Assembly (NCBI GenBank): GCA_902774305.1
Contig: CACYHY010000017.1
Span: forward strand, 1 to 36,445
DNA from: an uncultured Pseudomonadota bacterium
Lineage (GTDB): Bacteria > Pseudomonadota > Alphaproteobacteria > Rs-D84
Direction of reading: 5' to 3'
Length of the DNA: 36,445 nt
The translations under genes were made by a program, and so were the position numbers. Below are positions 1 to 36,445 of the stretch, piece after piece. Numbering within the stretch: the first letter of the stretch is position 1; each line of letters opens with the position of its first letter. The notes below the pieces were generated by a model. That model saw only the letters and a list, made by a program, of their open reading frames with translations, was not told the origin of the DNA and made no database searches.

Positions 1-15
1 GTGCGGTGTATCTTT

Positions 16-102
16 TGGTGGGAGTGGGTGGAGTCGAACCACCTCAGTCATAAGACAACAGATTTACAGTCTGCCCCGGCTCTCCGACTCCGGCGCACGC
101 CC
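16..102 (-). tRNA. tRNA-Tyr (GTA)
   Basis: Read on the minus strand this folds as a class II tRNA. The anticodon stem CAGA/TCTG encloses loop CTGTAAA with anticodon GTA. The D stem is CCGG/CCGG, there is a long variable arm, and the T arm is GGTGG-TTCGACT-CCACC. The 3' CCA is encoded. The acceptor pairs GGGCGTG with CACTCCC and has one C-U mismatch at the fourth pair. It lies 6 nt downstream of tRNA-Gly, so the two are probably co-transcribed and processed from one precursor. Confidence 0.93.
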
Positions 103-108
103 AATCTC

Positions 109-183
109 TGGTGCGAGCAGCGGGACTCGAACCCGCATATCAAGCTTGGAAGGCTTGCGTACTAGCCCTTGTACTATGCTCGC
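109..183 (-). tRNA. tRNA-Gly (TCC)
   Basis: A standard cloverleaf on the minus strand: acceptor GCGAGCA with TGCTCGC, anticodon loop CTTCCAA giving anticodon TCC, T arm GCGGG-TTCGAGT-CCCGC, and encoded CCA. It is the first gene of a two-tRNA unit with tRNA-Tyr downstream. Confidence 0.94.
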
Positions 184-203
184 AACAAATTCAAAGCCAT
201 ATC

Positions 204-231
204 ATTATATATGAAAATTCCCTAAAATCAA
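204..231 (-). promoter_or_regulatory. Promoter of the tRNA-Gly/tRNA-Tyr unit
   Basis: On the minus strand TTGATT (231-226) lies 16 nt before TATAAT (209-204), putting the start of transcription near 197, 14 nt before tRNA-Gly. The tRNA-Thr gene has exactly the same hexamers and spacing, which supports the call. No gene is evident in 184-282. Confidence 0.65.
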
Positions 232-282
232 GAAATTTTTGCAAGCAATATATCACCAAAAATGATGCTCTTTCCAAAGTGC

Positions 283-909
283 TTATTTTTTCATTGGTGG
301 AAAACAAGTAACCCCGTCAGCCAAGCAACAGTTAAACCCAAGTTCCCCTAAATCAGTATATGTTTCACCTGTACAGCAACCATGTTTATCTGCCTTTGAC
401 CCATCATCGCACAAAAGTGCTTGTTTTTTTGGTTTCATAGGTGGAAAACAATGTTCATCATTTGCTGTGCAGCAATTAAATCCAGCATCGCCTAAATCTT
501 TATATGTTTCACCTGGGCAACAACCATTTTCATCAGGTGTATCACATCCGCCCAAATTAACATTTGTATCTTCCTCTGTTTTAAGTGGTTGATTCAGTGC
601 CACCGCATCTGTCACTCTCATTCTACCACGACTTGCTGTGGCACGACTACCTGCTTTTTTCATACATTTTGAACGATAATCAGCATTCAAACTTTCCAAA
701 CGAACAACCTGCTCTTCATCAGGTTCCGCAAGCGCACTCAATTCATCCATTTCTTTTTTAATATCAGCACAACTCATACGTTTTCCAACTGTGCGATTTT
801 CAGTTTGTTCTTCTTCAAATTCCACATCTTCACCATATGCATCTGTAACAGCAATAGATACAGCTGGAATCAACGCACTTATCGACAATGCTAATATCAA
901 CTTTCGCAT
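283..909 (-). CDS. Secreted protein with two tandem cysteine-rich repeats
   Basis: The protein has 208 aa and a Sec-type signal peptide (residues 1-20). An acidic/helical middle part contains two cysteines (47, 82). Two tandem repeats follow, at residues 122-159 and 167-207. Each has six cysteines in the order C, CC, CC, C, around the shared words GETY, DLG, GFNCC and CFPPMK. The pattern suggests disulphide-bonded knots in the periplasm or at the surface. I do not recognise the family and assign no function. AAGGAT lies 6 nt before the ATG. The gene is last in a leftward run that starts with pilus and Lol genes, so an envelope role is plausible but inferred. Confidence 0.8.
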   Translation of the reverse strand: MRKLILALSISALIPAVSIAVTDAYGEDVEFEEEQTENRTVGKRMSCADIKKEMDELSALAEPDEEQVVRLESLNADYRSKCMKKAGSRATASRGRMRVTDAVALNQPLKTEEDTNVNLGGCDTPDENGCCPGETYKDLGDAGFNCCTANDEHCFPPMKPKKQALLCDDGSKADKHGCCTGETYTDLGELGFNCCLADGVTCFPPMKK

Positions 910-918
910 TTTATATCC

Positions 919-1634
919 TTATTCGTTAATAATTTTTTCAACCTGCATAATAAAGTCAATTGCTGGATTAGTCAGTTTTTTGGCTTTATTAAATATCTCT
1001 TCGGCATCCTGTTGCATTTTCAAACGTTTATATGTTCATCAAATTTATCATCTTGAAGTGCACGTGCAATATCTAATTCTTGTTTAGCCAAATCAGTATT
1101 TGTTTGTGAATTTTCACGACAACCTTTTTCAGCCATCATCGCATAAATTTTTGCGCGTTCAATATGTTCTTCTGCATTAGAATCAGCGTAAACCCTTGGC
1201 ATTCTTGCCTTTAAACTTTCTTCAATTTTTCCACACGTTGTTTCTATACCGCTAAAAACCTCGGCATCATCAGAAATATAACCTGCACACGCAACATCCA
1301 ATACTGCCTGCTTATTATTTGCCATTTGTATAAATTTATCGCGATTTTCAGGACAACCATAACTTACCAATTTTTGTAAAGTTTCTAAATCACGATTATC
1401 TGCATCGCAATCTCCATCATTATTATACAGTCTATTTAACAATACACCTTCTACTGCCTTACAAGGTTTTTGAACAGACGCACTAACCTCAACAACTTCC
1501 TCTTTTACAATCTTCTTTGACTTTATCGAATGTCCCCAATTTGCAATACCAATACCAACCATAGAACCACATGCAAATAACAAAATAAAAGCAATCCAAA
1601 CTTTAAGTCTGTAAAAATCTTTTTGTGTTTTCAT
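919..1634 (-). pseudogene. Membrane-anchored periplasmic protein, probable 1-nt frameshift
   Basis: The intact frame encodes 204 aa (stop at 1020-1022): an N-terminal membrane anchor (about residues 10-30), then a hydrophilic, cysteine-containing helical region. A second frame picks up at the same place and continues about 36 residues to a TAA at 919-921, reading TYKRLKMQQDAEEIFNKAKK and onward. One extra A near 1035 (GATGAA to GATGAAA) would join the two smoothly to about 236 aa. The corrected stop abuts the Shine-Dalgarno (SD) sequence of the next gene, as expected in a tight operon. The start is ATG at 1634 with AGGGAG upstream. Function is unknown. The frameshift could be genuine or a homopolymer error. 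Confidence 0.6.
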
Positions 1635-1663
1635 AATTCTCTCCCTCTTATTTATTACATATA

Positions 1664-2380
1664 TTATAACCTATTTACCACCCCATTTACAATGGTAATT
1701 TTCCTTGTGCCGCGTGCAGCTAATCCCATATCATGTGTTACAAACAACATTGCCATTTTTTTCTTGTGCACGATATCCAATAATAAATCAAAAACCGCAG
1801 ATGCGTGTGCCGGATCCAAACTTCCTGTTGGCTCATCCGCTAAAATAATATCAGGTTCATTTGCAAGCGCACGCGCAACAGCCGTTCTTTGTTGTTCACC
1901 CCCAGACATTTCGCCTGGCAAATGCGATGCTCTGTGTTCAACATGTACATCTTTTAACAATTTTAATGCACGCGCCGCAGCAACATCTTCGGAAACACCA
2001 TTTGCTAACATTGGCATCATAACATTTTCTAATGCGGTAAAATCAGAAAGCAAATTATGTCTTTGATACACGAAACCAATTTTTTTACGACGAATAATCG
2101 TGCGTTCTTCTTCACTCATTTGATGCACAGGCACAGAACCGATTAAAATACTACCAGATGTTGGTTTATCTAACAAACCAACACACTGCAACAATGTAGA
2201 TTTTCCAGAACCCGAAGGTCCAACCAAAGCGACAATTTCACCTTTTGCTAAATCAAATCCACCACCAGACAACACATGTAAAGGTTGGCCGCCTTCCATA
2301 AAAATCTTTTTAATATCACGCACAGACATAACAATATCAGAGCGTTTAACACGTGATAAAGAATTTAATATACTTGCCAT
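1664..2380 (-). CDS. lolD: Lipoprotein-releasing ABC transporter ATPase LolD
   Basis: This 238-aa ATPase would power release of outer-membrane lipoproteins from the inner membrane to the chaperone LolA. Visible motifs are Walker A GPSGSGKS (about 54-61), the signature SGGEQQR, Walker B DIILADEP followed by TGSLD, and the switch His in VTHD. The start has AAAGGATGG upstream. It sits 14 nt downstream of the LolC/E permease gene, the usual partner. A shorter start at residue 18 (MSVRDIKK) is possible. Confidence 0.92.
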   Translation of the reverse strand: MASILNSLSRVKRSDIVMSVRDIKKIFMEGGQPLHVLSGGGFDLAKGEIVALVGPSGSGKSTLLQCVGLLDKPTSGSILIGSVPVHQMSEEERTIIRRKKIGFVYQRHNLLSDFTALENVMMPMLANGVSEDVAAARALKLLKDVHVEHRASHLPGEMSGGEQQRTAVARALANEPDIILADEPTGSLDPAHASAVFDLLLDIVHKKKMAMLFVTHDMGLAARGTRKITIVNGVVNRL

Positions 2381-2394
2381 ATCTGTCCATCCTT

Positions 2395-3651
2395 TTATTC
2401 GTTACGCAAAACCTCGACAGGATCTGTATTTGCCGCTTTCCATGCAGGATACAAAGTTGCCAAGAAAGCCAACACAATTGCAATCAAAGCAATTCCAAAC
2501 ACAGTCCAAAATTCTACCTTGGATGGTAATTCTGATAAATAATATAATTCCGCAGGAAACAAATCACGACCTGTCAACCACTGGAAAAATTTACGAATTG
2601 GCTCTATATAAATCGCAATAATGGTCCCAAGTATTGTTCCCGCTGTTGCACCAATAACACCAATCGTTGACCCAGATAAAACAAATATTTTCATCATAGA
2701 TTTACGCGACACACCAAATGTTCTAAGCACCGCAATATCTTTTGCTTTATCTTTAACCAACATAACCAACGAAGACACAATATTGAACACCGCAACAATT
2801 ATTATCAACATTAAAATCAAAAACATAACATTTGATTCAACTTGCAATGCCCCAACAAAACCGCGATTCAAATCGCGCCAATCACGAACAATAAAACCAT
2901 CTGGCAACAATCGCATTAATGATTCACGAACAGCAGTTGTCTTTTCTGCATCTTTCAAAAACAAGTCTATATGCGTTACAGATTTTCCAATATTCAAATA
3001 TTTTTGCGCTGTTTCAAGTGGCAAAAATATATACCCTGAATCATATTCATACATTCCCATAAAGAAAGATGTTTTCAACGGATACGATACAATCCGTGGC
3101 ATAGAACCAAACGGTGTTGGCGTAGAACCATTTGCAGAAACCAACGACAATTCATCATTGATAGTAACACCCAAGTTACGTGCTAAACTTGCCCCAACAA
3201 CCAATTCACCATCTTTGATTTCTGATAAAGCCTTACCATAAAAACGCGCCCCTTCATCAGTTTTTGCAATCAAATCATACATATTTATTCCGCGAATCAT
3301 TGCCCCAGAATTGCGTCCTTTGGCCGTCACCATAACCTGCCCTTCGGCAATTGGAACAATTGATACTGTTTCAGCCATCACTACTTTATTCTGACGAATT
3401 TTGTCTATTAAATAATTATAATCAGAAATCGCGCCATCTTGATGATATACAACAATATGACCATTCATACCAATAATACGTCCCAACAACACATCGTGGA
3501 AACCACCCATAACCGACATAACAACAATCAAAGTTGCCACACCCAACATAATACCAATAAGCGACACCCACGATACCACAGACCCAAACCCGCGTTTCTT
3601 GGCCCACAGATATCTATATGCTACTTTTTTTTCAAGTCTTGAAAACAACAT
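2395..3651 (-). CDS. lolC: Lipoprotein-releasing ABC transporter permease LolC/E
   Basis: The protein has 418 aa. It has the MacB/FtsX-type layout: one N-terminal membrane segment (about 25-50), a large periplasmic domain, and three C-terminal membrane segments (about 270-295, 320-350, 375-405), ending in the typical DPVEVLRNE. The N-terminal words SLIGIMLGVATLIVVMSVM are characteristic of alphaproteobacterial Lol permeases. These lineages usually have a single LolC/E-type subunit acting as a homodimer. The gene is followed at once by lolD and preceded by a lipoprotein secretin gene, a likely substrate of the system. The SD is AAGGAA. Confidence 0.9.
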   Translation of the reverse strand: MLFSRLEKKVAYRYLWAKKRGFGSVVSWVSLIGIMLGVATLIVVMSVMGGFHDVLLGRIIGMNGHIVVYHQDGAISDYNYLIDKIRQNKVVMAETVSIVPIAEGQVMVTAKGRNSGAMIRGINMYDLIAKTDEGARFYGKALSEIKDGELVVGASLARNLGVTINDELSLVSANGSTPTPFGSMPRIVSYPLKTSFFMGMYEYDSGYIFLPLETAQKYLNIGKSVTHIDLFLKDAEKTTAVRESLMRLLPDGFIVRDWRDLNRGFVGALQVESNVMFLILMLIIIVAVFNIVSSLVMLVKDKAKDIAVLRTFGVSRKSMMKIFVLSGSTIGVIGATAGTILGTIIAIYIEPIRKFFQWLTGRDLFPAELYYLSELPSKVEFWTVFGIALIAIVLAFLATLYPAWKAANTDPVEVLRNE

Positions 3652-3661
3652 TTACTTTTCC

Positions 3662-4981
3662 TTACTTATTCAAATAATCACGCAATTCATCACCAACTAA
3701 ATCGTCAACATTACTTTTATCAGCCTTGCTATCCACAATAGACACCAATCTTGGTGACATAAATACAACTAATTCAGCAAACGGACTGATTAATGTTTCT
3801 GGCGTTGTAACAAAAGAGTGTGTTGGAATACCAATAATCACATAATTATCCCCGATACTAGATGGAATATTAAATGATGTTAATTCACCATATTTTGTAG
3901 TCAAAACAATTTTAGCATCAATTTTTTGATATCCGCCATAATCACCATATTTACCAGTTGCGCCAATAATTAAATCGGTTTCTAATCTATCTTCTTTACT
4001 GCATTGACCTATATCAAACTTTGACTGCCAACCATTTGGAATCGAGAAAGTTCCTTGAGAAATCAAAACAACATTAGATTGCTGAGACAAAAATTCTTGC
4101 AATGTTTTTGTATTTATTTCAGGTCCCACAACCAAAGCACGTCCAACAACCCCAGGAATCGACATTTTAACATTATGCTTACCAAACGCAGGCAACAAAT
4201 TCATCCAAATAATTGGATTATCTGTCTTTGGATACACACGATAAACATCCATATCCCATGCCAACATATATTTCTTTGACGCAATATCAGCAATTATTCT
4301 GGATACTTCGCGTTCTGTTTGAGAATCGCCTTCAAAAACAACTGTTTTATCTTGCCAGTTTACAAGTAGATTACGAACATCGGCACCATGCATTGCATCC
4401 AACAAAGCCATTATGATTGCTTCGTCTTTTGGCATTTTTATCATCCATTTTGCACGATGTTTCAAATGAATTTCTGCTGTTTCTGCATCATAAGAATAAT
4501 ATGCACGTCCCATTTTAGAAATTAAATCAACCGTATCAGTCAATGTTCCAGACGCAACTTCACCAGATATTTTTTCAACCAACTGTTCATCAGCCACAAC
4601 AGACACATCTGTTCCATCCAACAGTTTATTTAATGCCGCAGCAACAGTTACATCTTTGAATTTATATTGATCCACAGACAAATCTGGCAAATCATCACCT
4701 GTTCCCAAGCGAACCATTTCTATTTTTTCCTCTCTGACCACAGAAACAACCGCCTGATTATCCCAATCCACAGTACAACGCATTGGTAATTCAACAGAAA
4801 ATCTTTGCGCTGTATCTGTTGTCAAAGCCGCCTTTTTAGGAAAAATCGGCACAGACTTTTCGTCAATCACCATATTTTCAACAACTTGTACTGTATCAAA
4901 TTGCTGTTGCATGGTATTTTCTGCCCTTTGACAGCCAGCGCACACCAAAATTGTCATGATGTATAATAAAATTTTTTGCAT
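3662..4981 (-). CDS. Secretin-like outer-membrane lipoprotein, type IVb pilus (PilN type)
   Basis: The protein has 439 aa from the ATG at 4981, chosen because GGAGAAG sits just upstream; another ATG at 4993 adds four residues. A lipoprotein signal ends in VCAGC (Cys 17), with an unusual Cys at -3. The N-terminal part (YKFKDVTVAAALNKLL, then about 100 aa) resembles the STN/N1 domains of secretins. The C-terminus ends in PFAELVVFMSPRLVSI, the word that closes the secretin barrel domain (ELVV..TPRLV). It is shorter than plasmid R64 PilN. It would form the outer-membrane pore for a pilus whose other parts lie at 31-35.8 kb on the same strand. It sits directly upstream of lolC/lolD. Confidence 0.7.
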   Translation of the reverse strand: MQKILLYIMTILVCAGCQRAENTMQQQFDTVQVVENMVIDEKSVPIFPKKAALTTDTAQRFSVELPMRCTVDWDNQAVVSVVREEKIEMVRLGTGDDLPDLSVDQYKFKDVTVAAALNKLLDGTDVSVVADEQLVEKISGEVASGTLTDTVDLISKMGRAYYSYDAETAEIHLKHRAKWMIKMPKDEAIIMALLDAMHGADVRNLLVNWQDKTVVFEGDSQTEREVSRIIADIASKKYMLAWDMDVYRVYPKTDNPIIWMNLLPAFGKHNVKMSIPGVVGRALVVGPEINTKTLQEFLSQQSNVVLISQGTFSIPNGWQSKFDIGQCSKEDRLETDLIIGATGKYGDYGGYQKIDAKIVLTTKYGELTSFNIPSSIGDNYVIIGIPTHSFVTTPETLISPFAELVVFMSPRLVSIVDSKADKSNVDDLVGDELRDYLNK

Positions 4982-5008
4982 TTTCTTCTCCATCTTTATA
5001 GCAACATA

Positions 5009-5329
5009 CTATATATTCATAAACTTTTCAAACTCTTCTAACGTCATTTCATAAATCGGCTTCTCTGTTGGGGTTACTAAATTTTTAACACTTTCAAATC
5101 TTTCTTGCAAAACCTTCATAACACGTGCAACATCATCAGGCACCGGTCCTGCCTCTGTTAATCTGCGTCCATATTCAACAATATATTCTAAAACATCCGC
5201 AGCAAAAAAACGACCTGCATAATTATCCACAGAAATGCCACCTTTTTCAACACAAACAGCCGACATTATTGTCACCATTTGATTATAAAAGTTAGCTAAT
5301 TTAATAAAATTTTGAACAGATATTGCCAT
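5009..5329 (-). CDS. Conserved-looking small helical protein, unknown function
   Basis: The protein has 106 aa from the ATG at 5329, which has a strong GGGGAG SD. A longer frame to 5515 would run through the divergent promoter and the neighbouring gene, so it is rejected. No signal peptide or membrane segment is seen. It is mostly helical with an acidic C-terminus (MTLEEFEKFMNI). It is 27 nt upstream of the secretin gene and is the first gene of that leftward operon, so it may serve pilus assembly; this is context only. Confidence 0.75.
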   Translation of the reverse strand: MAISVQNFIKLANFYNQMVTIMSAVCVEKGGISVDNYAGRFFAADVLEYIVEYGRRLTEAGPVPDDVARVMKVLQERFESVKNLVTPTEKPIYEMTLEEFEKFMNI

Positions 5330-5346
5330 CAGCTCCCCTTTCTCTT

Positions 5347-5395
5347 TTTTTACATTATAAAAACTATTGCCACCCGAACGCAAATAAATTATAAT
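5347..5395. promoter_or_regulatory. Divergent promoter pair
   Basis: Rightward: TTGCCA (5367-5372), 17 nt, TATAAT (5390-5395). The start codon of the 5403 gene begins 8 nt after the last T, so the mRNA is predicted to be leaderless. Leftward: TATAAT (5359-5354) with a weaker TTGCGT 18 nt upstream. It would start near 5347, giving a short leader that carries the GGGGAG of the 5329 gene. The two promoters overlap. Confidence 0.6.
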
Positions 5396-5402
5396 ATAAA
5401 AT

Positions 5403-5783
5403 ATGAAAATAAAACAAATTGCTTTATTACTTGCTTTGACCGCATGTGCATCTGCCAATCGTGGCAGTATTGATGATGCGACTATATTAAATTGGGAAAA
5501 CGAGGCCGTAACCACAGAGCAATTTGTCCGCGATCATAAGTCTTGTTTGGGTATAAAGGCCCAAGATTACACCCCAAAATCTCGTATTGCTCGCCTGCTG
5601 TCACCAAACCAAAACGATCAAATGCCAGATTGGGATGGAATATGGGTAACATTTCAATCAAACGAATATACAGACGTGGGTCAGCGCGCTTTAATGTCTG
5701 TTCCGCGTAATCGGGCATCAAAAACAGTTGGTGCATACCGCCGTTGCATGCTCAGACGTGGCTATTTACTGCGCGCAATGTAA
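5403..5783 (+). CDS. Small lipoprotein
   Basis: The protein has 126 aa with a short lipoprotein signal peptide ending LTAC (Cys about 15). The mature part has two further cysteines (SCLG, RRCM) and no family I recognise. There is no SD: the ATG falls exactly where transcription should begin from the TTGCCA-17-TATAAT promoter, so translation is probably leaderless. It is 56 nt ahead of ftsQ, which has its own promoter. Confidence 0.75.
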   Translation: MKIKQIALLLALTACASANRGSIDDATILNWENEAVTTEQFVRDHKSCLGIKAQDYTPKSRIARLLSPNQNDQMPDWDGIWVTFQSNEYTDVGQRALMSVPRNRASKTVGAYRRCMLRRGYLLRAM

Positions 5784-5823
5784 AAAAAATCTGACCAATC
5801 CTCTTTCTTATTAGTAAAAAATG

Positions 5824-5832
5824 TGTTATAAT
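5824..5832 (+). promoter_or_regulatory. Extended -10 promoter of ftsQ
   Basis: TATAAT at 5827-5832 is preceded by TGT, an extended -10 (TGnTATAAT), with no good -35. Transcription is expected at 5839-5840, on the A of the ATG at 5840. This makes the upstream ATG at 5831 part of the -10 box, so it is unlikely to be used. Confidence 0.6.
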
Positions 5833-5839
5833 GCCAAGC

Positions 5840-6520
5840 ATGAGGCGTTCAATCTGGTTTTGGCTATGTTTTGGTGTTGCCATATTACTGGCTGTGTATT
5901 TTGCATCACGCATAATTATGGTCGGTACAGGCCATGGCGCAATGGCACGTTTGCATAAAACATCTATTATTGCTGATGTTGAAAACAAAGACATGACTGC
6001 ACTATCTGCGGCGGCATCACTTCCAAAAAACACATCTTTTTATTCTATCAACTTAAAAGATATGAACAATAACATATTATCTGTACCTGGTGTTAAATAT
6101 TCTGCTGTTCGGCGCCTGCCAAACGGAAATTTAGTAATACATGTATCATTTCACCATTTTGTAGCAAGCTGGACGGATGGCGAAAATTATTTTCCACTAT
6201 CTGATGATGGCACAATTGCAAACAAACCGTCCCCCGAACGCCCAACATCTGCGGTATTATTCCGCGGTCCGGTTCCTGACAATATAACAAAAATCACAAA
6301 TGCGGCTAATGATATGCTGGCTGATATTGATTATATAGAATGGATTGAAAATCGCCGTTGGGATATACATACAAATGGTGGAATTGTAATAAAATTACCC
6401 GAAGATGATTTTGCATATGCAATCGCCAGTTTAATAACAATAAACAAAAACCATAATATATTTGGCCGCGACATAAGTGTGATAGATATGCGCGACCCTG
6501 CACGTATATTGGTCAGATAA
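5840..6520 (+). CDS. ftsQ: Cell division protein FtsQ
   Basis: The protein has 226 aa from the ATG at 5840: a short cytoplasmic tip, one membrane segment (about 7-27), then a periplasmic POTRA region (NTSFYSINLKDMNNNILSVP) and the FtsQ beta domain with ENRRWDI and IVIKLPEDD. FtsQ links the divisome core (FtsB/FtsL, FtsW/FtsI) to the Z ring. The start at 5840 is preferred over 5831 because the extended -10 box covers 5831. It is followed 1 nt later by the ftsA-rpe frame, preserving the ftsQ-ftsA order of the division cluster, but mur/ddl genes are not beside it. Confidence 0.88.
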   Translation: MRRSIWFWLCFGVAILLAVYFASRIIMVGTGHGAMARLHKTSIIADVENKDMTALSAAASLPKNTSFYSINLKDMNNNILSVPGVKYSAVRRLPNGNLVIHVSFHHFVASWTDGENYFPLSDDGTIANKPSPERPTSAVLFRGPVPDNITKITNAANDMLADIDYIEWIENRRWDIHTNGGIVIKLPEDDFAYAIASLITINKNHNIFGRDISVIDMRDPARILVR

Positions 6521-6521
6521 A

Positions 6522-8294
6522 ATGAACTTATTTGATTCTTGCTTTTTATGCCTAGATATCGGAACAAGTTGTGTCCGCGGTGTTGCGCATCATATTTGTT
6601 CTGGGAAAATAGCAAAATCTGCAACCGCAATGTGCGATAATTTTGATCAACTATATGCTATACGTTCTGTCGTCCAAAATTTAGAAGAAGAATTGGGGAC
6701 ACATTTTGAATCCGCATATATAACGGGTAATTTTGGGAAATCAGAGTTCTTAAAATTACGTCAAAATACTCTCTGGAACGGCGAACATAAAATCACAGAA
6801 AACGATATTCGTTCACAAATATCAAAAATTGTTATTCCCGAAGGTTTTTCTCCTATTCACATAATGCCATTACAATACGACACCCCGTCTGCCAGAAAAA
6901 TACAAACACCTGTTGGTTATACAGACCATCAGTTAGTTTCGACATTTGGTATAATCTGTTATGAAACAGAAAGATTAAATGAAATCGTATCCATCCTGCG
7001 CAAAGCACACATCCAATATAATGGTCTGTTTGATCCACAATATCTGCAAAGTATGACTTTACGCAAACCAGATGAAACAGCATTGTTCATAGATCTTGGC
7101 GCAGAATTTTCATCCGTATCTATTTGGAATAAAACTGGTGTATGTTGGCATAAAAAACTTGATATAGGTATGTCAAATGTCACAATGGATTTAACAACAT
7201 CTCTACATCTTGATTTTGACGAAGCCGAAAGAATCAAACGCATGGTTGCGAATTTAATTCCTCGCTCTATGGACAGATTGACACCTGCTGATACCGCATA
7301 CGATTTTACACGTGGCGATGTTAATGATGTTATTGTGCCACGTGTTGTTGAAATTATCGGCAAAATCAAAGATGCTACATCTGATGTCATATCTGAAATG
7401 TTGCCAACACGAATAATAATCAGTGGTGGCGGAACACAAATCGAAGGCGTGGTTGATTTTATAGAAAATGCTTTCGGTCTGCCTGCCGAAAACCATCATG
7501 CAGATGCAACAATTACTGCATTATCTGATTATATATGGGATTCAGCAAAACCTGCCCGCGAGGCATATATTGCACGCAGTGAACGTCATGCTGCCTATAT
7601 AAATAAAATAAAAAAATTCTTTATCAGAAAACATAAAAAACAAAAACCTAAATTCATACCAATTGCACCATCAACATTATGTTTTAATATGTTAAGCCCT
7701 ATAACTTACAAATTATTTGAATCTGGTGGTATATCAACTATTCATGTTGATATTATGGATGGTTTTTATGTTGATAAAATTGCAGGCGGAATTCCAGAAT
7801 TAAAAACTATACGCAACAATACACACGCCCATTTACATGTTCATTTAATGACTGAAAATCCTGCTATTTGGGCGGCTAATGCTATCAAGGCTGGCGCAGA
7901 CACAATTATTCTATCATTAAATACTTCTGGGGTTCGCGCCGCATTACGCGGAATTCGCGCCATAGGGAAACGTGCCGGTGTTGCTATAAACCCGGATACA
8001 CCTGTATCTGCACTGGTACCTGTTTTACGTGATGTTGATGAAATTATGGTTATGGGTGTAATGCCTGGGGCTGCGGGTCAAACTTTTGATCCATCTGTAC
8101 TACAAAAAATACTGGCATTATATACAACACGTAAAAAGCATGGATTAAAATATATTATTTCCGTTGATGGTGGAATAAATCCTGATACTGCACAAAATTG
8201 TTGGGATGCGGGCGCTGATTTATTAGTATGCGGTTCGTACCTTGCTAAATCAAACGATTTTCCATTAGCTGTTCAAAGTCTGTTAAAGAAATAA
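6522..8294 (+). CDS. ftsA-rpe: FtsA fused to ribulose-phosphate 3-epimerase
   Basis: This is a 590-aa single frame. Residues 1 to about 355 are a divergent FtsA: phosphate-1 LDIGTS (about 12-17), the 1C domain, phosphate-2 LFIDLGAEFSSVSI, DEAERIK, and adenosine motif IIISGGGTQIEG. A basic amphipathic stretch (about 359-376, INKIKKFFIRKHKKQK) matches the membrane-targeting helix that normally ends FtsA. From residue 377 (nt 7650) a complete Rpe TIM barrel follows: APSTL, IHVD (His408, Asp410), VHLM (His441), VMGVMPG and VDGG (Asp549). All four expected metal ligands are present. The FVPN loop typical of Rpe reads YVDK here. FtsA tethers FtsZ to the membrane; Rpe interconverts ribulose-5-P and xylulose-5-P. 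ftsZ does not follow. A strong terminator ends the unit. Confidence 0.9.
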   Translation: MNLFDSCFLCLDIGTSCVRGVAHHICSGKIAKSATAMCDNFDQLYAIRSVVQNLEEELGTHFESAYITGNFGKSEFLKLRQNTLWNGEHKITENDIRSQISKIVIPEGFSPIHIMPLQYDTPSARKIQTPVGYTDHQLVSTFGIICYETERLNEIVSILRKAHIQYNGLFDPQYLQSMTLRKPDETALFIDLGAEFSSVSIWNKTGVCWHKKLDIGMSNVTMDLTTSLHLDFDEAERIKRMVANLIPRSMDRLTPADTAYDFTRGDVNDVIVPRVVEIIGKIKDATSDVISEMLPTRIIISGGGTQIEGVVDFIENAFGLPAENHHADATITALSDYIWDSAKPAREAYIARSERHAAYINKIKKFFIRKHKKQKPKFIPIAPSTLCFNMLSPITYKLFESGGISTIHVDIMDGFYVDKIAGGIPELKTIRNNTHAHLHVHLMTENPAIWAANAIKAGADTIILSLNTSGVRAALRGIRAIGKRAGVAINPDTPVSALVPVLRDVDEIMVMGVMPGAAGQTFDPSVLQKILALYTTRKKHGLKYIISVDGGINPDTAQNCWDAGADLLVCGSYLAKSNDFPLAVQSLLKK

Positions 8295-8320
8295 AACACC
8301 GGCATTTGCCGGTATTTTTT
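8293..8320. terminator. Bidirectional terminator between ftsA-rpe and tsaE
   Basis: Hairpin ACCGGC-ATTT-GCCGGT (8298-8313) has a T run on its right and an A run on its left, so it can stop transcription from both convergent genes. It overlaps the tsaE stop codon. Confidence 0.85.
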
Positions 8321-8735
8321 ATTGTTTAATAATAAGTTTTCGGCCTGTATTATTACACTCTTTTCCGCATGGCGATATATATATATGAATAGTGTTTGCA
8401 GGTAACAAACCATTTGCAACATCTGGCCATTCAATCAAAGTTATATCATTTTGCATAGCATATTGCAAACCAATTTCTTCCAATTCAGATGCATCAGTAA
8501 TTCTGTATAAATCAAAATGAGAAATTCCATCATAATTCTGAACAAGTGTAAATGTAGGACTGGGGACAACAGTATTTTCACCACGCAAAGTCCGAATTAT
8601 TGTTCGTGCAATTTCAGATTTTCCCATTCCCAAATCACCATGCAAAGCGACAGTTACCGGCGCATGCAAAGTTTTTGCAAATTCACGCGCCCATTCATGT
8701 GTTGCGTTTAAATCTTGTAAAAATATTTCGGACAT
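8319..8735 (-). CDS. tsaE: tRNA threonylcarbamoyladenosine biosynthesis ATPase TsaE
   Basis: The protein has 138 aa. TsaE works with TsaB/TsaD in making t6A37 on ANN-decoding tRNAs. Visible motifs are P-loop GDLGMGKS (33-40), SPTFTLVQNY (59-68), HFDLYR (73-78) and the acidic EWP segment near the end. The length is typical. The SD is AAAGGAAAAATCT before ATG. It lies 11 nt downstream of uvrB and is probably translated from the same mRNA. Confidence 0.93.
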   Translation of the reverse strand: MSEIFLQDLNATHEWAREFAKTLHAPVTVALHGDLGMGKSEIARTIIRTLRGENTVVPSPTFTLVQNYDGISHFDLYRITDASELEEIGLQYAMQNDITLIEWPDVANGLLPANTIHIYISPCGKECNNTGRKLIIKQ

Positions 8736-8746
8736 AGATTTTTCCT

Positions 8747-10738
8747 TTATTCTAATAAAAGCAAATCATCCTGCATTTTATTTATAGTATCACGAATTTC
8801 AGCAGCCTCTTCAAACTCCAGATTCTCTGCTGCCTTGCGCATACGTTTTGTTAAAGCTGCAATCTCTTTACGCAGGCTTTCCGCATCCCATGCACCATCC
8901 GAATTATAAACAAATTTGCGTTTCTTGTCCACTTTTTCTTGGGAATCTGTAACTTCTGCAAAAACAGCCTTGGTCACAGTTTTTGGCACAATCCCGTGCT
9001 TTTCATTATAATCCATTTGAATCGAACGACGACGTGCGGTTTCTGTTAACGCTTCATTCATTGATTCTGTAATACTATCAGCATATAAAATTACACGCCC
9101 TTGGGCATTACGTGCAGCCCTGCCAATTGTCTGAATCAACGAACGCGTAGAACGCAAAAATCCTTCTTTATCAGCATCCATAATCGCAACCAACTCACAT
9201 TCTGGAACATCCAAACCTTCGCGTAACAAATTGATTCCAACCAACACATCATATTTACCCAATCTTAATTCGCGCAATAATTCTATACGTTCCAGCGTAT
9301 CTATATCACTATGCAGATAACGTGCACGTACACCATTTTCATTAAGGTAATCTGTTAATTGCTCTGCCATTTTTTTAGTCAGTGTTGTAACCAGCGCACG
9401 ACCTTTTGTTTCCTTCAATGTTGCCAACAAATCATCAACCTGATGTGTTGTTGGTCGAACATCACATACAGGATCCAACAATCCTGTTGGACGAATGACC
9501 TGCTCTGCTACGACACCATTTGCTTGTTCTAATTCCCATTGTGCTGGTGTTGCAGATACAAATATAGTTTGTGGACGCAATGCATCCCATTCATCAAAAG
9601 TCAAAGGACGGTTATCTATACACGCAGGAAGTCTGAATCCATATTGAGATAAATTTTCTTTACGCGCCCTATCCCCACGCGACATAGCCGCAATTTGTGG
9701 AACAGTTACATGACTTTCATCTATAAACAAAACAGCATCTTTTGGCAAATATTCAAACAATGTTGGCGGTGGTTGTCCAGGAAGTCTGCCAGTTAAATAA
9801 CGCGAATAATTTTCAATACCACGACAGGTTCCCGTTGATTCCATCATTTCAATATCAAAATTTACGCGTTCACGCAGACGCTGTTCTTCGACATATTTCA
9901 TATTTTCATGAAAGTATTTCAATCTTTCATCTAAATCATGTCTGATATTACCAATAGCATTTAATACAGACGGCATAGGTGTAGCATAATGAGTATTTGG
10001 ATACACAACCACCCTATTTAATTTGTGAAGTTTAGCACCAGTTAATGTATCAAACTCCCAAATTTCTTCGATTTCATCACCCCAAAAAGATACCTTCCAC
10101 CCCATATCAGCCATATGTGACGGGAATATATCTAAAACATCACCTCGCACACGAAAATCCCCACGCACAGGCGCAACATCATTCCGCTTATATTGAATAT
10201 CGACCAAAGAACGTATTACATCCCCTATACCAATTTTATTTCCAATATTTAATGTTAGACGCATAGATGAATATTGTTCTGGCGAACCCATACCATAAAT
10301 AGATGACACAGATGATACAACAACAACATCTCTCTCTTCCAGCATCGCACGTGTCGCGCTGTGCCGCATACGATCCAGTTGTTCATTTATAGCGGCATCT
10401 TTATCAATATAGGTATCCGTTGTTGGAATATATGCCTCAGGTTGGTAATAATCATAGTAAGACACAAAGTATTCTACATGATTATGTGGGAAAAAGGCCT
10501 TCATTTCAGTATACAATTGTGCCGCCAATATTTTATTAGGCGCCATTATCAAAGCCGGTCTGGACAATTCAGCAATCACATTAGCCATTGTAAACGTTTT
10601 ACCAGACCCAGTAACCCCCAGCAAAACCTGCGATTTTTTACCATGCTTGACACCATCAACCAATTCAGCAATCGCAGTTGGCTGGTCACCCATTGGGGCA
10701 TAATCACTTTCAAGATTAAATATACTTTTTTTGTTCAC
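8747..10738 (-). CDS. uvrB: UvrABC excinuclease subunit B
   Basis: The protein has 663 aa, full length. UvrB is the damage-verifying helicase-like subunit of nucleotide excision repair, loaded by UvrA and cut by UvrC. Walker A is GVTGSGKT (41-48), the damage-binding beta hairpin is YYDYYQPEAYIP (about 94-105), the DEAD-like box is FIDESH, and SATP and GRAARN helicase motifs are present. The C-terminal UVR motif (LEFEEAAEIRD) would contact UvrC. The start is GTG. No SD is present; the GTG lies 7 nt after TATATT, the same spacing as other genes here predicted to be leaderless. Confidence 0.95.
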   Translation of the reverse strand: MNKKSIFNLESDYAPMGDQPTAIAELVDGVKHGKKSQVLLGVTGSGKTFTMANVIAELSRPALIMAPNKILAAQLYTEMKAFFPHNHVEYFVSYYDYYQPEAYIPTTDTYIDKDAAINEQLDRMRHSATRAMLEERDVVVVSSVSSIYGMGSPEQYSSMRLTLNIGNKIGIGDVIRSLVDIQYKRNDVAPVRGDFRVRGDVLDIFPSHMADMGWKVSFWGDEIEEIWEFDTLTGAKLHKLNRVVVYPNTHYATPMPSVLNAIGNIRHDLDERLKYFHENMKYVEEQRLRERVNFDIEMMESTGTCRGIENYSRYLTGRLPGQPPPTLFEYLPKDAVLFIDESHVTVPQIAAMSRGDRARKENLSQYGFRLPACIDNRPLTFDEWDALRPQTIFVSATPAQWELEQANGVVAEQVIRPTGLLDPVCDVRPTTHQVDDLLATLKETKGRALVTTLTKKMAEQLTDYLNENGVRARYLHSDIDTLERIELLRELRLGKYDVLVGINLLREGLDVPECELVAIMDADKEGFLRSTRSLIQTIGRAARNAQGRVILYADSITESMNEALTETARRRSIQMDYNEKHGIVPKTVTKAVFAEVTDSQEKVDKKRKFVYNSDGAWDAESLRKEIAALTKRMRKAAENLEFEEAAEIRDTINKMQDDLLLLE

Positions 10739-10773
10739 AAATACAAATATAATACACTATAATCAAAATACAA
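10734..10773. promoter_or_regulatory. Overlapping divergent promoters uvrB / asmA
   Basis: Leftward for uvrB: TTGTAT (10773-10768), 16 nt, TATATT (10751-10746), start expected beside the GTG at 10738. Rightward for the AsmA-like gene: TTCACA (10734-10739), 18 nt, TATAAT (10758-10763), with an SD-bearing leader before 10784. The two promoters occupy the same 40 bp, so their use may be mutually exclusive. No LexA-type box was recognised. Confidence 0.5.
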
Positions 10774-10783
10774 GGGAAAGAGA

Positions 10784-13084
10784 ATGAATATAAAATCAAG
10801 ACACAAAAGACGCTTTTTTTGGACAATTATCGCTTTGATTGGTCTGACAATCATTGGACTTATGTGCATTCCACCACTTATAAACCTGAACAAAATGAAA
10901 CCTGTACTGGAAAGTAAACTGTATGAACAAACAGGTATAATAACAAAAATAAACGGTGATATAAATTTCAGCTTACTTGGAACCACCACAATTGTTGCCC
11001 ATAACGTCCAGATTCCAACTGGCAAAATTGGCAGTATTTCTTTCTCTGTTCCTCTAAAACAGATATTCAATCTGAAAGAAGCAACATTGAATAAAAACAT
11101 CGGAGTTCATAACGCAAACATAAAAATTACAGATTTATTTCCATATGCTGTATCACACGACATACACATTTATAACGCTAATATTGATTTTATGGGTCAC
11201 GATTACAGAATTGTTCGTGGTACATTATCCACCAATAAATTTAGTGGACAAATCAGAACCAGCCAACATAAATACGACATCACATACAATGATGGTGATT
11301 TTGTTGTATTAAATCGTAATGATAATTTACACATACGCGGGACACTATTTCCTGATGGCGGTGCATCTGGTGAAATGACAATCACAACAGATGATATAAA
11401 CAAATGGTTTGAATTCAAAAACCCAAAAATAAACGAACCGGTCAGTTTATCTATGGATTTTCATTGGGATGGCGCATACGGTTTTGATTTCACGAATATT
11501 GTGGCTAATAACTATACTGGCAATATAAAACTTTTGCCAAGCGGATTCCGTTCACTGACATTCAAGTCAAATACTGCAAACCTAGATGTTTCTTTTATCA
11601 CTTACGATCACAATATGATGAATAAAACCAATATAAACTTTGATTTATCTGGGAAAATTAAATTCAAACAAAATGAATTTTCTAGATTTATGATTATTGC
11701 TGCTGGATTGAACAACAAATTAGAATTAAATAAAGTTATTGCAGATAACATTGAACTTTCTGGTGGAACATATGATGAAAACGGATTACATAATACAAAA
11801 TTACAAATAAATAATATGGACGAAAAGTTCACATGTGATTTTTCTGGAACTCCAAAAAAATGGGGGTGTAAACATTTCTCGTACGGCAACATATCTGGAA
11901 CAATCAGCCAAGATAATGGGATATTTAATATAAATGCTGCATCCACAGATAAAATGCCATCATTCAAAACCATCCGCAATTTAGTATCACACATCGGAGA
12001 AACAGGAACTGTTACTTTTACATTTTCTGACATGTCCGGTACATTGGTTATAACCAAAAATCAGATTATACCAAAATATAACTTTGCAAAAAATGTTACA
12101 TTAAGTGATGTTGGATTGGATTTAAAATTCTTACCTGATTTTATGTTGAATTCTCGTGGAACATATACATTACAAAATAATAAAAAAAGATTTATTCCAC
12201 AAAATCAACAATGGATGATTGATATATCTGAAAATAACTTCACAATCACAGGTTCAAATTTCAAACAATGGTTACCATCCGTGGATTTAAGATTTGTGAA
12301 CGACTTGCCATACGCTATTTCCGGTACATACAGCGATAACAATATTGGTGATTTAAATATTATGATTGCTGGACAAATACTATCTGGCAACGTAACAAAA
12401 TCAGGCATAACATTAAAAACACCTATACTAAACTTGGATAAATTTATCAGCCAAAAATTCAAAAATAATTACGAAGAACAAAAGTTTTTAACAAACCATC
12501 CACTTGCGACTTTATTTGATGTACCTGTAAACATATCTATATCTGCGGATACAATGATATTAAATAATCAAGACTATAAAAACTTTGTATATTCTTTAAA
12601 ACCAAACGCACAAGTATTTTCTATATCTGATTCTGCGCGTGGACATTTACTGATTATAATAGAAAAAGAAAAGTTTGATTATGATATATCAATTCAATTA
12701 AACAAATTCAAATGGGATGGCAGTTTGCTAAACTTTGAAACACCATTAAACATTTCTGACTCCACAATTACCGCCGAAATAAATCTGCACACATCTGGTC
12801 AAACAGCAAATGATTTAACATATAATTTGACTGGGGATGTCGATATAACATTCACAGGTGGTATTATACATGGATTAGGATTTGATAGTTTTTATGCATC
12901 CGCCGATAAAATAAATATAATGAATGCAGAATATATATTGGCATCTGCATTAGAGTTTGGTGATACGCGTATTAAAAAAATGAAAATCAAAGGTATTTAT
13001 AAAAACGGTGATTTTGAAACAACTTATGACGGGAACAATGGAATTTATTATGCGCGGAACATCAACCAAACCAACATCTATTGA
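10784..13084 (+). CDS. AsmA-family envelope protein
   Basis: The protein has 766 aa. A basic cytoplasmic tip is followed by one membrane segment (about 10-31), then a long beta-rich periplasmic region opening with the AsmA signature (a long helix, then ITKINGDINFSLLGTTTI and repeated strands). The C-terminus (GDVDITFTGGIIHGLGFD, then SALEFGDTRIKKMKIKGIYKNG) matches the AsmA C-terminal domain. Relatives (AsmA, TamB, YhdP) form bridges moving phospholipid to the outer membrane; that role is inferred here. The SD GGGAAAG precedes ATG. Confidence 0.85.
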   Translation: MNIKSRHKRRFFWTIIALIGLTIIGLMCIPPLINLNKMKPVLESKLYEQTGIITKINGDINFSLLGTTTIVAHNVQIPTGKIGSISFSVPLKQIFNLKEATLNKNIGVHNANIKITDLFPYAVSHDIHIYNANIDFMGHDYRIVRGTLSTNKFSGQIRTSQHKYDITYNDGDFVVLNRNDNLHIRGTLFPDGGASGEMTITTDDINKWFEFKNPKINEPVSLSMDFHWDGAYGFDFTNIVANNYTGNIKLLPSGFRSLTFKSNTANLDVSFITYDHNMMNKTNINFDLSGKIKFKQNEFSRFMIIAAGLNNKLELNKVIADNIELSGGTYDENGLHNTKLQINNMDEKFTCDFSGTPKKWGCKHFSYGNISGTISQDNGIFNINAASTDKMPSFKTIRNLVSHIGETGTVTFTFSDMSGTLVITKNQIIPKYNFAKNVTLSDVGLDLKFLPDFMLNSRGTYTLQNNKKRFIPQNQQWMIDISENNFTITGSNFKQWLPSVDLRFVNDLPYAISGTYSDNNIGDLNIMIAGQILSGNVTKSGITLKTPILNLDKFISQKFKNNYEEQKFLTNHPLATLFDVPVNISISADTMILNNQDYKNFVYSLKPNAQVFSISDSARGHLLIIIEKEKFDYDISIQLNKFKWDGSLLNFETPLNISDSTITAEINLHTSGQTANDLTYNLTGDVDITFTGGIIHGLGFDSFYASADKINIMNAEYILASALEFGDTRIKKMKIKGIYKNGDFETTYDGNNGIYYARNINQTNIY

Positions 13085-13085
13085 A

Positions 13086-13187
13086 ATGAGTATTAACGAA
13101 TATGGCAAACGAATATATTCTGTATCAGATATAACAAATTCATTAGACATCGGGTATATGCGTGCATACATCCGTTCCCGTAAATAA
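13086..13187 (+). pseudogene. Possible N-terminal remnant of exonuclease VII large subunit (XseA)
   Basis: A 33-aa frame begins 1 nt after the AsmA stop. Residues 11-20 (YSVSDITNSL) followed by GYMR resemble the opening of XseA, where Y-S/T-V-S-D/E-hydrophobic is followed by a GxVRVRGEIS segment. About ten residues between the two are missing and the frame then ends in IRSRK. No SD is seen. It could be a decayed xseA, or a chance match in a short frame. Confidence 0.3.
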
Positions 13188-13193
13188 ATATAT

Positions 13194-13223
13194 AAAAAAA
13201 TGCCGGCAAATACCGGCATTTTC
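13194..13223. terminator. Bidirectional terminator between asmA and aspS
   Basis: Hairpin ATGCCGG-CAAATA-CCGGCAT (13200-13219) is flanked by an A run on the left and a T-rich run on the right, between convergent genes. Confidence 0.8.
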
Positions 13224-13238
13224 TTTACTTTCTTATAT

Positions 13239-14946
13239 TTAATTTTTCTTACGCACTTGAATATGAACATCACGTAATTGCTGTTCGGAAACCTCATTTG
13301 GACTTCCCATCAACAAATCTTGTCCACGTTGATTTGCTGGGAATGCGACAATTTCACGAACACTGTCACCAATGCCCAAAATTTCAGACACCACGCGTTC
13401 AATACCAAACGCACAACCGCCATGTGGTGGCGCACCATATTGAAACGCAGTATATAATCCAGAAAAGTTCTTTTCAACTGCTTCGACTGCAAATTTCAAT
13501 ACCGTTTAACACCATATCGAATTGTGCAGCCTTAATTGTAAATGGATCACGTGTTGATAATTCTTCGATTGAATCAACAATAGGATAAGAGAACGGATTA
13601 TGCGTAAACGCAGGCGCACCACCCCTTTCTTCATCAGGTTCAAAGAATGGGAAGTTATCGACCCAACAGAACGCAAAATCACGTGGATTTACCAAACCTA
13701 AATCTGCGCCCAATTTATTACGCAATTTGCCAGCAGCCTTTGCAGCAGCATCAACATTATCACAAATAAAGAACAACGATGAATTATCACCTGCGATTTC
13801 TTTCAATTTTGCGACACGTTCTGCATCTAACTTTTTTGCAACTGGTCCTTTTGGTTCTTCGGCAAACACGATATATCCCAGTCCACCAAGTCCCAATTCT
13901 TTGACTGCGTATTCACCCAATTTATCAAACCAAGAACGTGGTTTATCAGATGAATTTGGTGCTGGCACAGCACGAACCACCGCACCATTTTCAATTGCAT
14001 TTGCAAAAATACCAAAATCAGACCCACGGAATATTTCAGTTACATCAGAAATCAAAATAGGGTTACGTAAATCTGGTTTATCACAACCATATTTCAACAT
14101 AGCATCATCAAATGATATATGCGGAATTTCTGGATACACGTTTGCATCTGGCGCAAAAGTTTTTACCATTTCCGGCATAATTGCCTCACCTACAGCTTGA
14201 ATATCCGGCAAATCGACAAAAGACATTTCCATATCTAATTGGTAAAATTCCAACAATCTATCTGCGCGCAAATCTTCGTCACGAAAACATGGTGCAATTT
14301 GGAAATATCTATCGAATCCAGACACCTGCAACATTTGTTTGAACATTTGTGGTGCCTGAGGCAGCGCATAAAACTTTCCATGATGCAATCTGGACGGCAC
14401 CAAGAAACTACGCGCACCTTCTGGTGAATCAGCGGTCAATAACGGTGTTTGGAATTCTGAAAAGCCCAAATCCCACATTTTATCTCTTAACCACTTCATC
14501 ATTTTATTACGCATTAAAATATTATAGTGTAGTTTTTCACGACGCAAATCCAAGAAACGATATTTATAACGCAATTCTTCAGATGTTTCTTCATCACCAA
14601 AAACCTGGAAAGGCAACACTTCAGAATTTGTTAAAATTTCACAATTTTGCACTTGAATCTCAATATGCCCTGTTGGGATTTTTTCATTGATGGCGTCCAT
14701 ATCACGCGCAACAACTTTCCCTGTAATTTTAACCACAGATTCTGGGCGAATTTTTTCCACAATTTCATCACCGCCATCAAACACACATTGGGTAATTCCA
14801 TAATTATCACGCAAGTCCACGAATAACAAAGATCCATGATCGCGCTTGCGATGCACCCAACCTGACAATGTAACAACTTCGCCAACATTACTTATGTTTA
14901 ATTCACCACAAGTATGTGTTCTGTATTTAGATTTCAAAGATAACAT
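13239..14946 (-). pseudogene. aspS: Aspartyl-tRNA synthetase, broken by an internal deletion and frameshift
   Basis: Frame one (14946 to 13474) has the OB anticodon-binding domain (LSGWVHRKRDHG, LFVDLRDNYG) and the class II core with RDEDLRADR (motif 2), then runs VLNGIEI and into a false stop. A second frame (from about 13499 to 13239) resumes with VLKFAVEAVEKNFSG and motif 3, GAPPHGGCAFGIER, ending normally. About 20 residues are missing between them, including the conserved SGAIRNH-type loop near the ATP site. The length lost is not a multiple of three. The junction GGTATTGAAATTT can be read in either frame (GIEI or VLKF), suggesting loss between short repeats. As written the protein is inactive, yet aspS is essential, so assembly error, strain variation or a second copy must be considered. 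A T-box-like leader precedes it. Confidence 0.85.
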
Positions 14947-15128
14947 TTTGGTCCCTTTTTTGTTTTCTTAGGCACCAACAAAATATGGATTTTTTTGGCA
15001 CCCTGCTCTGTTAATATCGGGGCGCGATTATAATTCCGCGCGGTGCCACCCGAATTTATCACTTTGACTTGGGTTTTGGTTCCTCCATGGTTGTCAATCA
15101 TTTCAACGGTACCGCGCCCGAAAAACAT
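14947..15128 (-). promoter_or_regulatory. T-box-like riboswitch leader of aspS
   Basis: The minus strand carries the exact T-box core GGGTGGCACCGCG (15051-15039). Around it a canonical antiterminator can be drawn. Helix A1 is TCGGG (15053-15049) with CCCGA (15021-15017). The 7-nt bulge is TGGCACC. Helix A2 is GCGCG (15041-15037) with CGCGC (15026-15022), closing a 10-nt loop. The bulge TGGC complements the 3' end GCCA, i.e. discriminator G, as in tRNA-Asp. A GAC (Asp) triplet followed by A lies at 15095-15093. It may be enclosed by GGTACC/GGAACC, which would be a very short stem I. Two GGTGCC copies downstream could compete for GGCACC, but neither is followed by a U run, so control may be translational. 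Stem I and the switching mechanism are uncertain. Confidence 0.72.
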
Positions 15129-15134
15129 ATCAAT

Positions 15135-15163
15135 ATAATATAATCAAAAAATGCGATTTGCAA
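15135..15163 (-). promoter_or_regulatory. Promoter of the aspS leader
   Basis: TTGCAA (15163-15158), 17 nt, TATTAT (15140-15135), with transcription expected near 15128. It lies in the short gap after the 15170 gene and gives aspS its own start, with a leader of about 180 nt. Confidence 0.55.
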
Positions 15164-15169
15164 GATGTT

Positions 15170-16138
15170 TTATAATGTTTTTTGGTGATTACTTGTTTGT
15201 TTTTTCTGACCCAATCGTGCCCTAGAAAAATCATTAACAGAATTATTTAACACTCTGTTTTTGATTGTTTCATTGATTTTATCAAATAGATTTTCCTCGG
15301 CATTCGGCGTATATCCGCCCCATTCCAAAGCCAATATTGCTGACTCTTCTGGATTATGCAAAAAGACACCCTTTTTACTTATTCTTTCTTCTTTTACATC
15401 ACAATCCCAAGCAATAATCATCTTTTCAACAAAGGTTTTATATATTCTTAATTTTATTACACCATTTTGTATCAATTCATTTCTTATAATCGTAGATCTT
15501 GTCTGACCATCAGGAAATTCTTTTGTCATCACATTTTGCACAACAAAAAGCACCCTGCGTAAATCATTACATTTTGCAGCCGCAGTATTAACAATCCCAG
15601 CCTTTTTACACATTGATGTTTTTTCTTCATCTTCACGACACAATATTGAAAAAGCATCTAAATAAAACTTAAACACTTCGTATAAATCTTCATTTTCTTC
15701 TTTATCTTGTGTTTTCTGTACAGGTTTTGCTTTTTTAACCGGCTTGGATTGCGCTTGACTCTGGGGTTGTGGTTGAGGTTGTAGCTCAGGCAGTTCTGGT
15801 TTAACAACTTGTTTTATTATATTATTTATTTGGAAACCCCAGTTACCATTTTCATCACGTTGCAATGTCCATCCTGCAAAATCAACCTTTGTGCCATCAT
15901 TTTTATATCTGGCAACCGCATCTTGTACCACAACCGGTTTTAATTCACCATTATAAGAAATTACTCCCAGATTCATATTCACGTAATTATCGGTTGATTC
16001 TAAATAAATAAAATGCATATCACCAACAGAAATGACTTTTGTTACCCTGACATTAACATACCCTTTAGCATCGATATGCTCGATTTTATTAGTCCATGTT
16101 GGATCAGGATATTTTTCTACAGACATACCGGAATCCAT
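15170..16138 (-). CDS. Unknown protein with a proline/glutamine linker
   Basis: The protein has 322 aa. An N-terminal domain (about 1-110) is predicted beta-rich. A low-complexity linker rich in PQ, then K and E (about 115-150), leads to a helical C-terminal domain (about 150-300) with three cysteines at LCRE, SMCKK and AKCND. No signal peptide is seen. It starts 2 nt after the stop of the coiled-coil gene upstream. No clear SD is visible; MSVEKYPD at residue 5 is an alternative start. I do not recognise the family. Confidence 0.75.
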   Translation of the reverse strand: MDSGMSVEKYPDPTWTNKIEHIDAKGYVNVRVTKVISVGDMHFIYLESTDNYVNMNLGVISYNGELKPVVVQDAVARYKNDGTKVDFAGWTLQRDENGNWGFQINNIIKQVVKPELPELQPQPQPQSQAQSKPVKKAKPVQKTQDKEENEDLYEVFKFYLDAFSILCREDEEKTSMCKKAGIVNTAAAKCNDLRRVLFVVQNVMTKEFPDGQTRSTIIRNELIQNGVIKLRIYKTFVEKMIIAWDCDVKEERISKKGVFLHNPEESAILALEWGGYTPNAEENLFDKINETIKNRVLNNSVNDFSRARLGQKKQTSNHQKTL

Positions 16139-16140
16139 GA

Positions 16141-18159
16141 TTATTTAATATGTGCTTTTTTCAACAATCCTAAATTCACTAAATGCTGACGTTGCTGTTG
16201 TTTCGTAGCATTTTTAAATTTGCTATGTTGACTCAAGCCACCGCCACGCGCTTCTACACGTTGTTTAGCTTGTTTTTGAACACCTGTTCCGCGTTCACCA
16301 GCATCCATAATAACCTTATTTAATTCGGCCATTTGTGCATCTGTTAATTTTTGATTACCATTCACAGCCAAATTCAAAATATCAATATTAAAACCATATT
16401 CGCGATATATAAAATACGCATATGCAATACGTTCTGCAGAAATATAATCACTTAAAACAATATTGCCTGATTGAACTTGGTTGTTTATTTTTGATAAAAC
16501 ATCAGCCTTTTTATTACCACCAATAATATCCAGCGCAGAATTATAATAATTCACCAAAGCCTGAGCATACGCTGTATCAATTGTGACTGTTGCCGCTTCT
16601 TGTTTTTGAACAACAGGTTTTGCTTTAACTTCTTTTTTAACAGGTTCTTTTTTCTGTTCTACTTGATTGTTATTCTGATACATAAAAACACTACCAAACA
16701 ACACAATAGCTGCCGCACTTACCGCAGCAACACGCACTAATAAATTTCTATTTTTATTTAGTTCTTCTTGCTCTTGCGGTTGTTTTTCCACCTGTTTATT
16801 TTGTTTTTCTTCGCGTTTTAATTTTTCCCAGTGTTCACGTGACGCACGTTCCGCATCACGAATAATTTCACGATTGCGTCTATTTGTTTCAATTTCAGAT
16901 TTCTTTGCTTGCCATTTTGATTTTAATTTATCCTTAATAGAAACAAATCCACCGGCAACCTTATCAGCCGCATCAGAAACCGCTTTCTTGGCATTATCAA
17001 CACGTTCCTGTCTGCGTTCTTGACGTTCTTGTTTTTCAATTTCTTCCAATCTTGCTTGTTCAGCCTGTTCTGCTTCTTTACGCAACTTTTCTGCACGTTG
17101 TGCATCTTTATCTTGTTTAATAGTTGCCCTGACTTGTTCAATTTTTTCTCTTAATGCCTGTTCGCGTTCAGCTTTCTTTTCAGCAATCTGTTTTGCTCTT
17201 TCTTGGGCAATCTCGCGATTTTTTTGTTCTTGTTCCGCTTTTTGTTGTTCCATACGTTTTGCCCATTGATGAATTCTATCGCGTTCTTTTTGCTTTCTTT
17301 TTTCAATTTTCTGTCTAATGTAACTTATTTTCTCTTTAACAGATTCTTTATCAGTTGCTGCTTGTTCATCATTTTTCGATACAGCCTGCACTTTTTCCGC
17401 CGGTTCCGCATCCGATTGTTCAACACCTGCAGCCAATTTATGTTCTAATTCAGCAGGTTCATTTTTGTTATCTTGAACAGAAACAAAATCTTCAATTTCT
17501 GTATGAATATCCATTTCTTGAATTTTTTCAGCCAGAATTTTATCTGCCGAATCCATAATATCACCATCAACAGAATTAACAATTGCAGCATCTAAAAATT
17601 TACGTACAGCTTCTAAATAATCTTTTGAATTATTATTCAATTTACCGTTAACCACAGCATGAGCTAATTCTTTTGCTTCATCCCGTATTTCATCACACAG
17701 TTTAATATTATGAAAAATTCTATAATGTTTTTTTATATTTTTACGTGCACGATTAATTTTATCAATACGGCGATTCAATTCTTTTTCTGATAATTCTGTA
17801 ACATCTTTTTTCTTAGAAACGCGTAATTTTGAATCCAATCCGCGGTTATATGACCCAACAAACGCCACCACATCAAAGCTTGCATATTTTTGTAAATCAT
17901 TCAATAGGCGATTACGTTGCATTTGTTCAAAAGAATCTACTAACAGCGCAAAACATTTAATATCATCATCATCTAAATCTTGACCAGCATTGTACAGAGA
18001 TTGTTTCATAACCAATAAATAATGCCCAGCCCTGCGGGAACATCTTTCCGCCACACTGTGTGCGCGTTTATCCTTATAATTATCAGCCAAGCGCGAATGA
18101 GCCTTTCTGTAATCTTGTACAACATCAAAAATTTCTTTACGTTCTGTTTCTGTCAGCAT
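16141..18159 (-). CDS. Large membrane-anchored coiled-coil protein
   Basis: The protein has 672 aa from the ATG at 18159, which has a good AAGGGG SD; a longer frame to 18189 would overlap the promoter. A helical N-terminal part is followed by a long charged coiled coil rich in K, E, Q and R (about 270-480). One membrane segment comes next (LVRVAAVSAAAIVLFGSVFMY, about 490-510), then a smaller C-terminal domain. The layout suggests an inner-membrane scaffold or tether. I do not recognise the family. Confidence 0.78.
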   Translation of the reverse strand: MLTETERKEIFDVVQDYRKAHSRLADNYKDKRAHSVAERCSRRAGHYLLVMKQSLYNAGQDLDDDDIKCFALLVDSFEQMQRNRLLNDLQKYASFDVVAFVGSYNRGLDSKLRVSKKKDVTELSEKELNRRIDKINRARKNIKKHYRIFHNIKLCDEIRDEAKELAHAVVNGKLNNNSKDYLEAVRKFLDAAIVNSVDGDIMDSADKILAEKIQEMDIHTEIEDFVSVQDNKNEPAELEHKLAAGVEQSDAEPAEKVQAVSKNDEQAATDKESVKEKISYIRQKIEKRKQKERDRIHQWAKRMEQQKAEQEQKNREIAQERAKQIAEKKAEREQALREKIEQVRATIKQDKDAQRAEKLRKEAEQAEQARLEEIEKQERQERRQERVDNAKKAVSDAADKVAGGFVSIKDKLKSKWQAKKSEIETNRRNREIIRDAERASREHWEKLKREEKQNKQVEKQPQEQEELNKNRNLLVRVAAVSAAAIVLFGSVFMYQNNNQVEQKKEPVKKEVKAKPVVQKQEAATVTIDTAYAQALVNYYNSALDIIGGNKKADVLSKINNQVQSGNIVLSDYISAERIAYAYFIYREYGFNIDILNLAVNGNQKLTDAQMAELNKVIMDAGERGTGVQKQAKQRVEARGGGLSQHSKFKNATKQQQRQHLVNLGLLKKAHIK

Positions 18160-18188
18160 AATAAACCCCTTAAAAATATAACAAACCA

Positions 18189-18216
18189 AATATACACCAA
18201 AAAATTATATTGTCAA
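18189..18216 (-). promoter_or_regulatory. Promoter of the coiled-coil operon
   Basis: Consensus TTGACA (18216-18211), 16 nt, TATATT (18194-18189), with a start near 18182. This leaves about 22 nt of leader with the AAGGGG SD before the ATG at 18159. Confidence 0.65.
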
Positions 18217-18290
18217 CAATATTATTATAATTACAATACCACCATATCGGACACAAAATATCATAACAAAAAAGGGAGATTGTATATTTC

Positions 18291-18364
18291 TGGTGCCCTA
18301 AGCAAGAATCGGACTTGCGACTCGTCCTTACCAAGGACGTGTTTTACCACTAGACTATTAGGGC
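18291..18364 (-). tRNA. tRNA-Thr (GGT)
   Basis: The acceptor GCCCTAA/TTAGGGC is perfect. The anticodon stem CGTCC/GGACG closes loop TTGGTAA (anticodon GGT), and CCA is encoded. Oddities: the T loop is TCCGATT, so position 55 is C instead of the near-universal U, and the D stem GTCT/AAAC contains a C-A mismatch. Fold and promoter otherwise look functional. Confidence 0.9.
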
Positions 18365-18374
18365 AACTGGGGTT

Positions 18375-18402
18375 ATTATACCTGTCCACGCACAAAAATC
18401 AA
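18375..18402 (-). promoter_or_regulatory. Promoter of tRNA-Thr
   Basis: TTGATT (18402-18397), 16 nt, TATAAT (18380-18375), identical in hexamers and spacing to the tRNA-Gly promoter near the start of the window. Confidence 0.65.
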
Positions 18403-18443
18403 CTTAAAAACCATTTTTTACTAGATTTTTATTTTTTAGCTAT

Positions 18444-18449
18444 TATAAT
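18444..18449 (+). promoter_or_regulatory. -10 box of tRNA-Met
   Basis: TATAAT lies 10 nt before the tRNA, predicting a start near 18456. The -35 region is weak (TAGATT, 16 nt upstream). Confidence 0.45.
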
Positions 18450-18459
18450 GCTGTTGCTT

Positions 18460-18536
18460 GGCGGGATAGCTCAGCTGGTTAGAGCAGTGGAATCATAATC
18501 CACGTGTCGGGGGTCCGAGTCCCTCTCCCGCTACCA
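18460..18536 (+). tRNA. tRNA-Met (CAT), elongator type
   Basis: The acceptor is GGCGGGA/TCCCGCT with a G-U first pair. The D arm is GCTC/GAGC. The anticodon stem GTGGA/TCCAC closes ATCATAA (anticodon CAT), and CCA is encoded. The body resembles elongator tRNA-Met rather than initiator or lysidine tRNA-Ile. The T loop is TCCGAGT, so position 55 is C, the same unusual change as in the neighbouring tRNA-Thr. Confidence 0.9.
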
Positions 18537-18544
18537 AAGATTTG

Positions 18545-18576
18545 AAAAAACACCGACATCTGTCGGTGTTTTTTTA
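18545..18576 (+). terminator. Terminator after tRNA-Met
   Basis: Hairpin CACCGACA-TC-TGTCGGTG (18551-18568) is followed directly by a run of T. Confidence 0.88.
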
Positions 18577-18632
18577 TAAACAATAACTATCCTTTTATGG
18601 TATAATATTTGTATCAAAGAAAAGGATTTACT

Positions 18633-19283
18633 ATGAAAAAGACTGATTATACATTACTGGGTAAATTGATTAAAGAACTATATAACGAAAACAATAAAGT
18701 ATTTGTTGAAACCACATTTGCCCTCGATGATCACAGTCATTACAACCCAATTACATTTGATGAGCACGGAAAAATCCAAGGCACATCTGCGCATTATCCA
18801 ACAAAATCTGGCAACAAATTACCATTTGGCCCCGGAATGTCATTAAACAGTTTTTATGCGACCAGTTTTCGTGTCGGTCAATATACATTTCGCCAATTAT
18901 TCGTCCCCGTACATGGTCAAAAGGCATACGACATAAAATTCCTTGTGCGTGGGCCTGAAAACGAAGAGGCCACATACGATTATTCTGACCGCGAATGCAA
19001 TAATGTATGGGTTGCCACAGAACACGCTTGCAATGCTGGTAGACCAGGCACCAAACAATATGAACATTCAAGAAATATAATGCGTCAATACCTATTAAGT
19101 ACATTGCGTGATGAATCATTACGCCAAATCGCATCCCAAGATTTTGTAAAATTCAAACAAGATCATATGACTATATATGACAAGGCCACAAAAAAATTAA
19201 AATCTTTGGGTGTTGAAACAGATGAAACCAAAATGCACAGAACGTTACTAAAAATAAAACAAAACAATAAAAACAAACAATAA
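18633..19283 (+). CDS. Unknown soluble protein
   Basis: The protein has 216 aa from the ATG at 18633, preceded by AAAGGATTTACT. An extended -10 (TGGTATAAT) at 18598-18606 drives it. No signal peptide or membrane segment is seen. The middle is rich in aromatic residues and histidine (about 25-110), and a basic helical tail ends in a K/N-rich stretch. It is convergent with galE, with a single base between the two stop codons and no terminator. I do not recognise the family. Confidence 0.75.
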   Translation: MKKTDYTLLGKLIKELYNENNKVFVETTFALDDHSHYNPITFDEHGKIQGTSAHYPTKSGNKLPFGPGMSLNSFYATSFRVGQYTFRQLFVPVHGQKAYDIKFLVRGPENEEATYDYSDRECNNVWVATEHACNAGRPGTKQYEHSRNIMRQYLLSTLRDESLRQIASQDFVKFKQDHMTIYDKATKKLKSLGVETDETKMHRTLLKIKQNNKNKQ

Positions 19284-19284
19284 C

Positions 19285-20286
19285 TTAAAATAGCCTGTGT
19301 TGATAATTCCAAGAATCGCGGCACATATCTGACAGCGAATACTGTGCAACCCAACCAAAAACGCGTTTTGCCTTTTCTGGGTCAGCATAACACGATGCAA
19401 TATCGCCGGGACGTCTGGCAACTATTTCATACGGGATTTTTATATTATTAACCTTTTCAAATGTGTTTATCACATCCAAAACTGAATATCCATGTCCTGT
19501 TCCCAGATTGAATATATCAACACCACAATTTTTTTCAATTGCAGCTAATGCTTTAACATGGCCGCGTGCCAAATCAACAACATGGATATAATCACGAACA
19601 CCTGTGCCGTCTGGGGTATCATAATCATTACCATATACAAACAGTTTTTCACGAATTCCACAAGCAACCTGGGTTATATACGGCATTAAATTATTTGGAA
19701 TACCATTTGGTTTTTCACCAATTAAACCAGACGGATGCGCGCCAATTGGATTAAAATACCGCAAAATCACAACATTCATATCTTTATTTGCATTCTGGGT
19801 ATCAATTAAAATTTGTTCAATCATATGCTTGGTCCAACCGTATGGATTTGTGCATATACCTTTTGGACATTCCTCGGTAATCGGCACAAACGCAGGAGTT
19901 CCGTAAATTGTCGCACTGGATGAAAATATAATATTTTTACAATCAATTTCTTTTAATACTTTTAATAAACTAAGTGTTCCAGCAATATTATTATCATAAT
20001 ATTCAACAGGCTTTGCCACAGATTCCCCAACGGCCTTTAACCCAGCAAAATGAATACAACAATCTATTTTATATTTTGATAAAACATCTTTCAATTTATC
20101 TGTATCGCGAATATCACATTCGTAAAAATCAATATCTTTACCTGTAATTTTTTTAATATTATCCAAAGTGTCCGCGGACGAATTACATAAATTATCTATA
20201 CCTATGATAGTATGATTTTCATTTTGCAGTTCTACAATAGTATGAGAAGCAATAAACCCTGTTGCACCAGTAACCAGAATATTCAT
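19285..20286 (-). CDS. galE: UDP-glucose 4-epimerase
   Basis: The protein has 333 aa, typical length. It interconverts UDP-glucose and UDP-galactose, supplying sugars for LPS or capsule and the Leloir pathway. The Rossmann NAD site is GATGFIAS (7-14). The catalytic set is SSSAT (Ser124) and YGWTK (Tyr149, Lys153). The substrate region is RYFNPIGAHPSGLIGE. The SD AAAGGAG precedes ATG. It stands alone, divergent from the PagL-like gene. Confidence 0.93.
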   Translation of the reverse strand: MNILVTGATGFIASHTIVELQNENHTIIGIDNLCNSSADTLDNIKKITGKDIDFYECDIRDTDKLKDVLSKYKIDCCIHFAGLKAVGESVAKPVEYYDNNIAGTLSLLKVLKEIDCKNIIFSSSATIYGTPAFVPITEECPKGICTNPYGWTKHMIEQILIDTQNANKDMNVVILRYFNPIGAHPSGLIGEKPNGIPNNLMPYITQVACGIREKLFVYGNDYDTPDGTGVRDYIHVVDLARGHVKALAAIEKNCGVDIFNLGTGHGYSVLDVINTFEKVNNIKIPYEIVARRPGDIASCYADPEKAKRVFGWVAQYSLSDMCRDSWNYQHRLF

Positions 20287-20345
20287 TTTATCTCCTTTAT
20301 CATATAATCATACAAAAAACCTAAAAAATCAAACATCTTTTCAAT

Positions 20346-20374
20346 TTGAGTTTGCTATGAATTTATGGTAGAAT
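20346..20374 (+). promoter_or_regulatory. Promoter of the PagL-like gene
   Basis: TTGAGT (20346-20351), 17 nt, TAGAAT (20369-20374) with an upstream TGG. The ATG at 20382 begins 8 nt after the box, predicting a leaderless mRNA. Confidence 0.6.
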
Positions 20375-20381
20375 AACCTTT

Positions 20382-20930
20382 ATGAGAAAAAGCGCACTAT
20401 TTTTATTATCACTGGTTATTCCAAATATCGCAATCAACCCATTTATGGATAAGTACGAAAATCAAATGTTTTATGGTATCGGCCAAGGGTTTGATACTGG
20501 CATTTTATTACCGCCACCTGTACGACCTGTACCTTTTTACATTGGCACTATCACATATTCACAACCAACGACTTTTTTTAGAATACCTGCACGCAAATCA
20601 TTAAACATATCTGAAACATTAGGACTGGGAAAAAAGAACGGTTGGAATTGGAGTGATTATACAATTCCAATTGGATATATAACCGAAGATATCGCCCTAT
20701 TCCGTTATAAACGTTTTTATATGGGTACCGGCGCTGGTGTTGGATTACAGGCCAAAGAAAACAAACGTCTTGGTGCAAAACTATTATTCCAATTCAAAGT
20801 AACATTTGGAATAAATATAACCAAAGAATGGGCAACAGAAATTTTCATTCAGCATTTTTCAAATGCTAACACCGCCGATGAAAACAACTCATACGCCTTT
20901 TATGGATTGGGTTTAACACATAACTTCTAA
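20382..20930 (+). CDS. PagL-like outer-membrane protein (putative lipid A 3-O-deacylase family)
   Basis: The protein has 182 aa. A short signal peptide (about 1-17) is followed by alternating beta strands that end in LTHNF, the aromatic C-terminus of outer-membrane barrels. Near the end, FIQHFSNANTADENNSY resembles the PagL active-site segment H-x-S-N, where His and Ser act with a Glu; a Glu is nearby (ADEN) but its spacing is not clearly canonical. PagL removes the 3-O acyl chain of lipid A. No SD is present, and the promoter position suggests leaderless translation. Its stop lies 1 nt from that of the convergent ung gene. Confidence 0.6.
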   Translation: MRKSALFLLSLVIPNIAINPFMDKYENQMFYGIGQGFDTGILLPPPVRPVPFYIGTITYSQPTTFFRIPARKSLNISETLGLGKKNGWNWSDYTIPIGYITEDIALFRYKRFYMGTGAGVGLQAKENKRLGAKLLFQFKVTFGINITKEWATEIFIQHFSNANTADENNSYAFYGLGLTHNF

Positions 20931-20931
20931 A

Positions 20932-21594
20932 CTACCAATCTATCGGTGTTTTTCCACGATTTATCAAATAGTCGTTTGCTTGCGAAAAATGCTTACAACC
21001 AAAAAAACCACGATACGCAGATAAAGGTGACGGATGCACAGATTTCAGAACTAAATTTTGTGTTGCATCAACCAATATCGCTTTCTTTTGTGCATAACTG
21101 CCCCACAGCATATAAACAATATTTTTGCGTTTTGCCAATGCTGCAATTACGGCATCTGTGAATTGTTCCCATCCGTGTCCTGCATGCGATGCCGCCAAGT
21201 GCGCTTGGACTGTTAATGTAGAATTTAATAACAACACACCTTGCTCTGCCCAATGTGTTAAATCACCATGTGTAGAACTGGGGCGTCCTAAATCGTTTTT
21301 AATTTCTGTATAAATATTTACCAATGACGGTGGCAATGTTACGCCATCTGGCACAGAAAAACAAAGTCCCATCGCCTGCCCTGGTTCATGATATGGATCT
21401 TGCCCAATAATAACAACCTTTACATCATCAAGTGGACACAAATTAAACGCATTAAAAATATTTCGTGCAGCCGGATAAATTTGTTTTCCAGACAAATACT
21501 CTCCACGCACAAAATCAGTAAGTTTAACAAAATAATCTTTATCAAATTCTGTGGCTAATTCACGTTTCCAAGATTCTTCAATTTTTACATCCAT
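20932..21594 (-). CDS. ung: Uracil-DNA glycosylase (family 1)
   Basis: The protein has 220 aa, the usual length. It removes uracil from DNA to start base-excision repair. The catalytic water-activating loop is [18 protein letters not shown] (Asp66), and the minor-groove loop is [13 protein letters not shown] (His187). The start ATG lies inside the end of the upstream HhH glycosylase gene (17 nt overlap), so translation is probably coupled and the two repair enzymes are made together. Confidence 0.95.
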
Positions 21595-22243
21595 CTTTTA
21601 ATCCCTTGATTAAGCCATTTTGGGCAGACTTCCACAAAACAACATCAATGTACCCGCGTGGTAAATTTGTGACAGACACCAAATGATTAAACATATCATC
21701 ACAATATTTTTTTATTTGCGGGTTTAATTTTCCATTATCAATCATTGCAAAAAATTCAGTTTTTCCTGCATACAGCACCCCCAACCGTTGAATCCAAACA
21801 TCATATTTTACAATATCGCATCCTAAATTTCGCGCCAAATGATGGCTCGTGATTTTTCCAATATGCGGCAAAGTCTGAATAAAATTTAACTTATCATCTA
21901 ATGTTTTTCTAGAATAATATTCAGCACATAATGTATTACGATTCTGCCATATTTTATAAATAGCATTTATTTTATTTTTATTATTAAATAATTTTAATAA
22001 CGCAGACACATCTGCGCCAGCCAATAAATTTTCACAAATTTTTGCATGAATTTTTTTTGCAGTTTTTTGTGAAAAACCACCAGCCAGAATTACATAAGCA
22101 CATTCAAAAGCAAAACAATCTGGCGACAACCGTTTTGGTGATGCCAGCATTTCACGTATTTCATCAAATGATTTTGAATCAGAATCTAAACCTTGCGCAC
22201 GCAGAGTTTTATCTAAATCAAAAAACCAATTTTTATCAAACAT
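21578..22243 (-). CDS. HhH-GPD-like DNA glycosylase
   Basis: The protein has 221 aa. A helix-hairpin-helix [15 protein letters not shown] (125-139) is followed by [11 protein letters not shown], where Asp148 fits the conserved catalytic Asp of the HhH-GPD superfamily. The Lys of bifunctional lyases (GRKT in endonuclease III) is not in its usual place, so a monofunctional glycosylase seems likelier. Substrate is unknown; AlkA-, OGG- and EndoIII-like branches are all possible. The ATG overlaps the stop of the JAMM-like gene by one base (TAATG), and its 3' end overlaps ung. Confidence 0.6.
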
Positions 22244-22926
22244 TATGAATTACGTCCGCCATTAAAAACTCTTGTCATTAAATTACTTTTTTCTGTTCCA
22301 TAACAAGGCACAGGATGCAAAGCACCATTTTTATCTTGATAAAAAACCTCTGAAAATTTGTAATAATCGTTTCCATCATAAAACAGAAAATTATAATTTC
22401 CACCAGCCAACAAAACGCTACACAATTCTATTTGCTTAGACTTAAATACAGGATTATCATCTTGCATTTCCATATAACCTGTCATATCACCCAACGAAAA
22501 ATTTAAATAATAATCACTTAATTTGGGATGAGAATGACCATGAGCAACAATTCTGGAGCCATCTTTTGGTGAAACAGCAATAAAATCAGTTAATTTATTT
22601 ATTAAAAATTGTGAAAAATTTGCCACTGTTCCCTGTGAATTTTTACTATCCGCAGTGAATTTATCAAAATACACAACCTGGCCATCAACGCGCCCCATCA
22701 AGAAAAACGGATATTCCTTATTGGTATCACGCGTCACATCTTGGACCACAGACAAAGCTTCATAAACATCTTGTGATAAAATAACTGCACTGCCCTGTGG
22801 CATAACGGGCAACCGCGCATTATCAACCGCAGACATTTCTTCATCTTGATCATATATCGCTGCAATTCTATTTTGCATTTTAATTTTAGTCTGCATTAAA
22901 TATTTTGCATGCTTAAAATCCACCAT
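22243..22926 (-). CDS. JAMM/MPN-domain-like putative metalloprotease
   Basis: The protein has 227 aa from the ATG at 22926 (AAAGG 7 nt upstream); an ATG at 22941 adds five residues. A predicted helix (VYEALSVVQDV) leads to KEYPFFLMGRVDG, placing a Glu (71) before a G-rich strand as in JAMM proteins. AHGHSHP (His131, His133) follows, then SLGD (Ser144, Asp147), giving the JAMM set E, HxH, SxxD. The gap between the second His and the Asp is about three residues longer than usual. JAMM enzymes cut isopeptide or peptide bonds next to ubiquitin-like proteins or act in toxins and phage tails; none of these is shown here. It is 24 nt downstream of the large repeat protein and is a probable partner. 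Confidence 0.55.
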   Translation of the reverse strand: MVDFKHAKYLMQTKIKMQNRIAAIYDQDEEMSAVDNARLPVMPQGSAVILSQDVYEALSVVQDVTRDTNKEYPFFLMGRVDGQVVYFDKFTADSKNSQGTVANFSQFLINKLTDFIAVSPKDGSRIVAHGHSHPKLSDYYLNFSLGDMTGYMEMQDDNPVFKSKQIELCSVLLAGGNYNFLFYDGNDYYKFSEVFYQDKNGALHPVPCYGTEKSNLMTRVFNGGRNS

Positions 22927-22950
22927 TCCACAACCTTTCATAAAAACAAT

Positions 22951-25461
22951 TTAATCATTTATAATACCTTTGCCGAACATTTTTTTTATAAATAATTTTT
23001 CTTGTTTTTCTTTGTTTTCTTTTTTTTCTTGCTCATGCGCAGCACGTTCAGCATCACGTTTATTTAACACATTAATAATACCGTCTTTGAATTTATTTGT
23101 TTTTTCTTTTGATATTTCAACAGAATTTTCTACTTTTTTGTTGTGCTCTTTATCCACAGCCCGTCCAAGTCTTTCATCAAAATTCACGACCTTTTCTACC
23201 GCATTATAAACCCCTTTATAGAGTTTTGCCACTGGTTTTGAAATCATACCAATTTGTTGTGCCTCACGCAACTCTTCTTCAAATTCACGTTTATTGTCCG
23301 CAGGACTTTGCACAATATCTTTTGCCGTCATATCACGTTGTTGTTCTATTTTTTCCTCACGTTTTTTACCAATCGCTTTAAAATCAGCTATAAATTTATC
23401 TTTATCGTGTTCAGATTTACCGTATTGACCCGACAACAATTGTTTATATTGATTGGCCATACTTTGTGAAATAACTCCGTCACGCGCAGAACTTGATATA
23501 TATTTAGTAAATTTATCTATTTCATAATTAGCCTCGCCAACATTTTCTCCATCCAGAGCTTTTCTATAATTATCTATAAATTCCTGCATCTTGCCAGAGA
23601 ACTCTTCCCTAAGATCTTTTTCTACTGATCGCCCCATATTAAACATACCAAATTTTGCTTTTGGATCTTTGGTTTTTTCTGGTTCAGACATTACAGTTTT
23701 TTTACCCTGTTTATCTGCGATTTTATCTTGCTGTTGCATTTCATAATCTAATTTTCTTTTATCATCGGCAACACTTTGCACAATATCTTTGGCTTTTTCT
23801 GGACGCTGTTGCGGCATTTGTCCTTTATTAACAATTTCATTCAAAGATTTCACCGCATCTTCATGCAAATGAACAGAAAACGCCCCACTTTGCACTTCTC
23901 GCAATGGTCGTCTTAATTCATCTGCCACATCGTTAGAAATCACCCCAGCTTTTGCTGCGGCATTAATTTCATTTGCCAATTCAACAAATGAACGCGATGT
24001 ATCCTTGAAAGATTTTCTTTCCACCGCATCAGTGTATTTTTGTATTGCTTTTTTCACAGAATCCATGCTTGGTGTCAAATGTCCACCATCTGCTTTAACC
24101 TGTTCTTCGGGCAATTTGCGTTTATCATCAGCAGGCTTTTTATCTTCTGTTTTTTGTGGTTCTTGTTTTTTTACACTTTGCTTGTCCGCCACTTTATCTT
24201 GTTGTTGCAACTCTTCCGGCAATTTGCGTTTATCATCAGATTGACTTTGCACAACATCCTGTGCGCTCATTTCGCGTTGTTGAACAATCGTTTGTTCTTT
24301 TGCATCTTTTGTATCACTTAAAAAATCATCTACACCTTGTTGTAATTTATCTAAATCATGCCAAACATCTTCAAAAGTAGCACTAATAGATTCTAAATAT
24401 GGCTTAATTTGTGCCATTTCATCCATAGCCTTGTCAAAATCATACTTAAATTTTTCTTTATCAAAATCTTGATTCAAATCATCAACCAATGGTTTTAATA
24501 TAGATGCCACCTGGGCATTTCCTTGTGCTGTCTTCTCTACCCCTTCTGAGCGCATTTCTGAATAGCCCAACGCTTTTTCATATCTTTTTGTAATATTTTC
24601 CTTTAATTTGTTAATTTCTTTTATTTCTTCTTCCGATAAATTATTTTCTTGCCTTTTATCATATTCATCGGCTTTGGCTTTTGCATTTGCATCAATTTTT
24701 TGATTTGCTTCTTTTATGCCATGTACAATATTTTTAACAGCATTACCTATATTCTGGCCCAACACAGCGGCATCTTCAACAATACTTTTACTTTGTGGTT
24801 TTGCCGCCTCGCTTTTTTCTAGACCTTCTTTTTCTTTTCCATCTTTTGACAATGCATTTTGTAACGCTTTATTAAATTCACTAATTTTATCATTACACAA
24901 CTGTTCATTGAATATATTATCTTTAATTTCTGTCAAAGGCTTTAATATTTCTTCTGCAGTTTCACGCGAAATTTTTTGTTCTTCTAAGCCTTGTGTAATT
25001 GCATCGCCAACCTTGCACAACGCATCCACAGATTTCAATGGGCCGGCACTATTGTATGATTGCAAAAACTCATTCATTTGAAGTTGCAATTCCTGCAATA
25101 CAGCTTTGTCATCTTTATTATCTTGCCAGTATATTGAATATCCCATACTCCCCAATGATTTTTCTAATTTTTTATCAGCCACACCAACATCTTGTTCATA
25201 ATTATTATTCAACTTTAATAATTCTTGAACTGTTTCATTTGGTTCATATCTAAACCTATCAATTAAATTCCAATACTGATTAACCATTTGTTTTGATAAT
25301 GGTTTTTGACCATCACTTTCCGCATCTTCTAACTCAAACCGCAATGCATTAAAAGCAGCCATAGATTCATCACTATACAGTGTGCCTTCTTGTTCTAAAA
25401 CATTTCGTAATTGCACAATTCTTTGATGTAAATTATCTAACACTTCCAAAGTTCTTTTCAT
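22951..25461 (-). CDS. Large helical repeat protein, unknown function
   Basis: The protein has 836 aa, almost entirely hydrophilic helix, with no signal peptide or membrane segment. A helical unit recurs, recognised by words such as AKAGVISNDVADELRRPL, ARDGVISQSMANQYKQLL and EQKISRETAEEILKPL. Three linker motifs of the form A-x-D-I/V-VQS-xx-D-D/N-KR occur at regular intervals. The C-terminus is a basic coiled coil (about 760-836). The start is ATG at 25461 with GGGAGCTACCTT upstream. It lies after gyrB behind a strong terminator-like hairpin and leads the operon with the JAMM-like and glycosylase genes. Confidence 0.75.
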   Translation of the reverse strand: MKRTLEVLDNLHQRIVQLRNVLEQEGTLYSDESMAAFNALRFELEDAESDGQKPLSKQMVNQYWNLIDRFRYEPNETVQELLKLNNNYEQDVGVADKKLEKSLGSMGYSIYWQDNKDDKAVLQELQLQMNEFLQSYNSAGPLKSVDALCKVGDAITQGLEEQKISRETAEEILKPLTEIKDNIFNEQLCNDKISEFNKALQNALSKDGKEKEGLEKSEAAKPQSKSIVEDAAVLGQNIGNAVKNIVHGIKEANQKIDANAKAKADEYDKRQENNLSEEEIKEINKLKENITKRYEKALGYSEMRSEGVEKTAQGNAQVASILKPLVDDLNQDFDKEKFKYDFDKAMDEMAQIKPYLESISATFEDVWHDLDKLQQGVDDFLSDTKDAKEQTIVQQREMSAQDVVQSQSDDKRKLPEELQQQDKVADKQSVKKQEPQKTEDKKPADDKRKLPEEQVKADGGHLTPSMDSVKKAIQKYTDAVERKSFKDTSRSFVELANEINAAAKAGVISNDVADELRRPLREVQSGAFSVHLHEDAVKSLNEIVNKGQMPQQRPEKAKDIVQSVADDKRKLDYEMQQQDKIADKQGKKTVMSEPEKTKDPKAKFGMFNMGRSVEKDLREEFSGKMQEFIDNYRKALDGENVGEANYEIDKFTKYISSSARDGVISQSMANQYKQLLSGQYGKSEHDKDKFIADFKAIGKKREEKIEQQRDMTAKDIVQSPADNKREFEEELREAQQIGMISKPVAKLYKGVYNAVEKVVNFDERLGRAVDKEHNKKVENSVEISKEKTNKFKDGIINVLNKRDAERAAHEQEKKENKEKQEKLFIKKMFGKGIIND
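23291..24262 (-). repeat. Three copies of a VQS-DDKR linker motif, about 470 nt apart
   Basis: Copies lie near 24262-24229 (DVVQSQSDDKRKL), 23795-23758 (DIVQSVADDKRKL) and 23325-23291 (DIVQSPADNKREF), with a partial copy DDKRKLPEE near 24132-24112. The spacing of about 156 residues implies duplication of a helical-domain-plus-linker unit. Confidence 0.7.
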
Positions 25462-25481
25462 AAGGTAGCTCCCTTTCCTTT

Positions 25482-27903
<2,422 letters not shown>

Positions 27904-27921
27904 TTAAAAATCCTTTCTTTT

Positions 27922-27960
27922 TGCTATGAAAAACATAGCATTTTGTGCTATAATTATCAA
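27922..27960. promoter_or_regulatory. Divergent promoters gyrB / HTH gene with an inverted repeat
   Basis: Leftward for gyrB: TTGATA (27960-27955), 17 nt, TATGTT (27937-27932) with an upstream TGC. Rightward: extended -10 TGCTATAAT (27946-27954). A 7-bp inverted repeat TGCTATG-AAAAA-CATAGCA (27922-27940) covers the gyrB -10 box. It could be an operator, possibly for the HTH-like protein beside it, or an RNA hairpin in the gyrB leader. Confidence 0.5.
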
Positions 27961-27987
27961 GGAAAAAGGTAAAAAAAAGGGCGAAAA

Positions 27988-28302
27988 ATGAAATCTGTTC
28001 GTAATAAATTTGCGACACGTGAACAAAAAGAACACATGGTATGTGTTGGCGATGCATTTAATCCCGTAAAATCATACACAAAGGCGGATTTTATGTCCCC
28101 ATCAAATGTTGCTGAAAAGTTCAATATTTCACGTGACGCGGCCAAAAAATTAATGCAAAAGGCAAAAACATACGATGAATCTTTTGTCTTGAACGGGCAC
28201 AGGGCGCCAATTATAGTAAAACTTAGCAAGACCAGTGGCCTATATTTGCATCCAATGGCGATTGATGCCTTCCAAGAATACTTACAAAAACAAAGGATAT
28301 AA
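27988..28302 (+). CDS. Small helix-turn-helix-like protein
   Basis: The protein has 104 aa and is basic. Residues about 36-60 (SPSNVAEKFNISRDAAKKLM) look like a helix-turn-helix. The rest (APIIVKLSKTSGLYLHP) is short and unassigned. AAGGGCG precedes ATG. It is 4 nt ahead of the RusA-like gene and is probably co-transcribed. DNA binding is inferred from the HTH-like pattern only. Confidence 0.6.
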   Translation: MKSVRNKFATREQKEHMVCVGDAFNPVKSYTKADFMSPSNVAEKFNISRDAAKKLMQKAKTYDESFVLNGHRAPIIVKLSKTSGLYLHPMAIDAFQEYLQKQRI

Positions 28303-28306
28303 AACA

Positions 28307-28876
28307 ATGAAATTCAAATTAATTTATTTTGGAGATATTTTTGTTAATCCAAAAAAACGCGCTCAGCATATTGCTGATATTCGTATGCAATTCCATCCAC
28401 AATTAAAACGTTTAGTAGAACACAGTCCATGGGATAACCTAACAAAATATATGCTGCCAAACGCATCTAAAAGCCCATTAATAACACGTCATGTTGGTGG
28501 TATAGATTGGAACCCAATTATCAGTCCAAACCTGAATATGATTGCAGAATTGGATATTTTAATGATGCATCCAGAAATCGTTGGTGTTGCACACTCTGAT
28601 ATCGATAACCGTGTTAAAACGCTTATGGACGGTTTGCGTTGCCCACAAAATGAGCACGAAATTGGCGGAAATACACCAACTGATGTTGGGCCAATTTATA
28701 CACTTTTGGATGACGATCATTTGGTAACAAAATTAACAGTGAATACCAGCCATTTGCTGGCTCAAGATATGTTTCCAAAACACCTTAAATCATCACCAGA
28801 TTCGATATTTATGCTGATTGATGTAAATGTTCGTGTTACAACTGGAACTTTAGAAAACTTACCGTTTATGGTATAA
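28307..28876 (+). CDS. RusA-like putative Holliday-junction endonuclease
   Basis: The protein has 189 aa from the ATG at 28307 (SD AAAGGAT). The segment SDIDNRVKTLMDGL (97-110) matches the RusA core D-x-D-N-x-x-K, and a second acidic cluster LLDDDHLV (133-140) fits the later catalytic Asp. RusA cleaves four-way DNA junctions and is often phage-derived. No other phage gene is nearby, except that the small HTH-like gene in front could be part of an old phage remnant. Confidence 0.55.
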   Translation: MKFKLIYFGDIFVNPKKRAQHIADIRMQFHPQLKRLVEHSPWDNLTKYMLPNASKSPLITRHVGGIDWNPIISPNLNMIAELDILMMHPEIVGVAHSDIDNRVKTLMDGLRCPQNEHEIGGNTPTDVGPIYTLLDDDHLVTKLTVNTSHLLAQDMFPKHLKSSPDSIFMLIDVNVRVTTGTLENLPFMV

Positions 28877-28888
28877 ACAAAAAATATA

Positions 28889-28918
28889 AAAAACACCGGC
28901 GAATGCCGGTTTTTTTTA
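28889..28918 (+). terminator. Terminator after the RusA-like gene
   Basis: Hairpin ACCGGC-GAAT-GCCGGT (28895-28910) followed by eight T. Confidence 0.88.
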
Positions 28919-28931
28919 TAACACAAATTCA

Positions 28932-28966
28932 ATAAAAACAGCGGACATTTCTGTCCGCCATTTTTA
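28932..28966. terminator. Second terminator between convergent genes
   Basis: Hairpin GCGGACA-TTTC-TGTCCGC (28941-28958) has T-rich tails on both strands; it mainly serves the leftward gene ending at 28967. Confidence 0.78.
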
Positions 28967-30175
28967 TTATAATTCACTCGCAGTAATTTGCGACATTTGT
29001 TCAATAATTTTCTTACGTTCAAACATACCTGCTTTTTCTAATTTTTCTGTTGCCTTGGTAAATTCGGACACTGTATTTTGTGCCTTCACCTTGGCATTTC
29101 TTTCTTTTGATAATTCTTGGTTTAATCTTTCGATTTCATTCTTTAAGCGTTCAATTTCCGCTTTATCTGAATCCACCCTTTGGTGCAACCCATCATTTTC
29201 CAAAGAAAGATTTTTATTTTCTTCCTTAATTTTTGTATTTTCATTCACTAAATCGATATTTTTCTTTTCCAATGTATCTTCATACGTTGTCACATAATGT
29301 TGATCACCAGAACCTATAATTTTATCAAAATTATATTTATCCATAACAAGTTTTGCCAATTGGTTTAACCTATTGTGAAATTCATCTGATTTTTTACGGT
29401 CTTTATTTGCCAAAGATTGTAACGCCTGGGCATAAACTGGATTTGAAGACTCTGAACCACGTGCCACATTAATAACCTCAGACGGATACCAGGTAAGATT
29501 TTTTACAGAATTAGCATCCGGAATATCTCTGGACATTTCTTTATCCAACATTTCATCAGTTTTAGCAATAACATCATTTACAATTTTTTCTGCTTCTTCT
29601 GGTGTTTCAACCCAATAAATCAATTCAGATAAATCTGTCAATGTTGCATTTGGGTTATTTGCCAACATAAACACCATATCCTTGAACAAAGGTATATATT
29701 TTCTACCATCAGTTTCGTATCTGTATGCACTTGGTCGCATATATCGAAGATTAGATTTCAAAAATGTTATCGCGTTATATACCAAATCTTGGTCCTGCAT
29801 TTTTTTCACACGATTTAAAAACATTTGCAAATATGTAACATTATCATAATAACTTGATGATCCGCTGGTCTTTGGATCAAACACTTGTTCTGCAACAAAA
29901 TGAACAGTATTTACAATATCTTGTTGTGCCGAAGAACGATCGCGCGCAACCTCCATCATTTTTAGTATTTCCAACACAGATTCCGGCAACTGATCTTCAG
30001 GATAATTATTTGTAAAACTAATGCTTTTTAATTTGTCATCATATAAAAACACACTAACCGCAGATTCCCAAAAACGTCTAAAACCAGATGGATATACATT
30101 ACTCCAATTGTTATTTTTTACCAAATCCATATATGCGCGTAAAAACGTTTCTAAATTAAAAAAATTTTCAGCCAC
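28967..30175 (-). CDS. Coiled-coil protein of unknown function
   Basis: The protein has 402 aa. The start is GTG at 30175 with AAAGGAG upstream, and an extended -10 TGGTATAAT lies at 30210-30202. The first 270 residues are helical and soluble. About 285-375 is a regular coiled coil (LVNENTKIKEENKNLSLEND and so on), followed by a short helical tail. No signal peptide is seen. It is bracketed by terminators, so it is a single-gene unit. I do not recognise the family. Confidence 0.75.
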   Translation of the reverse strand: MAENFFNLETFLRAYMDLVKNNNWSNVYPSGFRRFWESAVSVFLYDDKLKSISFTNNYPEDQLPESVLEILKMMEVARDRSSAQQDIVNTVHFVAEQVFDPKTSGSSSYYDNVTYLQMFLNRVKKMQDQDLVYNAITFLKSNLRYMRPSAYRYETDGRKYIPLFKDMVFMLANNPNATLTDLSELIYWVETPEEAEKIVNDVIAKTDEMLDKEMSRDIPDANSVKNLTWYPSEVINVARGSESSNPVYAQALQSLANKDRKKSDEFHNRLNQLAKLVMDKYNFDKIIGSGDQHYVTTYEDTLEKKNIDLVNENTKIKEENKNLSLENDGLHQRVDSDKAEIERLKNEIERLNQELSKERNAKVKAQNTVSEFTKATEKLEKAGMFERKKIIEQMSQITASEL

Positions 30176-30201
30176 CAGAATCTCCTTTTATTTATAAAAG
30201 T

Positions 30202-30210
30202 ATTATACCA
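30202..30210 (-). promoter_or_regulatory. Extended -10 promoter of the coiled-coil gene
   Basis: TGGTATAAT on the minus strand, about 27 nt ahead of the GTG start. It leaves a leader containing the AGGAG ribosome site. Confidence 0.5.
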
Positions 30211-30251
30211 TAAATCCACGTAAAATAAAAATAAATTATTCCTGCGTTCCA

Positions 30252-30284
30252 AGAAAAAATCCCGATAAAATCGGGATTTTTTTT
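30252..30284 (-). terminator. Terminator after the outer-membrane protein gene
   Basis: Hairpin ATCCCGA-TAAAA-TCGGGAT (30259-30277), with a T run on the minus strand and another on the plus strand. Confidence 0.85.
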
Positions 30285-30921
30285 AGAATATATATCTTAT
30301 ACCTATGTTCATATTAAACAAACCTTCAACATCCTTTTCTGCGGCATAAAAATAGCGCGCACTAATATACCCCTCATGATTACCTATTTTAACATTATAC
30401 GCCAATTTAAAGACCGCAGCCAAACCATCATCTTTTTCATCCACTGGTCTTAATCCACCGGCGGTCACCCCCAACGACGTTGGTGCTATATATAATCTTT
30501 CTGTTATATTCGCAACACCCAATCCGACAACGATATCCTGACGGTTTTCATATCTGCCATCTATACGGATATAGTTATCAAATACAGCGCTTATCGTTGA
30601 AAATCCAATCTTGGAATAAGAAATGTATGGTTTATAATTACTATTAATTTCTGTTTTTGCATCAAACATATAATCATACGCCGCTGTAATACCAGCATTA
30701 TATACATTATATGTTAAAAACCTTACACCAAAATCGGCCCCCATACCAAAGTATGAACTTTGCACATCCCAAATGCCGTCTTTTTCTGTACTTCTTAAAT
30801 CATCACCCATCACAAGTCCGGTAACACCAACATTTGCACCTACAAATAAATTCAATTCATAAGCCAAACTTTGACCCGATAAAACAAATAAACATCCAAT
30901 AGCAAATAAAATTCTTTTCAT
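30283..30921 (-). CDS. Outer-membrane beta-barrel protein
   Basis: The protein has 212 aa. A signal peptide ending near ...GQSLA (about 1-20) is followed by alternating strands with aromatic girdles. The C-terminus MNIGIRYIF ends in Phe, the usual signal for the BAM complex. The size suggests an eight-stranded, porin- or OmpA-type barrel with no obvious enzyme motif. The SD is AAAGGAA. It lies 60 nt downstream of pilR and may belong to the pilus operon or have its own promoter in the gap. Confidence 0.75.
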   Translation of the reverse strand: MKRILFAIGCLFVLSGQSLAYELNLFVGANVGVTGLVMGDDLRSTEKDGIWDVQSSYFGMGADFGVRFLTYNVYNAGITAAYDYMFDAKTEINSNYKPYISYSKIGFSTISAVFDNYIRIDGRYENRQDIVVGLGVANITERLYIAPTSLGVTAGGLRPVDEKDDGLAAVFKLAYNVKIGNHEGYISARYFYAAEKDVEGLFNMNIGIRYIF

Positions 30922-30981
30922 TTCCTTTCCCTAATATTTTATAGATATATTTTACCTTATTTAGATAAAAAAATCAAAACT

Positions 30982-32052
30982 TTAAGATAACATCATAGTA
31001 ATTTGATCTTGCATCTGGAATGTTGCCAAAACAACCCAAGCAATAATTGCCGACACCAACAAAATACCAATACTATTTAATGCACTTGATATAGATTCCA
31101 TTTTTCGCACAGAATTTTGCAAATAATCATTTGCCACTTTGGAAATATTATCACCAAAATCGTTCATTTCTGAATAAATAGTTAAATCACCTATGATTTC
31201 AGCATTTGGAAAATTGCGACCAGTTTTAGACAAAGCCACACCCAAATTATCACCGTTCGCAATGTAATGCAGAGTAGATTCCAATATATTCCTTAAATAT
31301 TTATTAGAATTATCAGCCAATATACGCATTGCATCTGGCATAGCAATACCAGCCTGAATCATCGCAGATAATGACATTAACCACCCCACAGACACATTTA
31401 TTTTATAAATACTCCATGGTGCAATATCATCAAACAAAGTTCGCACCCAACCAGTCCAATTTGCCAAACTGACCCACACAAAGAAACACAAAACAACAAA
31501 AGCAGCCACAATAATATGCCAATAATTCATAGAAAATTCAGACACAATTATTAATAAATTGGCAGCCCCAGTCCACACAACATTTGGACCTGCAACTGAT
31601 GCCAATGGTGGAATTAAATAAGCACCAACCATAACAATAATAGCAAATGTTAAAACCAACAAAAACAACGGATACGCGATTGCGCTTCGCATAGCGCGTT
31701 TAATTTTGGTTGTTCCGTTCACAACCGTTTCAACATTTTCCAACGCAACAACCAAATCCGCAACATTAGCAGATGTTACCAACAATGTTTCTTCTTGTGG
31801 CAACCATCCACGTGTTGCATCAGAAAAACTCATTCCTTGTTCTAAATTTTTCTGCCATTCACGCATAGCAATAGCATAAGGTTCGTCAGGTTTTTTACCA
31901 TTATTAGATTCTATTTGCTCAATACGACTTAATGCATCCATTAATGAAAAATTATTACGCAAAAGCGAGGCTAACTTTCTTATCAAAGCCAACCGCTTTT
32001 CTGTGTTCATTTTGAACACCATTTTTGCATATAATAATTCTAAATGTTCCAT
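30982..32052 (-). CDS. pilR: Type IVb pilus inner-membrane protein (PilR/GspF family)
   Basis: The protein has 356 aa: two GspF-type cytoplasmic helical domains and three membrane segments (about 123-149, 176-196 and 322-350). GspF/PilC/PilR proteins form the platform that couples the ATPase to pilin assembly. The paired motifs LEQGMSFSDA and IQAGIAMPDAMRIL, with the repeated LA..L..AI pattern, are typical. It follows pilQ by 3 nt in the order found on plasmid R64. A later start at residue 15 (MNTEKRL) is possible. Confidence 0.82.
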   Translation of the reverse strand: MEHLELLYAKMVFKMNTEKRLALIRKLASLLRNNFSLMDALSRIEQIESNNGKKPDEPYAIAMREWQKNLEQGMSFSDATRGWLPQEETLLVTSANVADLVVALENVETVVNGTTKIKRAMRSAIAYPLFLLVLTFAIIVMVGAYLIPPLASVAGPNVVWTGAANLLIIVSEFSMNYWHIIVAAFVVLCFFVWVSLANWTGWVRTLFDDIAPWSIYKINVSVGWLMSLSAMIQAGIAMPDAMRILADNSNKYLRNILESTLHYIANGDNLGVALSKTGRNFPNAEIIGDLTIYSEMNDFGDNISKVANDYLQNSVRKMESISSALNSIGILLVSAIIAWVVLATFQMQDQITMMLS

Positions 32053-32055
32053 GGT

Positions 32056-33681
32056 TTAATATTCCCCTGGCCTATCCAATAAACCAACCCAACGTTCTAA
32101 TTCATCAACACCAATTATTCCCTTTAACATCAATTCAGCCGCAGCCTCTTTCAATGTTCTGCCATCCATTTCTTCTAACCAGTATTTTGTTGCCATATCT
32201 GTATTTCCAGACAACGCAAGACGTAAAAATTCGCTATTGGTAATAATAATCTCACCAGCCTTGATACGTCCTATTGTGCCCGTCCCATTACATTCACTGC
32301 AACCAGGTCCTTTGATAAACGTTTGCTTTAATCCAATTTTTCCAAACGCATCCATAACACGATTATATGCTGGGTGTTCTGGGTGATTTGCCAGCGGTTC
32401 ACGACAATGCGGACACAGCTTTTTGAACAAACGCATTGAAATCAAACCACGCATCAAAGTCTCTTCTTTTAACTTGAATGCTTCGACACCCATATCCAAC
32501 AAACGTGTCAATGCCGCCATAGCAGAATTAGCATGCAAAGTTGTCCAAACATTATGACCAGACAATGCACCACGCACAGTCAATTGCGCCGCCGCCAATG
32601 TTCTGATTTCACCGACCATCAATGTATCAGGGTCACTACGCAACGCAGCAGCCAATGCTTCTGTATATTTTTCATCGCGTTGCTCTTCGTTCATAGCATT
32701 AACCACAGGCATTTGATGCGCACCGAAAATCTTTTGTTCAACAGGATTTTCCACAGTAATCATATTAATTTCATAATTGCGTTCTTTTAACATCAACGAC
32801 ATATTGCGTACCAAAGTCGTAGATTTACCAGAACTGGTCGGACCCGCAACAATTACCAATCCTGTTGGATATGAACGCATACGTTCTAATAAAACACGTT
32901 CGTATTCACCGAATTCTTGTTCTGTTTTTATACCTTCGGATGGGTTATCATACAACAAACGCATAACAACATAACGCGTTCCAAAAGCAATCGGATTAAA
33001 TTGCATACGGATACTGGTAACACCTTCGGGTAAAAACAAATCTTTTGTTCCACGAAGTGGTGTACGTCCATCTTTTTGTGCAGCCTGATATTCATTTTGC
33101 GCATAGTTTGAATTAGATATATCAGCCGATGCAAATGCCGCACGCACAAAAGATTCACCCCACGCAGAATTATATTCCAACACAGGTTGCATACTGCCAT
33201 CTATACGGAAATAAATTGTTGTTTGATCTGCGACTTCTATATGAACATCAGACACTTTCTGGGCAGCCGCACGCGCAATAATATCAACAAAATCCTTTTG
33301 CATCTGATTATCATAATCAGCACGTGCACGCCCACCACCAATACGTTCCTCGTATGCTTTGTATATAGCCGAAACCAGACCCAAATCAGAATAAAAAGGA
33401 ATACGGCACGGCATATTGCGTTCTTTTAACAAATCTAGAAACGCCAACACGCGTCCATCGTATTTATGAGTTCTGGAAATAATAATTTCACCACCAGAAA
33501 AATATGCAATCAAACTTTGGACATCACGCGACAATTCCATTCTGGCACCGGTTGTGGTCAACAACCGATTACCATTAGAATACAAATAATCCACAATTTC
33601 TTTTATTGCAGCATGCTCCATACCATCTGGTATAGATGGTTTTTGTGCAATCAAATCATTATCAACAGTATTTTTACTCAT
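32056..33681 (-). CDS. pilQ: Type IVb pilus assembly ATPase (PilQ/GspE family)
   Basis: The protein has 541 aa. It powers pilus extension. Walker A is GPTSSGKST (about 280-288). The Asp-box region reads VENPVE (Asn where Asp is common). Walker B is LMVGEIR (354-360) and the His box is TTLHAN (380-385). Four zinc-binding cysteines occur as CPHC (423, 426) and CSEC (461, 464). The name follows the R64/IncI scheme, where PilQ is the ATPase, not the secretin. It is 4 nt after pilP and 3 nt before pilR. Confidence 0.88.
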   Translation of the reverse strand: MSKNTVDNDLIAQKPSIPDGMEHAAIKEIVDYLYSNGNRLLTTTGARMELSRDVQSLIAYFSGGEIIISRTHKYDGRVLAFLDLLKERNMPCRIPFYSDLGLVSAIYKAYEERIGGGRARADYDNQMQKDFVDIIARAAAQKVSDVHIEVADQTTIYFRIDGSMQPVLEYNSAWGESFVRAAFASADISNSNYAQNEYQAAQKDGRTPLRGTKDLFLPEGVTSIRMQFNPIAFGTRYVVMRLLYDNPSEGIKTEQEFGEYERVLLERMRSYPTGLVIVAGPTSSGKSTTLVRNMSLMLKERNYEINMITVENPVEQKIFGAHQMPVVNAMNEEQRDEKYTEALAAALRSDPDTLMVGEIRTLAAAQLTVRGALSGHNVWTTLHANSAMAALTRLLDMGVEAFKLKEETLMRGLISMRLFKKLCPHCREPLANHPEHPAYNRVMDAFGKIGLKQTFIKGPGCSECNGTGTIGRIKAGEIIITNSEFLRLALSGNTDMATKYWLEEMDGRTLKEAAAELMLKGIIGVDELERWVGLLDRPGEY

Positions 33682-33685
33682 TTTA

Positions 33686-34438
33686 TTACCGACTTGATAT
33701 ATTCAAATTCTGGGTTTCACCGTCTTTGCTAAACACTACACCATCTTCCAAAGAAATAGATTTAACAGTAAATCCACTGATAACTTTTCCGACACTAACG
33801 CGTTTAGTTTGACCTGTTTCTAAATCAGATAAAGTTGCCTGCAATTGATCCCCTGCCCCCATAACATTTACCAATTTATACATAGAGGCAATATTTTCAT
33901 CTTCTTCATCTGTATCTTCTTTTGCAACTTTTTTGGATGAAGATTTTTTAGTTGTTTCTTGTTTATATTTTGTTGGAACCGTATCAGATTCAGCAGCCTC
34001 AGCCAAAGCACGTTTTTCTTGTTCAATTTTTGCAGCCTCGGCCTCTAATCTAGATTTTTCGTTTTGCAAAATTTGTTGTTCTTGTTCTGCACGACCAGAT
34101 AATGTGTCCATTTCCATCTGTAATTTAATTTTTTCAGCCGCCAATCTGTCCAAATCCAAATCCAATTGTGCACGTTCTTTTTCCAATTCCATCAGAACTT
34201 TTTCTTGTTCCAAATCTGTAATTTGCTGAAACACAGAACCATCAACATTATAATTTGCAACCGCAGACGCAGATAACATATCAGACGTATCTGTATCAGA
34301 AAACTCTTCGTCAGAATCAACGAAAGAAATATCTTCATCTAATTCATAATCATCATCTTCGGCATAACTTGTGTATGGAACAACACATATAGCCAAAGCC
34401 GCTAATAACAATCCAAATAATTTATTTTTATTTTGCAT
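33686..34438 (-). CDS. pilP: Type IVb pilus protein PilP
   Basis: The protein has 250 aa. A signal peptide (about 1-25, ending SYA) is followed by an acidic segment, a long coiled coil (about 75-150) and a low-complexity K/S stretch. A small C-terminal beta domain (about 185-250, with VSVGKVISGFTVKSIS) resembles the PilP fold, which links the inner-membrane platform to the secretin. The ATG lies 11 nt inside the end of pilO, suggesting coupled translation. Confidence 0.75.
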   Translation of the reverse strand: MQNKNKLFGLLLAALAICVVPYTSYAEDDDYELDEDISFVDSDEEFSDTDTSDMLSASAVANYNVDGSVFQQITDLEQEKVLMELEKERAQLDLDLDRLAAEKIKLQMEMDTLSGRAEQEQQILQNEKSRLEAEAAKIEQEKRALAEAAESDTVPTKYKQETTKKSSSKKVAKEDTDEEDENIASMYKLVNVMGAGDQLQATLSDLETGQTKRVSVGKVISGFTVKSISLEDGVVFSKDGETQNLNISSR

Positions 34439-35750
34439 AGATTATAACCTCATAGTTCCAAGTCCGTGCGATAGCATTCCATGAACAACGCGTCATGTAA
34501 AAGCCACCAAATTCATCAAACATTTTTGTAAATTGCATCGGCAACAACTTTGAAGATGCCGCAATTTCAACAATGTTCAAATTCGCCGTATCAACACCAT
34601 TGGTCAGTGTATCAACAACAATCTCTGTATCAACATCAGTATGTAAAGTCTGAAACATACTAATTACATTACGTTCAATTGTTTCTGCATCACTTTCATC
34701 TTGGGATGCAACCCGATCTACTTCTGGTAAAACAACACTTACACTCAAAGTATTTTCATCTATTTCAACCACAGTTGCCCCAGGTAAGAAATCCGCCGCC
34801 ATACGATAAAAACCATCTAATGAACCATACTTTCTACTAAATTCCGCAGTTGCTTTTGTTTCATCACACACAACCCTTGATTGTGTCCAGCCTGTAATAG
34901 GCTGCATCAAAAATCCAATTGCCTGATAACACTGTTTTGCACGCGCCGCAGGCACAGGCAAAGACGAATAAGGCATCACCAATGGTTTTATTTCTTCTTT
35001 TTTTATTTCGAACTGTTGATCCAATTCTTTATTTTTCTCGTCAATTTGACGATTATATTCCGCCTTTAATTCAGGATCTATTGTTATAGGTTTTACTGTG
35101 CGCATTTTTTCTATTGGTTCACGAAAGAACATATAAATACCGCCAATAAATGCCGCCAATAATAACAAAGACAAAATTCTTGAACGCCACAGGTTTATTG
35201 CACGTAAATGATATTTTGTTTTGCGTGGCAACAAAGCCCCCAGATTTTTTTCCATTGCACGTGGAATTCCCCACGAATTTGGTGCAATAAACGCAGACCA
35301 ATCTGGAATCTTGGAAAACTTGGCATATTCCGAACGGGCATCTGCTTCGTTATTAAACAATTTATCAGCCAAAATAATTCCATTACGGACAGCCAACAAA
35401 TAGTATTTTTTATCAGATTCAAACACCGCCAAAAACGAAGAATATTCAGATAATACATCCGATAATTCTGCCGCCAAGGATGACATCCCAGGTATATATC
35501 CACGGTATTTAGAAGCCAAACCAACCATAGACCGATATTCAACAAATAAATTTGCCTTACCTTTGGAATTATGTGCCAAAGTATACGCATATTTACGTGG
35601 TGTATATCCAACCGCCACAGGTTGCCAAAACAACCCTGCTGCAAATCGTTTTTTGTTCACGCGCAACATATCACTTAATTTGTTGCCACCAATCTTGAAC
35701 AACTTACCGAAAATAAAACTGAAAAAAGCCCCTACAACCGTGTCTAACAC
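34428..35750 (-). CDS. pilO: Type IVb pilus protein PilO (PilO2 type)
   Basis: The protein has 440 aa. The N-terminal domain, with RFAAGLFWQPVA, matches the opening of IncI-type PilO. One membrane segment (about 192-209) follows, then a periplasmic part with a coiled coil (about 220-260) and a C-terminal domain. PilO helps build the inner-membrane assembly platform. The start is GTG with AGGAG about 12 nt upstream; an extended -10 promoter lies in front. It is the first gene of the pilO-pilP-pilQ-pilR run. Confidence 0.78.
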   Translation of the reverse strand: MLDTVVGAFFSFIFGKLFKIGGNKLSDMLRVNKKRFAAGLFWQPVAVGYTPRKYAYTLAHNSKGKANLFVEYRSMVGLASKYRGYIPGMSSLAAELSDVLSEYSSFLAVFESDKKYYLLAVRNGIILADKLFNNEADARSEYAKFSKIPDWSAFIAPNSWGIPRAMEKNLGALLPRKTKYHLRAINLWRSRILSLLLLAAFIGGIYMFFREPIEKMRTVKPITIDPELKAEYNRQIDEKNKELDQQFEIKKEEIKPLVMPYSSLPVPAARAKQCYQAIGFLMQPITGWTQSRVVCDETKATAEFSRKYGSLDGFYRMAADFLPGATVVEIDENTLSVSVVLPEVDRVASQDESDAETIERNVISMFQTLHTDVDTEIVVDTLTNGVDTANLNIVEIAASSKLLPMQFTKMFDEFGGFYMTRCSWNAIARTWNYEVIIYAK

Positions 35751-35773
35751 TTTATTTTTTCTCTCCTGACCTA

Positions 35774-35803
35774 ATTATAACAAAAAAACACAATCTTTGG
35801 CAA
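35774..35803 (-). promoter_or_regulatory. Promoter of the pilus operon
   Basis: TTGCCA (35803-35798), 18 nt, TATAAT (35779-35774) with an upstream TGT (extended -10). The start is near 35767, just ahead of the AGGAG of pilO. Confidence 0.6.
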
Positions 35804-35815
35804 ACAGATAATAAC

Positions 35816-35852
35816 AAAAAGCCTATTAAATTTTTATTGTAACAGGCTTTTT
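35816..35852. terminator. Bidirectional terminator upstream of the pilus operon
   Basis: AAAAAGCCT and AGGCTTTTT form a 9-bp stem with a long loop of about 19 nt. It closes the small leftward operon ending at 35865. Confidence 0.65.
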
Positions 35853-35864
35853 GAATAAAAATTA

Positions 35865-36133
35865 TTATCTAATCGGGCAATCATAAACGCGTGCTGTCAA
35901 AGAATATTTGTATTCAGGCCCAAACATAACCCAAGAATTCTGTTCTTTTTTATCCTTTTCTAACCAAAATACATTACCTGTTTTATTTTGGCTGGCTATA
36001 CGATTTTTCAGATAAGCAACAGCATCATCATGAGAATAAAACGAAGCATCAGCATCCATTTTATACAGATATGTACTGTATTATTACATGCCGCCAACAA
36101 AGCAACTACAGAACATAAAATTATTTTTTTCAT
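35865..36133 (-). pseudogene. Small lipoprotein, frameshifted
   Basis: From the ATG at 36133 (SD AAGGAAGG) a perfect lipoprotein signal MKKIILCSVVALLAAC is read, after which that frame turns to nonsense and stops. In another frame from about 36085 a 64-residue, well-formed domain continues (YLYKMDADASFYSHDDAVAY and so on) to the stop at 35865. One missing base between about 36076 and 36095 would rejoin the two into a lipoprotein of about 88 aa. The internal ATG at 36059 has no SD. Its start overlaps the stop of the gene before it (ATGA). Confidence 0.6.
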
Positions 36134-36351
36134 TTTCCTTCCTTTTTATTATTGTTTTTATTTATTTTAGTTATTTTATCAATCTTAAATCCTAACCACA
36201 GCAAGAATATGCACAGTAATATAACTCCAATTAAATGCCATGTTGTAAAAGGGATGTTATTTTCTTCATAATATTTGCCTATTTTCCAAGGGATACCTAT
36301 TAAGCAAAAATAATAAACTCCTCTTATCAGAACACCACGCCAATAATTCAT
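36130..36351 (-). CDS. Small inner-membrane protein
   Basis: The protein has 73 aa with two membrane segments (about 6-22 and 38-56) and a basic K/N-rich tail. AAGGAAGG precedes ATG. The stop overlaps the next start (ATGA), so the two are translationally coupled. Family unknown. Confidence 0.7.
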   Translation of the reverse strand: MNYWRGVLIRGVYYFCLIGIPWKIGKYYEENNIPFTTWHLIGVILLCIFLLWLGFKIDKITKINKNNNKKEGK

Positions 36352-36369
36352 TTTCCTTCCTTTTTTATA

Positions 36370-36445
36370 TTATTTTTCAACAATTTCATAGTTTTCTGGG
36401 TTACTAAACAATTTCCGTAACACCAGATTGTTTAATGCGTGACTT
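36370..36445 (-). CDS. C-terminal end of a truncated gene
   Basis: A frame open from the window edge ends in LFSNPENYEIVEK and TAA at 36370-36372, 18 nt ahead of the next gene start. Only about 24 residues are visible, too few to identify. Confidence 0.5.
   Translation of the reverse strand, partial: SHALNNLVLRKLFSNPENYEIVEK

Follow-up and report, generated by a model that had tools for sequence, protein, structure and literature searches.

A reduced T-box-like leader before aspS in a lineage of Alphaproteobacteria, with predicted translational control

The leader of aspS in an alphaproteobacterium of the order Rs-D84, at positions 15128–14947 on the minus strand of the window (the whole stretch of 36,445 nucleotides analysed here), is by sequence comparison a T-box element by descent. 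By all comparative signs it behaves like a translational T-box, with tRNA sensing as a prediction, and we consider it probable that it represents a miniature form that senses tRNA-Asp or tRNA-Asn. Four T-box classes have been described (PMC10482949), and as judged from its predicted structure the leader fits none of them.

T-box core and distribution

An exact copy of the T-box core, GGGTGGCACCGCG, lies at 15051–15039, with the ATG of aspS (14946) 93–105 nt downstream; by our own estimate, a given 13-mer would occur exactly about 0.001 times in 36 kb by chance, counting both strands. Around it, and on the minus strand like all features of the leader given below, helix A1 (5' strand 15054–15049) shows UUC/GAA and UCA/UGA covariation, the 7-nt bulge UGGCACC (15048–15042) is invariant in all aligned leaders, and helix A2 (5' strand 15041–15038) is likewise invariant. 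The 3' strands, GCGCCCCGA (15025–15017), comprise A2 at 15025–15022 and A1 at 15021–15017. As is diagnostic of the T-box family, the bulge sits between A1 and A2 and its UGGN adjoins A1.

The initial annotation had proposed a T-box-like leader before aspS, with an antiterminator-like A1/A2 pair around a TGGCACC bulge, and had named a lack of covariation in relatives as a possible refutation. Both proposals are borne out by the core, the covarying A1 and the invariant bulge, and the covariation found in relatives is very strong. The Rfam covariance model RF00230, also suggested as a check, could be aligned with the whole leader, scoring 33.1 bits (E 7e-6) against a gathering score of 93. That score was reached neither by the window leader nor in any of 59 relatives' genomes, and a standard Rfam scan misses the leader because 33.1 bits is far below it.

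Structural alignment of 64 leaders supported four helices, namely the basal and inner helices of Stem I, A1 (three covarying and three invariant pairs) and A2 (four invariant pairs). Paired cells amounted to 94.4%, against 78.7% in shuffles, and the covariation score was 0.503, compared with 0.194 after shuffling and no more than 0.15 for slid controls; the pair counts come from related sequences, and independence is overstated to that extent.

The host, already taken to be alphaproteobacterial, belongs to Candidatus Enterousia in the order Rs-D84, and the window AspRS is up to 97% identical to that of rumen and gut MAGs. The genomes of Rs-D84, the alphaproteobacterial group that includes Enterousia, measure about 1 Mb and lack amino acid biosynthesis (PMC12306168). 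The core precedes aspS in all 80 loci gathered by protein similarity, every one labelled Alphaproteobacteria, proteobacteria, Rickettsiales or Enterousia. A covariance model built from the leader (R1) had matches in 167 of 201 genomes of the order; among 385 genomes sampled evenly across the class, it found only Enterousia, one Stem II-type relative (G288) and a single chance site. The chance match, in a distant alphaproteobacterium (G448), was rejected, as the T-box core is missing there. All genomes compared are MAGs. By these comparisons the leader is no isolated case and is conserved in Enterousia and in the majority of the remaining genera of its family; chance and contamination are excluded as explanations.

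Families f2, f3, f94 and f95 and genus g28 carry aspS T-boxes with an ultrashort Stem I, Stem II and IIA/B, and in the remaining genera sampled from the window's family, aspS is preceded by the stripped form. Outside the order, the aspS T-boxes L215–L218 (f94 and f95) present an ultrashort Stem I and Stem II, and three of them have UGGCACA, not UGGCACC. Other families of the order contain transcriptional T-boxes (UGGUACC; L004, L006 and L008) before an archaeal-type tyrosyl-tRNA synthetase, with clear terminators in L004 and L008. One alphaproteobacterial MAG (G417) bears a canonical T-box above the Rfam cut-off, with a terminator (L214), before a gene that looks like an aromatic-pathway DAHP synthase; its contig is possibly a contaminant.

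Upstream of the leader, a sigma-70-like promoter match, TTGCAA-17-TATTAT (15163–15135, minus strand), predicts a start near 15128, and the earlier figure of about 75 nt before the T-box is correct. Shuffled sequence yields such consensus matches at least as often (1 found in the real sequence, 1.5 expected in shuffles); in 54 of 80 relatives, a -10-like hexamer occurs within the 50 nt preceding Stem I. For 24 of 80 species (L104–L131 and others; GGGCACCA), the leader starts at most 60 nt from the 3' end of a tRNA gene, which is tRNA-Thr where read, and it may be cotranscribed with this tRNA and cut from it.

The aspS gene itself (14946–13474, minus strand; start codon 14946–14944) encodes a bacterial-type AspRS (NF001750, 578 bits) that is broken after residue 490, the AspRS of relatives being intact at 590 aa. 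The interruption in the window assembly, near 13490, consists of an internal deletion and a frameshift: at 13474–13500, after GIEICS, the stretch GGLRNYNPEVMKKCFEIAGYPI of the relatives is missing and the frame shifts, leaving 490 aa. Either the assembly is at fault here, or the lesion is real and affects a genome with a second AspRS. Elsewhere in the window, at 23268–24264, a 58-nt direct repeat occurs three times with a spacing of 468–471 nt, within the open frame 22951–25461.

Stem I, the specifier and the Asp/Asn pathway

Stem I spans about 36 nt and, as the initial annotation had anticipated, is of the ultrashort kind, with short covarying helices on a kink-turn pattern. Its basal helix (5' strand 15113–15108, 3' strand 15083–15078) has six pairs, each with changes on both sides among the relatives, and 89% of cells paired. 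Between this helix and the inner (NC) helix, the kink-turn residues, three bulged bases followed by tandem G-A/A-G, are practically invariant: on the bulged strand (L1–L3, then G, A and 3b; 15107–15102) U, G and A are constant in 64 of 64 aligned leaders, and on the non-bulged strand (3n, G and A), included with the 3' strand of the inner helix in 15089–15084, the A is invariant and the G is found in 63 of 64. The inner helix (5' strand 15101–15099) covaries over its three pairs, with GUG/CAC, AUG/CAU, GCG/CGC, ACG/CGU and CCG/CGG variants.

The apical loop AUUGACAAC (15098–15090; 9 nt) follows the pattern N-Y-Y-[RAC]-R-M in all of the 100 leaders counted for loop and specifier. Its specifier is GAC (Asp) at 15095–15093; of these leaders, 81 have GAC and 19 have AAC, and the base 3' of the specifier is a purine, A or G, in 100/100. 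A specifier GAY overlapping the inner helix was also considered and was dropped, since some species have GCC, GTC or GGC there.

The elbow-binding motif (IDTM) is missing, and none of the aligned leaders contains Stem II, pseudoknot IIA/B or Stem III; an A-rich linker of about 25 nt leads from Stem I to A1. Within it, the stemless AAGUGAUAAA (15064–15055) takes the place of RRRxG-Stem III-AA in known T-boxes. This segment is conserved (AAGUKAUAA-like), cmscan aligns it with Stem III deleted, and AAGUG-AU-AAA is what is left there.

The loop, Y-U/Y-N-N-N-R-A/C, has the pattern of a tRNA anticodon loop, and pairing between loops with complementary anticodons is far stronger than that with a free triplet. 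Loop-to-loop pairing could possibly replace the lost parts, as could a kink-turn-binding protein. The likeness of the loop (Y-U-N-N-N-R-A) to an anticodon loop, together with the missing Stems II and III, would also suit a T-box-derived operator that binds no tRNA, in which AspRS would bind Stem I as an anticodon-arm mimic and repress its own translation, as E. coli ThrRS does in thrS autoregulation. We judge this improbable: the loop toggles between GAC and AAC at the first position, like Asp and Asn codons, whereas a mimic of the anticodons GUC and GUU would vary at the third. Moreover, UGGCACC, A1 and A2, all invariant or covarying, would be pointless without a tRNA 3' end, as would a bulge base that fits G73.

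A frame (MIDNHGGTKTQ...) also runs through the window leader, and conservation of an encoded peptide rather than of the RNA had been foreseen as a possible refutation of the T-box. An ATG, GTG or TTG does stand before the loop in 74 of 100 leaders, but the frame closes within 15 codons in most of them, spacings fall in all three phases and the changes in the helices are non-synonymous; a conserved leader peptide acting as an attenuator is hardly credible.

The GAC specifier before aspS agrees with the proposed match between the leader and the downstream synthetase. One gene each for tRNA-Asp(GUC) and tRNA-Asn(GUU) was found in the same genome, both with G73 and ending in GCCA, which fits UGGC of the bulge in either case; the bulge C complements G73 of tRNA-Asp, as had been stated, and also that of tRNA-Asn. 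On the AspRS protein tree, the GAC/AAC state changes 16 times, with at least 13 changes forced by supported branches.

None of 114 genomes of the order has an AsnRS above the curated cut-off, and 109 of the 114 have GatB; Asn-tRNA must therefore arise from Asp-tRNA-Asn. The GAC/AAC alternation suits genomes that lack AsnRS and have GatCAB, in which tRNA-Asn too has to be charged by AspRS. This route needs a non-discriminating AspRS or a second AspRS (PMC4206432). A non-discriminating enzyme would make either tRNA a useful signal, which would explain the toggling of the specifier. A tie between AAC and a missing second AspRS was considered and was not seen, as G016 and G131 have both AAC and a second AspRS. 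Seven genomes without AsnRS (G155, G112, G141, G178, G117, G097 and G077) encode AsnA/AsnRS-like proteins of about 340 aa, with no T-box in front of the AsnA-like genes in these seven.

A second T-box is present in the genome of the window (L050, G000:C29, minus strand). It carries AAC, is class III-like with Stem II and IIA/B, and has a synthetase gene downstream, an archaeal-type aspartate--tRNA(Asn) ligase; its RF00230 match is weaker than that of the aspS leader. Within this genome, tRNA-Asp would accordingly be predicted as the ligand of the T-box of the bacterial AspRS gene, and tRNA-Asn as that of the T-box of the tRNA-Asn ligase. At the end of a contig, a 2-isopropylmalate synthase-like gene is preceded by a near-copy of the AAC ligase T-box (L259, G009:C24:1-1200; L035), either a chimera or a real recruitment.

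Regulatory output and the proposed switch

Three further segments lie between the antiterminator-like helices and the start codon. Element 2, GGGUGCCA (15003–14996), complements the whole T-box bulge and carries a tRNA-like GCCA; element 3, UUGGUGCC (14978–14971), can pair with element 2 or with the Shine-Dalgarno region; and element 4, the Shine-Dalgarno region GGGACCAA (14955–14948), covaries with element 3. A GGTG[CT][CT] segment (element 2, usually GGGTGCCR) is found at the same place in all 96 long leaders. Element 3 varies between species (for example GCGCCC, GACACC and TCGCC), and so does the Shine-Dalgarno (GGGACC, GGTGT and GGCGA).

The pairing of element 3 is stronger with the Shine-Dalgarno of its own leader (-7.4 kcal/mol) than with those of other species (-6.4), and stronger with its own element 2 (-11.2) than with others (-10.3). 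For both partners, 0 of 2000 permutations in the swap tests were as good, relatedness being controlled in part. The bulge and element 2 hardly vary, and their pairing rests on complementarity rather than covariation.

Two folds of the leader were compared, one with helices A1/A2 formed (ON) and one with the bulge paired to element 2 (OFF). They are nearly equal in the window leader (-30.7 and -31.1 kcal/mol, respectively); ON lies below OFF in 42 of 61 leaders, with a mean gap of 1.9 kcal/mol that is within model error. The single minimum free energy fold of the window leader is no better than those of shuffles (z -0.04).

Most leaders of the sister genera lack elements 2 and 3, and their Shine-Dalgarno region itself is GGTGCCA or a close variant; in 13 such direct leaders it has 5–7 pairs to the bulge. 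Within four sampled segments, a bulge-matching Shine-Dalgarno was found before aspS only (4 of 41 genes). Three leaders without elements 2 and 3 (L042, L047 and L132) have sites of the GGGACC or GGGTCC type, with a poor fit to the bulge.

Comparison and folding place the Shine-Dalgarno sequestered in one of two mutually exclusive folds, and no terminator-like site was found within the leader. The output is most likely translational rather than by termination. Most T-boxes act on transcription, and the tyrosyl-tRNA synthetase T-boxes of the same order do have terminators, which would speak for a transcriptional T-box with an unrecognised, for example Rho-dependent, terminator. However, a Shine-Dalgarno that covaries with element 3, and that in sister genera complements the bulge, stands against such a device, as does the lack of a terminator-like site, and we give it little credence.

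Comparison supports the structure, the specifier with its switches, the complementarities and the absence of a terminator. In the translational mechanism that we favour, Stem I, built of two short helices on a kink-turn, would expose GAC or AAC in its apical loop for pairing with the anticodon of tRNA-Asp or tRNA-Asn, both of which the AspRS system serves because there is no AsnRS, and the 3' GCCA of the tRNA would pair with UGGC of the 7-nt bulge. Uncharged tRNA would hold the A1/A2 helices and the bulge in place (ON); with charged or absent tRNA, the bulge would be free for the leader segment GGUGCCR, a mimic of the tRNA 3' end. In the sister genera the Shine-Dalgarno itself serves as this segment, so that its pairing would block ribosome binding directly. 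In Enterousia, element 2 would occupy the bulge and element 3 would mask the Shine-Dalgarno (OFF), until tRNA drives element 2 off the bulge, so that element 2 pairs with element 3 and the Shine-Dalgarno is freed (ON). The simplest reading would be a direct competition of tRNA GCCA and mRNA GGUGCCA for one bulge, to which the Enterousia relay adds a strand pair, inverting the signal twice, so that the sense of the switch would be kept. That tRNA is bound, that its aminoacylation is sensed and that the switch runs in this direction is what we infer.

The strand that captures element 2 when OFF would be either the bulge or the 3' strand of A1/A2, GCGCCC, both being able to pair. A canonical OFF state, in which GCGCCC pairs with GGGUGC of element 2 and the complementarity of the bulge is a by-product, seems to us rather unlikely, if worth keeping in view. 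The two strands are indeed complementary, and on inspection element 3 repeats the A1/A2 3' strand; the likeness points to a likely duplication. On the other hand, the Shine-Dalgarno of sister genera matches the bulge over 7 nt, and in some Enterousia leaders an extra helix, AAUCUUA/UAAGAUU, nests with the pairing of bulge and element 2 and would cross that of GCGCCC. This helix, between AATCTTA in the A2 loop and TAAGATT before element 2 (L059–L072 and others), is compatible only with the fold in which element 2 is on the bulge, and is weak (1 of 2000 permutations). A palindromic insert of about 30 nt, such as TCCCACTTCGCCAAGGCTTCGTGGGA, separates element 3 from the Shine-Dalgarno in L062, L079 and some seven further leaders; it may be a small mobile repeat that the switch tolerates.

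Relation to known T-box classes

The closest features are those of the class III ileS T-boxes of Nocardia farcinica and Mycobacterium (PMC10482949, PMC10651847), which share a short Stem I on a kink-turn without the elbow motif, a specifier in the apical loop, the UGGN bulge, Shine-Dalgarno control and an aminoacyl-tRNA synthetase as target. Class III, actinobacterial and before ileS, needs Stem II and IIA/B, and deleting the pseudoknot IIA/B costs more than 1000-fold in binding (PMC10482949, PMC10651847), whereas the alphaproteobacterial aspS leader lacks Stem II, IIA/B and Stem III. The apical loop also differs, with 5–6 nt in class III and 9 nt in the aspS leader.

Class II glyQS (PMC10482949, PMC7583486) shares the absence of Stem II, with a single-stranded linker in its place, but has a long Stem I with the elbow motif and Stem III, none of which is found in the aspS leader. 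Class II is glycine-specific and relies on the strong codon pairing GGC:GCC, in contrast to GAC:GUC or AAC:GUU in the aspS leader. AAC:GUU is a weak triplet pair, and the affinity of tRNA capture is therefore a real problem for the mechanism that we favour.

Current models hold Stem II to be essential where Stem I is short. Stem III has been called indispensable, as an antiterminator without it hardly binds tRNA, and charged tRNA is held to be rejected mainly through the G-U pair at the base of A2 (PMC7583486). All 64 aligned leaders have G-C in place of this usual G-U wobble.

These features could describe a fifth T-box architecture, a reading that we put forward tentatively and stop short of preferring. 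Stem I and the bulge alone would capture the tRNA, by loop-to-loop pairing, without elbow motif, Stem II or Stem III; the mimic GGUGCCA would read charging by competing for the whole bulge, at the Shine-Dalgarno site or in a four-strand relay; and the specifier would drift freely between the two tRNAs of one synthetase.

T-boxes had been described as rare or absent in Alphaproteobacteria. The range given in the surveys consulted covers Firmicutes, Actinobacteria, Chloroflexi, Deinococcus-Thermus and a few deltaproteobacterial leuA leaders (PMC2494555, PMC3766115). The latter, from Geobacter and Pelobacter (PMC2494555), are the only proteobacterial T-boxes named in the open-licence literature surveyed and have typical T-box elements, in contrast to the alphaproteobacterial aspS leader. 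A link to Asp/Asn-tRNA supply through tRNA-dependent amidation is shared, as far as the cited accounts describe them, with Clostridium acetobutylicum T-boxes of the amidation pathway (Saad 2012, 2013, cited in PMC4206432); those are of a Firmicute, whereas each Enterousia leader has one specifier, which alternates between species. In TBDB, the translational model was searched only in Actinobacteria and on truncated matches of its other model (PMC7778990), which would explain why the aspS leaders were overlooked.

Taken together, the lineage-wide set in Alphaproteobacteria extends the range of T-boxes and indicates that such leaders escape standard searches. It presents, within one family, a natural loss of Stem II, IIA/B and Stem III with surviving intermediates, through which the minimum for tRNA recognition and charging control becomes testable, so far approached mainly with deletion mutants of long T-boxes. 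The repeated switches between GAC and AAC, in turn, form a naturally occurring set of specifier changes linked with the Asp-tRNA-Asn pathway.
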